A stretch of 64,000 nucleotides of DNA, from the NCBI RefSeq assembly GCF_003544855.1, contig NZ_CP032101.1:1364001-1428000 (forward strand). The letters are read 5' to 3'. The notes beneath the pieces are model-generated. The model ran no database searches. It had not been told where the DNA came from and saw only the letters and a program-made list of their open reading frames with translations. Below are positions 1 through 64,000 of the stretch, in pieces. The position numbers and the translations under genes are program-made. The DNA is from Malaciobacter marinus. Its GTDB lineage: Bacteria; Campylobacterota; Campylobacteria; Campylobacterales; Arcobacteraceae. Positions within the stretch are counted from its first letter, which is position 1, and each line of letters opens with the position of its first letter.

Positions 1-368
1 TAAAAAAAGAGTTTAAAGATCATTTAGGAAATATTCATACAGCAATAATTTTTAAAGAATTAAATGACATATCACATGTAAAGTTTCATACAATTATCCC
101 AGATATTGAACTATTCTTAAATGGTGAAAAAGTACATTCATTATTAAAAACAATTAATTTCTTACAAGCAAAAGGTGGAATACTTATCTTTTTAAGTGAT
201 AAAAGAACAAATAAAGAATCACAAAAAGATTATGGTATTGGGGCACAAATTTTAAATAGTTTAAATATCAAAAAAATAAAACTTATGACAAGTGGAGGTA
301 AACATTCATTTGTTGGGCTTCAAGGGTTTGGATTAGAAATTTGTGAAGAGATACAAATTGAAGGTTAA
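1..368 (+). CDS. ribBA: RibBA-type protein, C-terminal part of the GTP cyclohydrolase II-like domain (partial)
   Basis: The reading frame is open from base 3 to the TAA at 366-368, so only the last ~121 residues are in the window. The stretch KDYGIGAQILNSLNIKKIKL followed by VGLQGFGLEI is the conserved end of the GTP cyclohydrolase II (RibA) fold used in riboflavin synthesis. In active RibA proteins the segment between these is usually NNPxK; here it reads TSGGKHS. In Campylobacterota the protein is commonly a RibB (DHBP synthase) fused to a RibA-like domain, and some such fusions are known to have lost cyclohydrolase activity. The altered motif fits that degenerate type, but the metal-binding part lies outside the window, so activity cannot be judged. 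A hairpin terminator follows directly. Confidence 0.8.
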   Translation, partial: KKEFKDHLGNIHTAIIFKELNDISHVKFHTIIPDIELFLNGEKVHSLLKTINFLQAKGGILIFLSDKRTNKESQKDYGIGAQILNSLNIKKIKLMTSGGKHSFVGLQGFGLEICEEIQIEG

Positions 369-394
369 TTAGAAGCTAATAGCTTTTGAATCTA

Positions 395-424
395 AAAGAA
401 GTAGTTTTTTAACTACTTCTTTTA
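395..424. terminator. Bidirectional intrinsic terminator between ribBA and pckA
   Basis: AAGAAGTAGTT and AACTACTTCTT form an 11-bp perfect stem around a short T loop, with A-runs on the left and T-runs on the right. It sits between the convergent ribBA and pckA stops, so it can end both transcripts. Confidence 0.75.
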
Positions 425-438
425 ATTGTTTGTTCTTA

Positions 439-2019
439 TTAAAGTTGTGGACCTGCTGTTGTAAAATCAAATTCACTTTCTAAAGTAAGATATTTTTTAA
501 AGTTTTCTATATACATTCCTGCAAGTTTTTTTGCAGTTTCATCATATGCTTCTTTATCTTCCCATGTATTTCTTGGATTTAATACTTCTGTATCTACTCC
601 ACTTAAAGTTTTAGGAATTAATAAATTGAAATATGGAAGCATTTCAAATTCAGAAGAGTTAATTGAACCATCTAAAATCCCATTTATACAAGCTCTTGTA
701 TTCTTAATACTCATTCTTGAACCAATGCCATAAGGGCCACCAGTCCATCCTGTATTTACTAAAAATACGTTTACATTATGTTTATCAATTTTCTTACCTA
801 AAAGTTCAGCATATACAGTAGGATTTAATGGTAAAAATGCTTCACCAAAACAAGATGAGAAAGTAGCAACAGGTTCAGTAATACCTCTTTCTGTCCCTGC
901 TACTTTTGCAGTATAACCACTTAAAAAGTAATACATAGCTTGATCTCTAGTAAGTTTTGAAACAGGAGGTAAAACTCCAAATGCATCAGCACATAAGAAA
1001 ATAATATTTTGTGGATGTCCACCTTTCATATCAGGAGTGTGATTTTCTATATGTTCTAAAGGATAAGAAACTCTAGTATTTTCTGTTTTACTACCATCAG
1101 TATAGTCAACAACACCATTTTCATCATATATTACATTTTCTAAAATCGCACCTTTTTTAATGGCACCAAAAATTTCTGGTTCAGAGCTTTCATCAAGATT
1201 GATTACTTTTGCATAGCAACCACCTTCAAAATTGAAAATTCCATTATCATCCCATCCATGCTCATCATCACCAATTAATGCTCTATTTGGATCAGTAGAT
1301 AATGTAGTTTTTCCAGTTCCTGAAAGACCAAAGAATAGGGCAGTGTCACCATCTTTCCCAATATTTGCAGAACAATGCATTGAAAGTTTACCTTCTAAAG
1401 GAAGCCAATAGTTCATCATTGAGAAAACACCTTTTTTCATCTCACCAGCATACCAAGTACCACCGATAATTGCACAGTTTTCTTCAACATTAAATACTAC
1501 ATAAACTTCTGAGTGTAAGTTATGACTTACATATGATTTATCAATTGTTTTACAAGAGTTATATATTGTAAAATCAGGTTTAAAATTGTCTAATTCTTCT
1601 TTTGTTTGTGGAACAATAAACATATTTTGAATAAAATGAGCTTGCCAAGCAACTTCTGTAATAAATCTAACAGATTTTCTACTATCTAAACTAGCACCAC
1701 AATAAACATCTGTTATGTATAAATCTTTATTACTTAATTGTTTCTTTGAGTTTGTTAATAGGTCTTCATATACATCTTTTGTAACAGCTTGATTTATATC
1801 ACCCCAAGAAATATATTTATTTGAGGGGTCTTGATTTACAAAAAATTTATCTTTAGGGCTTCTTCCCGTAAAGATACCAGTATCAATCATTAGTGCACCA
1901 GTTGATGAAACTTTAGCACCTTCATTGTCAACAGCGTGTTTTATTAGGGTGTCTACATCAAGATTTCTATAAACTTTCCCTACATTTTCAAGTCCAAGTG
2001 AGTTTTCTATATCAGGCAT
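439..2019 (-). CDS. pckA: Phosphoenolpyruvate carboxykinase (ATP)
   Basis: This 526-residue protein has the usual length of ATP-dependent PEP carboxykinase, which converts oxaloacetate plus ATP to phosphoenolpyruvate and CO2 as the first committed step of gluconeogenesis. The kinase-1a P-loop [13 protein letters not shown] lies near residues 231-243. It is followed by the metal-binding kinase-2 motif IGDDEHGW and the [10 protein letters not shown] segment. The ATG start is preceded by AGGAAAG at suitable spacing. It is the most downstream gene of an apparent oadG-oadA-oadB-pckA operon, so enzymes that make and use oxaloacetate are encoded together. I see no anomaly in the motifs. Confidence 0.97.
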
Positions 2020-2049
2020 TTATACTTCTTTCCTACTATTATTATATTA

Positions 2050-3381
2050 TTATTTAAAAATCGATAAAAGTACACCAGCAGCTACGGCAGAACCAATAAC
2101 TCCAGCAACATTTGGACCCATTGCATGCATAAGCATAACATTTGAAGGGTCATATTTTTGTCCTTCTTTGCTTACAACTCTAGCAGCCATTGGAACTGCT
2201 GAGACTCCAGCTGCACCAATTAAAGGGTTTATTTGATTATCTTTTGAACTAACTTTATTCATTATTTTAGCCATTATAAGCCCTGCAGCAGTACCTGCAG
2301 CAAATGCAACTAGTCCAATTACCATAATTCCCATAGTTTCAGCAACTAAAAATTGTTCAGCAGCAAGTTTTGAACCAACTCCTAGCCCTAGAAAAATTGT
2401 AACTATGTTAATTAAAGCGTTTTGCATTGTATCAGAAAGTCTCTCAACAACTCCTGATTCTTTTGCAAAATTACCAAAACAAAGTGCCCCAATAAGTGGT
2501 GATGCATCTGGTAAAATAAGTAAAGTAAGCACTAATACAACAATAGGAAAAACAATTTTTTCAAGTTTAGAAACTTTCCTCATTGATCTCATTTTAATTT
2601 TTCTTTCTGCATCAGTTGTAAGTGCTCTCATTATTGGAGGCTGAATTACAGGAACTAAAGCCATATATGAGTAAGCAGCAACAGCAATTGCACCTAATAA
2701 TTCAGGAGCTAGTGCAGAAGCTATAAAAATAGATGTTGGACCATCTGCTCCACCAATAATAGAAATAGCAGCAGCTTGTTGTAAACTAAACTCAATACCT
2801 GGAACATATTGTGAAAGTACAACTGCACCAACTAAAGAACCAAATATACCAAATTGTGCAGCTCCACCCAATAGAGCTGTTTTTGGATTTGCAAGAAGAG
2901 GACCAAAGTCAGTCATAGCTCCCACACCCATGAAAATAAGTAATGGGAAGAATTCATTTGCAATACCCATATTGTAAATAATACCAAGCATACCATGATC
3001 ACCGGCAATATTTGCAATGGGTATATTAGCTAATATTCCTCCAAAACCAATTGGAATTAAAAGTAAGGGTTCAAAACCTTTTTTAATTGCTAAATAAAAT
3101 AGTACAAAACAGATAATAATCATAAGTACTCTACCAAAGCTTTGAGCAAAAAGAGTCATGTCTTCTCCATGAGAATCTTTTACTCCTTCTTTTGGATTAA
3201 TAATTGCGTTAAGTCCTGTAGTATGATAAAATGACTTAATTAATTCTGGTAAAGTTCTTGATTCATATTCTGCTTTTTCAGTTTGTGTAGTTTCATGACT
3301 TGTAGTAGCTGCAAGTGCATTAACACTGCAGATACTCATCAAAAAAACAAAAATTGATATAATTAGATTTTTCTTCATCAT
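2050..3381 (-). CDS. oadB: Na+-translocating oxaloacetate decarboxylase, beta subunit
   Basis: The 443-residue protein is strongly hydrophobic with about ten membrane segments and belongs to the OadB/MmdB/GcdB family of carboxybiotin decarboxylases that pump Na+ outward. Recognisable family segments include [10 protein letters not shown] and the C-terminal [18 protein letters not shown]. An N-terminal stretch of about 25 residues ending near ALAA resembles a cleavable signal or an extra membrane segment, and a soluble linker of ~60 residues follows it. It lies 11 bp downstream of oadA and 30 bp upstream of pckA on the same strand, as expected for one transcript. Confidence 0.95.
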
Positions 3382-3392
3382 TACTCCATTTA

Positions 3393-5177
3393 TTAGCTAA
3401 TAATAGCTAAAGATTGTCCCTCATCAACTGCTTCATTTTGAGATACTAAAATTTTTGAAATTGTACCAGCTTGTGGTGCATTAATATCAATTTCCATTTT
3501 CATAGCCTCTAAGATCATTATTTTTTGATCTTTTTCAACTTTTTCACCTTCTTTAACTAAAACTTTCCAAACATTACCATTTACTGCTGCTGGAACTTCT
3601 TGTTGATCTCCTGATGTTTCTACAGGTGTTGATGATGTTTCTGCAGGTGTAATTTGAATATTAGCATCACCTTCTGCAACTGTTACATTAAATTTTTGTC
3701 CATCTACTACTACAGTGTAGTTTCCACTAGCATTATTCATATTTTTACTTTCCCCTTGTTTACAAACTTTTTCATTTTTTCTTACACTTAAAGGACTATC
3801 ACCTTTTAAGAATGCAATTCCTTTTTCATCGCAAGCAGCTGCAATAAAAATATTTTCTTCTGTAGCTTCAATGTTTTCTTCATTTAATCTTTTTTCCCAA
3901 TATGCCATAGTTTTCTTTTCATCTCTATCTGCTATATCTAAAGGATTTTCAGAAGTTGGTTCTAGTTTTAATTTTTCAGAAGCTAATTTTACTACTTCTT
4001 CATCTGGTTTTGTAGGAGTTTTTCCAAAGTACCCAAGAACCATTTTCCCATAACCTGGAGCAATTTGTTTCCATGGTCCAAACATCACATTTGCATATGC
4101 TTGTTGCCAATAAAATTGTGAAACAGGAGTAACAGATGTTCCATATCCACCTTTTTCTACTACTTCTCTCATTGCTTTAATTACATCTGGAAATTTATCT
4201 AAAGTTCCATTGTCTCTCATCATTTGTGTATTTGCAGTTAAAGCTCCACCAGGCATTGGTGAGAAAGGAATTAAAGGAGATACTTGAGTAGCTTCTGGTG
4301 GGATAAAGTAATCTTTTAAACAATCAGTTAAAACTTCTTGGTATTTTAATATTTTTTCAGTATCAAGTCCACCAAGATCATAGTTTTTCCCTTTTACTGC
4401 ATGTAGCATTGTTAAAATATCAGGTTGAGATGTACCTCCACTAACTGGACTTGCAGCTAAGTCAATACCATCAGCTCCTGCTTCTAATGCAGCTAAATAA
4501 CAAGCTATTGATACACCAGCAGTTTCATGAGTATGAAGTCTTATATGTGTATCATCACCAACAAGTTTTCTTGCCATTTTAATAGTTTCATAAATTTTTT
4601 GAGGAGAACTTGTACCTGAAGCATCTTTGAAACATATTGAATCATAAGGTACATTGCTATCTAAAATATTTCTTAAAGTTTTTTCATAAAAAGGGACATC
4701 ATGAGCTCCAACACAGCCAGGAGGTAAATCCATTAAGGTTACAACAACTTCATGATTTAAACTATATTTTTTAATACATTCAGCAGAATATTCCAAGTTT
4801 TGAACATCATTTAATGCATCAAAGTTTCTAATAGTAGAAACACCATGTTTTGCAAACATTTTTGCATGCATTTCAACAAGTTCCCTTGAACCTGTATCAA
4901 GCATAACTGTATTTATTCCTCTTGCTAAAGTTTGAAGATTTGCATCTGGACCGACTATTTCTCTGAATCTATCCATCATATCAAAAGCATTTTCTCTTAA
5001 ATAAAAGAATAAAGATTGAAATCTCGCTCCTCCACCAAACTCAAAGTGAGTTATTCCAGCATCTTTCGCAGCTTCAACAGCTGGAAAGAAATCCTCCATT
5101 AGAACTCTACCACCAAAGACAGATTGAAATCCATCTCTAAAAGTAGTATCCATGACATCTATATATTTCTTCGCCAT
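3393..5177 (-). CDS. oadA: Oxaloacetate decarboxylase alpha subunit (carboxyltransferase with biotinyl domain)
   Basis: The 594-residue protein begins with an HMGL-like TIM barrel ([11 protein letters not shown] near residue 9 and [17 protein letters not shown] further on). It then has the conserved PYC/OadA domain (the [20 protein letters not shown] region) and ends with a biotin carrier domain carrying the biotinylated lysine in LEAMKMEID. It transfers the carboxyl group of oxaloacetate to biotin, which the OadB pump then decarboxylates. An Ala/Thr/Pro/Glu-rich linker precedes the carrier domain, as is usual. The same architecture is found in pyruvate carboxylase subunit B, but oadG upstream and oadB downstream favour the decarboxylase. 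Confidence 0.94.
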
Positions 5178-5183
5178 TTTATA

Positions 5184-5423
5184 TTAACCTTTAAGATTTT
5201 CATGATGTTGAACAGCAGCCATGATAGCAGCTATTTTTGTAGAATTAGAAGCAACAGGTGCTTGCGGTTTTTTTACAGGTTGTTTTTCCTTCTCAGGAAA
5301 ATACTTACTTATTAAGGCAGCTTGCCCTTTAAGCACAAAAATTAAAATTATCAAAAATGAGAATACAACTCCCATTCCTAAAACCATAAACTTGAGTGCT
5401 TCAATTATTATATTTTCTTCCAT
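5184..5423 (-). CDS. oadG: Oxaloacetate decarboxylase gamma subunit
   Basis: This 79-residue protein starts MEENIIIEALKFMVLG and has one N-terminal membrane helix (about residues 10-32) followed by a short, basic, Pro/Ala/Lys-rich cytoplasmic tail. That is the layout of OadG, which anchors the alpha subunit to the membrane pump and helps hold a Zn ion. A longer frame opens 39 bases upstream, but I chose the internal ATG because GGAGAG lies at the right distance and the hydrophobic helix then begins properly. It is the first gene of the oadG-A-B-pckA run, 6 bp from oadA. Confidence 0.88.
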   Translation of the reverse strand: MEENIIIEALKFMVLGMGVVFSFLIILIFVLKGQAALISKYFPEKEKQPVKKPQAPVASNSTKIAAIMAAVQHHENLKG

Positions 5424-5545
5424 ATTACTCTCCGTGGTTACCACTGTAATTTGTAAGTACAATTTTATATTAAAGTAGCTTTATTAAAATTTATAAATGA
5501 CCACTTTTTTACTAAAGTTTTGGATTTTTTTCAATAAGTTAACAT

Positions 5546-5641
5546 TTAAAGAATTTTTTCTCCAAGTTTATATATAATTATATCAATTTTATATGCAATT
5601 TCTATTACAAAATCAGTAAAATTTAAAAATTTTTCTCCCAT
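5546..5641 (-). CDS. Candidate 31-residue small protein, unknown
   Basis: A short frame in the oadG/repressor gap starts ATG with AGGA about seven bases upstream and encodes MGEKFLNFTDFVIEIAYKID followed by 11 more residues ending in KIL. The peptide alternates hydrophobic and charged residues and could form one amphipathic or membrane-associated helix. A TATAAT box lies upstream on the same strand near 5675. No family is recognised. The clear ribosome-binding site is the main reason to list it. Chance cannot be excluded in such AT-rich DNA. Confidence 0.4.
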   Translation of the reverse strand: MGEKFLNFTDFVIEIAYKIDIIIYKLGEKIL

Positions 5642-5695
5642 TTTTAATCCTTTGTGAAATTTTATGCCAAATTATAATATTTTTTATTAAAACTA

Positions 5696-5724
5696 TTGAA
5701 AAATATTTCAAATTGTAATATAAT
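5696..5724 (+). promoter_or_regulatory. Sigma70-type promoter of the S24 repressor gene
   Basis: TTGAAA at 5696-5701 and TATAAT at 5719-5724 are separated by exactly 17 bases. The box lies about 30 bases upstream of the repressor ATG. A -35 this good is uncommon in Campylobacterota promoters. Confidence 0.65.
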
Positions 5725-5753
5725 TATTTAAAATTTATGTATGGAGTGATTTT

Positions 5754-6410
5754 ATGTTGTTTGTTAGCGAAATTGTTGAGAAATTAAAAGATGTAATTAG
5801 TGCAGATGGTAAAATAGGAAAGGTTTTTGATAAAGATGTTGCAAATGAACTTGAATTAAGTCAAGCAAATTTTGCTACTATGAAAAATAGAGGAAAAATT
5901 CCTTTTCAGAATATTCTTGATTTTTGTGCAAAAAAAAGAATTTCTATTAACTGGTTACTATATAATCAAAATCCCAACTCTTTATTAGATTCTACAGATA
6001 AATATTGGATAAAATATTATCCAGACATTAGAGTAAGTGCTGGTGGTGGTGCCTATGAAGATGATGAAAGTTTAGAGTTATTAGAAGTGCCTGAATATTT
6101 TATACGAATGCTTGGTGGACAAGAAAATTTAAAAAATATTGATGCTATAAATGTTATAGGTGATTCAATGGAACCTACATTAAACTCTGGAAATATTATT
6201 TTTTTAGATAAAACTAAAATTGATTCAAGAAGAGAAGGAATATATGCTTTTACAACAATTCATGGACTCTTTGTCAAAAGAATTCAACAAAGAGTAGATG
6301 GTCAGTTAGATATAATCTCTGATAATAAAGATTATCCAAAACAAATATTAGAAGCAAATGATATTAATATTTTAGGAAAAGTTGTAGGATCTTTTGGAAT
6401 GGTGTATTAA
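5754..6410 (+). CDS. S24-family (LexA/CI-like) transcriptional repressor
   Basis: The 218-residue protein has an N-terminal helix-turn-helix (about residues 24-68, with DVANELELSQANFATMKNRG as the recognition unit) and a C-terminal S24 peptidase domain. The catalytic serine is Ser138 in GDSMEPTL and the general-base lysine is Lys175 in LFVKRI. The self-cleavage region probably is SAGGGAYEDD near residues 95-104. Such proteins repress target promoters until RecA-DNA filaments or another signal trigger autocleavage. It is a stand-alone gene with its own promoter and GGAG ribosome-binding site, divergent from oadG. Campylobacterota generally lack classical LexA, so its regulon is an open question; it may also be a domesticated phage repressor. 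Confidence 0.88.
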   Translation: MLFVSEIVEKLKDVISADGKIGKVFDKDVANELELSQANFATMKNRGKIPFQNILDFCAKKRISINWLLYNQNPNSLLDSTDKYWIKYYPDIRVSAGGGAYEDDESLELLEVPEYFIRMLGGQENLKNIDAINVIGDSMEPTLNSGNIIFLDKTKIDSRREGIYAFTTIHGLFVKRIQQRVDGQLDIISDNKDYPKQILEANDINILGKVVGSFGMVY

Positions 6411-7403
6411 TTAAAAAGCAAGTGTAGTTTGCATTTGCTTTTGGTTTATTAATTCCAATATATCTTCATATTTATATCCAATCAAATATGCAGCATTAAA
6501 TTGATTTTCTTTTAAGTATTCTTTTACTTTATAAGCATCTTCAAGAATTATTTGTTTAGCAAAAAAATTATTTATATACTTATTTGTAATAAAAAGTTTT
6601 GTTCCAAATTTGTAATTTGTCTTTAAATAATTAATTTCTTCTTCAATAAAGTCAATATTTTCTTGAATTATTAGAAATTTATTACTTTTACCAAATTCAG
6701 TTTGATTTATAAATTTATCAACAAAAAGTGGTCTAAGTAAAGTTGAGTTTTTTAGTTTTGAAAAATCTACTTCATCATTTAAAAACTCCCATGCTGTAAG
6801 TAACTCTTTTATATATAGTGTTGAAACTTTTATTTTTTGAAAATATATATCTTTATAAGTAAATGATGTTTCAAAAATAGTATGTTCAATTATATTTTTA
6901 ATATCTTCTTTTTTTACAAATTGTATTTGTTGGTTTTTTGGATATAAATTATTCATGAGTTTATTATTACAAAAAATAAGTTTATCTTTATCTTCTATAT
7001 AATCCAAAATCTTCAATGCATCATTAATATTTTTGATAAGTTTTAATTGTGTATTTTGAGAATTTTTAAGACATTGAATAAAATTGAAAACAGTTTTTTC
7101 GCAATTGTACGCATATAAATCATAATTTGATAGTTTAAATCTTATAAGTTTAACTAAGGCTTCATCTAAATTATTAACTTTAATCCATGCAATCTCAAAA
7201 TCTGTAACTGTTACATTTGAATCAACTAATATTAAAAAAGCACCATTATTTATTGCTATATTGATATCATCTAAATTTTTTGCAACAAAAAGATCACCTT
7301 CTTTTACTTTTAAAGCTTCAAGTTTAATATTATAAATAAATGAAATAGAAGGAGAGTTTAGTGTCTCTCCATCTATAATATCGATTATTGATGAAACTTT
7401 CAC
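6411..7403 (-). CDS. Mur-ligase N-domain-like protein without an ATP-binding motif
   Basis: This 330-residue protein is not assigned with certainty. Its N-terminal ~90 residues (LKVKEGDLFVA then INNGAFLILVDS) resemble the substrate-binding domain of MurE/MurF ligases, where the usual text is KPGDLFVA followed by a GAxAVLVD segment. The rest lacks the GTNGKT P-loop that Mur ligases need, so ligation by the standard mechanism is unlikely. It overlaps metG by one base (stop/start TGATG type), so it is translationally coupled to it. Its stop is directly adjacent to the stop of the convergent repressor gene, with no room for a terminator between them. Confidence 0.55.
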   Translation of the reverse strand: MKVSSIIDIIDGETLNSPSISFIYNIKLEALKVKEGDLFVAKNLDDINIAINNGAFLILVDSNVTVTDFEIAWIKVNNLDEALVKLIRFKLSNYDLYAYNCEKTVFNFIQCLKNSQNTQLKLIKNINDALKILDYIEDKDKLIFCNNKLMNNLYPKNQQIQFVKKEDIKNIIEHTIFETSFTYKDIYFQKIKVSTLYIKELLTAWEFLNDEVDFSKLKNSTLLRPLFVDKFINQTEFGKSNKFLIIQENIDFIEEEINYLKTNYKFGTKLFITNKYINNFFAKQIILEDAYKVKEYLKENQFNAAYLIGYKYEDILELINQKQMQTTLAF

Positions 7404-9343
7404 TAGCTTATTTTAGTTCCAGAAATTTTTGTTTTCTCAGGTCTAATTAAACATAAACCATTTTCATCTTTTGCTGCTAAAAGCATACCTTCACTTAACA
7501 TACCCATTAGTTTTGCTGGTTTTAAATTTGCTACAACACAAGCTTGCGTTCCAATTAATTCTTCAGCTTTATAAAACTCTTTAATTCCTGCTAACACTTG
7601 TCTGTTTTTCTCTTCTCCTACATCTACTTGTAGTTTTAGAAGTTTTTTAGATTTTGGTACTTCAACTGCATCAATAATTGTTCCAACTTTTATTGTAGTT
7701 TCAAAAAACTTATCAATAGTAATTAGATTATCTATTTCTTCTTTTTCTTCTTTTTGTTCAACTTCATTCTTGTCTTTTTTAACTTCTGGAGCACCTTTTA
7801 ATATAGGTTCTTCAATTCTAGGGAAAAGTTGTTCAACTTTTGTAATTGTAGTAGTTGATAATAAACCTTTATTTACTATTAGTTCTTTATATAGCTCTGT
7901 ATTTACGTTTATTCCTAAAGATTGAGCAATCTTAGAGATTTTTTCAGGCATAACAGATTGAAGTAAAATTGCACATTTTGCCATAATATTTGTAATTAAT
8001 GCTACAAGTGCCATAGCTTCATCTGTTTTACCTTCTTTCATTTTTGTCCATGGTTCATAATCACCAATTGCTTTGTTTGCTATTGTTAAAACTTTCCATA
8101 TTTCTTCAAGATATCTATTGATTTGCATATTGAAGATTAACTCTTCTACATTTTCTAAAATAGAGTTAACTTCATCTAACTCTTTTTTATGATATTTCTC
8201 TACATTTGCAGAATCAATTTTAAAATCAAAATATTTTCCACTCATACCAGAAATTCTATTTAAAAGATTTCCTAAATCATTTCCCAAATCAGAGTTTATT
8301 CTGTCAATTAGTGCTTTTTGTGAAAAATCACCATCTTGACCAAAAGGAACTTCTCTTAATATAAAATATCTAAAAGCATCTAATCCGTAAGCATCAGCTA
8401 CTTCTTTTGGATCAACTACATTTCCTTTTGATTTAGACATTTTTTCACCATCTCTTGTCCACCAACCATGTGCTGCAATATGTTTTGGTAAAGGAAGTTC
8501 TAAACTCATTAAAAATGCTGGCCAGTAAATTGAGTGAAATCTTAAAATATCTTTTCCAACTAAATGAATACTTGCTGGCCAAAAATCAAACTCTTTTTCA
8601 TCTCCTCCATAGCCAAGTGCTGAAATATAATTAATTAGTGCATCAAGCCAAACATACATTACATGTTTTGGCTCATTTATAGAATCAGGAAGTTTTACTC
8701 CCCATTCAAAAGATGTTCTTGAAATAGAAAGATCTCTTAAACCACCTTTTACAAAATTAATAATTTCATTCTTTTTAGATCTTGGTAAAATACAATCTTC
8801 GTTCTCTTCATACCATTTTAGTAGTTTATCTTCATAAGCTGATAGTTTAAAAAAGAAACTCTCTTCTTTTACTATTGAAGTTGGCTTACCACAGTCAGGA
8901 CAAAATTGTTCATCAATTAATTGTTTTTCTGTAAAAAATGTTTCACAAGATACACAATAAAATCCTTCATATTCACCTTTATATATATCACCTTTTTCAT
9001 ACATCTTTTCAAATGCTTTTTGAGCACCTAGTTTATGTTGTTCATCTGTTGTTCTAATAAACTTATCATAAGTAATATCAAAGTCATCCCATAATTTTTT
9101 AAATTTTCCAGATACTTCATCTGCATACTCTTTTGGTGTTTTACCCCTAGCTTGAGCACTTTGAGCAATTTTTTGACCATGCTCATCTGTACCTGTTAGA
9201 AAGTAAGTGTTATGACCAGTAAGCCTAGAGTATCTTGCTAGCATATCTGCGATAATAGTAGTATAAGCGTGACCTATGTGTGCCACGTCATTTACGTAAT
9301 AAATTGGTGTTGTGATATATACATTTTTACAAGTTTCTTCCAT
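7403..9343 (-). CDS. metG: Methionyl-tRNA synthetase
   Basis: The 646-residue enzyme charges tRNA-Met. The class I signature HIGH is present (AHIGHAY near residue 22), as is KMSKSKGN near residue 303. A zinc-knuckle insertion with CVSCETFF and FCPDCGKP places it in the bacterial MetG1 type. The final ~100 residues form an OB-fold tRNA-binding (Arc1p/EMAP-like) domain after a Lys/Glu-rich linker. All expected motifs are intact. The ATG is preceded by a modest purine-rich site. The downstream partner is the Mur-like gene, which it overlaps by a single base. Confidence 0.97.
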   Translation of the reverse strand: MEETCKNVYITTPIYYVNDVAHIGHAYTTIIADMLARYSRLTGHNTYFLTGTDEHGQKIAQSAQARGKTPKEYADEVSGKFKKLWDDFDITYDKFIRTTDEQHKLGAQKAFEKMYEKGDIYKGEYEGFYCVSCETFFTEKQLIDEQFCPDCGKPTSIVKEESFFFKLSAYEDKLLKWYEENEDCILPRSKKNEIINFVKGGLRDLSISRTSFEWGVKLPDSINEPKHVMYVWLDALINYISALGYGGDEKEFDFWPASIHLVGKDILRFHSIYWPAFLMSLELPLPKHIAAHGWWTRDGEKMSKSKGNVVDPKEVADAYGLDAFRYFILREVPFGQDGDFSQKALIDRINSDLGNDLGNLLNRISGMSGKYFDFKIDSANVEKYHKKELDEVNSILENVEELIFNMQINRYLEEIWKVLTIANKAIGDYEPWTKMKEGKTDEAMALVALITNIMAKCAILLQSVMPEKISKIAQSLGINVNTELYKELIVNKGLLSTTTITKVEQLFPRIEEPILKGAPEVKKDKNEVEQKEEKEEIDNLITIDKFFETTIKVGTIIDAVEVPKSKKLLKLQVDVGEEKNRQVLAGIKEFYKAEELIGTQACVVANLKPAKLMGMLSEGMLLAAKDENGLCLIRPEKTKISGTKIS

Positions 9344-9357
9344 TTTTTACCTCTTAA

Positions 9358-9570
9358 TTAAAATTCAAATCCACCGCCAGAGCCTTTATTCATTGACTCA
9401 TAAACAGCTAATACATATTTTTTTCTTAATTCGCACTCAAAAAATAAAGAGCAAGATTTACAAGATTCAAGCTCTTTTGAATTTTGGCACTGTTTTAATC
9501 CTTTTAAAGCTTCTTCTAGCTTTAAGTCCCATTCATCAATTATAATTTCGTTAGGATTATTATTTTGCAT
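9358..9570 (-). CDS. Small four-cysteine protein, conserved-hypothetical type
   Basis: The 70-residue protein contains C-x8-C-x2-C-x5-C (from [12 protein letters not shown] to FFEC), a pattern able to bind Zn or an Fe-S cluster, and ends in the Gly-rich tail GSGGGFEF. No function is recognised. Its start overlaps the end of fbp by 11 bases and it lies 14 bases upstream of metG, so it is cotranscribed with both. The coupling and cysteine spacing argue that it is a real gene. Confidence 0.7.
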
Positions 9571-10405
9571 TTTCTTTATATACTTTTAAAACTTTTTTTA
9601 TCTCTTCATTTGAACCAAAAAAACAAGGAGTAGTATCATGAATATGAGTAGTTTCTACTTCTAAAGCTCTTTTAAATCCATCAATTGCTTGTCCATTTGC
9701 TTTTTCATAAATATAAGCAAAAGGGAAAACCTCAAAAAGTTGTCTTAATTTTCCTTTTGGTCTATCAGTTGTTCCTGGATATGAAAAAAGACCACCACCT
9801 TTTAATAAAATTTGGTGTAAATCAGGAACCATTCCTCCTGAATATCTTAGTCTATATCCATCTTCAAAAATTTCATCAATCATTTTTTTATGAAAAGGAG
9901 CCCAGCAGTTTTGTGTAGAACCTGGTGCATTTAATTTACCTTTTTCATTAAGTTTAAGTTCTTGCATAAATTTAAACTCATTATTTATTAGTCTATACAT
10001 TTTAACATCATCTGTGGCAATTACAAGTTCAACCCTTGGCCCATAAACAACATATACAGCAGCAACTAAATTATTACCTGTGAAATCATTTTCATAAATA
10101 CCAAAAATTGAACCAACTGAAAGATTTACATCAACAAGTGATGAACCATCTAAAGGATCATAAGCTATTAAGTATTTTCCATTTTCATTTAAAGGTACAA
10201 TTTTTTCTTGTTCTTCACTAACAATAGCTTTAATACAAGAAACATTTTTAAAAATTGCCTCTATAATTTCATCACTTGCAATATCTAATTTTAATTGAGT
10301 ATCACCAGTTGAATTCTCATTTGTACTTTTACTAGTATCACCAGTTTCAATTAAATTCTTTATATCTATTGCTGATTTTTTTATAGCATCAAAAATCTCT
10401 GTCAT
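9560..10405 (-). CDS. fbp: Fructose-1,6-bisphosphatase, class I
   Basis: The 281-residue protein hydrolyses fructose 1,6-bisphosphate to fructose 6-phosphate, the last regulated step of gluconeogenesis, complementing pckA in this window. The metal-binding motif [20 protein letters not shown] is intact, and the substrate-binding part [14 protein letters not shown] follows. The length is slightly below the ~330 residues of the E. coli enzyme, as is usual in Campylobacterota. It lies one base downstream of mobB, so the two form an operon. Confidence 0.95.
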
Positions 10406-10406
10406 T

Positions 10407-10913
10407 TTATACTCTCTTTGAATTTTTTTCTACCCATTGTATAATCTCTTCTGGGTTATTTAAGTCAAGTTTATCAATATTTGAAGGAATATCATTACTA
10501 TTGATTGTCTTATCAAAAGCTATTGCATCTGTAACATCAAAATATTTTTCATCTAAAGAGTTTCTAAATATTGATATTCTAGGAAGAGGAAGAGTTTTTA
10601 AGCCCTCAACTAATAAATAGTCAAAGTCACCAAAAAGCTCAATTAACTCATCAATTGAAGAAGATTCTTGTTTAAATAAAGTTGTTCTATTTGGTGAAAC
10701 AACTGCAACATTTGCACCTGTTTGAGAAAACTTATCACTATCTTTTCCTGGAGTATCAAATCTAGCTTTATCTTTTGGGTCATGTTTTACAATACATACT
10801 TTATTGCCTTTATCTTGAAGTATGTTTGATACCTTTACTATTAAAGTTGTTTTTCCACTATTTGACGGACCAGAAAAAGCAACAGCTAATTTTTTATATT
10901 TCTTATTACTCAT
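10407..10913 (-). CDS. mobB: Molybdopterin-guanine dinucleotide biosynthesis protein MobB
   Basis: This P-loop GTPase has the Walker A motif [11 protein letters not shown] near its start, the KHDPKD segment and the DYLLVEGLK motif characteristic of MobB, which assists MobA in making the guanine-dinucleotide form of the molybdenum cofactor. I used the ATG at 10913 ([13 protein letters not shown]). A TTG at 10931 would add six residues, and neither start has a convincing ribosome-binding site. It is divergent from the lipoprotein gene to its right and abuts fbp on the same strand. Confidence 0.85.
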
Positions 10914-10991
10914 AGGCTGGATTTTATCCAAATGATGGTTAAAGTATCTTTAGTGTAAAATAACTTTCTCAAATAAATATGGAGATAATAT

Positions 10992-11474
10992 ATGAAAAAA
11001 ATTTTAATATCTAGTCTTTTTGTTTCTAGTTTACTTTTTAATGCTTGTACAACAAATCATGCATTATTAAATTTTAAAAAAGAGAATATAAGAAATTCTA
11101 ATGCACTTCAATTTACTAAAAAAAGTGATATTAAAATATCAAATGAACCTAAAGTACAATTTTTTGCAAGTTATTTAAATAAAATCAATAGGGATTTAAA
11201 TAATAATAAAGAAGAGTTTTTAATTGGTGTTTATTTAATAAATAGTAAAACACAAAATTTTTTACAAGAGGGTTTTCAAATTACTTTAAATGGTAAAGAA
11301 GCTTTGGATAAAATACTAGTTGATGAAAAATCTGAATTAATAAAGTCATTACCTATAAAAAATCCTTGGGGAAGATATTATAAAGTTGAGTTTGAAAAAC
11401 AAGAAGAGGGTAGTATGATATTAAAACTTGAAAAAACTAATTTTGGTCAGACTCAATTAAGTTTTCAAAAATAG
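10992..11474 (+). CDS. Predicted lipoprotein, unknown function
   Basis: The 160-residue protein starts MKKILISSLFVSSLLFNAC, a lipoprotein signal with the lipobox LFNAC and cysteine at residue 19. The remainder is a mixed hydrophilic domain with no motif I recognise. GGAG lies seven bases before the ATG. The last 38 bases overlap the 3' end of the convergent slt gene, so the two mRNAs are antisense to each other there. It probably has its own promoter in the short gap to mobB. Confidence 0.75.
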   Translation: MKKILISSLFVSSLLFNACTTNHALLNFKKENIRNSNALQFTKKSDIKISNEPKVQFFASYLNKINRDLNNNKEEFLIGVYLINSKTQNFLQEGFQITLNGKEALDKILVDEKSELIKSLPIKNPWGRYYKVEFEKQEEGSMILKLEKTNFGQTQLSFQK

Positions 11475-13116
11475 AAGATAATTTAAATTCATTTTTATTA
11501 TCTAAATGATTTTTATAAATATAATAATTTGCCAATACTTTTTTACCATATTCTCTTGTTTCATCATAAGAGATTAGCTCCATACTCATAAATGGTTCAA
11601 AATCGTTGTTTTTTGTGAACAATCCTAACTTTTTTTGATACTTAAAATAACCATATCCACCATTATATGAGTATGCAATAAACAAAGGATTATCTAAATT
11701 CTTTTCTAAATTATCAAGATGATAGTTTGCATATTTTAAGTTTGTTTTCGCATCAAATAGTTTATAAATATCATATGGCTCATCAAGTTTTTTTGCAATG
11801 TGCTTACTTAAAAATGGCATTATTTGCATAACACCTTGTGCAAATGCAGTTGAAATTGAAGCTGGTACAAAACCACTTTCTTGTCTTGCAATTGCATAAA
11901 TCAAAGCTTTTCTTTCAATAGAATACTCGTTTAAATAATTTTTATATGGAGTAATAAAATAATGTTTAGTATATTTATAATATTTATTTAAAATATAAAC
12001 TAAGTATGGTTTTGTTTTTTCTTTTGAAAAAATTGTTTTATACTCTTTTAGTTTTTCTTTATTGATATTTTTTGAATTAATTATCAAGTCAACCCATGAA
12101 AATGGATCATTAGTATTGAAAGTTGAAATAGCTTCATTTTGTTTTAACGAAATATCATAAACTATGTTATGAAGCTTCTTATTTAAAAGTTCTTTTGCAT
12201 AAAGAGAATATATATCAAGATTATTTGAAGAAGATAACTCTTCTAAAAACTTTTTATCATAAGTGATTAAGTATTTCCAAAAAATAGCTCTATTTTTTCC
12301 ATAATCATTATAAGCTTTCTTATATGAGTTAGATAAGTAAATTAATGCTTGTTTTAAATTTTCATTATTTATTTCATTAAGTGCTAGAAAAAAAGATGTT
12401 AAAGATTTAAAGTTTGTATCATCAATACCTAAAAAAGATTTACTTAAAAGATCTAATTGTGGATTAGTAATAGAGTATTTTATTAAAGTTTCTACTCTTT
12501 TATCTTTTTTTATTTTATTTAAAGTACTTTTAGGAAGTTTATAATTAAAAAAATCCATTTTAAATTGACTACCAGTTTTTAAATAAATATCGTAAAAATT
12601 GTCAATTGAAGTTGAGATAGTTTTAGTAAAAGGTATTGATGAAGCTAAAATTTTAAGTTTATTTGCAAAAGTAGGGTATTTATCTTTTACTTTTAAAATA
12701 GCTTCATTTAATTCAACTTGAGATAATTTTGTAGCTTTATATAAAGATAATCCAGCTTTTATACAATCATCATAAGTATTTATAAGCTCTTTAGCACTTG
12801 CTTGCATACATTGAACAACTGCAGTTGTTTCATCATGATTAAATTTTTTAGCAAAAGCATAAAAAATTTGATTTGAAACATATTTTACCATACTTAATGC
12901 TTTTGATGCCTCATCTGGTGTAATATCTTGTTTTAAATATTGTAGTATATAAAAGTCTTTTGTTATGGTTTTTGGTTTTTGTTCTAGCCAATCAAGAGTT
13001 ATATTAAACCCTTGTTGTTTATCAATAGTTTTTTTCCCAATTGATTCTTTGTTAGTTTCTATATTGTTTGCATATATAAATGTAGTAATAAAAACTAAAC
13101 AAAGAATTTTTTTCAT
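11437..13116 (-). CDS. slt: Soluble lytic murein transglycosylase
   Basis: The 559-residue protein starts with a signal peptide (MKKILCLVFITTFIYA). It then has a long alpha-helical superhelix domain of Slt70 type and a C-terminal SLT lysozyme-like domain. The catalytic glutamate is in AIARQESGF, followed by AQGVMQIMP and later AYSYNGGYG, the usual SLT motifs. It cleaves peptidoglycan glycan strands to 1,6-anhydromuropeptides in the periplasm. The yggT gene is one base upstream and the GluRS-like gene precedes that; this trio is also adjacent in Helicobacter as I recall. Its 3' end overlaps the convergent lipoprotein gene. Confidence 0.94.
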   Translation of the reverse strand: MKKILCLVFITTFIYANNIETNKESIGKKTIDKQQGFNITLDWLEQKPKTITKDFYILQYLKQDITPDEASKALSMVKYVSNQIFYAFAKKFNHDETTAVVQCMQASAKELINTYDDCIKAGLSLYKATKLSQVELNEAILKVKDKYPTFANKLKILASSIPFTKTISTSIDNFYDIYLKTGSQFKMDFFNYKLPKSTLNKIKKDKRVETLIKYSITNPQLDLLSKSFLGIDDTNFKSLTSFFLALNEINNENLKQALIYLSNSYKKAYNDYGKNRAIFWKYLITYDKKFLEELSSSNNLDIYSLYAKELLNKKLHNIVYDISLKQNEAISTFNTNDPFSWVDLIINSKNINKEKLKEYKTIFSKEKTKPYLVYILNKYYKYTKHYFITPYKNYLNEYSIERKALIYAIARQESGFVPASISTAFAQGVMQIMPFLSKHIAKKLDEPYDIYKLFDAKTNLKYANYHLDNLEKNLDNPLFIAYSYNGGYGYFKYQKKLGLFTKNNDFEPFMSMELISYDETREYGKKVLANYYIYKNHLDNKNEFKLSSIFENLIESDQN

Positions 13117-13117
13117 T

Positions 13118-13399
13118 TTACATCATTCCTGTAAATAACTTTCCTAAAAATGTTTCTAGGAAAATTAGAATAAAAATAACAATAACTGGTGCTAAATCCA
13201 TTCCTCCAAAGACTGTTGGAATATATTTTCTTATAAACGCATATGCAGGCTCAGTTAACCTATGTAACATTTGAACAATTGGATTATAAGGATCTGGTCT
13301 AACCCATGATAAAATGGCAGATATAATAATCACCCACTTATATAAAAATATTATTCCTAGAATAACTGTAAAAACAGAACTTAATAATGCATCTATCAT
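13118..13399 (-). CDS. yggT: YggT-family integral membrane protein
   Basis: The 93-residue protein has two hydrophobic segments flanking the signature [20 protein letters not shown], which defines the YggT family. Members are membrane proteins linked to cell-envelope processes or ion homeostasis, without an agreed biochemical role. The start overlaps the upstream GluRS-like gene by four bases and the stop is one base from slt, so the three are one transcription unit. Confidence 0.92.
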
Positions 13400-14673
13400 T
13401 TTATAATTTCTCCTAAATAGTTTTTAATATAAGGATAAATATCACTTAAATTAACTCCATTTTCTTCTTTTGTTAATAAATATCTTAAAGGCATTAATAA
13501 AGAATCATCTTTTAATCCAGTATTTTGAGTAATATAGTTTTTGAAATTATTAAAGTCATCAATATGCGGAGCTTCTTTTAGACATTTGATAATTTGTTTA
13601 GATTCATCTTCAAAATCTTTACAAAGATTTTTTTTACTAAATATTAGATTTAATTTTTCTTTGATTCCATTTAAAGTGCTTGTTTCACTTAAAAATAATT
13701 TTCCCAATTTACCAATATCAGTATCTGCAAAACCTAAAAGTTTTGATAGTCTTAAATCATCAATTAATTCTAAATGTTTTTTATTAATAGTTTTGAGTTT
13801 CTCAAAATCAAAAATTACTTTTTTATTTGATATATTTTTTATATCAAACCATTGAATAGCTTCTTCTAATGTAAAAATTTCTTTTGGAGTTTCATTTCCT
13901 AAAAAAACAAGATAATTAGCAATTGCTACTGGTAAAAAACCTTCTTCAATTAGCCATTTTATAGAGTTTGAATTTTCTTTTTCATTCAATATTGATGGCA
14001 GATGAATGTAATTTATATCTTTTTTATAGCCTAAAGAGTTTCTTATATGAATTTGTCTAGATGCACTTAATATATGCTCTTTTTTATTTATAACCATAGT
14101 AATATCATAAATCATATCATCAACAGCACAAGCATACTCTGTTGTAGGAGTTTTATCATGGTTTAAAATTATAAAAGAATCAATATCATTTGGTGTATAA
14201 TCAAATTCACCATTAAAAGAATCAATAAGTTTTATATTATCAATAGGTCTTTTAATTCTTACTGTAAAAGCTGCATTTACTTCTAATATTATTTCATCTG
14301 AAAGATTTGCACAAAAATCATCATAATTGTAATTCTTTCCTTCTTTTTTTGCACTCTCTTTTAACTCATTAAGTTTTGTATCACTACAAAAACAAGAAAA
14401 AGCCTTTTTTTGAGTCATTAGTTGCATTGCTAATTTTTGATGATATTTAATATTTTCACTTTGATAAATAACTCTTGAGTGCTCTATTGAAAAAAGATTT
14501 AAAAGTTCTAATATCTCTTTATCTTTTCCTTCAATATTTTTATCTTTATTAGCATCATCTATTCTAATTACAAGTTCTTCATCTGTTTTTTTTGAAATAA
14601 TATAGTTAAGTAATGCAATTCTTAAATCTTCTAAATCAATATCTTTTGTCGGGCTTAACGCTATTCTTAACAA
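13396..14673 (-). CDS. gltX2: Glutamyl-tRNA synthetase paralogue with degenerate catalytic motifs
   Basis: The 425-residue protein aligns by eye with class I GluRS: SPT at residue 7, LRIALLNYI, the RIDD acid motif, and a C-terminal anticodon-binding region. The HIGH signature, normally SPTGxLHIGGxR, reads [12 protein letters not shown]. The KMSKS region, normally a HLPLIL stretch followed by KLSKR, reads [15 protein letters not shown]. Both ATP-binding signatures are therefore absent, and ordinary aminoacylation looks improbable. Position beside yggT-slt matches H. pylori gltX2, whose product charges tRNA-Gln with Glu. This version may have become a regulatory or tRNA-binding pseudoenzyme; a divergent enzyme cannot be excluded. 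Confidence 0.75.
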
Positions 14674-14674
14674 T

Positions 14675-15973
14675 TTACTTCCTTACAATTGAAAATGATA
14701 AATCTATAATTTCTTTATGAGATTTTATATAATTATTTAAATCTTCAAGTTCCAAACTTTGAATTTTTTCTAACTCTTTTTGAGGATAATCTTGCTTTAA
14801 TCCCTTATAATAAAGATTAAATGCTCTATTTAATCTTTGTGATAATGTTTCAGTTCTTAAAGGCTCACTTCCTGTTAAAAAGTTTTTAGCTGCATCAAGT
14901 TCTTCTTGAGTAACACCTTTTTGTACAAAATCTTTTACAATTTCTGCAACTAATTCTCGTGCTTCTTTTGCACTTTCTAATTTTGTTTGTAAGTATCCAG
15001 TAAAATATGAGTGTGACTTATTTATTGATACATATCCATAAGCACTATATGCCAATCCTCTTTTTACACGTATTTCTTCCATTAATCTTGAACCAAAACC
15101 AGAACCACCTAAAATAAATGAAGCAACTTTTGCTTTGTAGTTTTCTTCATCTTGTGCTTTTACATTAAATTTACTTCCAAAGTATATATATGCTTGTTCT
15201 GTTGGTTTTTTAAGTTCTTTGATAATTGGTTTTGCAGTTATTTCAACTTTCTTTAACTCTTTTTTACCTTTTGCAGGCATTGATTTTAATAAAGTTTGGA
15301 TTTTATTTTCAAGCTCTTTAAACTCAATATCTCCACCAACAACAATAATTAAGTTTGAAAGATTGAATGTACTATCGATAAACTTTTTGACATCAGTTAA
15401 TTTTATATTATTAATAGATTCAATTGTTCCAGAAGTAGGGTGTTGCAATACCGTGTCTTTAAATAAGATATCTTTTAATTGATTTTTTGCAACATAATCA
15501 TAATCATTTTGTTTTCTCTTTAAAGAACCAATATGAATAGTTTTGATTTTTTCTACTACATTTTTATCATAGTTTGGATCTTTTAATAATTTTTTTAGAA
15601 GTTTAAATGCTTTTTCATTTACTTCTTTTAGAGAAGACAATTCAATAACAAATGTTTCAAAACCACTTGCAACATTTAATGAAATTGCATTACTTTCTAA
15701 TTCTGAAGCAAATTTTGTTGAACCTAGTTTTTTAGTACCTTCATTTAATAATTTAGCTGAAAATGAAGCAATACCATTTAAATTCTCATCTTGTATTGAA
15801 CCTGAATTTTGAAAAACAAGTTGCATATTTAAAATTGGCAGACTTGTTTGTTTCTCAAATATTACAGGAATTTTTGTATTATTAATCTCTATATGTTTTA
15901 TTTGTGCGCTCATTAAAATTCCTTGTAAACTAAGTAGTGTAATAACACTTTTAAATAGTTTTATTGCTTTCAT
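14675..15973 (-). CDS. M16 (insulinase/processing-peptidase) family protein lacking the zinc motif
   Basis: This 432-residue protein has a signal peptide and the two-lobed M16 fold. The conserved [21 protein letters not shown] of the second domain is clear near residue 290. In active M16 enzymes the first domain has HxxEH (GLAHFLEHMLFKGT-like); here the equivalent segment is [14 protein letters not shown], with no His or Glu ligand. It is probably the non-catalytic partner type that works with an active subunit elsewhere, in the periplasm. It is one base from the GluRS-like gene and just downstream of mqnC. Confidence 0.85.
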
Positions 15974-15981
15974 AATTTGGT

Positions 15982-17049
15982 TTAATACCTCTCTACGATC
16001 TCATAAGCTGTATTTCTTTTAGCAGGTTTTTCACCTATGTCTTTAATTAGAGTAATCATTTCATCTTGATTCATGCAATTACTAGCTCCTGCTGCTGCTA
16101 CAACATTTTCTTCCATCATAGTACTTCCTAAATCATTTGCTCCAAATTTTAAAGCAAGTTGACCTATATATGATCCTTGTGTAACCCAAGAACTTTGAAT
16201 ATTTGGAACATTATCTAAAAATAGTCTTGAAACTGCTAATAATCTTAGATATCTATTTGAAGATTGAGGTTTCAAATCAGGTATCTCTTCTTTTAGTTTT
16301 GTATTTGCACTTTGGAAAGACCACATAATAAATGCTCTAAATCCTTGTGTTTCATCTTGTAATCTTCTAACTAAATCCCAGTGTTCAATTATATCTTCAT
16401 CACTTTCTATTGTACCAAACATCATAGTAGCAGTTGTTTTCATTCCAATTGAATGTGCAAGTTTATGTACTTCAATCCAATCTTTAACATCAATTTTTTT
16501 TGGAGCAATTACATCTCTTACTTTATCACTAAGTATTTCAGCACCTGCACCTGGAATTGAACTAAGACCTTTTGCTTGAAGTCTTTTTAAAACTTCAAGT
16601 TTTGATATTTTAGATACTTTTGCTATATATGTGATTTCAATCGCAGAAAAACTATGAAGAGTGATTTGTGGAAATTTTGTATGAATATGTTCAACTAAAT
16701 CTTCATAATAATCAATTTTTAAATTTGGATGAACTCCACCTTGCATAAGTATTTGTGTACCACCAATTGCAAGTAACTCTTCGATTTTTTCATCAATTTG
16801 TTCATATGATAAAACATATGACTCATCGTCTTTTTTGTGTCTATAAAAAGCACAGAACTTACAATCAACCCAGCAAACATTTGTATAATTGATATTTCTA
16901 TCAACTACAAATGTAGTAATTTTATCTGGATGAAGTTGTGTCTTTTTTTGACTTGCAAGTTTACCTAATTCGTTTAAAGAAGCATTTTGTATTAAATCTA
17001 ATGCCTCTTCTTTTGATAATCTTTTGTCTAAATTTATTGGTTTAACCAT
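15982..17049 (-). CDS. mqnC: Dehypoxanthine futalosine cyclase (radical SAM, menaquinone synthesis)
   Basis: The 355-residue protein carries the radical SAM cluster motif CWVDCKFCAF (Cys-x3-Cys-x2-Cys) near residue 60, followed by GGTQILMQGGVHP, both characteristic of MqnC. It cyclises dehypoxanthine futalosine in the futalosine route to menaquinone, the only route used by most Campylobacterota. The C-terminal half carries the MqnC/CofH-like MMFGTIE and SSWVTQGS segments. The start overlaps the bamA stop by one base. The related enzyme MqnE shares the motif, but the GGVHP and length favour MqnC. Confidence 0.92.
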   Translation of the reverse strand: MVKPINLDKRLSKEEALDLIQNASLNELGKLASQKKTQLHPDKITTFVVDRNINYTNVCWVDCKFCAFYRHKKDDESYVLSYEQIDEKIEELLAIGGTQILMQGGVHPNLKIDYYEDLVEHIHTKFPQITLHSFSAIEITYIAKVSKISKLEVLKRLQAKGLSSIPGAGAEILSDKVRDVIAPKKIDVKDWIEVHKLAHSIGMKTTATMMFGTIESDEDIIEHWDLVRRLQDETQGFRAFIMWSFQSANTKLKEEIPDLKPQSSNRYLRLLAVSRLFLDNVPNIQSSWVTQGSYIGQLALKFGANDLGSTMMEENVVAAAGASNCMNQDEMITLIKDIGEKPAKRNTAYEIVERY

Positions 17050-19301
17050 TAAAAACTACTTCCTAAAGAAAATTCAAATGATGATGTATCATCACCAGAT
17101 TCATCATCAAGTGGTCGTGCAAATATTAATTGAAGTGGACCAACTGGTGATACCCACTCAAATACTGCACCTGTTGAAGATCTTGTGATATCATCAAAGT
17201 TTTCTTCACCAATCATCCCGTAATCATAAAATACTGCCCATCTCATTTTTGCACTATCAACAAGCGGGAAACTTAATTCAATAGAGTTTGCAAACATTCT
17301 TTTATATGGATCTTGTATTTCTCCATCTTCATTATCTGGACCAAATGCATAAGATTTAAACCCTCTTAATGTTTTAGGACCACCAAGGTATAGTGAATCA
17401 CCTTGATTTATTTGACCATTGTCTATTAAAAATTTTAAGCTAGTTTTATATCTAAAAATCCAATCTAAATCAAATTTATCTTCTAGTGAATAAAAATATT
17501 TAAAATATGAACTTGATTCAACATATTTTGAATCTCCTCCTAAACCTGCAATTTCTAATGATGTACCTGTTTTTATACCATTTTTTGGTAAATAAAAATC
17601 ATCTGTATTATTAAAGTTTAAATAAGGAGTAATTGAACTTGTTAAATAATCAGTATCTTTGTAATAATTTTTTCCTTCGATTTTCTTGAAATCATCTTCA
17701 TAATCATACTCTTCTTTAATAAAATCAAGTCTATATCTTGCACCTGCATAAAAGTTTCTAAAGAACTCTTTTCCTGCACCAATAGAAAATCCAGTAGATT
17801 TTTTATCTAAGTCATAAACATCTCTTCCAATTTCTGTAACAGTATTATGAATTTCAACATCACCATTGTATTTAGTATCTGCAATTGCAGGGTTTCTTAA
17901 ACTAAATTGGAATTTTGATTTTTTTGCTGAAAGTTCAGTTGATAAACCAAGGCTAAGACCTGACCCAAATATATTATTATCATTAATAGCAGCATTTACC
18001 ATCATCTTATCATATGAACCATATCCACCACCAAGAATCAAATTACCTGTTCTTGCTTCAATAACTTTAACCACTAAATCCATTTTATCTTCTGAAACTC
18101 TTCTTTGTTGAACTTGTACATCATCAAAATAACCAGTTCTTTTTAACTTAGAAACAGAGTCATTATAATCAGTAAGATTAAACTGATCCCCTGGTGCTAA
18201 ATATACATTTCTTCTAATAACTCTATCTAATGTTCTTGAATTTCCTGAAATTTTAACATCATTTATGTAAACTTTTTTACCAGGAATAACATTAAGTATA
18301 ATATCTGCTGTTGCATTTTTTTCATCTTTTTTTATATCATACTTAACTTGTGCAAAGGCATATCCTAAGTTTGCAACTTGTGTTTTTATATATTCTACAT
18401 CATCTCTTAATTTAGAAATATTAAATGTTCTATCTTTTTTAAGTTTTAATTCTGGATATAACTCTTTTGATTTTAATATAGATTCATCTATATAAATAGT
18501 AATAGAGTTTGTTGTGTATTGTTGTCCTTCTTCAATGAAAAAGTCAAGTCTTGCTTGATTTGAAGCAAAATCAACTTTTAAGAAAGGATCTTTTACTTTT
18601 GCATCTAAGTATCCATTTTGAAAATATAATTCATTGATTCTTGGACTTTCATAAGATAACTGGTCAAGTTTTAACTCTCCATCATTTTGTCCAAACCACC
18701 AAGAAATATAATCTTTTTCTTTATTTGCCGTTACATTCTCAAAATTAGAATTATCAAGATTTTTAGCTCCTACGTAATTAACATTTTTAATTACGATTTC
18801 ATCACCTTTATTTACATTAAATGTAAGTGAAACAGAACCCTCAGTAATAGGTTCAACTTCGATTTCTACAATTGAGTTGATATAACCTTCTTTTTCAAGC
18901 TCTTTTAATAGTATCTCTTTTGCATTTTTTGCTCTTTGGGCAGAATACATACTACCTTTTCTAAGTCCCATTAAAACTTTCAAACTATCAATATCTTCTT
19001 CTCTAGTTTTGTATCCATATATATCTAAGTTTGCAATTGATGGTTTCTCTTTAAAAAGAAACTGAAGCTTTCCATTCTCTTCTTTTACAGAAATATCATC
19101 AAAATATCCAAATTTATAAAACTCTTTAATTGCTTTATTTATCTTATTTACATCTATCTCATCACCAGCTTTTAAATTGAGTGTTTCACTTGCTATTTTA
19201 GATGAAATTTTTGTTAAATTTACATATTCAATTGAATTTATCTGTTCTGCATGAAGTAGTGTAGCTAACGTCATAGATAGTAAGGTAAGTCTCTTTTTCA
19301 C
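17049..19301 (-). CDS. bamA: Outer-membrane protein assembly factor BamA
   Basis: The 750-residue protein has a signal peptide (ending near LLHA), five POTRA repeats in roughly the first 400 residues, and a 16-stranded beta-barrel carrying the Omp85 signature SLYLGGPKTLRGF and a C-terminal aromatic residue (SFEFSLGSSF). It folds beta-barrel proteins into the outer membrane. It heads the bamA-mqnC-M16-gltX2-yggT-slt run and is divergent from tyrA. The adjacency of bamA, mqnC and an M16 peptidase is also seen in Helicobacter as I recall. Confidence 0.96.
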   Translation of the reverse strand: MKKRLTLLSMTLATLLHAEQINSIEYVNLTKISSKIASETLNLKAGDEIDVNKINKAIKEFYKFGYFDDISVKEENGKLQFLFKEKPSIANLDIYGYKTREEDIDSLKVLMGLRKGSMYSAQRAKNAKEILLKELEKEGYINSIVEIEVEPITEGSVSLTFNVNKGDEIVIKNVNYVGAKNLDNSNFENVTANKEKDYISWWFGQNDGELKLDQLSYESPRINELYFQNGYLDAKVKDPFLKVDFASNQARLDFFIEEGQQYTTNSITIYIDESILKSKELYPELKLKKDRTFNISKLRDDVEYIKTQVANLGYAFAQVKYDIKKDEKNATADIILNVIPGKKVYINDVKISGNSRTLDRVIRRNVYLAPGDQFNLTDYNDSVSKLKRTGYFDDVQVQQRRVSEDKMDLVVKVIEARTGNLILGGGYGSYDKMMVNAAINDNNIFGSGLSLGLSTELSAKKSKFQFSLRNPAIADTKYNGDVEIHNTVTEIGRDVYDLDKKSTGFSIGAGKEFFRNFYAGARYRLDFIKEEYDYEDDFKKIEGKNYYKDTDYLTSSITPYLNFNNTDDFYLPKNGIKTGTSLEIAGLGGDSKYVESSSYFKYFYSLEDKFDLDWIFRYKTSLKFLIDNGQINQGDSLYLGGPKTLRGFKSYAFGPDNEDGEIQDPYKRMFANSIELSFPLVDSAKMRWAVFYDYGMIGEENFDDITRSSTGAVFEWVSPVGPLQLIFARPLDDESGDDTSSFEFSLGSSF

Positions 19302-19408
19302 ATTAATCCTTATTACATTTATAATTAAAGTGGTTAATATATCTAAATAAACTTTATAGCATGTTTAAGATATAATTGTTTAAATAATTATTTTAGAAGG
19401 TGAAAATT

Positions 19409-20239
19409 TTGAATATAGGTATAGTAGGATTAGGACTAATGGGAGGTTCTTTAGCAAAAGCAGTTAAAAGATATGGGATTGCAAAGAAGGTTCTAGGATA
19501 CATAAATAGTGAAAAAAACAAAAAAGATGTACTAGAATTAAAACTAGTTGATGAAATTGTAGATTTAGAAACTTTAAAAAAAGAATCTGATGTTATTATA
19601 CTAGCAATTCCAGTTGATGGAATTATTAAGATGTTTCCATCTTTTTTAGATATTGATGATAAGACTACTATTATTGATATGGGTTCAACAAAAGAGTATA
19701 TAGTAGAAAATATTCCTGAAAAAATTAGAGAAAACTTTGTGCCAGCACACCCTATGACAGGTACTGAAAAGTCTGGACCAAAAGCCTCAATTGATGATTT
19801 ATATGAGGGTAAAACTGTAGTATTGTGTAACTTAGAAAAAAATGGAAATATGCATGTAAATAAAGCATTTAGAATATTCCAAGGAATTGGAATGAGAATA
19901 GTAGTAATGGATGCAGATGAACATGATGTTCATGCTTGTTTTATGTCTCATTTGCCACATGCTATCTCTTTTTCTTTAGCAAATACAGTTATGGGACATG
20001 AAGATCCAAAATCTATTATTGCCTTAGCTGCTGGTGGATTTAAAGATATGAGTAGGGTTGCAAAGTCAAGTCCTAGAATGTGGAGTGATGTTTTTAAACA
20101 AAATAGAAAAAATCTTTTAACTTCAATCGATTTATTTGAAGAACATATGAAAAAAGTTAGAAAAATGGTTGAAGATGAAAATTATGAAGAACTAGAAAAG
20201 TGGATGGCAAAAGCCAATACTTTACATGAGATACTTTAA
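19409..20239 (+). CDS. tyrA: Prephenate dehydrogenase
   Basis: The protein oxidatively decarboxylates prephenate to 4-hydroxyphenylpyruvate for tyrosine synthesis. The NAD-binding GLGLMGGSLAKA is at the N-terminus, and DMGSTKEY, PAHPMTGTEKSGP and SHLPHAISFSLA are the family's active-site segments. Two non-ATG starts are possible: GTG at 19400 abuts the AGAAGG site, while TTG at 19409 lies eight bases after it. I chose TTG because only that spacing suits a ribosome-binding site. The stop overlaps the convergent folP stop by four bases. A TATAAT box lies at 19371-19376. Confidence 0.93.
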   Translation: MNIGIVGLGLMGGSLAKAVKRYGIAKKVLGYINSEKNKKDVLELKLVDEIVDLETLKKESDVIILAIPVDGIIKMFPSFLDIDDKTTIIDMGSTKEYIVENIPEKIRENFVPAHPMTGTEKSGPKASIDDLYEGKTVVLCNLEKNGNMHVNKAFRIFQGIGMRIVVMDADEHDVHACFMSHLPHAISFSLANTVMGHEDPKSIIALAAGGFKDMSRVAKSSPRMWSDVFKQNRKNLLTSIDLFEEHMKKVRKMVEDENYEELEKWMAKANTLHEIL

Positions 20240-21048
20240 CGTATCTCTTCTTGTGTATTTATAGCTTCTTGAACTTTTATTGCTTGATAATGCTCTTTTA
20301 CATCATGGCATCTAATAATTGATGCTCCTTTGTTGATTGATTCTAAATGAATTGCTAGAGTTCCAGGAAGTCTTTGTTCAATTGATGAAGTTACTATTTT
20401 ATCAATCATTGATTTTCTACTTGCTCCAATTAGTAATTCATACCCCATATATTTAAAATGTTCTAAGTTTTTTAGTAGTAACAAATTGTGTTCTAAGGTT
20501 TTACCAAAGCCAATTCCTACATCTAAAATAATATCTTTAAGACCAAAACTTTCTGCTTTTTGTGTTTGTTGTTTTAAAAATTCTTCTACTTCTAAGATGA
20601 CATTTTTATAAGTAGGGCTTTCTTGCATTGTTTTTGGATCATTTTGCATATGCATAATAACTGCAGTTGCATTATATTTTGCAGTTAATTTTATAACTTC
20701 TTCATTTTGTAAACCTGTAATATCATTTACTATTTTAAAACCTTTATTTAAAACATAGTCAATTACTAAAGGTTCATATGAATCAATAGAGAAAATCGCC
20801 TTTTCATAAAGCTTTTGTTCATAGATTGAATCTACTATATTTTTTACTCTTTGTAATTCAATTTCTGGTTTCACAGGGATACTTCCAGGTCTACTTGATA
20901 CTGCTCCAATATCAATAATATCTGCTTTATCAGTTATTAAAGCTTCGATTCTAGTTATTGCTTGAGACTCACTAAATCTACTATTTTTAAAAAAAGAGTC
21001 TTCATTTGCATTTAATACACCCATTATTTTTGTTTTATTTGTTTTCAT
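20236..21048 (-). CDS. folP: Dihydropteroate synthase
   Basis: The 270-residue enzyme condenses p-aminobenzoate with the pterin pyrophosphate in folate synthesis and is the sulfonamide target. Family segments are GVLNANEDSFF, DIIDIGAVSSRPG (usually DIGGESTRPG), NDITG, MHMQNDPKTMQ and DVGIGFGKT. The GAVSSRPGS variant is typical of Campylobacterota FolP. It is the last gene of the rppH-lysC-hobA-holB-folP operon and lies one base after holB. Its end overlaps tyrA by four bases. Confidence 0.93.
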   Translation of the reverse strand: MKTNKTKIMGVLNANEDSFFKNSRFSESQAITRIEALITDKADIIDIGAVSSRPGSIPVKPEIELQRVKNIVDSIYEQKLYEKAIFSIDSYEPLVIDYVLNKGFKIVNDITGLQNEEVIKLTAKYNATAVIMHMQNDPKTMQESPTYKNVILEVEEFLKQQTQKAESFGLKDIILDVGIGFGKTLEHNLLLLKNLEHFKYMGYELLIGASRKSMIDKIVTSSIEQRLPGTLAIHLESINKGASIIRCHDVKEHYQAIKVQEAINTQEEIR

Positions 21049-21049
21049 A

Positions 21050-21688
21050 TTAAAATCTTTTTCTATTATTTATTGTTAAAAGCAAAGTTGTTAATACATT
21101 TATAGGACGTGAATTTAAATTAATTAATTTAATTGCATTTGAAAACATATCAAGCTCTTTTTGTGTTAAGTTTATATTTTGTTCTTTTACTTTAAAAAGC
21201 ATTGATTCAACTATTGAAATAGCTTCATTTTTTGAGATTTTTTGATTCTCTTTTAAAAAATTATAAATATCTTTTAAATCAAGTCTTAATAAATCCAATT
21301 TAGATGAATTTAAATTTTGTGATTTTTTTAAATATTTATGGGGCATTCTTGAAAAAATTGTTGGTAATATTGTTGACTTTGTTGTTGTCACAATAATAAA
21401 AACAATATTTTTTGGTGGTTCTTCTAATACCTTTAATAAAGAGTTTTGAGCTTCACTTCTAAATGTTGTACCACATAATATAAGATATTTTTTACTATTT
21501 GTAGCAATATAAGCTTCTTTTACAGCTGCATTTGCTTGAGCTAATAAAAACTCATCTTTTTGTTCATTTTTTATAACTCTAGCTGAATGCGTTGGCAAAG
21601 TTGATAAAAGATATGAAAGAGTATCTTCTATACTATTTACTATTAATATAGTTGATGAATCCACTTTTATATCGTTTATATTTGTCAT
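21050..21688 (-). CDS. holB: DNA polymerase III delta-prime subunit (clamp loader)
   Basis: The 212-residue protein is short for a clamp-loader AAA+ subunit. It keeps the sensor-1 type segment LKVLEEPPKNIVFIIVTT (SRC-like LLKxLEEPP) and a following IFSRMP, both diagnostic of DnaX/HolB proteins. There is no usable P-loop, as expected for delta-prime, which does not hydrolyse ATP. Delta-prime proteins of this length are normal in Campylobacterota. It sits between hobA and folP, as in H. pylori. Confidence 0.85.
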   Translation of the reverse strand: MTNINDIKVDSSTILIVNSIEDTLSYLLSTLPTHSARVIKNEQKDEFLLAQANAAVKEAYIATNSKKYLILCGTTFRSEAQNSLLKVLEEPPKNIVFIIVTTTKSTILPTIFSRMPHKYLKKSQNLNSSKLDLLRLDLKDIYNFLKENQKISKNEAISIVESMLFKVKEQNINLTQKELDMFSNAIKLINLNSRPINVLTTLLLTINNRKRF

Positions 21689-21692
21689 TACA

Positions 21693-22244
21693 TTAGTTCT
21701 CTACATTTATTTCTGCAAAAAGCGCAGCACTTAAAGTTTTAGTATAAAGTCTAAACATTTGCAAAAGTTTCATATCTAAAGCATCATCTTTACTTCTTAA
21801 ATTAAAAGCGTCTTGCATCTCTTCATCAAAAAGCCATAAAAATGAGTTTTTAGAAACTTTTGGAATAATTGCCCTTACACTTTGACTTCTCCCAATATAC
21901 CAAAAACAATAGCCATTAGGAAAAGAGATACTTAACATATCTTTTATATAGTTAATATCATCTTCTGATTTAACTTCATCTAAATATTTATAAAAACCTT
22001 TTGCATCATAAAAAGGTAAAAACGGTCTATTTAAATTTTGTGAGTTTATATTTGTAAAAATATATTCTAAAAACCAATCTCTTTCTTTATCTGTAATTAT
22101 AATTACAGAACAACCTTTTTCAAGTATATTCACTACAGATTTAGATACTAAAGGAGTCCATTCATATTTTTTCTCTTCTAACCAAGGAGAAAGTAATTTA
22201 TCTTCTCTTATAGTATCAACTGTCCAATTTAAAAATTCTTGCAC
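21693..22244 (-). CDS. hobA: DnaA initiator-associating protein HobA
   Basis: The 183-residue protein starts MQEFLNWTVDTIREDKLLSP and contains SISFPNGYCFWYIGRSQ, matching the HobA family, a SIS-fold tetramer found only in Campylobacterota that binds DnaA domain I and promotes orisome assembly (the functional counterpart of DiaA). Identification rests on sequence pattern plus its place between lysC and holB, which is the H. pylori arrangement. It strongly supports the taxonomic assignment of the window. Confidence 0.88.
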   Translation of the reverse strand: MQEFLNWTVDTIREDKLLSPWLEEKKYEWTPLVSKSVVNILEKGCSVIIITDKERDWFLEYIFTNINSQNLNRPFLPFYDAKGFYKYLDEVKSEDDINYIKDMLSISFPNGYCFWYIGRSQSVRAIIPKVSKNSFLWLFDEEMQDAFNLRSKDDALDMKLLQMFRLYTKTLSAALFAEINVEN

Positions 22245-22246
22245 TA

Positions 22247-23455
22247 TTACTTATCCAGATTGTAAACTTCGTGTAGTGCTCTAACTGCTAACTCTGCATA
22301 CTTTTCTTCAATAACCATAGATATTTTTATTTCACTTGTTGAAATAATTCTTATATTAATATTTTCATTTGCTAAAGTAGAAAATGCTTTTGAGGCAACA
22401 CCTGTATGAGACTTCATACCTACACCAACAATTGATACTTTACATATAGAATCGTTATATTCAATATTTCTAGTATCTGTTCTAAATGTTTCCATTACTT
22501 TTTTACATGCTTCAAAATCAGTAGTTGGAATTGTAAAGTCTAAGTCAGCTTTTCCATCTACTCCAACTGTTTGAACTATCATATCTACATTAATATTTTC
22601 ATTTGCTAATGATGTAAAAATAGAAGCTGCAATTCCTGGTCTATCTTTAACACCATACATTCCAACTCTAATTTGGTTTCTATCTAATGCAATACCGCTA
22701 ACTATTGGTTTTTCCATAATATTTTCTTCCTTAGTTATTAATGTACCTTCAACTTCTGGTGTGAAGCTACTTCTTGATATCAAATTTACATTTAATTTTT
22801 TTGCCATTTCTACTGATCTGTTTTGTAATACTTTAGCTCCAAGACTTGCAAGCTCTAACATTTCATCATATGAGATTTTATCAAGCTTTTTAGCTTTTGG
22901 TTCAATTCTTGGATCTGTTGTATAAATTCCATCAACATCTGTATAAATTTCACAAACATCTGCATTTATTGCGCCAGCTATTGCTACAGCTGTTAAATCA
23001 CTACCACCTCTACCAAGTGTAGTTACTCTACCTTCATAAGTAACTCCTTGAAAACCTGCAACAACTATAATTTTGCCTGCTTTCATAGCAGTTTTCATAG
23101 CAGTTGTATCAATATCTTCAATTCTTGCTCTTGTGTGTGAAGAGTCAGTTTTTATTCCAGCTTCTCTTCCACTCATAGAAGTAGTCTTATATCCTTGTTC
23201 ATTTAATGCAATTGATAAAAGTGCTGAAGTTACTCTTTCTCCTGAACTTAAAAGCATATCCATCTCAGCTTTATTTGGATTACTTGAAAAATGCTCAGCA
23301 TAATCAATTAATTTATTAGTTTCTCCACTCATTGCAGAAACTACAGCAATAATATCATGTCCTTCATCACGGATTTTTTTTATAATGTTTGCTACATTTT
23401 GAATTCTATCTAAATTACCAACACTTGTTCCGCCAAATTTTAATACTTTTAACAT
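22247..23455 (-). CDS. lysC: Aspartate kinase
   Basis: The 402-residue enzyme phosphorylates aspartate at the head of the lysine/threonine/methionine pathway. It begins with KFGGTSVGN, has TLGRGGSDLTAVA and the YTDVDGIYTTDPR segment of the kinase domain, and ends with two ACT domains (near residues 265-400) that normally bind lysine or threonine for feedback control. It lies two bases from hobA and 17 bases downstream of rppH, in one operon. Confidence 0.96.
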   Translation of the reverse strand: MLKVLKFGGTSVGNLDRIQNVANIIKKIRDEGHDIIAVVSAMSGETNKLIDYAEHFSSNPNKAEMDMLLSSGERVTSALLSIALNEQGYKTTSMSGREAGIKTDSSHTRARIEDIDTTAMKTAMKAGKIIVVAGFQGVTYEGRVTTLGRGGSDLTAVAIAGAINADVCEIYTDVDGIYTTDPRIEPKAKKLDKISYDEMLELASLGAKVLQNRSVEMAKKLNVNLISRSSFTPEVEGTLITKEENIMEKPIVSGIALDRNQIRVGMYGVKDRPGIAASIFTSLANENINVDMIVQTVGVDGKADLDFTIPTTDFEACKKVMETFRTDTRNIEYNDSICKVSIVGVGMKSHTGVASKAFSTLANENINIRIISTSEIKISMVIEEKYAELAVRALHEVYNLDK

Positions 23456-23472
23456 CTTTTTTAATTACCTTT

Positions 23473-23970
23473 TTAAATATAACCTTCATTTCTAAAATAT
23501 TTTAATACTTGTTTATACACTGTTCTTTTAAAGAATGTTATATAATCATAAATATTTTTTGTTTCAACAAATTTGTATTCGCTAAATTCAGGTATTTGAG
23601 TATTGATATTTATTTTTGCGCCTTTTTTTAACTTTACTAAATAATATCTTTGAATTTGCCCATCATATGGTTGCATTTTTTTTGCAATTGCAGGGGGGAA
23701 CTCATAACTTACCCACTGCGGATATTCAGCAATAATTTCAATTTCCTTTGTTCCGATTTCTTCTTCAAGCTCTCTATAAAGAGCTTCTTTAGACGATTCA
23801 CCCTCATCAATTCCACCTTGTGGAAACTGCCAAGCATTCTCTACATCGGTACGAGAAGCTATAAAAACTTCACATTTTTCAGGATATTTTGCTGATAGTA
23901 CAATTGCTGCAACATTTGGTCTGTAGTTTTTACCATCTTTTTTTTCTATTGTTTCTTTTTTATCAGTCAT
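23473..23970 (-). CDS. rppH: RNA pyrophosphohydrolase (Nudix)
   Basis: The 165-residue protein contains a Nudix box from GGIDEGESSKEALYRELEEE onward, followed by IGT. RNYRPNVAAIVLS near the N-terminus and WQFPQGGID are typical of RppH/NudA, which removes pyrophosphate from 5'-triphosphate mRNA ends and triggers decay. It is the first gene of the rppH-lysC-hobA-holB-folP run and is divergent from hemW across a ~55-base gap. Confidence 0.92.
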   Translation of the reverse strand: MTDKKETIEKKDGKNYRPNVAAIVLSAKYPEKCEVFIASRTDVENAWQFPQGGIDEGESSKEALYRELEEEIGTKEIEIIAEYPQWVSYEFPPAIAKKMQPYDGQIQRYYLVKLKKGAKININTQIPEFSEYKFVETKNIYDYITFFKRTVYKQVLKYFRNEGYI

Positions 23971-24025
23971 AAATATATTTTCCCTTATAATTAGGCGAAA
24001 ATTATATTTAAATTAGGATTAAAAA

Positions 24026-25090
24026 TTGCTTTTATATATACATATTCCCTTTTGTGATAGTAAATGTCACTATTGTGCATTCAATTCTTACACAGATAAG
24101 TTTCACTTAAAACATAACTATATGAAAGCTTTAGTTAAACAACTAAAGTTTGAATTAGAGTATGTTAAAAAAGAAAATAAAAAACTAGAAACGGTTTTTA
24201 TAGGAGGAGGGACTCCTAGTTCTATAAAGCATGAAGAGTATGAAGAGGTTTTTGAATTAATAAAACCTTATTTAGAAAAAAACTGTGAAATAACAACAGA
24301 GGCAAACCCAAACTCAGCAAGTGAGAAATGGCTTTTAGGAATGAAGAGTTTTGGGGTAAATAGAATAAGCTTTGGAGTACAAAGTTTTGACAATGAGAAG
24401 TTAAAAAAACTAGGAAGAGCGCATAATAGTAAAAGTGCTATAAATGCTATACAAAAAGCTAGTTGTATAGGTTTTAATGGTATTAACTGTGATATAATTT
24501 ACGGAGTAGAAGCAGATAGCTTTGAAAGTTTAAAGAAGGATTTTGATACTGCTTTTTCATTGCCAATAACACATTTAAGTGCATATAGTTTGACTATTGA
24601 AAAAGGCACAAAATTTTATAATAAATCTGAAATAAAAATTGATGATGAAGAGTTATCATATGAAATATTTGATTATATAAATAAGTGTGGATTTACCCAA
24701 TATGAAATCTCAAATTTTTCAAAAGCAAAAGAGTTTGAATCAAAACATAATTATGGATATTGGGAACATAAAGAGTATTTAGGTGTAGGTGCTGGTGCAG
24801 TTGGATATAAACAAAACTCAAGATATTATCCAAAAAAAGATATTCAAGAGTATATAAATGAACCAATAAAGTATGAAATTGAAAATTTAAGCAAAAAAGA
24901 TATAAAAATAGAAAAAGTTTTATTGGGGTTTAGGTCTTCAACTGGCGTAAAAATAGAACTATTTAACGAAAATGAGTTAAAAGAAGTGCAAGATTTAATA
25001 GATGAAAAGAAACTTATATTAAAAGATGATAAAGTTTATAATCAAAACTTTTTATTAGCAGATGAATTGGCTTTATATGTAATAGAGTAA
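24026..25090 (+). CDS. hemW: HemW-like radical SAM protein (CPO-III-like)
   Basis: The 354-residue protein starts at TTG (AGGA is eight bases upstream) and reads MLLYIHIPFCDSKCHYCAFN; the three cysteines form the radical SAM 4Fe-4S site. FIGGGTPSS and NRISFGVQSFD follow. True coproporphyrinogen oxidases (HemN) have a longer N-terminus, and the HemW group is thought to be a heme chaperone. With the short start, HemW is the better label. It precedes prmC by 43 bases on the same strand. Confidence 0.88.
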   Translation: MLLYIHIPFCDSKCHYCAFNSYTDKFHLKHNYMKALVKQLKFELEYVKKENKKLETVFIGGGTPSSIKHEEYEEVFELIKPYLEKNCEITTEANPNSASEKWLLGMKSFGVNRISFGVQSFDNEKLKKLGRAHNSKSAINAIQKASCIGFNGINCDIIYGVEADSFESLKKDFDTAFSLPITHLSAYSLTIEKGTKFYNKSEIKIDDEELSYEIFDYINKCGFTQYEISNFSKAKEFESKHNYGYWEHKEYLGVGAGAVGYKQNSRYYPKKDIQEYINEPIKYEIENLSKKDIKIEKVLLGFRSSTGVKIELFNENELKEVQDLIDEKKLILKDDKVYNQNFLLADELALYVIE

Positions 25091-25133
25091 AGTTTCAATA
25101 AAATAGGCAAAATATTTAACAAAGGTATTATAT

Positions 25134-25967
25134 TTGACAATAAAAGATTGTATAAAAAATTATTCAAAACAGTTAAGAGATATAACTCATATTCCCAACA
25201 AAGAAGTTGAGATTTTAATTTTACATATTTTACAAAAAAATGTTATTTGGTTACATCTACATTATAATGAAGAGTTCAAACATGAAAAAGAGCTTGAGAA
25301 ACTTGTAAAAAAAAGAGCTACTAACTATCCAATGGAATATATAACAAAAAAAGCTTCATTTTATGGGGAACTTTTTGAGGTTGCAACAAATGTATTAATC
25401 CCTAGACCTGAAACAGAGCTTTTAGTAGAAAATGCAGTTGAGATATTAAAAGATATAAAAAGCCCAAAAGTATTAGAAATAGGTACAGGCTCAGGAATTA
25501 TTTCAGTAATGCTTGCAAAACTTGTAGATAATATAAAAATTATTGCAGTAGATATTAATGATGATGCAATTATTTTAGCTAAGAAAAATGCAAAAAAACA
25601 TGAAATCGAGCATAAAATAGAGTTTATTAAAAGTGATTTATATGAAAATATAGATGAACAAATATTTGATATGACTATTTCTAATCCTCCATATATTGCA
25701 AACAGTTATAAACTACCATTAAATGTAGAGTTTGAACCAAGAAGTGCTCTATTTGGAGGAGAAGTTGGAGATGAAATTTTAAAAAGAATTATTGATGATA
25801 CATATAATAAAAAGATTAGATATTTATTATGTGAAATGGGATATGATCAGAAAAAACCTTTAGAAGAGTACTTTAAAAATTTTGATATACAAAAGTATGA
25901 GTTTTACAAAGATTACTCAAATTTTGATAGAGGTTTTAGTATTAAATTTATAAAAGGAGATAAATAA
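25134..25967 (+). CDS. prmC: Release-factor glutamine methyltransferase
   Basis: The 277-residue protein methylates the GGQ glutamine of release factors 1 and 2. The N-terminal helical domain is followed by an SAM-binding Rossmann fold (EIGTGSGIISVMLAK near residue 118), and the catalytic NPPY motif is intact in SNPPYIANS. RPETELLVE is also family-typical. The start is TTG with AAAGG nine bases upstream. The stop overlaps the next gene's ATG by one base, indicating coupling. Confidence 0.93.
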   Translation: MTIKDCIKNYSKQLRDITHIPNKEVEILILHILQKNVIWLHLHYNEEFKHEKELEKLVKKRATNYPMEYITKKASFYGELFEVATNVLIPRPETELLVENAVEILKDIKSPKVLEIGTGSGIISVMLAKLVDNIKIIAVDINDDAIILAKKNAKKHEIEHKIEFIKSDLYENIDEQIFDMTISNPPYIANSYKLPLNVEFEPRSALFGGEVGDEILKRIIDDTYNKKIRYLLCEMGYDQKKPLEEYFKNFDIQKYEFYKDYSNFDRGFSIKFIKGDK

Positions 25968-27940
25968 TGTTTAAAGAGTTTAATTTAGAAAATTTAGAAA
26001 ATAGTAAAAGTTTATTAGAAGAGAAAATAAATCAGAGTAAAGATAAAGTTGAGGAACTTTTAAAAATAGAAGAAAAGAGTTATGAAAATTTTGTAATGCC
26101 TTATCAAGAAGTAGGGGAGAACTTAAGTGATTTTATAACTCCAATCTTTCATATTGATTCAGTTAAAAATTCAAATATTACACAAAAAGTTTTAGAAGAG
26201 TGCATTCCTTTGATCTCAATTTATGAAACTGAGATGTCTCAAAATGATAATATTTATAGGTCTTTAAAAGATATACAAGATAAGGATTATATATCTTTAA
26301 GTAGTATACAAAAAAAAGTTCTAGAAAATGAGATAAAAGATTTTGAATTAAGTGGTTGTCATCTAGATGAAGAAAAAAAGAATAGACTTAAACAATTAAA
26401 TTTGAAGCTTAGTGAATTGTCTCAAAAGTTTTCTCAAAATCTTTTAAATGCAACAAATAGCTTTGAAATGATATGTGAAAATTTTGAAGATGTAAAAGAG
26501 TTACCAAAGTCAGATTTAGAACTAGCAAAATTTACAGATGAAAATGATAATAAAACAAAATATAAATTTACTCTTCAAATGCCATCATATTTAGCTTATA
26601 TTACATATGGAACTAATAGAGAAAAAAGAGAAGAAATTTATAAAGCTTATTGTACTAGAGCACCAGAAAATGAAGAAGTAATCAATGAAATATTGAAATT
26701 AAAAGATGAAAAAGTAAAACTTCTTGGTTTTGAAAACTATTCACAATACTCTTTAAGTAGAAAAATGGCTAATAGTGAAGAAGAGGTTGTTTCATTTTTA
26801 AAAGAGTTAGCAATTAAAGGTAAACAAAGTGCTAAAGAAGAACTAGAAGAGATCAAAACATATGCAAGTGAAGATAACATTGAAGATATTAAAAGCTTTG
26901 ATATGGCTTATTATAGTGAGAAAGTTAAAAAAGCAAAATATGATTTAGACCAAGAGTATTACAGACCTTATTTTGAACAAAAATCTGTATTAAATGGATT
27001 CTTTAGTTTTCTAAATGATATATTTGAAATTAAGTTTGAAGAGGTTCAAACAAAGACTTGGGATGATAAAGTAAAAGTATTTAATATTTTTGAAAATAAT
27101 AAAACTATAGCTAGAATTTATCTTGATTTAGAAGCAAGAGAAGATAAAAGAGGTGGTGCTTGGATGAATAACTGGCATACTCACTATGTTGATTCAAATA
27201 AAAAAGAACATTTACCTACAGCATATGTAGTTTGTAATTTTCCACAATCAAAAGATAATACTCCTTCATTATTAAGACATGATGATGTTGTTACTTTATT
27301 TCACGAAATGGGACATGCATTACATCATTTATTAAGTAAAGTAAATGAACCATATGTTAGTGGAATTTCTGGTGTTGCATGGGATACAGTTGAATTTCCT
27401 TCACAATTTTTAGAATATTTTGCATATGCAAAAGATGTTTTAAAAATTTTTGCAAAACATTATGAAACAAAAAAAGTTTTAGATGATGAAGCAATTCAAA
27501 GATTAATAGATGCTAGAAATTTTCAATCATCATTATCAATGTTAAGACAAGTTGAGTTTGCATTGTTTGATTTTAACCTACATCAAAAATTATACAACAA
27601 TGCAGAAGAAATACAAGCTTTACTTGATAGCATAAGAGCAGAGTATAGCCCATTAATCCCACCTTCATACAATAAATTCCAACATGGATTTGGACACATT
27701 TTTGGAGGTGGTTATGCTGCTGGGTACTATTCATATAAATGGGCTGAAGTTTTAAGTGCTGATGCATTTTATATGTTTATAGACTCTGGAAATTTGTTTA
27801 ACAAAGAGTTAGCCATGAAATATAAAGAGCATATTTTACAAAAAGGTGGTTCTGAAAATATGGATAAATTGTTCTATAAATTTGCACAAAGAGAACCAAG
27901 TGTTGATTCTTTATTGAAAATTGATGGAATTATTAGCTAA
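25967..27940 (+). CDS. prlC: M3-family oligopeptidase (oligopeptidase A type)
   Basis: The 657-residue metallopeptidase has the zinc motif HEMGHALHH near residue 446, with the third ligand in the downstream VEFPSQFLEYFA segment. It also has the family's substrate-side GHIFGGGYAAGYYSYKWAEV near the C-terminus. It probably degrades cytoplasmic peptides. Lengths of 650-680 are normal. Translation is coupled to prmC. Only a weak hairpin follows the stop, so read-through to the coiled-coil gene is possible. Confidence 0.93.
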   Translation: MFKEFNLENLENSKSLLEEKINQSKDKVEELLKIEEKSYENFVMPYQEVGENLSDFITPIFHIDSVKNSNITQKVLEECIPLISIYETEMSQNDNIYRSLKDIQDKDYISLSSIQKKVLENEIKDFELSGCHLDEEKKNRLKQLNLKLSELSQKFSQNLLNATNSFEMICENFEDVKELPKSDLELAKFTDENDNKTKYKFTLQMPSYLAYITYGTNREKREEIYKAYCTRAPENEEVINEILKLKDEKVKLLGFENYSQYSLSRKMANSEEEVVSFLKELAIKGKQSAKEELEEIKTYASEDNIEDIKSFDMAYYSEKVKKAKYDLDQEYYRPYFEQKSVLNGFFSFLNDIFEIKFEEVQTKTWDDKVKVFNIFENNKTIARIYLDLEAREDKRGGAWMNNWHTHYVDSNKKEHLPTAYVVCNFPQSKDNTPSLLRHDDVVTLFHEMGHALHHLLSKVNEPYVSGISGVAWDTVEFPSQFLEYFAYAKDVLKIFAKHYETKKVLDDEAIQRLIDARNFQSSLSMLRQVEFALFDFNLHQKLYNNAEEIQALLDSIRAEYSPLIPPSYNKFQHGFGHIFGGGYAAGYYSYKWAEVLSADAFYMFIDSGNLFNKELAMKYKEHILQKGGSENMDKLFYKFAQREPSVDSLLKIDGIIS

Positions 27941-27993
27941 TTTTTGTAATAATAGCTTTTTTAAATACAAACCTAAAAGAGGATTTTATAAAT

Positions 27994-28491
27994 ATGACTA
28001 ATCAAGAGACTATTACAAAATTAAATGAAGCTTTAAATACATTAATAAAAGCATATGAAGAATTACAAAATGAGAATACACTATTAGAAGAAAAAATTGA
28101 TAATCTTAATAAAGATAAAAAAGAACTTGAAGCAAAAGTGGGAGGCCTAGAAGATAAAAATAGAAATTTAGAAGATAATGTTAATGAATTAAATGATTCT
28201 ACAGAAAAACAAAACAATAACATTAATTCTATGTTAGGTAAAATTGAAAATCTTCTAGGTAGCAAAAAAAATTCTAACAAATATGAAAAAGATAATAATA
28301 ATAATAAGTTTGATTCAAGAGAAAAAGAAACCTTTATTAAAGAACAAGATAATTCTAAAAATAGTAGTTTAGATCAAATACTAGAAGAAGAAATTGACAA
28401 TACTTCTGCAAATTTCAAAGAATCTAGTAATAGTGAAAATAAAATAGATTTAAATAGAATGGCTTCTTTACTAAATGGTTTTAATAATTAA
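27994..28491 (+). CDS. Coiled-coil protein, unknown (ZapB-like N-terminal region)
   Basis: The first ~95 of 165 residues form a long Glu/Lys/Leu/Asn heptad coiled coil (for example ELEAKVGGLEDKNRNLEDNV). The remainder is Asn/Ser-rich and low complexity, ending in a short conserved-looking helix (LNRMASLLNGFNN). This resembles small division-associated coiled-coil proteins such as ZapB, but coiled coils look alike, so function is not assigned. GAGG lies upstream of the ATG. The next gene starts nine bases after its stop. Confidence 0.7.
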   Translation: MTNQETITKLNEALNTLIKAYEELQNENTLLEEKIDNLNKDKKELEAKVGGLEDKNRNLEDNVNELNDSTEKQNNNINSMLGKIENLLGSKKNSNKYEKDNNNNKFDSREKETFIKEQDNSKNSSLDQILEEEIDNTSANFKESSNSENKIDLNRMASLLNGFNN

Positions 28492-28499
28492 AGATAGCT

Positions 28500-28772
28500 A
28501 TGACTAAACACATAGATAAAAATACTCTTTTTAATACTTTTGGAATTGATTGTTTCAATTCATTGGAGGAGGCTATAAATAAAATGCCACCTTCAATAGT
28601 TGAGTATCATTTAAATAATTTAGATACTCATGAGTGCGAAGTTTATTTTAATAAAAGAGATATTGAAAAATCTGTTAACTTTGGAGAATATAGTATATAT
28701 TTAGATTATAGTGATAATATTTATATTGAAATTGATATAGAAGAAGATAATTATACAAATAGCTTTTTTTAG
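28500..28772 (+). CDS. Hypothetical 90-residue acidic protein
   Basis: An acidic protein of 90 residues with no motif I recognise; the C-terminal third is rich in Asp, Glu, Ile and Tyr. It is nine bases after the coiled-coil gene and ends inside a strong bidirectional terminator, so it is the last gene of the hemW-prmC-prlC side. The compact spacing and defined terminator support it as a real gene. Confidence 0.6.
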   Translation: MTKHIDKNTLFNTFGIDCFNSLEEAINKMPPSIVEYHLNNLDTHECEVYFNKRDIEKSVNFGEYSIYLDYSDNIYIEIDIEEDNYTNSFF

Positions 28773-28780
28773 CTATTTGT
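28755..28780. terminator. Bidirectional intrinsic terminator
   Basis: ACAAATAGCT (28755-28764) and AGCTATTTGT (28771-28780) form a perfect 10-bp stem around six Ts. It lies at the meeting point of two convergent genes. Confidence 0.65.
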
Positions 28781-28782
28781 CT

Positions 28783-29151
28783 TTACTCTTTATCTTGTAA
28801 TTGTGAAAATATAAGTGGTACAATTTCTTTACAACTTCCTAAATGTGGAAGAATCTTAAATTTAATATCTGGATACTCTTCTTTTAATTTATCTATTTCT
28901 TTTGGAATATCATCTTTTACATGTTTACCTGCTGCAAGAAAATATGGAAAAACTTCTATTTCGTTACATCCATTTACAATTTCATTTTTTATGCTTTTAT
29001 AAATTGTGGGTTCACATAACTCTAAAAATGCATAGGTGATTTTTAAATTATCATCAATATTATTTATTATTAATTTTTCTGCTAAATTTTGTATCTCTTT
29101 ATTTGAACTTTCTAATCGACTTCCATGGGCAATAATTACTAATAATTTCAT
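28783..29151 (-). CDS. cbiX: CbiX/SirB-type small tetrapyrrole metal chelatase
   Basis: The 122-residue protein has the length and motifs of the single-domain class II chelatases: IIAHGSRLESSN at the N-terminus supplies one metal-binding His, and FPYFLAAGKHVKDDIP supplies the second. It inserts Co or Fe into sirohydrochlorin, for cobalamin or siroheme. The exact metal cannot be decided from sequence. It is a single gene convergent with the gene to its left. Confidence 0.82.
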   Translation of the reverse strand: MKLLVIIAHGSRLESSNKEIQNLAEKLIINNIDDNLKITYAFLELCEPTIYKSIKNEIVNGCNEIEVFPYFLAAGKHVKDDIPKEIDKLKEEYPDIKFKILPHLGSCKEIVPLIFSQLQDKE

Positions 29152-29451
29152 ATTTAAATTCCTTTAATATATATATTGTACAAATTTATCATTAATTTTA
29201 ATATAGTTTTTTTGTTTTTTAAAATAATTTATAAAATTTTTATAAATTAAATAATTTTTAAATTTATAAAATTACCTCTAGTTCATGTCTAGATAACATA
29301 AAATATTATTAATAGTAGATATAAATAATTTTTTAATAGACAATTAAATAATATATATAGTAATTTTTTAACATAAATTAAAATATTTCTAGTTACAATT
29401 TCGTAAAAATTATAACTTAACAGCTAAATTATATGAAAAGGAGAAAGTTTT
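29152..29451. other. AT-rich intergenic region upstream of the T6SS operon
   Basis: Three hundred bases of extremely AT-rich DNA separate cbiX from tssA. No gene is visible. It holds several near-palindromic A/T runs (for example TTTATAAAATTTTTATAAA around 29230-29250) and two CTAG-containing segments near 29280. I see no GG-N10-GC sigma54 element. It must contain the T6SS promoter, and its composition would suit binding by an H-NS-like or other AT-specific silencer; that is inference. Confidence 0.5.
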
Positions 29452-30882
29452 TTGAGTGCATTAATTCTTCAATCAATTGATGATTCAATTGTGGGAAAAG
29501 ATTTTAAATATGATGATGCTTTTTTATCGATTGAACAAGAAATAGATAAAAGTCACAGTGCTTTTTTTGATGGTTCTACAGATTGGGAGTTAGTATTAAA
29601 TAGTACTCAAGATTTTCTTATAAATAAAAGTAAAGATTTTAAGATTGCAACTTGGTGGATATATTCATGTTGGAAAGTAAACTCTTTTATAGGATTAGAA
29701 GTTAATCTTCCTATTTATATAAATTTCATAAATCAATTTAACGATAAATTATATCCTAAATCTATTAAAGGTAAAACAAATATTATTTTTTGGTTTGAAG
29801 AACAGTTGACTTTAGAAATAAGCCAAAATTTTACTTCTAATATTGAAGTTTTCTATGAACTTTTTATGGAACTTAACAATACTTTTAATAAATTATTAGA
29901 AAATGAAGATGTATATTTTAAAAAGATTATAAATATACTTAAAGCTAAACTACAAGAACAAAATGCAAAAGAAGAACTGAAAAAAAAAGAACAAGTTACT
30001 CAAATTAATAAACAAAAAGATGAATTAGATTCACATAAAGCAATATCTTTTTTAAGGGAATTGAAAAAAGATGCTTCAAAATTAGCACATTTTTATAGAG
30101 AAGAAGATTTTATTGAGCTTAAAGCATTAAGAATTACAAGATTCTTGTCTTGGCTTGAAACTGATGGACTTCCTTTAAATGAAAACTCAATTACACAATT
30201 AAATCCTCCTTCAATATTAGAAATCGATGAAGTAAAAAGTTTGTATAAAAATTCAAACTATGATGATGCAGTAAAGTTAATTGAAGAAATTGTGGAAGTT
30301 TCTCCTTTTTGGTTTGATGGGCATTATTATATATATAATATTTTCAAAAAATTAAATAAAGAAAAACAAGCAAATGAAGTAAAAAATTTATTAATCTATT
30401 TTTTAAAAACAAATGAAGGAATACTTGATTTAAAATTTAAAGACCATAGTAATTTCGCATCACCTAAAACTAAAAAATGGCTTAATGAAAATATGCAAGA
30501 GAATGCAAATAGTTCAAATAAAAACAATGATTGTGAGTTTGAAGTAGATGAAACTTTAAATTTTAAGGAGGCAATAAACCTAATAGATAAAAAATATATT
30601 AGTTCACAAAATATAAAAGATAAATTTCTTTTAAGATTAAAGCAAATGCAATTAGCTATAGAAAACAATAAAGAGAGTATGGCTTTAGCACTATTTGATG
30701 AACTTGAAAAATATATTGTAAAACACAATTTAATACAATGGGATGCAAAACTTGTATCAGAAGTGTATGTACTTTTTTTAAGCTCATTTAGCAACATCCA
30801 AGTAGAGAATGAACAAATAGAAAAATATTATTCACTACTTTGTAAAATTGATATAAATAGTGCATTAAAAATAAATATTTAA
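29452..30882 (+). CDS. tssA: T6SS baseplate/cap protein TssA
   Basis: The 476-residue protein has the ImpA N-terminal domain (residues 1-130, with DWELVLNSTQDFLINKSKDFKI and WWIYSCWKV) typical of TssA. A charged linker follows, then a C-terminal helical region. TssA nucleates the baseplate and directs sheath polymerisation. It starts at TTG, nine bases after AAGGAG. It opens the T6SS operon, 15 bases before tssB. Confidence 0.88.
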   Translation: MSALILQSIDDSIVGKDFKYDDAFLSIEQEIDKSHSAFFDGSTDWELVLNSTQDFLINKSKDFKIATWWIYSCWKVNSFIGLEVNLPIYINFINQFNDKLYPKSIKGKTNIIFWFEEQLTLEISQNFTSNIEVFYELFMELNNTFNKLLENEDVYFKKIINILKAKLQEQNAKEELKKKEQVTQINKQKDELDSHKAISFLRELKKDASKLAHFYREEDFIELKALRITRFLSWLETDGLPLNENSITQLNPPSILEIDEVKSLYKNSNYDDAVKLIEEIVEVSPFWFDGHYYIYNIFKKLNKEKQANEVKNLLIYFLKTNEGILDLKFKDHSNFASPKTKKWLNENMQENANSSNKNNDCEFEVDETLNFKEAINLIDKKYISSQNIKDKFLLRLKQMQLAIENNKESMALALFDELEKYIVKHNLIQWDAKLVSEVYVLFLSSFSNIQVENEQIEKYYSLLCKIDINSALKINI

Positions 30883-30897
30883 ATTAGGAGAATATAG

Positions 30898-31386
30898 ATG
30901 AATAAACAATCAGAATCACCAAAAGAGAGAATTAACGTCACTTATAAACCTGCAACAGGAGATATGACAGAAGAGATAGAAATTCCATATAAGATTACTT
31001 TATTGGGAGAATATAACCCAAATGAAGAAAAAAAACCTGTTGAAGAGAAAAAAGTTGTAAAAATAGATAAAAATAACTTTAACGATGTATTAAAAGCACA
31101 AGATTTATCTGTAACATTTAATGTTGATAATAAATTAACACAAGAAGAAGATTCTTCATTGAATGTAGATTTAAAAATTAATAGTATTAAAGATTTTTCA
31201 CCTGAAAAAATAGTTGAAAATATCCCAGAATTAAAAGTTCTTATGCAATTAAGACAATCATTGATGGCTTTAAAAGGTCCATTAGGAAATGTACCTGCAT
31301 TTAGAAAAGCTATTGAAGATGCTATTTCAAATAAAGAAGAAAGAGATAAATTGATGAATGAATTAAATCTTGGTGTTAAAGAATAA
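30898..31386 (+). CDS. tssB: T6SS contractile sheath small subunit TssB (VipA)
   Basis: The 162-residue protein has the TssB pattern: RINVTYKPATGD near the start, the DLKINSIKDFSPEKIVENIP segment and the helical LKVLMQLRQSLMALKGPLGN stretch that packs against TssC. It forms the outer contractile tube with TssC around Hcp. A good GGAG site precedes the ATG and tssC follows after 11 bases. Confidence 0.95.
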   Translation: MNKQSESPKERINVTYKPATGDMTEEIEIPYKITLLGEYNPNEEKKPVEEKKVVKIDKNNFNDVLKAQDLSVTFNVDNKLTQEEDSSLNVDLKINSIKDFSPEKIVENIPELKVLMQLRQSLMALKGPLGNVPAFRKAIEDAISNKEERDKLMNELNLGVKE

Positions 31387-31397
31387 AAGGAGTTTAG

Positions 31398-32876
31398 ATG
31401 ACTACAGAACAAGTTTCACAAAACAATATTTCAGATATAGAACAATTAAGTTTATTAGATAATATTGTAGCTCAAACAAGCATAAACCAAAATGATGACA
31501 GCTATTCAGTTGTAAAAACAGGCGTAGAAGCACTTGTAGAAGAATTAATTAAATCTGATAATAAAGAAGAAAAAGTTAATAAATCTATAATAGATAAAAT
31601 GATTGCAGAAATAGATGAAAAAATATCTGCTCAAATGGATGAAGTTTTGCATCATGAGCAGTTTCAGGCATTAGAATCAAAATGGAAAGGTCTTTATATG
31701 TTAGTTGAAAGAACTGACTTTAGACAAAATATTTTAATGGAATTTATAAATGTATCAAAAGAAGAATTAATTGAAGATTTTGAGGATAGCTTAGATATTA
31801 CAAAAACAGGTCTTTATAAGCATGTATATAGTGCAGGATATGGACAATTTGGTGGGGAACCAGTAGGTACTATTATTGCTGATTATGAACTTTCTCCTTC
31901 AAATATGGATATAAAATTTTTAAATAAAGTAGCCTCAATTTCTGCAATGAGTCATGCACCTTTTATTAGTGCAGCAGGTCCTAAGTTTTTTGGACTAGAT
32001 AGTTTTGAGGGGCTTCCTGATTTAAAAGATATAGAAGATGTAATGACATCTCCACAATTTGCAGCTTGGAAAGGCTTTAGAAAAAATGAAGATTCAAGAT
32101 ATGTAGGACTTACTCTTCCTAGATTTTTACTTAGACCTCCTTATGATCCAGAAGATAATCCTATTTCAAATTTTGTTTATAAAGAAGATGTTTCAAAAAG
32201 TCATGAAGATTATTTATGGGGAAATACAGTTTATGCTTTTGCAAGTAAATTAACTGATAGTTTTGCAAGTTATAGATGGTGTACTAATATAATAGGACCA
32301 AAATCAGGTGGTGAAGTTAGAGATTTACCTGTACATACTTTTGAGAGTATGGGTGATATTGAGATGAAGATACCAACAGAAGTTTTAGTTTCAGATAGAA
32401 GAGAGTATGAATTATCTGAACAAGGTTTTATTCCATTGATTATGAGAAAAGGAAGTAATACTGCTGCATTCTTTGCTGCTAGTTCAGCACAAGAGCCAAA
32501 ACTTTTTGCAAATACTCCTGAGGGTAATGAAGCACAATTAAATTATAAATTAGGTACTCAATTACCATATTTATTTGCCATTACAAGAATGTCTCATTAT
32601 ATAAAAGTATTGCAAAGAGAGTACATTGGTTCATGGAGAGAAAGATCAGATTTAGAAAGAGAACTTAATAAATGGGCTAAGCAGTATGTTGCAAATCAAG
32701 AAAATCCAAGTGCAGAAATTAGAAGTAAAAGACCTTTTAAAGATATTGCAATTGATGTTGAAGATGTTGCTGATGATCCAGGTTGGTATAAAGTTAGAAT
32801 TTCATTAAGACCTCATTTTAAATACATGGGTGCAAGTTTTGAGTTATCACTTGTTGGTAAGTTAGATAAAGAGTAA
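31398..32876 (+). CDS. tssC: T6SS contractile sheath large subunit TssC (VipB)
   Basis: The 492-residue protein contains LESKWKGLYMLVERTDF, the conserved FGLDSFEGLPDLKDIEDV region, LPRFLLRPPYDP and the C-terminal PGWYKVRISLRPHFKYMGA, all family signatures of the large sheath subunit. It assembles with TssB and is recycled by ClpV. Length is standard and nothing is missing. Confidence 0.97.
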   Translation: MTTEQVSQNNISDIEQLSLLDNIVAQTSINQNDDSYSVVKTGVEALVEELIKSDNKEEKVNKSIIDKMIAEIDEKISAQMDEVLHHEQFQALESKWKGLYMLVERTDFRQNILMEFINVSKEELIEDFEDSLDITKTGLYKHVYSAGYGQFGGEPVGTIIADYELSPSNMDIKFLNKVASISAMSHAPFISAAGPKFFGLDSFEGLPDLKDIEDVMTSPQFAAWKGFRKNEDSRYVGLTLPRFLLRPPYDPEDNPISNFVYKEDVSKSHEDYLWGNTVYAFASKLTDSFASYRWCTNIIGPKSGGEVRDLPVHTFESMGDIEMKIPTEVLVSDRREYELSEQGFIPLIMRKGSNTAAFFAASSAQEPKLFANTPEGNEAQLNYKLGTQLPYLFAITRMSHYIKVLQREYIGSWRERSDLERELNKWAKQYVANQENPSAEIRSKRPFKDIAIDVEDVADDPGWYKVRISLRPHFKYMGASFELSLVGKLDKE

Positions 32877-32879
32877 AAG

Positions 32880-33296
32880 ATGTATAAGGGAAGTTTATTT
32901 GAAAGATTATCCTCAAGTTTTGATGATAAACAGTTTGATTCAAAAGAAGAAGCATTATATGCATCAATTGCAAATAATCTTTCAAGAATCTTCTCTACAA
33001 ATGCAGGAAGTGCTGAAATATCGAAAGATTATGGAAAAGTAGATTTAAATAATATAAATTTAAGTATGAATGACTCTATTGAATTTATAGAAAAAAGTTC
33101 ACAAAATGCTATAAAAAAGTTTGAGCCTAGATTGTATAAAACAAAAGTTGGAATTTTAAGAGAAAATTTAAGTTTTAATGAAATGACAATTTTAATACAA
33201 GGATATCTAGTAATAAATGGTAGAAGCAAAAAAGTAAGTTATAGAGCAAATTTATTAAAAAATGGAAAGGTAAAGATATTTAAAGATGACATTTAA
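32880..33296 (+). CDS. tssE: T6SS baseplate protein TssE (gp25-like)
   Basis: The 138-residue protein carries the gp25/GPW lysozyme-like wedge fold: SLFERL at the start, ISKDYGKVDLNN, and FEPRLYKTKVGI near residue 85. It is the baseplate wedge component homologous to phage T4 gp25. Its end overlaps the tssF start by 11 bases, so the two are probably coupled. Confidence 0.9.
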   Translation: MYKGSLFERLSSSFDDKQFDSKEEALYASIANNLSRIFSTNAGSAEISKDYGKVDLNNINLSMNDSIEFIEKSSQNAIKKFEPRLYKTKVGILRENLSFNEMTILIQGYLVINGRSKKVSYRANLLKNGKVKIFKDDI

Positions 33297-35058
33297 TGAC
33301 TATTATAAAAAAGAATTAAACTCATTACGACTTGAAGGTTCAGAGTTTTCTAAAAAAAATCCTGGATTATCAACTTATCTTTCAAAAGAAGGACAAGATC
33401 CTGATGTGGAAAGACTACTTGAGGGTTTTTCTTTTCTAACAGGGAGATTAAAACAGCAACTTGATTATGAATTACCAGAAGTTTCTCATACTTTAGTTCA
33501 ACTACTTTGGCCAAACTATATTCGACCAATACCATCGTACTCTATTATTAAATATGAATCAATCAAAGACTCAACTCAAAATATTAAAGTTGAAAAAAAT
33601 ACTGAAGTTTTAAGTAAAAGTATAAATAATTCACAATGTAAATTTAGAACTGCTTATGAACTTACTGTTATGCCCTTTGAATTACAAAATGTTAATTACT
33701 ATACATATAGTAAAAAAAGTGATCTTGAATTGTCTTTTCAAATGTCAACAATTGGAACACTACAAGATTTAACATTTGAGAATTTAAGGTTACATTTAGG
33801 TGGTTCTAAATTTATTGCACAAGATTTATATCTTTTTCTAACAAACTATGTTGAAAAAATTGATTTGATTATTAATTCTGATGATAGTAAAGAACTTGCT
33901 TCAATATCAATTGATAAAAACTCAATAAAACAAGTTGGCTTTAATTCAAACCAAAATCTTATGCCTTATTCTTTAAATGTTTTTGATGGATATATTTTGC
34001 TACAAGAATATTTTTGTTTTAAAGATAAATTTTTATTTATTGATATATTAAATTTATCAAATATTAATACCATATCAAATGAAATCTTAGAAAAAAGTAG
34101 AAATTTTACTATAAAAATAACATTTTCTAAAAAGATAAAACAATCTGAAACTCCAAGCATTAGCAACTTCTTTTTGTATAGTACTCCTATAGTTAATCTA
34201 TTTGAAACAGATTCTGTACCAATTAGAAAAACAAGTTATGATGAAGAGTATTTAGTAGTTCCTTCAAATTTAGATAAAAATCAAAGTGAAGTTTTTTCAA
34301 TTGAAAATGTAAGAGGTTGGATTGCAAATAAGTCAAGTTATGAGGATTTTATGCCTTTTGAAACATTTGAACATAACTTATCAAATACAGAGTATTACTC
34401 ATCAAGAGTTAAATTGTCAACGGATGAAGCGCAAACAAATACATATTTGAGATTTTCCAATTCAAAAGGATTAGAAGAAGATATTTTAAAAAGTAATGCA
34501 ACAATATCAGTAAAAATATTGTGTACAAATAAAAACTTACCTTCTAAACTTTTATTAAAAGAAATTGATACTGCAAATCCTTTATCAAAAAGTGCAAATT
34601 TAAAATTTCAAAATATTACTATTCCTACACAAAGCTATCCACCTCCAATTTCAGGAGACTTTTTGTGGAGAGTGATTTCTAACATGTCTTTGAATTATCT
34701 CTCTTTAGAAGATATTAATTCTTTAAGAACCATCTTAGAAACTTATGATTTTTATGGAGCATTTGATAGAAAACAAAAAGAAAAAACAGCAATGCAATTA
34801 AAAGGGATTGAAAATATTTCATATGAAACTTGTGAAATGATAGATAAAGGTTTACCAATAAGAGGAACTCATATAAAATTAAAAGTTAATCCTTTAAACT
34901 TCTCTTGTCTTGGAGAAGCTTACATATTTTGTTGTGTATTAAATGAATTTTTTGCACTTTATAGTAATCTAAATTCATTTCATAAATTAAGTGTTGATAT
35001 AAATAATGAAGACTATTTTCAGTGGCCTGCAAAAATTGGTTCACAAACATTAATATAG
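33286..35058 (+). CDS. tssF: T6SS baseplate protein TssF
   Basis: The 590-residue protein has the TssF signature near its N-terminus (YYKKELNSLRLEGSEFSKKN, then DPDVERLLEGFSFLTGRL and LWPNYIRPIPS). It forms the wedge with TssE, TssG and TssK. Family length is 580-640. It overlaps tssE and is followed by tssG after 12 bases. Confidence 0.95.
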   Translation: MTFNDYYKKELNSLRLEGSEFSKKNPGLSTYLSKEGQDPDVERLLEGFSFLTGRLKQQLDYELPEVSHTLVQLLWPNYIRPIPSYSIIKYESIKDSTQNIKVEKNTEVLSKSINNSQCKFRTAYELTVMPFELQNVNYYTYSKKSDLELSFQMSTIGTLQDLTFENLRLHLGGSKFIAQDLYLFLTNYVEKIDLIINSDDSKELASISIDKNSIKQVGFNSNQNLMPYSLNVFDGYILLQEYFCFKDKFLFIDILNLSNINTISNEILEKSRNFTIKITFSKKIKQSETPSISNFFLYSTPIVNLFETDSVPIRKTSYDEEYLVVPSNLDKNQSEVFSIENVRGWIANKSSYEDFMPFETFEHNLSNTEYYSSRVKLSTDEAQTNTYLRFSNSKGLEEDILKSNATISVKILCTNKNLPSKLLLKEIDTANPLSKSANLKFQNITIPTQSYPPPISGDFLWRVISNMSLNYLSLEDINSLRTILETYDFYGAFDRKQKEKTAMQLKGIENISYETCEMIDKGLPIRGTHIKLKVNPLNFSCLGEAYIFCCVLNEFFALYSNLNSFHKLSVDINNEDYFQWPAKIGSQTLI

Positions 35059-35070
35059 TAGAAGATTAAT

Positions 35071-36063
35071 ATGAAAATTGAAGAAATAAATAGTAGTTTA
35101 AATGAGAGTATTTCTAAATATTCATTACCACAAATTATAAGGGTTGTATGTGGATATTTAAAAGATTTTCATATAAACAAAAATAGTATAGAAGTTTATG
35201 AACTTATTAAATTTAGTTCAAATCCAAGTTTGTCTTTTCAAAAATCAGAAGTATCAAAAGTAATTCTTTTTGAAGAACAGAATGATATAAAAGCTGAAAT
35301 TACTTTAAACTTTTTAGGTATATTTGGTAGTTCTTCTCCTTTACCATCTCATTATAGTGAAATGGTTTTATATAGTATTGATAGTGACTATATATTACAT
35401 GATTTCCTTAATTTATTTAATCATCATTTGCAAAGGTTTATCTATCCTATATGGCAAAAACATAGATATTATATACAATATCAAAATGATTTAAAAGACA
35501 AATTTTCAAAATATATATTTTCATTTTTAGGATTATATTCAAACAGACTACAAAATAATAGTTCCTTAAATTTAAGAAAACTTATTCCATATATTGGAAT
35601 TTTATTTATGAAACATAAATCAGCAGGAACTTTAAAATCGATTTTAAGACACTACTTAAATCATAATGAATTAGAAATAATTCAATGCATTGAAGATAAT
35701 TATAATATACCTTCTTTTCAAAGATGTTCTTTAGGTGATGAAAACTGTAGCTTGAATAGTAGTTTTCTAATAGGAGAATCTGTTAAAAGTAAAAATGCCA
35801 AATTTCAGATTCTATTAAAAAATGTTACTAATCAACAACTACTAGAGTATAGTATTTTAGGATTTAAAATGAAAGAATTAAAAGATTTAATTGCGTTTTC
35901 TTTAAATGAACCACTTAAACATGAAGTCTGTTTTGAAGTAAAAAAAGAAGAAAAAGAGTCTCTTTCTCTTGATATTAATGCCAAACAATTTTTGGGAATA
36001 AATAGTTGGATTGGGCAAACATTCTACGATGAAAAAATAGTAATAGCACAAAAAGGATTATAA
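35071..36063 (+). CDS. tssG: T6SS baseplate protein TssG
   Basis: The 330-residue protein follows tssF, contains FLGIFGSSSPLPSHYSEMV (a strongly conserved TssG segment) and the DFLNLFNHHLQRFIYPIWQKH helix. It binds TssF in the wedge complex. The stop shares a base with the ATG of tssH, a coupling seen throughout this operon. Confidence 0.93.
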   Translation: MKIEEINSSLNESISKYSLPQIIRVVCGYLKDFHINKNSIEVYELIKFSSNPSLSFQKSEVSKVILFEEQNDIKAEITLNFLGIFGSSSPLPSHYSEMVLYSIDSDYILHDFLNLFNHHLQRFIYPIWQKHRYYIQYQNDLKDKFSKYIFSFLGLYSNRLQNNSSLNLRKLIPYIGILFMKHKSAGTLKSILRHYLNHNELEIIQCIEDNYNIPSFQRCSLGDENCSLNSSFLIGESVKSKNAKFQILLKNVTNQQLLEYSILGFKMKELKDLIAFSLNEPLKHEVCFEVKKEEKESLSLDINAKQFLGINSWIGQTFYDEKIVIAQKGL

Positions 36064-38603
36064 TGAAATTAGAATTAAAAAATTTGATAAATAATTTAGA
36101 TAAGCAAACAAAAAAATATCTTGAAAACTCAGCACAAAGATGTATTGTAAGAGGTGGAAGTGAAATTTTAATAGAAGATATTTTATATGTTTTTTTAGAA
36201 GATGAAAATAGCATATTTTCTTTGATGTTAAATCAATACAGAATTGATAAAAATGAGTTAATAAAAGTAATTCAAAAAGAAGTAAAAATAAGTATAAGTG
36301 AATCAAACAGCCCTATATTCTCTACTATTTTAGTTAATTGGCTTGAAGATTCTTATTCTTATGCAAAGCTTATTTTAAATCAAAATGAAATAACGCAATC
36401 TTCAATGATTTTATCTTTATTTGAAAATAGTATTAAATATTCAAATACAAAATACTTTAAAATATTTGAAGAAATTGATGTAGAAGAGCTAAAATCCTTA
36501 ATAGAGGGATTAAATGAGAAACCAATTGAAAATAAGACTTCTAATGAAAACTCAAATACAAAAAGTGAAATAGAAAAGTATACAACAGATTTAACCCAAT
36601 TAGCAAAAGAAAATAGAATTGATCCTGTATTATGTAGAGATGATGAGATAAAACAAGCAATTGATATTTTGTTAAGAAGAAGAAAAAATAATCCTATTTT
36701 AGTTGGTGAGGCAGGTGTTGGAAAAACTGCAGTAGTTGAAGGGCTAGCTTTAAAAATTGTTAATAATGAAGTTCCTGTTCAATTAAAAGAAGCAAAAATA
36801 TTATCTTTAGATGTTGGTGCTTTACAAGCTGGAGCAAGTGTAAAAGGAGAGTTTGAGAGAAGATTGCAAGAGGTAATTAATAAATTAAAAGCAAGTAGTG
36901 AATTTGTAATTTTATTTATTGATGAAGCTCATACACTAATAGGAGCAGGGGGAAATGAAGGTGGTTCAGATGCTGCAAATTTATTAAAACCTGCACTAGC
37001 AAGAGGAGAACTCAAAACAATTGCTGCAACTACATGGTTAGAATATAGAAAATATTTTGAAAAAGATCCCGCTTTATCAAGAAGATTTCAAAAAATCAAT
37101 CTTTTAGAACCAACAGTAACTGAAGCTACAACAATTTTAAGAGGAATTGCTAAAAAATATGAAGAAGCACATGATGTTTATATTGAAGATGATGCAATAA
37201 AAAGTGCTTCATCTTTATCTGCTAGATATATAACAGGTAGACAACTTCCTGATAAAGCAATTGATGTTTTAGATACTGCTTGTGCAAATGTAAAAATTAG
37301 TCAATCAAATATACCTTTTGAATTACAAAAAATTGCTACAAAGATATTAGAAAAAGAAAGAGAAATAGAGTTCTTACAAAGAGATGATGTAAACAAAATA
37401 AAAAATAACAAAGAAAAAATTAAGATTTTAAAAAATGAGCTTAAAGTCTATGAAGATGAAGAAAAACTCATTAGAACAAACTGGGAAAAACAAAAAGAAG
37501 TTTTAGAACAAATTGGAGAATGCAAAGATAAAAAAGAGAAAAGTAAACTAAAAACCCAACTTAAAACTTTACAAAAAAACAATATGTATATTTTTAATAC
37601 TGTTAATAAAGAACAAGTAGCAAAAGTTATATCTTCATGGACAGGAATTCCTTTGGGGAATATGGTTGAAGAGCAAATAAAAACAGTTGTTGAACTTGAA
37701 GATAAAATTAAAGACAAAGTTATAGGTCAAGAACAAGCAATATCATATTTAAATAGGTTTTTGCAAATTTCAATTTCTGGATTGAAAAAAGAAGACTCTC
37801 CTACTGGTGTATTTTTACTTGTAGGACCTAGTGGAGTTGGTAAAACAGAAACAGCAAAAGCAATAGCTCAACTTATGTATGGTGGTGAAAGGTTTATCAC
37901 TACTATAAATATGACAGAGTTTCAAGAAAAGCATACAGTTTCAAGACTTATAGGATCACCTCCTGGTTATGTTGGGTATGGTGATGGAGGTCAACTAACT
38001 GATCCTGTTAGAGTAAAACCATATTCAGTTATATTGCTAGATGAAATAGAAAAAGCTCATCCTGATATTTTAAATCTTTTCTATCAAATTTTTGACAAAG
38101 GAGAAGTAAATGATGGAGAAGGAAGAGTAATTGATTTTAAAAATACTACCATAATTATGACTTCTAATTTAGCAACTAAAGAAATAACAAATTATTGTCA
38201 AAATAATAAAGATAATATTTCATTAGAAGAGCTTTCATCACTTATTACACCTGTGCTTAGTGATTATTTAAAACCTGCATTACTTGGAAGAATGAATGTG
38301 ATTCCGTATTTTAATTTAAATGAAGAGGCTTTAATCAAAATTACAAAACAAAAATTTGAAATAACTAAAAAACAATTACTTAAAAAAGAAATCGATTTAG
38401 AAATTGATGAAAACCTTATCAAATATATAGTTAGTTTATCAAACAGTATTGATACAGGTGCTAGAAATATTGATTTGATAATTAATACAAAAATTATGCC
38501 AAAGTTATCTAAATATTTATTGGATTCGTCTATAAATAAAAAGAAAATAAAAAATATCTCTTTAAATCTAGATTCAAAGAGTAATGAAATATTGATTAAA
38601 TAA
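36063..38603 (+). CDS. clpV: T6SS sheath-disassembly ATPase ClpV (TssH)
   Basis: The 846-residue AAA+ protein has an N-terminal Clp repeat domain followed by two ATPase modules. Module 1 has Walker A GEAGVGKTAVVEG and Walker B FIDEAHTLIGAG; module 2 has GPSGVGKTETAKA and LLDEIEKAHPD. The intervening helical M-domain is about 100 residues. It is ClpB-like, but its location within the T6SS operon and divergent N-domain identify ClpV, which extracts TssC from contracted sheaths. Confidence 0.95.
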   Translation: MKLELKNLINNLDKQTKKYLENSAQRCIVRGGSEILIEDILYVFLEDENSIFSLMLNQYRIDKNELIKVIQKEVKISISESNSPIFSTILVNWLEDSYSYAKLILNQNEITQSSMILSLFENSIKYSNTKYFKIFEEIDVEELKSLIEGLNEKPIENKTSNENSNTKSEIEKYTTDLTQLAKENRIDPVLCRDDEIKQAIDILLRRRKNNPILVGEAGVGKTAVVEGLALKIVNNEVPVQLKEAKILSLDVGALQAGASVKGEFERRLQEVINKLKASSEFVILFIDEAHTLIGAGGNEGGSDAANLLKPALARGELKTIAATTWLEYRKYFEKDPALSRRFQKINLLEPTVTEATTILRGIAKKYEEAHDVYIEDDAIKSASSLSARYITGRQLPDKAIDVLDTACANVKISQSNIPFELQKIATKILEKEREIEFLQRDDVNKIKNNKEKIKILKNELKVYEDEEKLIRTNWEKQKEVLEQIGECKDKKEKSKLKTQLKTLQKNNMYIFNTVNKEQVAKVISSWTGIPLGNMVEEQIKTVVELEDKIKDKVIGQEQAISYLNRFLQISISGLKKEDSPTGVFLLVGPSGVGKTETAKAIAQLMYGGERFITTINMTEFQEKHTVSRLIGSPPGYVGYGDGGQLTDPVRVKPYSVILLDEIEKAHPDILNLFYQIFDKGEVNDGEGRVIDFKNTTIIMTSNLATKEITNYCQNNKDNISLEELSSLITPVLSDYLKPALLGRMNVIPYFNLNEEALIKITKQKFEITKKQLLKKEIDLEIDENLIKYIVSLSNSIDTGARNIDLIINTKIMPKLSKYLLDSSINKKKIKNISLNLDSKSNEILIK

Positions 38604-38613
38604 AGGAGAAATT

Positions 38614-38730
38614 ATGATGAAAAAATTATTTTTTATTTTTTTTATAATTTTGTTTTCAGGATGTGCAAGTTTTCATGAAACTTATAAACCATTATATCAA
38701 GCTAAACCAGAGATTGAGGATTTAAAATGA
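38614..38730 (+). CDS. Tiny T6SS-operon lipoprotein (38 residues)
   Basis: Between clpV and the FHA gene a frame begins ATGATG seven bases after AAAGGAG and encodes a lipoprotein signal (MMKKLFFIFFIILFSGCAS) with the lipobox LFSGC, leaving a mature peptide of only about 22 residues. Its stop overlaps the start of the FHA gene (ATGA). The ribosome-binding site, lipobox and overlap all support a real gene. It is not TssJ, which follows later. Possible roles are a membrane-complex accessory or a translational coupler; neither is shown. Confidence 0.75.
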   Translation: MMKKLFFIFFIILFSGCASFHETYKPLYQAKPEIEDLK

Positions 38731-39893
38731 AATTAATCCTTGATATAGTTAAGCATCCTCAAGAAAAATTATTAAAAAGAAATTTTCAATTTAATAAAAC
38801 TGGTGGAGTAGTTGGAAGATCTGATGATATTGATAATAAACTAGCTGATACTAAAAATATTATTTCAAGTAATCATTTTTTAATACATTTTGAAAATAAT
38901 CAATACTTCATTGAAGATACAAGTACAAATGGTACTTTTTTAAAAAATCCATTTTCAAAACTAGTGAAAAATGAACCTGTAAAAATAAATGATTTAGATA
39001 TTTTTATAGTAGGAGAGTATGAACTTCAAGCAAGATTTACAACACTTGATTACTCTAATACACAAGAAAAGTTTAATGAAAACAAATTGATTCCAGATGA
39101 TTTTTTAATTGATGATGAATTAAAAAATTTATCAATGGAAGAAGAAACTTATTCTTCTAGTGTTTTAGATATATTAAAAGAAGAAACAACTTCAAATACA
39201 ATTGTTGAAACTATTTATGAAGAAGAACAAAAAGTTAGTAAAGATATTTTAGATGATCATATTGATGTTGATACATATATTAAAGATGAAAAAGTAGAAA
39301 AGATTTTTAATAAAGAGATTGCTAGTGTTGAAGATGAGTTACAAATATTAGGAAAAAATTTAGGAATTGAATTTGATAGTTTATCAAAAAAAGAGAGGGA
39401 AAATGTCTTAAATGAAATCTCAGATATTGTAATAAATTCATTAGAGGGCTTAAAAAACTCTTTATCTATAAAAGAAAAAATTACTAAAGATTTGAATATT
39501 CAAGAAAATATTAAAATGAAAAATCCAATAAATATGGGATTACTAGCTTTAAATGTAATTGATATAAACGATACTGAAAAAGTTAGCTTATCAGAAGCTG
39601 TATCAAAGTCTTTTAAAGAATTAGATACTCATAATGTAGCATTACACAGAACTAGTAAAAATCTAATTAATATCACTGCTTCAAAATTTTCACCAAAAAA
39701 TTTAGAATATTATTTTGAAAGTAATAATGAAATAAATAGTTTATTACCTAAGAAATCACAACTTTGGAATTCTTATTCAAAAATGCTTAATAAAATCGAT
39801 GAAAATCCAAACCATGGACAAGAGTTAATTATGAATGATTTTATAAATGAGTACAAAAATATTTTGTATACAATAAAACTCACATCACTATAA
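38727..39893 (+). CDS. tagH: T6SS FHA-domain protein (TagH/Fha type)
   Basis: The 388-residue protein has an N-terminal forkhead-associated domain (residues ~1-100) with the phosphothreonine-binding elements GGVVGRSDD, SSNHFLIHFENN and TSTNGTFL. A charged linker follows, then the TagH C-terminal helical domain (LNKIDENPNHGQELIMNDFI is in this part). FHA proteins connect Ser/Thr kinase signalling to T6SS assembly, and a kinase and phosphatase are encoded further downstream. The start overlaps the preceding small lipoprotein gene by four bases. Confidence 0.9.
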   Translation: MKLILDIVKHPQEKLLKRNFQFNKTGGVVGRSDDIDNKLADTKNIISSNHFLIHFENNQYFIEDTSTNGTFLKNPFSKLVKNEPVKINDLDIFIVGEYELQARFTTLDYSNTQEKFNENKLIPDDFLIDDELKNLSMEEETYSSSVLDILKEETTSNTIVETIYEEEQKVSKDILDDHIDVDTYIKDEKVEKIFNKEIASVEDELQILGKNLGIEFDSLSKKERENVLNEISDIVINSLEGLKNSLSIKEKITKDLNIQENIKMKNPINMGLLALNVIDINDTEKVSLSEAVSKSFKELDTHNVALHRTSKNLINITASKFSPKNLEYYFESNNEINSLLPKKSQLWNSYSKMLNKIDENPNHGQELIMNDFINEYKNILYTIKLTSL

Positions 39894-39902
39894 GGAAAAA
39901 CA

Positions 39903-40349
39903 ATGAAACTAAAATTAATTATTTTAACTTTAGCAATATTTATTTTAAATGGGTGTTCTACTAAACCAACACATTTAGAATTAGTTGTTACTTCTTCAAA
40001 AGATTTAAATCAAGATTTGGATGATATCTCATCTCCTTTAATGCTTACTTTTTATGAATTGAAATCAGCAGAAAAGTTTATAAAGTATGATTATTGGAGT
40101 CTTTTAGAAAGATCTGGTAGAAAATTAGGAGATGATTTGATTTCACAAACAAAGCAAGTAATAACTCCCCAACAAGAACAAACATATAAAATCTCTTTTA
40201 ATGAAAAGACAAAATTTTTAGGTGTAATTGGGAACTTTAGAAAACTAAATAAAAATAAACAATGGAAATATGTTATTAATTTAGAAAAAGATGAATATAA
40301 CTATATAGAGTTAAAAGTAAAAAATTTTAAGCTAGAAAGAGTAGATTAA
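39903..40349 (+). CDS. tssJ: T6SS outer-membrane lipoprotein TssJ
   Basis: The 148-residue protein has a signal ending in the lipobox LNGC (cysteine near residue 18) and a transthyretin-like beta domain. The family segment SSPLMLTFYELKSAEKF and the C-terminal strands are present. TssJ anchors the TssLM complex to the outer membrane. It shares one base with tssK. Confidence 0.9.
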   Translation: MKLKLIILTLAIFILNGCSTKPTHLELVVTSSKDLNQDLDDISSPLMLTFYELKSAEKFIKYDYWSLLERSGRKLGDDLISQTKQVITPQQEQTYKISFNEKTKFLGVIGNFRKLNKNKQWKYVINLEKDEYNYIELKVKNFKLERVD

Positions 40350-41677
40350 TGGAAAATAAAATAGTATGGAAAGAGGGTCTTTTTATAAGACCTCAACATT
40401 TTCAACAAAATGATAGGCACTATAGCCATGAGCTAAGAACTAGAACTATTGAAAGTAGAGCAAATAATTGGGGCTTTTTTAATCTAGATATAGATAAAAC
40501 CCTTTTAAATACAGGTAAGTTATTAATTAAAAGTGCTAGTGGAATTTTACCTGATGGTACACTTTTTGAACTATCTTCTCAAAATGAAAATGATTTAATT
40601 ATTGAAGTAAAAGCTTCAGATGTTGGTAAATTTATATATTTAACTTTACCTTTATATATTGAAAATAGTGATGAAATACATTTTGAAGAACAAGAAACTC
40701 TTTTAACAAGATATAAATCAAAACTAATCAAAGATATTCCAAATATTAATGCAGGAGAAAATAGTTCAAGTGATATATTGATTGCAAAATATAATTTTAA
40801 ACTTCAATTTGAAGAAGATATTAATCAAGGTCTATTGAAACTTAAAGTTGCAAAAATCGGGAATGTTAGTGCAACACAAAGTGTTAGTCTAGAATCAAGC
40901 TTTGAACCTACTTTTTTACATTTAAATTCATGCGAGTCTTTATTGTCAAAAATAAAAGAGTTATCAAGTATGTTAAATTATAGAGCAGAAAAACTTGCGG
41001 AGAAAATAAGTGATACAACACTGCAATCAACGGAATTAGGACATTATCTAATGTTACAGCTATTAAATAAAGCATATGCAAGAATATCATATTATTTATC
41101 TCAAGAAAAAACTCATCCTGATGAACTTTTTTTAGAACTATCATCATTAAGCTCAGAATTAGCAGTATTTATGAATAAAACTAGAAGAGATATCGAAATA
41201 ATAAATTACAATCATTATGAACAACATAATTGCTTTTTAACTTTGTTGCAAAAATTAAAAGGAATGCTTAGCATGGTTCTTGAGCAAAATAGTATTTCTT
41301 TAAATATTGAACAGAAGAAATATGGCATATATATAGCTGCTTTAAATGATAAGAAAATTTTAAATGATTCAACTTTTATTTTTGCAGTAAGTGCAAGTAT
41401 CTCAACAGATAAACTAAAAGAAATCTTAACAACAGGTCTTAAAATAGGAACAATTGAAACTATTAAAAATCTTGTAAACTTTCATTTGGTTGGATTTAAG
41501 TTAAAAGCATTAAATACTGCACCAAAAGAGATACCTTACAAAACAAATCATCTTTATTTTAAAATTGAATTAACACAAGAAAATAAAAAAGAGTTAGCAA
41601 AGTCAGCTGGATTTGCATTTCATTTATCTACGCAAGTTGATGATATTTCATATGCTTTATGGGCAATTAAAGAGTAA
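40349..41677 (+). CDS. tssK: T6SS baseplate-membrane connector TssK
   Basis: The 442-residue protein starts with VWKEGLFIRPQHFQQNDRH, the hallmark of TssK (usually W.eGmflxPQHFQQ). The remainder follows the family's shoulder, helical and head domain arrangement, with LHLNSCESLL in the middle. Its N-terminal fold is related to phage receptor-binding proteins; here it links the wedge to TssL/TssM. It is followed by tssL after three bases. Confidence 0.96.
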   Translation: MENKIVWKEGLFIRPQHFQQNDRHYSHELRTRTIESRANNWGFFNLDIDKTLLNTGKLLIKSASGILPDGTLFELSSQNENDLIIEVKASDVGKFIYLTLPLYIENSDEIHFEEQETLLTRYKSKLIKDIPNINAGENSSSDILIAKYNFKLQFEEDINQGLLKLKVAKIGNVSATQSVSLESSFEPTFLHLNSCESLLSKIKELSSMLNYRAEKLAEKISDTTLQSTELGHYLMLQLLNKAYARISYYLSQEKTHPDELFLELSSLSSELAVFMNKTRRDIEIINYNHYEQHNCFLTLLQKLKGMLSMVLEQNSISLNIEQKKYGIYIAALNDKKILNDSTFIFAVSASISTDKLKEILTTGLKIGTIETIKNLVNFHLVGFKLKALNTAPKEIPYKTNHLYFKIELTQENKKELAKSAGFAFHLSTQVDDISYALWAIKE

Positions 41678-41680
41678 ACA

Positions 41681-42541
41681 ATGAGTAATAAGACTATATT
41701 AGTTACAGCAGAAGATAATGGTGGTTATATAACAAACTATACTGCTACAGATGTAGAAAAAACATATACTAAACTAAAAAATAAAGCTAGTTATTTTAAA
41801 AGAAATAGAAGTTTTAATATTAATGATTTTGAAATTAGTTTTAATCCTTTTATTAGTGCATCTATTCCTATTTTTAATTATATTTATAGCTTAGATGATT
41901 CAACTGATTATTTAGAAATAAATAAAGTAAGAGAAAACTTTGTAGATAAAATCAATCATTTTAATGATAAAGCAAATGAATTTGAAATCATTGAAACAGA
42001 GATTTTAGTTACAAGATATATATTATGTACTTTTGTTGATGAAATAGTAAATTCTACTCATTTTGGTAAACAACATGATTGGGCAAATAATAGTTTATTA
42101 AGTTTATTTCATAATGAAACATATGGAGGAGAGAACTTTTTTCATCTTTTAGATAAATTCTTAAAAACCCCTGCAAAATATATTCATATTCTTGAATTAA
42201 TGTATGTTTGCTTAGCATTGGGATTTGAGGGTAAATACAGAGTAATGAATAAAGGGAAAATTGAACTAAATATATTAAAAGAGAGTCTTTTTAAGCAAAT
42301 AATGATAGTGCAAGGAAGAGAACCTCTCTCTTTTTATACAAAACAAGAGGCCTCAAAACAAAAATTTAGACTTTTTGATAAGCTTTCTTATCCTTTATTA
42401 ATCTTAATAATTTTTACACTATTAACTATTATATATACCACATTATCTTTTAGTTTAAATTCACAAAATAATGATTTTATGAATATATTACAAGAAGATA
42501 TTAAACAGATAAATTTTATAGATACTAAGGATTTGAAATAA
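41681..42541 (+). CDS. tssL: T6SS inner-membrane protein TssL (DotU family)
   Basis: The 286-residue protein has a cytoplasmic helical domain with the DotU motif LVTRYILCTFVDEIVN and the HNETYGGENFFHLLDK segment, then a single C-terminal membrane helix (about residues 238-258, PLLILIIFTLLTIIYTTLSF). There is no fused OmpA-type peptidoglycan-binding domain, so anchoring to the wall must come from another protein. It shares a base with tssM. Confidence 0.93.
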   Translation: MSNKTILVTAEDNGGYITNYTATDVEKTYTKLKNKASYFKRNRSFNINDFEISFNPFISASIPIFNYIYSLDDSTDYLEINKVRENFVDKINHFNDKANEFEIIETEILVTRYILCTFVDEIVNSTHFGKQHDWANNSLLSLFHNETYGGENFFHLLDKFLKTPAKYIHILELMYVCLALGFEGKYRVMNKGKIELNILKESLFKQIMIVQGREPLSFYTKQEASKQKFRLFDKLSYPLLILIIFTLLTIIYTTLSFSLNSQNNDFMNILQEDIKQINFIDTKDLK

Positions 42542-45500
42542 TGAAGAAAACTATATTTAAAAATCCATATTTTTGGACTATACTAATCTCTTTTATAATA
42601 TCACTTTTAATTATTTTTTTATGGCCATATTTATTTGATAGTTTAAAAAGTTTGTCAAGTAGACTTTTAGTTGCATCATCAATTTTTTCTATTACAATAA
42701 TTTCTATTTTACTTATAATTGTATTTAAAAAACCAGAAACAAAAGAGGTAATTGAGCAAAAAAGAAAAGAAAAAGAGTTAGAAGATGAATTCAAAAAAAT
42801 AATAAATGATAAAGTAAATGATTTAAAAACTAAGTTTAAAGAAGCAATAAAGATTATCAAAAAATCTTCACTTTATAAAAATAAAAGAAATGTAAAATAT
42901 GAATTACCTTGGTATTTAATTTTAGGAGATTCTAAAGAGGGTAAAACTACTCTTATAGAGTCTTCTGGATTGAGCTTTCCATTAAATATTGATTATAAAA
43001 ATAAAAGTGTTGTAGAAGAGGGAAGTAGTCAAAAATTTCAATGGTATTTTGCAGAACATTCAATCTTTATTGATGTACCAGGAAATTATATACAACTAAA
43101 AGAGAATAAAGAAGATTCTATTGTTTGGAAAAAATTTTTAGAGTTATTTGTTGAAAAAAGATGGAGAAGACCAATAAATGGAATAATTTTAACTATAAGT
43201 GTAGAAAAGATTTTAAATTATTCTGAAAAAGAGTTAGAACAGTATGCAAAAGATTTAAGAGATAGATTTGATGAACTTTCAAAAGCATTTATGTCAAGTA
43301 TTCCTATATATTTAATTGTAACAAAATGTGATCAAATTTCAGGTTTTAACGAATACTTCAATGATTTAAAAGAAGATGAAAAAGATGAAATTTTAGGTAT
43401 AACACTTAATGAAGATGAAAATATTGAATCAGGATTAATCAAACCAAAACTTGAAGAGTTATTAAAAAGATTAAGTAGCTCTATTTTAACTAAATTGCAT
43501 TATGAATGGGAAGAAAAAAATCGTTCTAAAACTTATCTTTTTACAGATAATTTTTCTCAACTTTTTGATAAAACCACTCTTTTTATTGATATTTGTTTTG
43601 CTCAAACAAGATATAGAAAATCTTTAATGTTAAGAGGTTTATACTTTACTAGTGTATCTTGTATAGAGAATCAAAATGCATTAATATCAGAAGAACAATT
43701 AGAATATAGTAATACTAATAAAAAAGGTTTTTTTATTTACAAAATATTAAAAGATATTGTTTTCCCTGAGTCTGAAATTTTAAAAATGGATGATAACTAT
43801 AAGAAAAAATTAAAGCGTAATCAAATAATAGCTTATACCTTAAGCTTTTTACTAATAGTTTTTTCTACGGTATTTATAGTTAATGATTTTATTACACATA
43901 ACAATACTTTAAAAAAGTTAGAAAAGAGTTACTTAAAATATAAAATACAAAGAAATAAAACTTACAATTCTGATAGTTTTAAAGATATTGCATTAGTTTT
44001 GAATAATCTTCAAGAAATAAAACAACTAGATAAAACAAAAGTTGCTAATAATTTTTGGAATTTAATCTTTTATAAAACAGATGATAGAAGAGAGAAACTT
44101 GAAACAATATATACAAATGATTTAAAACAACTTTTATTAAAAAGAGTTGAATTAGATATTCAAACTCAGATAAAAAGAGATTTAAACGATTTTGATTTAT
44201 CATGGGATAATACTAAAGCTTATGTAATGCTAAAAAGAACTGATAAGTTAGATAAAAAGTTTTTAAGATTATATATGTCTAAAAGATGGAATGAATTATA
44301 TAAAAGCTATCCAAAGTTACAAAATAGTTTAAACTTTCATTGGCAAAATGTTCTTAATGCAGGCTTTAAGCCACAAAAACTAAATGATGATTTATTAAAA
44401 GTTGCTAGAAATAGACTAATGAAATTTGGATTAGATGCACTAAGTTATAAAAGTTTAAAAATAAAAATAAAGACTTTAAATTTAAAAGATTTTACTTTTT
44501 CTCAAGCTTTAATTGGAAATTTAAATGTTTTCAAAGGAAGCAATTTTAAAATTCCAGGAATGTTTACTAAAGAAGGTCATTCTTTAATGATGAAAGATGG
44601 AAAAGCATTGACTAAAGAAGTTTTAGAAAATAATTGGGTATTAGGAAGAACGGAAGAGTTAACTCAAGCTTTTATTGATGCAAATTATAAAAAAATATTA
44701 AGTTTATATTATTCAGAGTATAAAGAGCAATGGTTAAGAGCATTATCTTCTTTAAGTATCCCAAAAAAAGGAAGAATAACAGAACTTAATAATCAATTGT
44801 CAACTTTTAGTTCAGCAGATTCTCCTATATACTCTATAATTCTTGCATTAAAAGATAATACAGATATCTACACTCCTACTGAAATGCTAAAATTAAAAGC
44901 AAGTTCTAATGGAAATGTTACAAGAGCCGTTGCTGCAACAGTAGCTCCAGGACAAATTGGCAGAGCTGTCGCAAAAAATGCTTTAGATAACAATAAAGAT
45001 TCAAGATTAATTGATAATAGAAGTATTAAAAACTTAAGAGAGTTCTTTAAACCTTATCATCAATTATTGGATAAAAATGAACAAGCTTTAGGACTACTTC
45101 AATCAGCTACTAAAAAATTAAACAGTGTTTACAAAACAATGGTATCTTTGGATAGCTCGGTAAACTCATCTTTTGAATCTTTTAGATTAGTAAAAGATAG
45201 AATAGAAGGAAGAATTGATCCTTTTGTAGTTTCTTATAATACATTACCTATTCATATAAAAAAATGGTATTTGCAACTTTTACAAAATAATTGGTTTTTT
45301 ATTTTAAAAGAAGCAAAAGTATATTTGAATAAAAAATACAAAGAAGAGTTGTTTTTATTTTATGAAGAAAAAATAAAAAATAAATATCCTGTATCAAATA
45401 CTAAAAGTGATTATATTAGGCTTGAAGATTTCAATGATTTCTTCAAAAAAGATGGAATTATTGATAACTTTTATAAAAATTACATATCACTTTTTATAAA

Positions 45501-46023
45501 AATAAATAAATTAAATAATAGATATTCAATTAATAATCTAGATGGAGCCTCTTTAAATATAAATAAAGTATTTATAGACTCACTTATAAAATCTTTTAAA
45601 ATTAAAAAAAGTTTTTTTAGAAATAGTGGTTCTTTAGGTTTTATTTTAAGTATTAAGCCTTATGTTTTAGGTGGGAATTTATCTACGATGCAGTTAACAT
45701 ATAATGATGACATTTTGTATTATGAACATGGTCCTATAAAAAATAAAAATTTAATATGGCCTCCAAGTAGTTTAAATAGTGTTGTAAAGTTTGAATTATT
45801 TGATTTAAATTCACAATCAGTAGTTAGTAAATATTTAGATAATGATTGGGCAATCTTTCAAATTTTTGAAAAGTTTAAAATAAAAAAAGATTCTAATGAT
45901 TCTGTTATTATTAAATATGAAGATAAAAAATATACAGGTTCTTTTTATCTAAAAGGTGAAACTAGTCAAGCATTTACTAATTATAATTATTTAAAAACAT
46001 TTAAATTAGCAAAGAGTTTATAA
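42541..46023 (+). CDS. tssM: T6SS inner-membrane protein TssM (IcmF family)
   Basis: The 1160-residue protein has two N-terminal membrane helices (within residues 10-65), a cytoplasmic NTPase-like domain with the P-loop GDSKEGKTTLIES near residue 129, and a third membrane helix near residues 430-450. A large periplasmic domain follows, including the GxxF/IcmF-related region and a C-terminal beta domain that binds TssJ. WPYLFDS, DVPGNYIQL and TKCDQISGF are characteristic. The P-loop is intact, which is not the case in all TssM proteins. Confidence 0.95.
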   Translation: MKKTIFKNPYFWTILISFIISLLIIFLWPYLFDSLKSLSSRLLVASSIFSITIISILLIIVFKKPETKEVIEQKRKEKELEDEFKKIINDKVNDLKTKFKEAIKIIKKSSLYKNKRNVKYELPWYLILGDSKEGKTTLIESSGLSFPLNIDYKNKSVVEEGSSQKFQWYFAEHSIFIDVPGNYIQLKENKEDSIVWKKFLELFVEKRWRRPINGIILTISVEKILNYSEKELEQYAKDLRDRFDELSKAFMSSIPIYLIVTKCDQISGFNEYFNDLKEDEKDEILGITLNEDENIESGLIKPKLEELLKRLSSSILTKLHYEWEEKNRSKTYLFTDNFSQLFDKTTLFIDICFAQTRYRKSLMLRGLYFTSVSCIENQNALISEEQLEYSNTNKKGFFIYKILKDIVFPESEILKMDDNYKKKLKRNQIIAYTLSFLLIVFSTVFIVNDFITHNNTLKKLEKSYLKYKIQRNKTYNSDSFKDIALVLNNLQEIKQLDKTKVANNFWNLIFYKTDDRREKLETIYTNDLKQLLLKRVELDIQTQIKRDLNDFDLSWDNTKAYVMLKRTDKLDKKFLRLYMSKRWNELYKSYPKLQNSLNFHWQNVLNAGFKPQKLNDDLLKVARNRLMKFGLDALSYKSLKIKIKTLNLKDFTFSQALIGNLNVFKGSNFKIPGMFTKEGHSLMMKDGKALTKEVLENNWVLGRTEELTQAFIDANYKKILSLYYSEYKEQWLRALSSLSIPKKGRITELNNQLSTFSSADSPIYSIILALKDNTDIYTPTEMLKLKASSNGNVTRAVAATVAPGQIGRAVAKNALDNNKDSRLIDNRSIKNLREFFKPYHQLLDKNEQALGLLQSATKKLNSVYKTMVSLDSSVNSSFESFRLVKDRIEGRIDPFVVSYNTLPIHIKKWYLQLLQNNWFFILKEAKVYLNKKYKEELFLFYEEKIKNKYPVSNTKSDYIRLEDFNDFFKKDGIIDNFYKNYISLFIKINKLNNRYSINNLDGASLNINKVFIDSLIKSFKIKKSFFRNSGSLGFILSIKPYVLGGNLSTMQLTYNDDILYYEHGPIKNKNLIWPPSSLNSVVKFELFDLNSQSVVSKYLDNDWAIFQIFEKFKIKKDSNDSVIIKYEDKKYTGSFYLKGETSQAFTNYNYLKTFKLAKSL

Positions 46024-46024
46024 T

Positions 46025-46687
46025 ATGTTTGAAAGTGTTTATTTTACTCACCCTGGATATGTAAGAGAATCAAATGAAGATTCATTTTTTATTGATGATA
46101 AAAATTGTATATGGATAGTTTGTGATGGAATGGGAGGTCATAATGATGGGAGTTTTGCAAGTCATTTAATTACGGATTTATTTGAAGAGTTAGTTTTAAC
46201 TAACTCTTTTAGCAAAAATGTTGAGATAATTCAAAATCAATTAATAAAAGCCCATCAACTTTTACAAAAACAAATAAAAAAACCAAATAATATTATTGGA
46301 ACAACGGTGGTACTTTTATATATTTATGAAAATAGGGCAGTGTGCTTTCATTGTGGAGATAGTAGATGTTATAGTTATACAAATATTCTTAAATATCACA
46401 CAAAAGATCATAGTAAACTTTTAAATGGTAAGAAAGTATTGACATCTGCAATTAGTGCACCAAGTAAAAGTTTTATACTTGAAAAAAGTTCTTTTTATAT
46501 TGATGAAATAAATCGTTTTTTATTATGTTCTGATGGTCTTTATGATTTTATTAGTGAAGATACAATTTCATATTTTATGAAACAAAAAGAAATAAAAAAA
46601 AGTATGGATATATTAATCTCAAATATCTTAAAAACAAAAGCTCAAGATAATATAACAGCTATTATAATAAATAAGGTATTAAAATGA
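46025..46687 (+). CDS. pppA: PP2C-family Ser/Thr phosphatase (PppA type)
   Basis: The 220-residue protein has the PP2C metal-binding motifs: RESNEDSFF near residue 15, CDGMGGHNDG near residue 34, HCGDSRCY near 113 and LLCSDGLYD, plus a final AQDNITAIII. It would reverse phosphorylation by the adjacent kinase, as PppA does in the Pseudomonas T6SS threonine-phosphorylation pathway. It overlaps the kinase gene by four bases. Confidence 0.93.
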   Translation: MFESVYFTHPGYVRESNEDSFFIDDKNCIWIVCDGMGGHNDGSFASHLITDLFEELVLTNSFSKNVEIIQNQLIKAHQLLQKQIKKPNNIIGTTVVLLYIYENRAVCFHCGDSRCYSYTNILKYHTKDHSKLLNGKKVLTSAISAPSKSFILEKSSFYIDEINRFLLCSDGLYDFISEDTISYFMKQKEIKKSMDILISNILKTKAQDNITAIIINKVLK

Positions 46688-47541
46688 TGAATGACCTTTT
46701 GAAAAACATTAAAAAAACATCAAAAAAACAAGATTCACAAATAAAAAACATATTTAATAAAAGGTATGTGATAAAAGATAAAATAGCACAAGGTGGTTTG
46801 TGTGATGTTTTTTTAGTAGAAGATATATATGATTTTCATTTTAATACAAACTCAAATATTGTTATAAAACTTCCAAATGCAACTACTATAAAAAATAAAG
46901 ATATCTCATCATTGCTTTTTAGTGAATATAAATTTTTAAGAGAATTAAATCATCCAAATATTGTAAAAGTATATGATTTTGGGATTGATAAAAAAACTAA
47001 AATTCCTTATTTGATTTTAGAGTATATTGAAGGGAAACTATTAAATGATATTTCGATTTTTAATATGAATAAAAGTTTAAAAATAGATATTTTCAAAACA
47101 CTTTTAAATACAGTTAAATATATACATTCAAAAAATATAATACATGCTGATATTAATCCTTCAAATATAATAATTGATAATAACAATAAGATAATATTAA
47201 TTGATTTTGGAATTTCTTTGAGTTGTAATAATAACTCAATTCATCTAGACTATAATAAAGTAAAAGCATATAATCCAAAATATAGTGCACCAGAAATTAT
47301 AAATGGAGGAATTCCTACTGAAAAATCAGATATATATTCTACTGCAGCTATTGTTTTTGAACTTTTTACATTAAAAACACCTGTTATTAGAAATAATAAA
47401 ATCATTCTTGATAATTCACATACAATTCCTTTTTATCTAAAAAAGTGGCTTAATAGGAATTTATCTGCTGATTCTTCAATAAGAACTATAAATTTCAATC
47501 AATATTATAATTTTTTTACAAATTTTTTACATTTTAACTAG
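46684..47541 (+). CDS. ppkA: T6SS-linked Ser/Thr protein kinase (PpkA-like, cytosolic)
   Basis: The 285-residue protein is a bare kinase domain: Gly-rich loop IAQGGLCDVFLVED, catalytic Lys in IVIKLPN, catalytic loop HADINPSN and DFG in LIDFGIS. The catalytic loop reads HAD rather than HRD, so it is a non-RD kinase with the catalytic Asp kept. It lacks the membrane helix and periplasmic sensor domain of Pseudomonas PpkA, so it should be cytosolic. Its likely substrates include the FHA protein's partners. It ends ~70 bases before hcp. Confidence 0.9.
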   Translation: MMNDLLKNIKKTSKKQDSQIKNIFNKRYVIKDKIAQGGLCDVFLVEDIYDFHFNTNSNIVIKLPNATTIKNKDISSLLFSEYKFLRELNHPNIVKVYDFGIDKKTKIPYLILEYIEGKLLNDISIFNMNKSLKIDIFKTLLNTVKYIHSKNIIHADINPSNIIIDNNNKIILIDFGISLSCNNNSIHLDYNKVKAYNPKYSAPEIINGGIPTEKSDIYSTAAIVFELFTLKTPVIRNNKIILDNSHTIPFYLKKWLNRNLSADSSIRTINFNQYYNFFTNFLHFN

Positions 47542-47608
47542 TTATTTAATAATTTATTTAATTATTTAGTGTTAAAATACTTTTACAAAATTTTTATAAG
47601 GAAAGCGA

Positions 47609-48133
47609 ATGAATAATCCAATTTTTATTTCAGTTAAAGGAAGTACTCAAGGTTTAATTACTGAGGGTGCATTTACACCAGAATCAGTTGGTAACTCTTA
47701 TCAAAAAGGTCATGAGAATGAAGCTTTAATTAAAGGTTTCTCTCATGATATCAAAATACCACGAGATCCACAATCAGGTCAGCCATCAGGTCAAAGAGTT
47801 CATGAACCATTAGAAATATCTAAGATTTTTGATAAAAGTTCACCTCTTTTATATAATGCATTGACAAAAGGAGAAACTTTAACAGAAGTTGAATTAAAAT
47901 GGTATAGAACAAGTTATGCTGGAAAACCAGAGCATTATTTTACTATTAAATTAGAAGATGCAGTTATTGTTGATATTGCTTCATATATGGATACAGAAGA
48001 AGGACTTGAAAAAACTCAAGTTGCTCCACTTGAAAAAGTATCTTTTGCATATAGAAAAATTACTTGGAGACATGAAACTGCAAGTACTTCTGGTGAAGAT
48101 GACTGGAGAATTGGTGTAGCATTAAATGCATAG
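47609..48133 (+). CDS. hcp: T6SS tube protein Hcp (TssD)
   Basis: The 174-residue protein starts MNNPIFISVKGSTQGLITEG and contains the Hcp features HEPLEISKIFDKSSPLLYNAL and the C-terminal KITWRH. Hexameric Hcp rings stack into the inner tube. The gene is flanked by an AT-rich 67-base gap upstream (with AAGGAAA before the ATG) and a strong terminator downstream, so it is probably transcribed separately and at a higher level than the structural operon. Confidence 0.96.
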   Translation: MNNPIFISVKGSTQGLITEGAFTPESVGNSYQKGHENEALIKGFSHDIKIPRDPQSGQPSGQRVHEPLEISKIFDKSSPLLYNALTKGETLTEVELKWYRTSYAGKPEHYFTIKLEDAVIVDIASYMDTEEGLEKTQVAPLEKVSFAYRKITWRHETASTSGEDDWRIGVALNA

Positions 48134-48139
48134 TTTATA

Positions 48140-48178
48140 ATATGTGGAAATTAAATATTTCCACATATTTAATTTTTT
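48140..48178 (+). terminator. Intrinsic terminator after hcp
   Basis: ATATGTGGAAAT (48140-48151) pairs perfectly with ATTTCCACATAT (48157-48168) and is followed by a T-rich run. It separates hcp from vgrG. Confidence 0.8.
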
Positions 48179-48232
48179 GTAAAGGTTTTTTATATAATTA
48201 CTTTTACAATGAATTAAAGTAAGGTTTTTTTA

Positions 48233-51109
48233 ATGTCTCAAATAGCAAATATAAATAAAAATTTACGAAAAGAAATAACACAAAGCATAAAATCAAGAAT
48301 CAAGTTGTTAAACTATAGAAGTGACCTGCCAGATATACTAAATGAAAGCTTGAGTGTATATAAACTAAATGGATATAGTAAAGTAAATAAACCTTATGAA
48401 TTTGAAGTAATATTTGTAAGTGAAGAGTTTATACAAATAGAAGATATAGTAGATACAGATGTAGAACTAATAATTCAAGATGAAATAAATCCTTTAGATA
48501 AAAAAACAATATTTGGAAAAGTCTATGAAGCAAGTGAAGATAGTGTAGTAGCAAGAAAACATCTGTATAAAGTAAAAATAGTATCGCCCTTGTATTACTT
48601 AGGATTAAATAATAGATATGAGATATATCATGAAAGAAAAGTAAGTACAATTTTTAGTGAAATACTAAATAGATATAATCAACTGCTAAATATAAATGTA
48701 GATGTAAAAATAGATATAAAAAATGAAGTAACAAGAGAGTATATAACTCAATATAATCAAAGTGATTTGGAATTTCTTACAATGCTTTGTGAAGAAGAGG
48801 GATATAGCTTTATAGTAGAATACTCTTCAAATAATCCATATAATATAATTTTGTGTAACTTAAATGAACATGCAATAATAAATAGCTATAGCGCAGTAAG
48901 CCAATTTAATCATAGTAAAAAATTTAGTGCAACAAATATAATAGAAGATTATTATGATAAAAATAGACCAAGCTTAGAATATAAAGTGCAAACAGGTGCA
49001 GCAATAACTTCTAGCATAAAAGATAATCAATCAACAACTCAATTAAGAACAGATATAAAAAGAAATAATCTAAGAGATAAACTAAATGTACTTGATGAGA
49101 GCTTGTATAAAGATTTGGATAAATATAATAAAATAGAAGCAAAAAGAGAATATGTAAAATCAAATATAATATATGCAACAAGCCAAGAAGTAGTAATAAA
49201 TGACTCTTTGTGTATAAAATTAGAAGATGAGGCTGCAAAAAAAGTATTTGATGTAATAGTAATAGAAGTAAAATATAATGGAATTTTTCCAAATGCATTG
49301 GATGAATATATACAAAATATAAATGAAAATAAAAAACATGAACTTGAATATGAAGTAGAATTTACTTCAATACCAAAAGATATAGAGTATGTTCCACCAT
49401 ATACAGTAATAAAACCAAAAATAAACTCAGTACAAACAGCAATAGTAGCAAGTAGTAATAGTAATACAAAAGAAGATGTAAATACAATAGATGTAGATGA
49501 ACAAGGAAGAATAAAAGTATTGTTTCACTTTGAAGAGAATAAAACAATATCATGTTACTTAAGATACTCAAACTTCTTTGCAGGAGATAACTATGGAGCA
49601 CAATTTCTGCCAAGAGTAAATAGTGAAGTAATAGTAAGCTTTGTAAATGGAGATATAGATAAACCAATAATAATAGGAAGCTTGTATAATGGTGAGAATA
49701 AAGTACCATATAACCTTCCAAAAGATAAAACAAAGAGTTATATCAAAACAAACTCAATGCCACAATATGAACATAAACAAGGATATAATGAGATACTGTT
49801 TGAAGATAAACAAGGTGAAGAGTTATTATCATTTAGAGCACAAAAGAATCTAAAAACACATGTATTAAATGATGAATATAAACATGTAGAGAATAACTCA
49901 AAACTATTAGTAGAAAATGATAAAGAAGAGACAATCCAAAAAGACTCAATTATAACAGTTGGAGAAGAAGAAAGAAAGAGTATAAAAGCAAATAAAATTT
50001 TAACTGTTGAGAAAGAATCTATTACTACTGTTAAACAAGATTGTGAAGAGCATATATTAGAAGATTTTATTACTATTGTTAAAGATGATTTAAAAACAAT
50101 TGTAGAAAATAATGTGATAAAACGTATAAAAGGTACAAAAACAGAATATATAGAGCAAGATGTAAAGAAAAAATACTTACAAAATATGTTTTTACAAATT
50201 GGTAAAGATTATAGGTTAGATGTAATAAATTCATATCATTTAAAGGCTAAAACTGTAAAATACCAAGCAAAAACAATTGAATTAGAAGCAACTAATGGAA
50301 TTAGTTTAAAATGTGGAGGAAATGTCTTAACAGTTGATACATCTGGAATATTTTTAAAAGCAGGAACTGTTGATACAACATCATCAAATGGTGGAGTAAG
50401 TGCAAAAGATGTACCAAAAATAGAGATACCAAAACCACTATATGAAAAAGTAAGAGTAGTGGAATTAATTCCTACAATTAAAAAACAAGATGATATAACA
50501 CAAGTTTTAGAGTATGAAGCTATTGTTGAGAAGTTTTATAATGGTGTTTGGAGTAAAACTACTGATTTAACTCCTGCTCAAGAAGCTCAATTACAATGGT
50601 ATTTTATAAAAAACAATGATGAAGCTGATACTGATATTTTAACAGATAATCCAACAAATGATAATATTACTATTACTGGATTAAAAATGAGTGTTTCTTT
50701 AGAAGAAGAAAATATTTATAAAGTAGGACATGCACACTGTTTTGTAAGTAATAGTGAAGAAGAGGGATATACACAAACACAACTTGTAAGATATTTAGAA
50801 GTTGAAGATATAGTTAGCTCTCATGTATCACAAGAAGAGGGTGAGTGTATAGCTGTATTAAATGTAGAAGAGCCAAGGCAAGAAGAGTTAGCGCAAATAA
50901 GATGGCAAATAGAAGATACACAAAGAGAAAAATATAATGGAAAAGAGACAATCATACATAATCTAAAAGAAGAAAAAGTTCATGAGATTAATTTCTTAGC
51001 ATATATTGATGGAAAAATTCAAGATGGTGCTAATACAAGATTAACTTATGATGAAAGAAAAAATCAAAAAGTAAAGAATAATACAAAAACAAATAAACAG
51101 GAAAAATAG
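48233..51109 (+). CDS. vgrG: T6SS spike protein VgrG (TssI) with C-terminal extension
   Basis: The 958-residue protein has the gp27-like domain in the first ~400 residues (GYSKVNKPYEFEVIF, then YNQSDLEFLTMLCEEEGYSF). A gp5 OB-fold follows (VDEQGRIKVLFHFEEN to KPIIIGSLYNGEN). Next comes a repetitive Lys/Glu/Val needle region and, after about residue 725, an extra ~230 residues not part of the core VgrG. The extension looks beta-rich, with Ile/Val/Thr strands, and could be an adaptor for the effector encoded downstream. It starts 99 bases after hcp behind its own gap. Codon use changes along the gene: the first ~1750 bases use ATA and ACA heavily, while parts beyond 50000 use ATT and ACT. Confidence 0.93.
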   Translation: MSQIANINKNLRKEITQSIKSRIKLLNYRSDLPDILNESLSVYKLNGYSKVNKPYEFEVIFVSEEFIQIEDIVDTDVELIIQDEINPLDKKTIFGKVYEASEDSVVARKHLYKVKIVSPLYYLGLNNRYEIYHERKVSTIFSEILNRYNQLLNINVDVKIDIKNEVTREYITQYNQSDLEFLTMLCEEEGYSFIVEYSSNNPYNIILCNLNEHAIINSYSAVSQFNHSKKFSATNIIEDYYDKNRPSLEYKVQTGAAITSSIKDNQSTTQLRTDIKRNNLRDKLNVLDESLYKDLDKYNKIEAKREYVKSNIIYATSQEVVINDSLCIKLEDEAAKKVFDVIVIEVKYNGIFPNALDEYIQNINENKKHELEYEVEFTSIPKDIEYVPPYTVIKPKINSVQTAIVASSNSNTKEDVNTIDVDEQGRIKVLFHFEENKTISCYLRYSNFFAGDNYGAQFLPRVNSEVIVSFVNGDIDKPIIIGSLYNGENKVPYNLPKDKTKSYIKTNSMPQYEHKQGYNEILFEDKQGEELLSFRAQKNLKTHVLNDEYKHVENNSKLLVENDKEETIQKDSIITVGEEERKSIKANKILTVEKESITTVKQDCEEHILEDFITIVKDDLKTIVENNVIKRIKGTKTEYIEQDVKKKYLQNMFLQIGKDYRLDVINSYHLKAKTVKYQAKTIELEATNGISLKCGGNVLTVDTSGIFLKAGTVDTTSSNGGVSAKDVPKIEIPKPLYEKVRVVELIPTIKKQDDITQVLEYEAIVEKFYNGVWSKTTDLTPAQEAQLQWYFIKNNDEADTDILTDNPTNDNITITGLKMSVSLEEENIYKVGHAHCFVSNSEEEGYTQTQLVRYLEVEDIVSSHVSQEEGECIAVLNVEEPRQEELAQIRWQIEDTQREKYNGKETIIHNLKEEKVHEINFLAYIDGKIQDGANTRLTYDERKNQKVKNNTKTNKQEK

Positions 51110-51110
51110 T

Positions 51111-52211
51111 ATGCAAAATATAATAAAAACCCTACTAATAATATGTATAACAACAGTAGTATTAAATGCACAAGAATTAAAAAAAAGTGAATATGATATA
51201 AACCAATGCATAAAAATAGAATATACAAAAGAAGATATAAAAAAATATAAAAAACTAATACAAGAGGGTGAACTACAAGGATATAGTTGTGCAGGTATAT
51301 ACTATGCAAGACAAGGTAACTTTGATGAAGCAATAGATTACTTTAATAAAGGAAAAGAAAAAGGAAGTATAGAATCATATGCACAATTAGGAAGTCTATA
51401 TTTAAGTTTTTTACATGATAATAAAAAAGCAGTTAAAAACTTTAAAGTAGCAGCAAATGCAGGACATGGAAAATCAGCACATAATTTAGGTGTGTATTAT
51501 TATAAAAACTTTAAATATGATGAAGCATATAAATGGTTTATGAAATCATATGAAACAGGAGATTTAAATTCACTATTATCAATTGGATTGATGTATGATC
51601 AACAAAAAAAGTATACAGAATCAATAAAGATATATAAAAAAGTTGGAGAATTGGGTGAACCAGAGGGATATCGTAGTTTAGGAATTTTATTTATAAAAAA
51701 TAAAGATGTAAAAGATGATAAAAAAGGAATAAAGTATTTAAAGAAATGTTATGAAATGGGATATGGATTATGTGCAGCAGGACTTGGCACATACTATGAG
51801 GAAAATAAGAAAGATTACAAAAAAGCAGAAGACTGGTATAAAAAGGGATTTGAACTTAAAAATGAAGAATCAATAAATAGATTAGGTTTTATGTATTTAA
51901 AAGATATAAATAATCCTAAAAAAGCAATTTATTGGTTTAAAGAAGGATATAATAAAATTAATTGTGAAAGTTGTGCTTTTGAAGTAGGAAATATATATGC
52001 GAAGAATTTTAAAGAGTATAATAGAGCTATAAAATGGTACAAATTTAGTGCTTTACAAAATGATTTAGATTCAATATTTAATATAGCATATACATATGAA
52101 AATGACTTAAAAGATAAGAAAAATGCAATTATTTGGTATAAAAAAGCTGCAAAACTTGGTGATAATGGAGCAAAAAGAAGACTAGAAAAATTAGGAGTAT
52201 CATATGAGTAA
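51111..52211 (+). CDS. Secreted Sel1-repeat protein, candidate effector immunity protein
   Basis: The 366-residue protein begins with a signal peptide (cleavage probably after VLNA at residue 20) and then has about eight Sel1/TPR-like repeats of ~36 residues (for example YNRAIKWYKFSALQNDLDS). It is periplasmic. It sits one base after vgrG and overlaps the phospholipase gene by eight bases. In Pseudomonas, immunity proteins of the Tle5b phospholipase are Sel1-repeat proteins, so immunity is the natural guess. A chaperone or adaptor role is the alternative. Confidence 0.82.
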   Translation: MQNIIKTLLIICITTVVLNAQELKKSEYDINQCIKIEYTKEDIKKYKKLIQEGELQGYSCAGIYYARQGNFDEAIDYFNKGKEKGSIESYAQLGSLYLSFLHDNKKAVKNFKVAANAGHGKSAHNLGVYYYKNFKYDEAYKWFMKSYETGDLNSLLSIGLMYDQQKKYTESIKIYKKVGELGEPEGYRSLGILFIKNKDVKDDKKGIKYLKKCYEMGYGLCAAGLGTYYEENKKDYKKAEDWYKKGFELKNEESINRLGFMYLKDINNPKKAIYWFKEGYNKINCESCAFEVGNIYAKNFKEYNRAIKWYKFSALQNDLDSIFNIAYTYENDLKDKKNAIIWYKKAAKLGDNGAKRRLEKLGVSYE

Positions 52212-54948
52212 TGATATAACTAAAGGAAATGCATTTCATAAAGAGGGTGAAGTAGTACACTTAAATGAATTTTGTACCAAAGAGAATGAAGCAATAGAAG
52301 AAGATATAAAAACTAGAATAGCTTATATGGTTATATCAAATGAAGATATAAAAGAGTTATTGAATTCAACTGATGATAAACAAATAATCTTAGATAAAGT
52401 AATAGAAGAATATAAACCTTATTTGATAAAAGCTGTAGAAAAAGAGAGTACTAAAAATAATAAACCCTTAATTTTCGATGATTTACGTGGTGTAAATGAA
52501 GAGATAATTGATAAAAAATTGGTAAAACTTTGTACCACTCAATTGTATAACTCAAAATCTTATGGAAGTGTATTAAAAGCAAAAAAGTATCACCATGCAT
52601 ATAAAAAAGTACTGCAAAAAAATCTAAAAGAAAATCTTGAAAAGAAAAGTACTTCTGCTTTGACTTTTACTAAAGATAGTTGTAATGAAATTATAAAAAA
52701 AGAAGTAAATAAAACTTCAAAAAAATTAAATAAAAATGAACAAGCATATATAGTACTATCTATGCCATATGTTTATAATATAAAAGATGGTTCTAAAACA
52801 AAAGAGTTAGAACTAATATCTTATGAAGAGAAAATAATAGCCTCTTTTATGCCTGAGTTAATAATCGAATATGGAGTATTTTTTGATGGAACAAATAATA
52901 ATATATATAATATAGATTTTTATAAAAACTTTATGGAGTTTTTAAAAGAGCCTGCAAAAGATATAGAAGATAAAATAAAAAATAGAGATGGCTTAAGACG
53001 TTCAAAAGATGAATTAGAAACATTAGATAAAAAAACTATTCAATACCACATACTATTAACTGATAACCCAGAGTTTACAAAAAAAACAAAAAAAATAATT
53101 ATAAATCAAATGAACAACGCTTCAATAAGATATTTTGATAATAAATCGGTTTTTATTGTAGGCAAGGATGAAATTATAACTACTAAAAAAGCAGAAAAAG
53201 ATTCAAAAAAAGTATTTGATTATTTACTTGATGTAAAAAATAGTAAAAAAGATGCCCAAGAAAAAACTATTTCTGATTATATAATAAAAGAAATACTTCC
53301 AGATGATAATGAAGATAGTAGCTTTACAAATGGTGAAACAAACATAAGTAGATTATATGAATTATATGATGGAGATGATGTAAAGAAAAACAAAGATGCT
53401 CTTCCAAATACTAGATTTAAACTTTATGAAAGTGGTTCTGGAACTTTTAATCCTTTTATACAAAAAGATTATGAAGATGACTCTGTAGTTGGACTGGGTC
53501 TTGGAATGGGAGAGAGTGGAGTAATAGCACATTGTCTATACTCTTGTATAAAAATGGTTGAACAATTAAGAAAAGATTCAATAACTTATATGGATGAACT
53601 AGTTTTAGATGTATTTGGATTTAGTAGAGGTTCTACTAGTGCAAGACATTTTATTTGTACACTTTTGAAAAATACACAATTAGTAAAAAATGAAAAAAGA
53701 GAATATACAATAAAAACAAAAGATAGTAAAGATATTTTTTATGAATTTTTTGGAAGTAATGGTTATGTAAGAATTGGAAGTAAGACTATTTTTAATCCAC
53801 TTAGAACAGATATAGAGTATATTAATCCAAATAACAATAATCATAGAGTTTATAATCCTTTTTATAAAGAAAAAGAGATAACAATTGAATCAATCTCTTT
53901 TAGATTTGCAGGATTGTTTGATACAGTAACACATTATGGAATTATGCAATCAAATGATTCTGATGATTTAAATATAAACTTTTTTGAAAATGATAATAAT
54001 AAAAAAGTAGGGCATGTAGTTCATCTAATGGCAGATGATGAGTTTAGATATAACTTTGAAGCATACTCTATCTTTACAAATATAAATAAGCACTATTATA
54101 AAGAAAGTACAGAAAAAAGAGAAGATGGTGGTGCAAGATTTGAAGAGTTTTATGTTCCTGGAGCACATGCAGATGTAGGAGGGGGATATAATGAAGAAAA
54201 TGAATTGGTTTATCTTGGTGATTTTATAATAGAAGAAAAAAAACTACCTGATTACTTAAGAAAAAATATACAAAAGTGGAATAATAAATATAATTGGTTA
54301 AAAAATAATGCATTAATACAAAAAGATTCAAAAAAAGAAATAAAAGAAATGAAAGAAAAACAAAAAGAAAGAGAAAGTGAAATAGAGAAATTAAAAAAAG
54401 AACTAGAAAAAGAAAATAAATCAAAAAATGAGAAAGAGAAACTAAAAGATGATATTGAAAAATTGGAAAATAAAGAAGGTTTTTATTACTATATAAAAAA
54501 TGTATATAATTTAAATACAAGAGAAGATATTTGGGGAAACTCTTCAAATTGGGAATATCATTTACATTTATATATGTATAAACCAAAAGTATCAAATAAA
54601 TATGAACATGTAGCTATGAGATTAATGTATGATAAAGCTATATATGTAGATTCAAAAACACAAAAAAATAGAAAAGATGAGTTTGAGATGGTTCCTTTTG
54701 GTAAATTTGATCATAGTTTTAAAGATGATGAAACTTTAAAAGAAACATATAAAGCACTTAAAGAGCACAAAGTTTTAAAAAAAGAGAATACAAAAATATA
54801 TAAAGAGTTAAAAAACAACTATTTACACCACTCTTCACAAGTTGGAAACTTTGTAAATAAACCTTCAAATGAGAAAAAAGATGAATATGAGCTATATGGA
54901 AAGAGAGTTATTTATTCTACTGAGGGCAAAGAGTTTACTAGAGGGTGA
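52204..54948 (+). CDS. tle1: T6SS phospholipase effector, DUF2235/Tle1 type
   Basis: The 914-residue protein carries the DUF2235 alpha/beta-hydrolase domain. YGVFFDGTNNNIYN is near residue 222, the nucleophile elbow GFSRGS is near residue 472 (Ser in GxSxG), the acid is probably in LFDTVTHYG near 572, and the PGAHADVGGGY motif near 652 supplies the His. This matches Tle1-family lipases delivered by VgrG to attack membrane phospholipids of rival cells. An unusual N-terminal ~210 residues and an inserted Lys/Glu coiled coil (near 705-760) precede the C-terminal region. The gene follows vgrG and the Sel1 protein. Confidence 0.9.
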   Translation: MSNDITKGNAFHKEGEVVHLNEFCTKENEAIEEDIKTRIAYMVISNEDIKELLNSTDDKQIILDKVIEEYKPYLIKAVEKESTKNNKPLIFDDLRGVNEEIIDKKLVKLCTTQLYNSKSYGSVLKAKKYHHAYKKVLQKNLKENLEKKSTSALTFTKDSCNEIIKKEVNKTSKKLNKNEQAYIVLSMPYVYNIKDGSKTKELELISYEEKIIASFMPELIIEYGVFFDGTNNNIYNIDFYKNFMEFLKEPAKDIEDKIKNRDGLRRSKDELETLDKKTIQYHILLTDNPEFTKKTKKIIINQMNNASIRYFDNKSVFIVGKDEIITTKKAEKDSKKVFDYLLDVKNSKKDAQEKTISDYIIKEILPDDNEDSSFTNGETNISRLYELYDGDDVKKNKDALPNTRFKLYESGSGTFNPFIQKDYEDDSVVGLGLGMGESGVIAHCLYSCIKMVEQLRKDSITYMDELVLDVFGFSRGSTSARHFICTLLKNTQLVKNEKREYTIKTKDSKDIFYEFFGSNGYVRIGSKTIFNPLRTDIEYINPNNNNHRVYNPFYKEKEITIESISFRFAGLFDTVTHYGIMQSNDSDDLNINFFENDNNKKVGHVVHLMADDEFRYNFEAYSIFTNINKHYYKESTEKREDGGARFEEFYVPGAHADVGGGYNEENELVYLGDFIIEEKKLPDYLRKNIQKWNNKYNWLKNNALIQKDSKKEIKEMKEKQKERESEIEKLKKELEKENKSKNEKEKLKDDIEKLENKEGFYYYIKNVYNLNTREDIWGNSSNWEYHLHLYMYKPKVSNKYEHVAMRLMYDKAIYVDSKTQKNRKDEFEMVPFGKFDHSFKDDETLKETYKALKEHKVLKKENTKIYKELKNNYLHHSSQVGNFVNKPSNEKKDEYELYGKRVIYSTEGKEFTRG

Positions 54949-55051
54949 TAAGTATTTATTAAAATCGAGATTATAATAAGGATATTTATTATTTTAAACT
55001 AATATTAACTATTATTTTGTAATAATGATAAAAATTATCAAAGGTAGTTTA

Positions 55052-56014
55052 ATGAGTATAAATATATATAGCAGTATTTATGAAAAATTAATCGATTCTA
55101 ATAACAATTTAAGTGTAGATGGTTTGTTAGCAGAATATAAAATAACTCCTGGGCAATTAAAAACTATTCTAGTAAAAATAAAAGAAAATGAATACTTAGC
55201 TAAAGAAAAATCTATTATTGAAATCTTTTTAGATGAATTAAAAGATTATAATGAAGAAGAAATAGAAGTACTATTGAAAAAAAAGAATCAAACCATTAAT
55301 AAAAAAGAAAATCATAACAAAAATATTGAATATTTAAAAAAAATACTGTCAAGTATTAAATGTTCTTTTATTAACAATATAGACAAACTAATAATACTAT
55401 TTAAAAATAAAAGATATATTATAAAAAAGAAAAATTATATTATTGTAGGTAGTGTTTTCACGGTAGTATTTTTAGGCCTATTGACTTTTTTCACTATCCC
55501 TAATAATGATAAAATAACTGATGAAGTAAAAATTAAAACTACTAATAATAAGCCTTTTGATAATAAAACTATTGAAAATGCACTTACTCTTAAGCAAGTA
55601 GAAAAAGTACAATTAAAAGAAGAAAAATCATTACAAAATAATGAAATAGACACTAAACTAGATAATATTAAAATAATAAAAAACATTGAAAATGATACAA
55701 TAACTGCAATAATAGAATTAAATCAACAAAATCAAATAAACCCAATATCTTCTATAGAAAAAGAAAAAAAGATAAAAAAAGAAGAAGAGGGCGATTTAAT
55801 AAAATCTAAAAAGACAACTATTTTTAAAATTAGAGATAATTTAGCACAAATAAAAAAACATTTAATGTATGAAAATAATATGATTAAATATAAGAATAAA
55901 TATTATAAAGAAAATGATATTTTAGAAGGATACAAAGTTTTTAAAATAACACCTGTGTATGTCAAGTTTGAGGATATAAATAAAAAAATTAGAAAAAGAG
56001 TACTTTTAAATTAA
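55052..56014 (+). CDS. Single-pass membrane protein of the T6SS cargo module, unknown
   Basis: The 320-residue protein has a cytoplasmic N-terminal ~125 residues, one membrane helix near residues 128-150 (YIIVGSVFTVVFLGLLTFF), and a Lys/Glu/Asn-rich C-terminal domain that ends in a short basic beta segment. I chose the ATG at 55052 because AAAGG lies ten bases before it; an earlier ATG at 55025 has none. No family is recognised. The topology and position suggest a component tied to export or protection against the Tle1-type effector. Confidence 0.72.
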   Translation: MSINIYSSIYEKLIDSNNNLSVDGLLAEYKITPGQLKTILVKIKENEYLAKEKSIIEIFLDELKDYNEEEIEVLLKKKNQTINKKENHNKNIEYLKKILSSIKCSFINNIDKLIILFKNKRYIIKKKNYIIVGSVFTVVFLGLLTFFTIPNNDKITDEVKIKTTNNKPFDNKTIENALTLKQVEKVQLKEEKSLQNNEIDTKLDNIKIIKNIENDTITAIIELNQQNQINPISSIEKEKKIKKEEEGDLIKSKKTTIFKIRDNLAQIKKHLMYENNMIKYKNKYYKENDILEGYKVFKITPVYVKFEDINKKIRKRVLLN

Positions 56015-56027
56015 ATAAAGGAGCATA

Positions 56028-56417
56028 ATGCATAAAAAAATAGTTATTTCTACGACAATAGTATTTACCATGCTATTTACAGGTTGTAATGCTACAAAGC
56101 AAGAAAGTGTAGAGACACCTAAAAAGAAAGAAGAAAAACAAGTAAATTTAGATGAACTGTACAAAATTGATAAAGAAAAAGGTTATACATTTTTTAAAAT
56201 GCAAACAAACCCAATTGAAGTTTTTGTTTATGATGGAGACTATAAACAAACAAATATGTTAAATGATACAAAAATAAAAAGTTCTTTTTATTTAAAGGGA
56301 AGATTACTTAGAATAGAAAAAGTATATAAAACAAAATTTGATGATCATTATGGAAAAATATCAAAAAAAGGTTTATTTGTATCAATGGATGATTTATCTA
56401 TGTATGATAGTAAATAG
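56028..56417 (+). CDS. Predicted lipoprotein, candidate second immunity protein
   Basis: The 129-residue protein has a lipoprotein signal (MHKKIVISTTIVFTMLFTGC) with the lipobox LFTGC, a charged linker (TPKKKEEKQ) and a ~80-residue domain with no recognised match. It lies 13 bases after the preceding membrane protein with a good AAGGAG. Tli1-type immunity proteins in enteroaggregative E. coli are lipoproteins, so it competes with the Sel1 protein for that role. Its stop lies in a 12-bp perfect inverted repeat that marks the end of the T6SS region. Confidence 0.75.
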   Translation: MHKKIVISTTIVFTMLFTGCNATKQESVETPKKKEEKQVNLDELYKIDKEKGYTFFKMQTNPIEVFVYDGDYKQTNMLNDTKIKSSFYLKGRLLRIEKVYKTKFDDHYGKISKKGLFVSMDDLSMYDSK

Positions 56418-56436
56418 CAATGAAGCTATTTACTAT
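56407..56436. terminator. Inverted repeat ending the T6SS region
   Basis: ATAGTAAATAGC and GCTATTTACTAT are a perfect 12-bp pair around a six-base loop, overlapping the lipoprotein stop codon. The T-run is weak, so termination efficiency is uncertain. Confidence 0.5.
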
Positions 56437-56503
56437 TAGATTTAGGGTATTTTAATAAAGCATATGTTATAGTTTGGAAATTATAGTAACCATTTTCAGC
56501 TAC

Positions 56504-56600
56504 ATTTAAGTGATAACACTATAAAATTAATTTACAAACAAACACAAAAACCTTTCGTCGGGTTGTTTAAATCTCAAAGAAAAACTGCAATTTTTCTTTG
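56504..56600. other. Candidate integration-junction palindromes (Xer-type site?)
   Basis: Two near-perfect palindromes sit in the gap between the T6SS locus and the viral-type genes. The first (56504-56527) has AAGTG and CACT arms around ATAA. The second (56575-56600) is CAAAGAAAAA-CTGCAA-TTTTTCTTTG, with a perfect 10-bp arm. As I recall it, the Helicobacter difH site recognised by XerH has a similar GAAAA-CTGCAG-TTTTC core. I do not see a T-run that would make the second a normal terminator. The other end of the element is outside the window, so a duplicated att cannot be checked. Confidence 0.3.
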
Positions 56601-56611
56601 GGGCGTTTGTA

Positions 56612-56884
56612 TTACTTTTTATTTCTATTCATTCCTAGAAAATTAATTAAATCCTCATCATCTAAGTTTAACAAAACTTTCTTTAAAACATCGCTTCTTT
56701 TGACTCCATAAAGCTTTTTTATCACTTTAGATTTTCGCTGTATTCTGTCAACTTCCCACGCTTTGAAAGTAAGTGTTATACCTATATTTTTCTTGGCATT
56801 GTTTAGTTTTCTTGACCTTTCTATCTCTTTTTCTTTTAGATATCTAAGTCTTTCATCTTGACTAGAAAAATTTAACTCGTCCAT
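56612..56884 (-). CDS. Small ribbon-helix-helix-like DNA-binding protein
   Basis: The 90-residue basic protein has, from about residue 34, a beta strand (NIGITLTFKAW), a helix (EVDRIQRKSKVIKKLYG) and a second helix (KRSDVLKKVLLNL). This is the order of a ribbon-helix-helix repressor or replication-control protein. The N-terminal ~30 residues are a charged helix. AAGG precedes the ATG. Three perfect 22-bp repeats start 97 bases upstream, a likely target for an RHH dimer. It is the leftmost gene of the viral-type element. Confidence 0.6.
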   Translation of the reverse strand: MDELNFSSQDERLRYLKEKEIERSRKLNNAKKNIGITLTFKAWEVDRIQRKSKVIKKLYGVKRSDVLKKVLLNLDDEDLINFLGMNRNKK

Positions 56885-56980
56885 TTTAACAACCTTAAAC
56901 TTTATTCAATCTTAAAATATTTTAAATTTATGACTATTTTATAACATTATTGTGAATTAAAAGTGTAGCAAAATAAATTT

Positions 56981-57046
56981 AATATAACCTAGGTTCTTAG
57001 AGAATATAACCTAGGTTCTTAGAGAATATAACCTAGGTTCTTAGAG
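56981..57046. repeat. Three perfect 22-bp tandem repeats with a palindromic core (iteron-like)
   Basis: Three head-to-tail copies lie at 56981-57002, 57003-57024 and 57025-57046, identical to the base. Each contains the perfect palindrome AACCTAGGTT (5 bases into the unit) followed by CTTAGAG. A period of 22 equals about two helical turns, so the palindromes face the same side of the DNA. This is the form of replication iterons or of a cooperative operator array. It stands between the RHH-like gene and the GC-rich structured segment. Confidence 0.85.
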
Positions 57047-57147
57047 AAACTCCTATTACTATGTAATAAGTAAGAATAAAAAAGAAATCTAATGACTAAG
57101 TAAAAAGGTTAACATAAGGCTAACATTATTTCAAGAATTAACATGTA

Positions 57148-57309
57148 ATGAAACAAAAAGGAGAAACGCACCCCTTAGGGGTTGCTTACTCCCTCGCTTG
57201 CGCTCGGTCGCGTCCTAATACATTCGCTTGGGCTCACTCCTTAGGACGGTTAAAAGGTGTTCGCCCATGGCTCACATTGTTTGAACACTGCGCCCAGGGG
57301 CTTGTGTGA
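57148..57309 (+). CDS. Doubtful 53-residue GC-rich frame
   Basis: A + strand ATG opens a 53-residue frame with Arg, Trp, Ala and Pro content very unlike its neighbours (for example SLGRLKGVRPWLTLFEHC). It spans exactly the hairpin-rich segment and has no ribosome-binding site, so it may simply be open by chance in structured DNA. I list it because open frames through GC-rich islands in such AT-rich DNA are unusual. Confidence 0.15.
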   Translation: MKQKGETHPLGVAYSLACARSRPNTFAWAHSLGRLKGVRPWLTLFEHCAQGLV

Positions 57310-57375
57310 GAAAGGATATTTATGCTCCATGCGTCGCAAAATCGGGATTTTTTGAGGGCTAAAGCCCAATATTGT

Positions 57376-57397
57376 GTTTGCTAAAGCAAACTTTTTT
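57376..57397 (+). terminator. + strand intrinsic terminator in the structured segment
   Basis: GTTTGCT-AA-AGCAAAC forms a perfect 7-bp stem followed by six Ts. Only the + strand has the T-run, so it implies + strand transcription through 57100-57390 opposite to the structural genes. The GGGCT-AA-AGCCC hairpin lies just upstream and shares the GCTAAAGC core. Confidence 0.6.
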
Positions 57398-57579
57398 AAG
57401 ATTGTATCTTCTAGGGAAGATATGAAAAAACTTCATATCTTCTCTATATGGCTTTTTTAAACTAAAGGTTAGTATTGATATTAATTAGGATAGTTTTAAA
57501 GAAATAGAGCCATTTCTGTTCGATTGTGAGTATATTTCAAATAGTTTTTTATTCCATATTGTTTATGTTTGAGATTTTT

Positions 57580-57627
57580 AAAAAAGTAGGGCGGAAAAAT
57601 TATAGTTTTTTTTACCCGCGCCCCGCC
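57580..57627 (-). terminator. Terminator-like hairpin after the lipoprotein gene
   Basis: Read on the - strand, GGCGG and CCGCC close an A/T stem (AAAAA with TTTTT) and are followed by CTAC and six Ts. It starts five bases after the lipoprotein stop, a plausible end of the structural operon. The loop contains unpaired GC-rich bases, so the fold is uncertain. Confidence 0.4.
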
Positions 57628-57631
57628 AGAT

Positions 57632-58027
57632 TTATTCTTTTAAACTGTTTATAGTTTCTTTTGCTTCTTTTGTAGTTTGAATTACTGCATTATCAATCTT
57701 AATATCTTCTCTTGTTAATGCCTTACATTCGCCTTTTGCTTGTTTTATAGTGTAGATTAGTTGTAGGCTTTTCGCTCTTTCTCTAAGCATAATTTCCTCT
57801 TCTTCATCTGCGCTATAGATACCAAGTGTCATAACTTTACCAACAACATTTTTAGCAAGATTTTTATTTTCTTCATTGCTTAATTGTGTTCTTATCTCTT
57901 TGATTTCGTGAATAAGTGCTTCACAACTCATCGCATAGTCTGTTGCTTCAACTGTTGCAATTGGTTGTTTTGCACAACCAATCATAACAGTTGCTGCAGT
58001 TATAGCTATAAAAATATTTTTCTTCAT
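57632..58027 (-). CDS. Viral-element lipoprotein, unknown
   Basis: With the ATG at 58027 (GGAG seven bases upstream) the protein is 131 residues and begins MKKNIFIAITAATVMIGCAK, a lipoprotein signal with lipobox MIGC. A frame seven residues longer exists but has no ribosome site. The mature part is mostly helical (EALIHEIKEIRTQLSNEENK) and acidic. Lipoproteins at the lysis end of phage operons can act like Rz1 spanins; there is no paired Rz-type gene recognised, so this is only a suggestion. It is the last gene of the long - strand operon. Confidence 0.7.
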   Translation of the reverse strand: MKKNIFIAITAATVMIGCAKQPIATVEATDYAMSCEALIHEIKEIRTQLSNEENKNLAKNVVGKVMTLGIYSADEEEEIMLRERAKSLQLIYTIKQAKGECKALTREDIKIDNAVIQTTKEAKETINSLKE

Positions 58028-58066
58028 TTTGCTCCTTTTAAGCAGCAATTTTATAGAAAAATTGTT

Positions 58067-58204
58067 TTATTTCTTTTTAAATGCAACAGCTAAGGCGATT
58101 AAACCTAAGCCAATTAGAATATTTGTAGATATTTTATCTATACTTTTGTTTAATTCTTGCGCGTGTGCTTTAGCTGGAGCTTCTAAGTCTAAGTTATCAA
58201 ACAT
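58067..58204 (-). CDS. 45-residue membrane peptide of the viral element
   Basis: The frame encodes 45 residues with a short amphipathic N-terminus (MFDNLDLEAPAKAHAQELNK), then a single hydrophobic helix (ILIGLGLIALAVAF) and a KKK tail. The start overlaps the stop of the previous gene by eight bases. The N-out hydrophobic-plus-basic-tail pattern recurs in four other proteins of this element and is typical of internal-membrane proteins in lipid-containing tailless phages. Confidence 0.65.
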   Translation of the reverse strand: MFDNLDLEAPAKAHAQELNKSIDKISTNILIGLGLIALAVAFKKK

Positions 58205-58355
58205 TTTTAGCCTTTAAATTTTTTATTTCTGCTTCATGCACTTTTACGATTGTTTTTAAATCATGCAAGTTGTTTGAGATATCTTTTAAATATTTTATCC
58301 CATAAAGAAAGCATACTTCCCAATTATTGGTTATTAGTGTTAAAATGTCTTCCAT
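58197..58355 (-). CDS. 52-residue helical peptide of the viral element
   Basis: The frame begins at 58355 with an ATG that overlaps the stop of the upstream gene (TAATG), and encodes 52 residues: MEDILTLITNNWEVCFLYGI followed by an amphipathic helix (LHDLKTIVKVHEAEIKNL) that may form a coiled coil. No family is recognised. Tight overlaps on both sides make translation likely. Confidence 0.6.
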   Translation of the reverse strand: MEDILTLITNNWEVCFLYGIKYLKDISNNLHDLKTIVKVHEAEIKNLKAKNV

Positions 58356-58654
58356 TATGCAACCTTTTTATATGCAAATAGTGCAGCCGCACCAATTGCA
58401 ATTAAAGGTAAATATTTAAAAGCTTTTGAAGCGTTTTTAATGCCATTTCCCGCATTTGTAAAAACAGAATCAATCTGTAAAAATGTGTTTGAAGCTTCAT
58501 CTTTTAAAGCATTTTCCCAATAGTCAAATTTTTGACTATTTGTAAACTTATAATCTGTGTATAACTCTAAGTTAGGATTATAAGTCGGGTCTTTTGCTTC
58601 TAAAGTTTCTATTTCTCCATCTTCATTTATGGTCGTCCATCTTGATTTAAACAT
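58355..58654 (-). CDS. 99-residue virion-membrane-type protein
   Basis: I chose the internal ATG at 58654 (MFKSRWTTINEDGEIETLEA), one base after the stop of the lysozyme-like gene, because a longer frame would overlap that gene by 80 bases. A hydrophilic N-terminal domain is followed by a helical part (SVFTNAGNGIKNASKAF) and one hydrophobic helix (LPLIAIGAAALFAYKKVA) at the C-terminus. The single C-terminal helix with a basic end matches the other small structural proteins here. Confidence 0.65.
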   Translation of the reverse strand: MFKSRWTTINEDGEIETLEAKDPTYNPNLELYTDYKFTNSQKFDYWENALKDEASNTFLQIDSVFTNAGNGIKNASKAFKYLPLIAIGAAALFAYKKVA

Positions 58655-58655
58655 A

Positions 58656-59246
58656 TTAGCCAACCATATTTGGATTATTATCTTTAAATACTGCGTATTC
58701 CATTGCATTGTAATATTTACTTTGTGTTGTTGCACCTAAAACAGAATTGAAATATTTTTTATAATATTGCCATCTTCCAATTTTTGTCTTAGGTATTGCG
58801 GCCGGTACTCTAAAATATAATAGTCTTGCAAATACGATAGATGTCATCGGTGATTTTCTTAGGTCTGTATATTGTACTTTTGCAATATCTACACCTAAAA
58901 AATTTTTAATTTTTTGTCTAAGCTCTTTGAATATGTTTGCCATAAAATGGTTTTTAACATCTGTAAAAGTAGGGCGGTCAAATTGTGTTAAACCCTCGCC
59001 ATATTCCTTTGAATAATCCGTGGCTTTTCCATTCCTAGACTCTACGGCAATCGTTTCAGCCAATAAAAGCTTTGCTTCTTGTTCTGTTTTAGGCGATATT
59101 ACTTTGCATGCCATTGTAATTTTAGCCATTATCTCTAAATCGCCACCAATAAGCCCGTAAAATTTGTATTCTTTTGAGTGCATTTTTACACCTCCCAAAA
59201 TTAGACCTAAAGCCAAAAGGGCTTTAAGCTTGTTTTGTTGCTTCAT
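58656..59246 (-). CDS. Lysozyme/transglycosylase-like muralytic enzyme
   Basis: The 196-residue protein has an N-terminal hydrophobic stretch (ALLALGLILGGVKM) that could be a membrane or signal-arrest anchor, then a lysozyme-fold domain. The likely catalytic glutamate is E69 in ETIAVESRNG (pattern AxESxxG of lytic transglycosylases), followed by EYGEGLTQFD. The later SIVFARLLYFR and GRWQYYKKYFNS segments resemble the second half of phage lysozyme domains. In tailless phages such enzymes sit in the virion to open the cell wall or act at lysis. It is coupled to its neighbours by overlaps. Confidence 0.7.
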   Translation of the reverse strand: MKQQNKLKALLALGLILGGVKMHSKEYKFYGLIGGDLEIMAKITMACKVISPKTEQEAKLLLAETIAVESRNGKATDYSKEYGEGLTQFDRPTFTDVKNHFMANIFKELRQKIKNFLGVDIAKVQYTDLRKSPMTSIVFARLLYFRVPAAIPKTKIGRWQYYKKYFNSVLGATTQSKYYNAMEYAVFKDNNPNMVG

Positions 59247-59463
59247 CTTGAAGCACCTCTTTAAAGTCTAAATCCTCTAAAACTGCGCCTTTGTAAGGCT
59301 CAATGATTTTTACTACTTTGTAATTAGTTGGAGGATTTTCAAATCTTAATTCAAAAACAGGATAACCGTTTTCATCTTTTGCAATTTGTACTTGCTGTAT
59401 ATCAACAGCAACTTCATTTTGTTTTAAAAGTTTCTCTATTTCTTCTCTTTGATTTTTTGTCAT
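59224..59463 (-). CDS. 79-residue acidic protein, unknown
   Basis: This small protein has an N-terminal helix (KNQREEIEKLLKQNEVAV), a short beta segment (DENGYPVFELRFENPPTNYK) and an acidic end. No family is recognised. The stop of the candidate spike gene is one base upstream, and its own end overlaps the lysozyme-like gene by 23 bases. Its size and place suggest an assembly factor or vertex component. Confidence 0.6.
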   Translation of the reverse strand: MTKNQREEIEKLLKQNEVAVDIQQVQIAKDENGYPVFELRFENPPTNYKVVKIIEPYKGAVLEDLDFKEVLQDEATKQA

Positions 59464-59464
59464 T

Positions 59465-60226
59465 TTATACCTTTTTATATCTTTTTATTAATGTAATATC
59501 TAACTTTAATCTATCATTCTCATAAAGTTTACTAAATACCTGCAGTCTTTTATTCTTTGTGTTTTTGAGTATTATATTTTTACTTATATCTTTGTGTTGT
59601 ACATCTAAACCTGTAGCACAATAATTAGTAGTATTTACATAAACACCTTGTAACATAACATCAATTGTAAAGCCTCTTAAATAAAAATTTGACATTGTAC
59701 TTCTAGGACAAATAAAAATCTCAACTTCATCGCAATCTAAAATAGTACTAATATATTCAACTCTAGAGGTTAAAGTAACAGAAATGTAACTATACTTATC
59801 TTTATTAGTGTCTAATGGATGAAAAATCTTATCTAATGCACTTAGTAGAGCAGGGCTAAAATTTTGAACATTTTGCAAATCTTGAACATTTTGCAAATTA
59901 TTTAAATTGTTTATTTCTCCTATTTTGTTTACTTGTGGGCTTGGTAATATTTCAAAGTTATCACTTCTTGAACTTTGCCCAAATACTAACATTCCATTTT
60001 CAACTGCATTACAATTTACATAAATTTCTGTTACATTGCTTGTCTTTAATGCAAAGTTTTCTTTTATTGGTATTTCGTCCGCTTGGTTACTTCCTAATCG
60101 AACAGTAACATTAGCACCAGCTGGAGCGCTAAGTAAAATTAAATAATTTCTACCACCTGAGATTGGAAAGTTATTTATTTTTTCGCTTATTGGTACTCTT
60201 GCTATGTTATAGTCAACTGTACTCAT
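59465..60226 (-). CDS. Beta-rich protein, candidate penton/spike of the virion
   Basis: The 253-residue protein has an N-terminal beta domain (GRNYLILLSAPAGANVTVRL, like a jelly-roll strand pair). A short heptad-like hinge follows, with two tandem LQNVQ units (LQNVQDLQNVQNF, near residues 111-123), and then a C-terminal beta domain. A base, a flexible or trimeric hinge and a head domain is the architecture of vertex proteins in PM2-like phages. The identification is by architecture and neighbourhood only. Its ATG overlaps the stop of the upstream gene by four bases. Confidence 0.5.
   Translation of the reverse strand: MSTVDYNIARVPISEKINNFPISGGRNYLILLSAPAGANVTVRLGSNQADEIPIKENFALKTSNVTEIYVNCNAVENGMLVFGQSSRSDNFEILPSPQVNKIGEINNLNNLQNVQDLQNVQNFSPALLSALDKIFHPLDTNKDKYSYISVTLTSRVEYISTILDCDEVEIFICPRSTMSNFYLRGFTIDVMLQGVYVNTTNYCATGLDVQHKDISKNIILKNTKNKRLQVFSKLYENDRLKLDITLIKRYKKV
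59863..59898. repeat. Two 18-base tandem repeats inside the spike-like gene
   Basis: GAACATTTTGCAAAT occurs at 59866-59880 and again at 59884-59898, an 18-base period that keeps the frame and encodes the repeated LQNVQ(D/N) heptad-like unit. Confidence 0.7.
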
Positions 60227-60534
60227 TTTTTTCCTTTCTTTAAATGTTTATAGATGTAAGAACTACCAATTATTACCGTTAGTAAGGCTAATTGGTTTCT
60301 TGTTTTTTCATCTTTAAAAAATTCTTGTGCTTGTTTTTGTTTTTCTAAATCAAGACCAGCTTTTGCTAAAACTGCTTTTAGCTTTGTAGTTTCGATAATT
60401 GCTTCTTTTTCTTCTAAAGAGCCATCTTTTATTGCTTTAGCAATCTCTTCCGTGTCTATTTCTACATTTGTAACTGGTTTTACATCTATTGTATTGTAAG
60501 TGTAGTTTTTAGAACTACTTCCACCGCCACCCAT
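60223..60534 (-). CDS. 103-residue membrane protein with MGGGGSSS N-terminus
   Basis: The protein starts MGGGGSSSKNYTYNTIDVKP, has a charged central helical part (EEIAKAIKDGSLEEKEAI) and ends with one hydrophobic helix (LALLTVIIGSSYIYKHLKKGKK) and basic tail. The Gly/Ser start resembles that of the 122-residue protein to its right (MGLFGGSS). No function is recognised. One C-terminal membrane helix with a basic tail is repeated across this operon, which supports a virion-membrane role. Confidence 0.62.
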   Translation of the reverse strand: MGGGGSSSKNYTYNTIDVKPVTNVEIDTEEIAKAIKDGSLEEKEAIIETTKLKAVLAKAGLDLEKQKQAQEFFKDEKTRNQLALLTVIIGSSYIYKHLKKGKK

Positions 60535-60535
60535 G

Positions 60536-60880
60536 CTAATCCTTCACAAATTGATAAACTATATTGTTTCCTAATTTGCCAATAGGGACAGTGTGGTTTT
60601 TATAATCCCTATTTTTTCCTATTCTTAAGATTGGCATGTTAAAAGAAAACATAAGTTTTTCTACTTTTTTATGAAATTTTAGAAAAGCTTTATTTTTTTT
60701 CTTTGTATAAGCATATAAAGCCCAAATAAAGCCACTATCAAACATAAATACATAAGTTGTATTTGGATTTGATGGTTTATCTGCTATACAAAAACCATCT
60801 TTTATAAATGGTTCTTGAGGGTCTGCTTGACCCTCTTTTACTAACTCTTCTAAAAAATCATAATTATCTAAAAAGTACAT
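60536..60880 (-). CDS. 114-residue soluble protein, unknown (faint GNAT-like end)
   Basis: This mixed alpha/beta protein (MYFLDNYDFLEELVKEGQAD at the start) lacks a membrane helix, unlike most of its neighbours. The second half (FLKFHKKVEKLMFSFNMPIL, then a KLGNNIVYQF end) is faintly like the C-terminal part of acetyltransferase-fold proteins seen among phage internal proteins. That likeness is weak. It shares one base with the upstream gene. Confidence 0.55.
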   Translation of the reverse strand: MYFLDNYDFLEELVKEGQADPQEPFIKDGFCIADKPSNPNTTYVFMFDSGFIWALYAYTKKKNKAFLKFHKKVEKLMFSFNMPILRIGKNRDYKNHTVPIGKLGNNIVYQFVKD

Positions 60881-61248
60881 TATTTTTTCTTTTTAGATTT
60901 TTTATTAATTAACAAATAAATTGCACCAATAGCACCAACACCACCAATAATATAAAGAAGCTTTTTATTATCATCTGTACCTATATTTCTTAATACTCCA
61001 GCTTCTTTAGGTTGCGCATCTTCTTCTTGATATCTGCTTGTTTGTGCTGGTCCACCTGTACCACCCGCAACACCAACGGAAGCGCTTAAGCCTAAACTAT
61101 CATCAAGTTTAGGGCTTGTAGTTGCGTCTTGTCTATTAACTTTATCTTGTGTACTCGTTTGGTCTTCCCCAAACTGTATAATTGGACTAAAATCAATAGA
61201 ACTTACAACACTACTAGTACTTTGACTACTTCCACCAAATAACCCCAT
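60880..61248 (-). CDS. 122-residue membrane protein with MGLFGGSS N-terminus
   Basis: A Gly/Ser/Gln-rich, probably flexible N-terminal region (MGLFGGSSQSTSSVV, later SVGVAGGTGGPAQTS) precedes a C-terminal hydrophobic helix (LLYIIGGVGAIGAIYLLI) and a KKSKKKK tail. This is a minor-capsid or membrane-tether layout. The gene lies two bases downstream of another single-helix protein gene and shares a base with the next. Confidence 0.6.
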   Translation of the reverse strand: MGLFGGSSQSTSSVVSSIDFSPIIQFGEDQTSTQDKVNRQDATTSPKLDDSLGLSASVGVAGGTGGPAQTSRYQEEDAQPKEAGVLRNIGTDDNKKLLYIIGGVGAIGAIYLLINKKSKKKK

Positions 61249-61250
61249 GT

Positions 61251-61559
61251 TTAATCCTTAAATATTATAAACAATGCAAGTAACCCAATACCACCATATA
61301 CTAAATTTGTGTTACTTATATTTTTTAAAGGATTGATTGAGTCTTGTTGTGCATTTTGATTAATGTTCTCATACTCTTGCGCTTTTGCACTATTGTCATT
61401 TTTGTTTGAATTGCCTTTTACTGCATTTTCAATCTCTGTGTATTTTTCCCAAACACTTCCAATGTTTTCCATCCATTCATTTGCTGTGTCTGTAACATCT
61501 CCAAAACTCCAATTAGTGGGAGTGGAGTCGCCTCCCGTGTACATTTCCCACATGCTCAT
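61251..61559 (-). CDS. 102-residue single-pass membrane protein, next to the capsid gene
   Basis: The protein (MSMWEMYTGGDSTPTNWSFG start) has a long Asn/Gln/Ser-rich hydrophilic part and one hydrophobic C-terminal helix (LVYGGIGLLALFIIF). It follows the capsid gene by seven bases. Proteins of this size and topology next to the capsid gene of tailless phages often sit in the internal membrane beneath the capsid; no sequence family is recognised. Confidence 0.6.
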   Translation of the reverse strand: MSMWEMYTGGDSTPTNWSFGDVTDTANEWMENIGSVWEKYTEIENAVKGNSNKNDNSAKAQEYENINQNAQQDSINPLKNISNTNLVYGGIGLLALFIIFKD

Positions 61560-61566
61560 AAATCAC

Positions 61567-62517
61567 CTACTTTTCTAAAATATTTGTTTTTTGAACTGTA
61601 TCAGTTAAGATATGTACATTGTTTGTTTCCCCTGGTTGTTTCTCAACATCTAAAACAACTTCTAAAGTGTTATAGCTGTTTATAGTGTCTAGTAAATCAG
61701 TCATACGACCTCTAATTGTAAAATCAACCACATAGCAACCTTTTAATAAATTGTATGCTTCGGGTTTAAACTCAAATACGTTTTTTGCCCTTAATGCGTT
61801 CGCGTCAATATCAACAAAAGTTGTATTACCAGACTTTATCTTTACACCTTTTATCATGTTGTCAACTCTTTTACCATCTACGGTAGAAACGATTTGAATT
61901 GACTTGTAAAGCTTTTGTGTAGGTAAGCTAATAGTTAGCTCATTTGTTGTACTAGTAACTTCTTTTAGTAAACTAGTTGAGTTAAAGAAACTAATTGTTT
62001 CATTTGCATTTCTTTTGTAATTAATCAAAGAAGATGACCAAACATCTAATTTTGCATTATTTACAGTTATACCGCTACCAATTGAACTATCTCCACCCCA
62101 GTTTATTAACAAGTCAAAAGTTGTAAATAATGCAGTATTTAAGATAGTATCGTGCGGTCTGATAGTGTTAAACATACTAAAAGGTATAACAGCATAAACA
62201 AAACTTTCTTTTCCAGCTCCCTCACTTGTATCTATTGAATGCATACCTCTTTGAGATGTACCAATAATATTATCTAAGTAAAGTTTTTTACTCGGAATTT
62301 GTTTAATAGTTTGATTACCATTTGCAATTACTTCAAGTTGATTTATTAACCCAAATAAAGCCTCATCTTTAAAAGTTGCACCAGCTGCATTATCATGATT
62401 TACTGTTAATTTTAATAGTAAATATTGTGTATGATAATTTCTACTTAATTCAATTCTCTTTTGAGAACTTGGACTATAAAGCGCGTGATTTTCGTATCTC
62501 TCATATAATCTTGCCAT
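61567..62517 (-). CDS. Candidate double-jelly-roll major capsid protein
   Basis: The 316-residue protein is soluble, has no signal or membrane helix, and is composed mainly of alternating beta-strand segments (YLLLKLTVNH, FTTFDLLINWGG, TNELTISLPTQKLYKSIQIV, YVVDFTIRG) with short helices. That is the composition of two tandem upright jelly rolls. The length lies within the range known for PM2/autolykivirus-type capsid proteins (about 270-350). The N-terminal RKxIELSRNYHTQYL-like region would lie at the capsid inner surface. Its genomic setting (packaging ATPase, tiny membrane proteins, muralytic enzyme, no tail genes) strongly supports it. I cannot confirm the fold without a structural comparison. 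The ATG overlaps the preceding stop. Confidence 0.65.
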   Translation of the reverse strand: MARLYERYENHALYSPSSQKRIELSRNYHTQYLLLKLTVNHDNAAGATFKDEALFGLINQLEVIANGNQTIKQIPSKKLYLDNIIGTSQRGMHSIDTSEGAGKESFVYAVIPFSMFNTIRPHDTILNTALFTTFDLLINWGGDSSIGSGITVNNAKLDVWSSSLINYKRNANETISFFNSTSLLKEVTSTTNELTISLPTQKLYKSIQIVSTVDGKRVDNMIKGVKIKSGNTTFVDIDANALRAKNVFEFKPEAYNLLKGCYVVDFTIRGRMTDLLDTINSYNTLEVVLDVEKQPGETNNVHILTDTVQKTNILEK

Positions 62518-62618
62518 TATAATGCCCCTGCAATAACTGGTCTAATAAATTTTTTTGCGATAATAATTCCCGCCATACATCCAAGTGCTAATCCTAAATC
62601 TGTTTGTGTGAAATTCAT
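62517..62618 (-). CDS. 33-residue membrane peptide A
   Basis: The frame encodes MNFTQTDLGLALGCMAGIII and then a basic AKKFIRP segment, ending GAL. There is one hydrophobic helix with positive charges after it. GGGGAAAAAC precedes the ATG, and the stop overlaps the capsid gene start (TAATG), so translation is coupled. It fits a virion-membrane component. Confidence 0.65.
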   Translation of the reverse strand: MNFTQTDLGLALGCMAGIIIAKKFIRPVIAGAL

Positions 62619-62635
62619 TTGTTTTTCCCCTTTCC

Positions 62636-62737
62636 CTATACTGCTTTAGCTTGAGGTATCCATTTACCCGCTACATCACTTATGATAACAACTGCGAAGC
62701 CAATCATCGCACCTTTTAAAAGATTTTTTTGACTCAT
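62636..62737 (-). CDS. 33-residue membrane peptide B
   Basis: The frame encodes MSQKNLLKGAMIGFAVVIIS, then a DVAGKWIPQAKAV tail. It has one short hydrophobic helix. An AGGAG site lies nine bases before the ATG, one of the better ribosome-binding sites of the element. It is the first gene after the ncRNA-bearing gap, so it heads the capsid transcript. Confidence 0.6.
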   Translation of the reverse strand: MSQKNLLKGAMIGFAVVIISDVAGKWIPQAKAV

Positions 62738-62759
62738 TTTTGAGTACTCCTTTTTTATG

Positions 62760-62788
62760 TTGATTTTTTAAGCCTTTTTGGCTATAAT
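62760..62788 (+). promoter_or_regulatory. Sigma70-type promoter of the antisense RNA
   Basis: TTGATT at 62760-62765 and TATAAT at 62783-62788 are separated by 17 bases. No + strand protein gene follows. The next + strand element is a perfect terminator 45 bases on, defining a short transcript. Confidence 0.6.
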
Positions 62789-62794
62789 AATGGT

Positions 62795-62880
62795 CTTATT
62801 TGATTGAGTTCGGCAAGGACTTATTTTTGCGAGGGTTTTAAAGTGTGCTTGGGGAAATGCACTTTAAAGCCTTTTTTTTT
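62795..62880 (+). ncRNA. Candidate ~86-nt antisense/regulatory RNA between ATPase and capsid genes
   Basis: The transcript would run from about 62795 to the intrinsic terminator at 62834-62880, where GGTTTTAAAGTG pairs with CACTTTAAAGCC (12 bp, one G-U), loop of about 14 bases, followed by nine Ts. It lies on the + strand opposite the leader of the - strand capsid transcript and ends on the ATPase stop codon. The 5' part is single-stranded-looking (GGTCTTATTTGATTGAG). It could act in cis on capsid-gene expression or in trans. It is not any RNA family I recognise. Confidence 0.6.
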
Positions 62881-63508
62881 AGCTTAAAATTTGTAGGTCT
62901 TTTTCAGTTGTTTTTATAATCTCCTTTTTTTCATCTTCAATTCTCAAAAACTCAAACTTATTAAGGTCAGCAATCATTTCAGCATAACTTGAATCGAGTA
63001 GGGCTTTTATATATTTTTTGTCATTTGGCTCTCTTAATCTACTAAAAATAAATATATCTGTTAAAGCTGTTAAATTTCTGCTTATATTAGCGGGTCTTCT
63101 GCTTGTAGTAATGATATCTATTCTGTTATGTCTACCATACTGTACAAGTTTATTAAAATAGCTCTTCTTGTCTGTTCTAGTATCAAAAAACATATCTATT
63201 TCATCTATTACAAAAGTTATATTTTTCATTTTAAATATTGTTTCTGCTAGTTCTTCAGCTTCATCAATAGTATTTACGACTAATTCTAATTTATGCTTCA
63301 TAAATAGTTTATAATTATCTCTTTTCGTTATAAACTTGTGAAACTTAGATACACTCGTAAATACTAATCTTCTAATATTTTCTTCATACTGAAATCTAGG
63401 ATCCAGGATAATGGTAGGCTTATCTGTTAAGATAGCTAACTTCTCTGTAAGAGTAGTCTTACCATATCCTTTATGACCAATGATTGTATAAATCTTGTTT
63501 TGTATCAA
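62879..63508 (-). CDS. HerA/FtsK-superfamily (A32-like) genome-packaging ATPase
   Basis: The 209-residue protein has Walker A GHKGYGKTTL (residues 11-20), Walker B TFVIDEID (98-105), a sensor-type IITTSRRPAN stretch and a C-terminal IFIFSRLRE segment. This is the compact layout of the packaging ATPases of PRD1/PM2/autolykivirus-type viruses. Filamentous-phage Zot proteins belong to the same superfamily but normally have a membrane helix and a longer C-terminus, which this lacks. It overlaps the upstream gene by four bases and ends where the + strand RNA terminator begins. Confidence 0.85.
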   Translation of the reverse strand: MIQNKIYTIIGHKGYGKTTLTEKLAILTDKPTIILDPRFQYEENIRRLVFTSVSKFHKFITKRDNYKLFMKHKLELVVNTIDEAEELAETIFKMKNITFVIDEIDMFFDTRTDKKSYFNKLVQYGRHNRIDIITTSRRPANISRNLTALTDIFIFSRLREPNDKKYIKALLDSSYAEMIADLNKFEFLRIEDEKKEIIKTTEKDLQILS

Positions 63509-64000
63509 GATTGAACCTCTTCTTTTTTTGTAAATCTTGCTTTTAACTTTGTGAAGTATGTAGGAATATTATTAAATCCAATAACACTATCAACAACTAA
63601 TGCAGTTCCACTTAAAGCAAGTAGGGCAGTGCTAAATTTTTCAGAACTTAGTGTTCCCTCTGCTCTTGCTTTATCTACTGTATTAACTGCGCTGTTTTTA
63701 AATAGCTCTTGTGCGATTGGATTTAACAATGCTTCTTGCCCCTCTCTTTGTTGCTTTATACCTTGTAAAACTGATAATCCAGTTGTGATAATATCTTCAC
63801 TTTCATTTACTGTTGTTTTATGTGCAGCTTTTGCATTGTTATTAATTTTAGGCTCTTTATTTACTCCTAAGATAATATCAATTAAAAAAGGTTTACTTCT
63901 ACCTTTTAAGCTGTTAAAAGAGTATTGACTTTGTAAAGGCTCTGCAAGTTTTGCAAGTTCTTTATTTGTCATCTTTTCAAGTTCTGCCCTTGTCTTTGTT
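63505..64000 (-). CDS. Protein cut by the window edge, SAP-like N-part, hydrophobic middle
   Basis: The frame is open to the window end, so the start is unknown; the internal ATG at 63972 has no clear ribosome site. The visible end reads KTRAELEKMTNKELAKLAEP, then a helical region resembling a SAP-type DNA-binding turn (MTNKELAKLAEPLQSQYSFN, then a SKPFLIDIILG helix). It has a hydrophobic stretch (ALLALSGTALVVDSVIGF) and a basic tail. It is coupled to the ATPase by a four-base overlap. Function unknown; it could link DNA to the packaging complex. Confidence 0.6.
   Translation of the reverse strand, partial: TKTRAELEKMTNKELAKLAEPLQSQYSFNSLKGRSKPFLIDIILGVNKEPKINNNAKAAHKTTVNESEDIITTGLSVLQGIKQQREGQEALLNPIAQELFKNSAVNTVDKARAEGTLSSEKFSTALLALSGTALVVDSVIGFNNIPTYFTKLKARFTKKEEVQS

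What the first reader, a model, noticed from the sequence alone, without database searches (positions are those of the whole stretch)
56981..57046. Three identical 22-bp iterons with AvrII-type palindromic cores
Perfect identity across three copies shows recent amplification or strong selection. The AACCTAGGTT palindrome per unit and two-turn spacing fit a cooperative DNA-binding protein; the RHH-like protein encoded 97 bases away is the obvious candidate. Adjacent hairpin-rich DNA makes a replication origin plausible for an element that may also exist as a free circle.
Basis: partly seen in the sequence, partly recalled or inferred. Interest (0 to 1): 0.65.

Follow-up and report, generated by a model that had tools for sequence, protein, structure and literature searches.

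The report
Switch-like repeats in a dormant virus
Three identical short DNA repeats sit in front of a small regulator-like gene in a dormant 9-kb bacterial virus, and related viruses keep the same layout with completely different repeat letters, which suggests a self-recognising control switch.

Summary
The repeats are real: three exact 22-bp units at 56981-57046, each with AACCTAGGTT; 0 of 500 shuffles give such an array. They lie in an 8,950-bp provirus of tailless-phage type (double jelly-roll capsid protein, packaging ATPase, Rep-like gene) inserted at the chromosomal dif site beside xerH. Relatives keep the layout: tandem palindromes roughly 80-160 bp before a small ribbon-helix-helix-like (RHH) gene, then dif. 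The letters differ: AACCTAGGTT, GGTCATTTTGACC, GAGCAAAATTTGCTC, CCCGTCGAAAACGACGGG. In three of five RHH elements an exact TATAAT follows the last palindrome. Two elements whose Rep proteins are 68% identical over 161 residues carry unrelated palindromes, so the repeats do not follow Rep. Best reading: operators of an autoregulating RHH repressor, diversified like phage immunity systems. Against it: one element (G161) has the repeats but no recognisable RHH gene, and the RHH fold is only weakly supported. An origin role is possible but gained no support: three DnaA-box patterns were absent. Binding and replication were not testable here.

The parts
56471..56487 (-). Right attachment core (attR), ACTATAATTTCCAAACT, dif-like; its partner is at genome C1:1429421, beyond the window
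   Evidence: (L005 471 and 9421); resembles the printed A. butzleri difH
56572..56603 (.). Hairpin between the RHH gene and attR
   Evidence: (I18)
56612..56884 (-). Small RHH-like protein gene (90 aa), last gene before attR
   Evidence: fold only weakly supported
56981..57046 (.). Three exact 22-bp repeats with AACCTAGGTT cores (centres -150, -128, -106 from the RHH start codon): proposed operators
57150..57310 (.). G+C-rich, hairpin-forming non-coding DNA (one 300-bp bin at 42% G+C; the other bins of the element are at 24-38%)
57314..57333 (-). Conserved non-coding motif CGCATGGAGCATAAATATCC; its degenerate form is in 3 of 104 family genomes, exactly those with the element
57412..57446 (-). 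Conserved hairpin GAAGATAT..ATATCTTC; two of its pairs change on both sides among the three family elements
57632..58030 (-). Small lipoprotein-like gene (by eye); G161 has a homologue at the same place
58656..59246 (-). Probable lysis enzyme (PHROG 3108, itself of unknown function)
59465..60226 (-). Conserved protein, probably of the virion (inference from place)
60536..60880 (-). Conserved 114-aa protein (68% and 61% identical in the two family relatives)
61567..62517 (-). [quoted passage not shown]
   Evidence: Pfam P2_C and P2_N, both below cut-off; best Foldseek matches are PRD1, PR772 and STIV capsid entries
62879..63508 (-). Packaging ATPase
63505..64000 (-). 190-aa conserved protein (runs past the window end to C1:1428077); two small genes and then the Rep-like gene (C1:1428723-1429334) lie beyond it

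Best explanation
The three repeats are tandem operators for the RHH-like protein encoded 96 bp away. Dimers bind the palindromes on one face of the DNA, two helical turns apart, next to or over the -10 box of the gene's own promoter, and shut it off (autorepression). In the excised circle the same strand runs from this promoter through the RHH gene and the joined attachment site into the Rep-like gene and the virion genes, so the same repressor would hold down virus multiplication and incoming copies with matching operators. Shown here: the repeats, their conserved place with changed sequence, the gene set, and insertion at dif. Inferred: binding, repression, read-through and immunity.
For: Seven elements had both dif-like ends found (G000, G034, G057, G161, G355; G286; G282). 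Five of the seven have an RHH-like gene. Four of those five (G000, G034, G057, G286) have exact tandem palindromes by detector, each with 0 of 500 shuffles. The fifth (G282) has two adjacent 22-bp units that I counted by eye as 16 of 22 identical. Palindrome centres lie 158.5 to about 80 bp before the RHH start codon (which counted G286 from its second codon). Exact TATAAT begins 10-12.5 bp after the last centre in 3 of 5 (G034, G057, G286; chance about 3%, 3% and 0.5%). The full operators occur at one place per element in the five elements scanned, apart from single matches with 2 mismatches (10-mer) or 4 mismatches (15-mers) in G000, G057 and G161. The G034 and G057 Rep pieces are 109/161 identical while their palindromes are unrelated; their RHH proteins are 38/87. 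The predicted DNA-facing strand positions of the RHH proteins differ (assignment by analogy with CopG and Arc, recalled).
Against: G161 has three exact palindromes at the same place but no recognisable RHH gene. In G355 a 32-bp repeat array precedes a small ORF that is not RHH-like. G282 failed the detector even at 75% identity, where 3 of 300 shuffles passed. The RHH fold was not confirmed: AlphaFold pTM 0.31, no solved RHH structure found, and a profile match to three recalled RHH sequences in the right register had 9% probability. The generic promoter scan found no clear excess in four regions. In the window's own element only TATATT, 4 bp from the last centre, is present; G282 and G161 have no exact TATAAT there.
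Confidence: 0.65

Rival explanations
1. The repeats are plasmid-type iterons of the circle's replication origin, bound by the Rep-like winged-helix protein; the RHH gene beside them is a copy-number regulator.
For: Conserved hairpin-rich non-coding DNA lies next to them in the three family elements. The Rep-like proteins resemble RepL, DnaD or O-type initiators, above a Pfam cut-off only in G161 and weakly in the others. G161 has repeats without RHH.
Against: The G034 and G057 Rep pieces are 68% identical yet their repeats are unrelated. Three DnaA-box patterns are absent from six regions. In three elements the palindromes abut a TATAAT.
Confidence: 0.2
2. Dual role: RHH-bound repeats regulate the promoter and also gate replication from the adjacent hairpin region.
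For: Repeats and conserved hairpin region are neighbours in the three family elements.
Against: No direct evidence; G161, G286 and G282 lack a perfect stem of 10 or more pairs there.
Confidence: 0.1
3. The repeats are a centromere-like site or an antitoxin operator (RHH as a ParG- or RelB-like protein).
For: Marginal RelB-antitoxin and NikA-like matches; tandem operators are typical of such systems (recalled).
Against: By eye no ParA-like or toxin-like partner lies beside the RHH gene in the ORF lists; no toxin-family or partition-family search was run.
Confidence: 0.05

Closest known systems
Vibrio phage NO16 group (Asemoviridae), temperate non-tailed phages
   Same: Double jelly-roll capsid protein, insertion at dif proposed to use host Xer, candidate DNA-binding repressors (PMC9966536, passages)
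   Different: Vibrio and XerCD; its two candidate repressor genes are transcribed opposite to the rest, here the RHH gene is on the same strand. No match of this capsid protein in the phage collection at E 0.01.
PhiCjT23-like phages of Flavobacterium
   Same: Double jelly-roll capsid and dif-flanked prophages with the replication gene near the start (PMC9719478, passages)
   Different: Single-stranded DNA phage; prophages of about 6-8.4 kb; the words repressor and iteron do not occur in its text; the nucleic acid type of the present element is unknown
CTXphi-type filamentous phages that exploit Xer
   Same: Use of dif and host recombinases (PMC2731167, passages)
   Different: Different capsid, replication and repressor (recalled)
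Arc, CopG and NikR ribbon-helix-helix regulators (recalled)
   Same: Predicted strand-helix-helix order; palindromic operators
   Different: Sequence match too weak for membership

Membership tests
[quoted passage not shown]
   Rows 1-31 of the 50 PDB rows listed are PRD1, PR772 and STIV capsid entries, the other 19 are capsid entries of large DNA viruses and mavirus, E 3e-10 to 5e-6 (that these are double jelly-roll proteins is recalled). Model pLDDT 55 and TM about 0.3, so fold class only. Pfam P2 domains below cut-off; no PDB sequence match.
Double jelly-roll tailless phages | Packaging ATPase | tested here: met
   PHROG 2666 E 3e-24 (annotated terminase large subunit) and Pfam AAA above cut-off; the FtsK/HerA assignment was not tested
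Elements integrating at dif by host Xer | dif-like direct repeats at both ends | tested here: met
   7 elements; 5 of 7 beside xerH, while G286 and G282 have a different, canonical-looking dif and no xerH hit in the stretch. Unoccupied sites beside xerH in 4 of 5 sister genomes of the genus (G078, G079, G080, G081); the G082 match is not beside xerH
Elements integrating at dif by host Xer | No integrase of its own | tested here: met
   No integrase match among the 16 gene products recognised in the window's element (five of them against PHROGs only); shorter unrecognised ORFs not scanned
RHH repressors | RHH fold | tested here: inconclusive
RHH repressors | Binding to palindromic operators | not testable with these tools
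   needs purified protein
Iteron plasmid origins | Repeats that follow the Rep protein | tested here: not met
   one pair of elements only: G034 and G057
Iteron plasmid origins | DnaA boxes near the repeats | tested here: not met
   three patterns, six regions, no match; a looser box could be missed
Iteron plasmid origins | Autonomous replication | not testable with these tools
   needs a replication assay
Prophage immunity systems | Lysogens exclude matching phage | not testable with these tools
   no phage in hand

The most novel reading that the evidence does not exclude
Insertion at dif is itself the lysis-lysogeny switch. The only RHH-controlled promoter sits at the element's last gene and reaches the Rep-like and virion genes only through the joined attachment site of the excised circle; host Xer recombination cuts or joins the operon, and the repressor-operator pairs have diverged into separate immunity groups.
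Probability: 0.25. Interest if true: 0.75.

Novelty: new variant of a known kind. Interest (0 to 1): 0.5.

Why it matters
The passages I read say little about how tailless phages that borrow host Xer recombinases control dormancy: the NO16 paper names two candidate repressors. Here one small layout recurs in several genomes of the window's phylum with the operator letters changed each time, giving a natural set of repressor-operator pairs for testing specificity and immunity. It also puts double jelly-roll proviruses at dif in this phylum, which none of the passages I read mentions.

Tried and rejected
Searches that found no relative: viral contigs with capsid, RHH and 114-aa queries and a DNA motif; phages with the 114-aa and capsid proteins; plasmids with the 114-aa protein, the hairpin DNA and the RHH protein. 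The one genome-contig scan found only the G034 copy. The repeat sequence itself, with up to 2 mismatches, occurs in 2 of 104 family genomes: the three exact copies in G000 and one isolated 2-mismatch site in G059. Rfam gave one match far below its gathering score. Chance array: rejected. tRNA-linked insertion: no tRNA in the stretches scanned. The RHH model was too poor for a fold search, so none was run. A small ORF across the joined attachment site is open in G034, G057 and G161 but not in the window's element, so it is not claimed. RHH hits in G356 and G039 were weak and not followed up. The tandem-palindrome detector (80% identity, 16 loci), written after the first arrays had been seen, gave hits at the proposed site in 5 loci and four other imperfect pairs, in L010, L034, L038 and L039; it found nothing in G424, G245, G282 or the G324, G463 and G486 pieces. 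Elements G418, G463, G486 and G324 are cut by contig ends, and for G424, G332 and G245 I did not find a pair of ends; these seven were left out of the seven-element count.

Full report
Observation. Three exact 22-bp units at 56981-57046 were confirmed, each with AACCTAGGTT. In the 2.9-Mb genome the exact 18-nt core occurs only there; at 3 mismatches one more single place appears, no more than the reversed control gives. Of 500 dinucleotide shuffles of the 300 bp upstream of the small gene, none had an exact tandem palindrome.

Context. The window ends inside an integrated element, and I read on in the same contig. Its 16 recognised genes lie on one strand: Rep-like gene, three small genes, ATPase, capsid protein, a run of conserved small genes, lysis-like gene, one more small gene, lipoprotein-like gene, then the RHH gene. 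No integrase was found among them. The capsid model (pLDDT 55, pTM 0.52) finds PRD1, PR772 and STIV capsid entries in rows 1-31 and capsid entries of large DNA viruses and mavirus in the other 19 rows listed; TM-scores are about 0.3, so fold class is supported but not detail. The viral library gives capsid proteins of phages GC1 and Wip1 among its best rows. Pfam P2 domains match below cut-off, and a sequence profile found no solved capsid. The element is bounded by 17-bp direct repeats 8,950 bp apart, and the far one is beside a xerH-like gene. The core resembles the difH printed for Arcobacter butzleri (PMC2731167, passages). Four of five sister genomes of the genus have the site next to xerH with no capsid, Rep or RHH hit in the 2.6-3.0 kb examined. 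The loose site pattern by itself is no more frequent than its control in most genomes, so the place beside xerH is what counts.

Relatives. Capsid search: 3 of 104 family genomes (G000, G034, G057). RHH search: the same 3 of 104. In the phylum, a capsid profile matched 9 of 397 genomes, an RHH profile 6 of 397, two of them weak, and the 114-aa profile 2 of 397 (G034 is not among its matches although it carries the gene). Family searches around three hits added G463 (3 of 44 match), G486 (2 of 141) and G245 (3 of 119). Seven elements have both ends: 8,950 (G000), 9,295 (G034), 9,161 (G057), 9,159 (G161) and 9,954 bp (G355); 9,503 bp (G286) and 10,608 bp (G282) from positions. G286 and G282 sit at a different, canonical-looking dif, so the elements seem to follow the host's own dif type (inference).

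The array in relatives. G034: GGTCATTTTGACC x3. G057: GAGCAAAATTTGCTC once, and two units that share GCAAAATTTGCTC. G286: CCCGTCGAAAACGACGGG x2. G161: GTGTCTGTTAGACAC x3. G282: one 24-bp palindrome and a neighbouring unit, 16 of 22 identical by my count. G355: a 32-bp repeat array of 2.4 copies. Spacings between centres are 22/22 (G000), 23/25 (G034), 23/23 (G057), 22 (G286) and 32/21 (G161). So 5 of 5 RHH elements show the layout, 4 by detector and 1 by eye only; but G161 has it without RHH, and G355 has a different small ORF. Both facts leave room for another binder. Controls: each of the six upstream regions gave 0 of 500 exact hits in shuffles; at 75% identity 2, 0, 0, 0, 1 and 3 of 300 for G000, G034, G057, G286, G161 and G282.

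Which protein? The G034 and G057 Rep pieces share 109 of 161 residues, yet the palindromes are unrelated; their RHH proteins share 38 of 87. The RHH C-terminal part is strongly conserved among the three family elements and the predicted strand is not, as expected if specificity changes. With five RHH sequences this is suggestive, not a test. G034's Rep has an in-frame stop in this MAG; the piece after it was compared.

Promoter. Exact TATAAT follows the last palindrome by 10-12.5 bp from its centre in G034, G057 and G286; the window has TATATT at 4 bp, and G282 and G161 have no exact TATAAT there. General promoter scans of four regions gave 4, 7, 1 and 6 sites against 5.6, 5.6, 1.0 and 4.0 expected. 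In G057 a T-rich hairpin after RHH (my reading) might stop read-through, which counts against the operon-through-att idea.

Origin. A conserved hairpin and the motif CGCATGGnGCATAAATnnCC mark the adjacent DNA; the motif is in 3 of 104 family genomes, exactly the carriers. This is a better origin candidate than the repeats. None of three DnaA-box patterns was found in six regions.

Literature. I saw passages of PMC2731167, PMC9719478, PMC11630473, PMC5894146 and PMC9966536; PMC9502842 was searched and held none of the six terms. By those passages, double jelly-roll phages at dif are known in Vibrio and Flavobacterium. Among the listings (15 of 262 papers listed) and 109 I saw no title or abstract beginning that describes one in the window's phylum; only open-licence papers are held, so this is no proof of absence in print.

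One count was mended by a further call: all 16 recognised gene products have now been scanned for an integrase.

Verdict. A real regulatory-looking array in what appears to be a new member of the dif-integrating tailless-phage kind; the operator role is likely but unproved.

Noticed in passing
29452-54948: Large type VI secretion cluster by gene order (by eye), with a VgrG-like protein (48233-51109), a protein kinase (46684-47541) and a Tle1-like phospholipase effector gene (52204-54948), ending 1.5 kb from the provirus
   Followed up: partly
L010:5549-6158: The Rep-like gene of the G034 element has one in-frame stop codon in this MAG assembly
   Followed up: no
L010:14620-14702, and joined ends: A small ORF runs across the attachment core in G034, G057 and G161, not in the window's element
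   Followed up: partly
L035:5230-5251 and 14733-14754; L040:7878-7898 with L053:6486: Two relatives in another bacterial family sit at a canonical-looking dif instead of difH
   Followed up: partly
L039:16308-16691: G355 element: 32-bp repeats before a 64-aa ORF with no clear family, in the place of the RHH gene
   Followed up: partly
57314-57446: Conserved non-coding hairpin and motif specific to the element, a possible replication origin
   Followed up: partly
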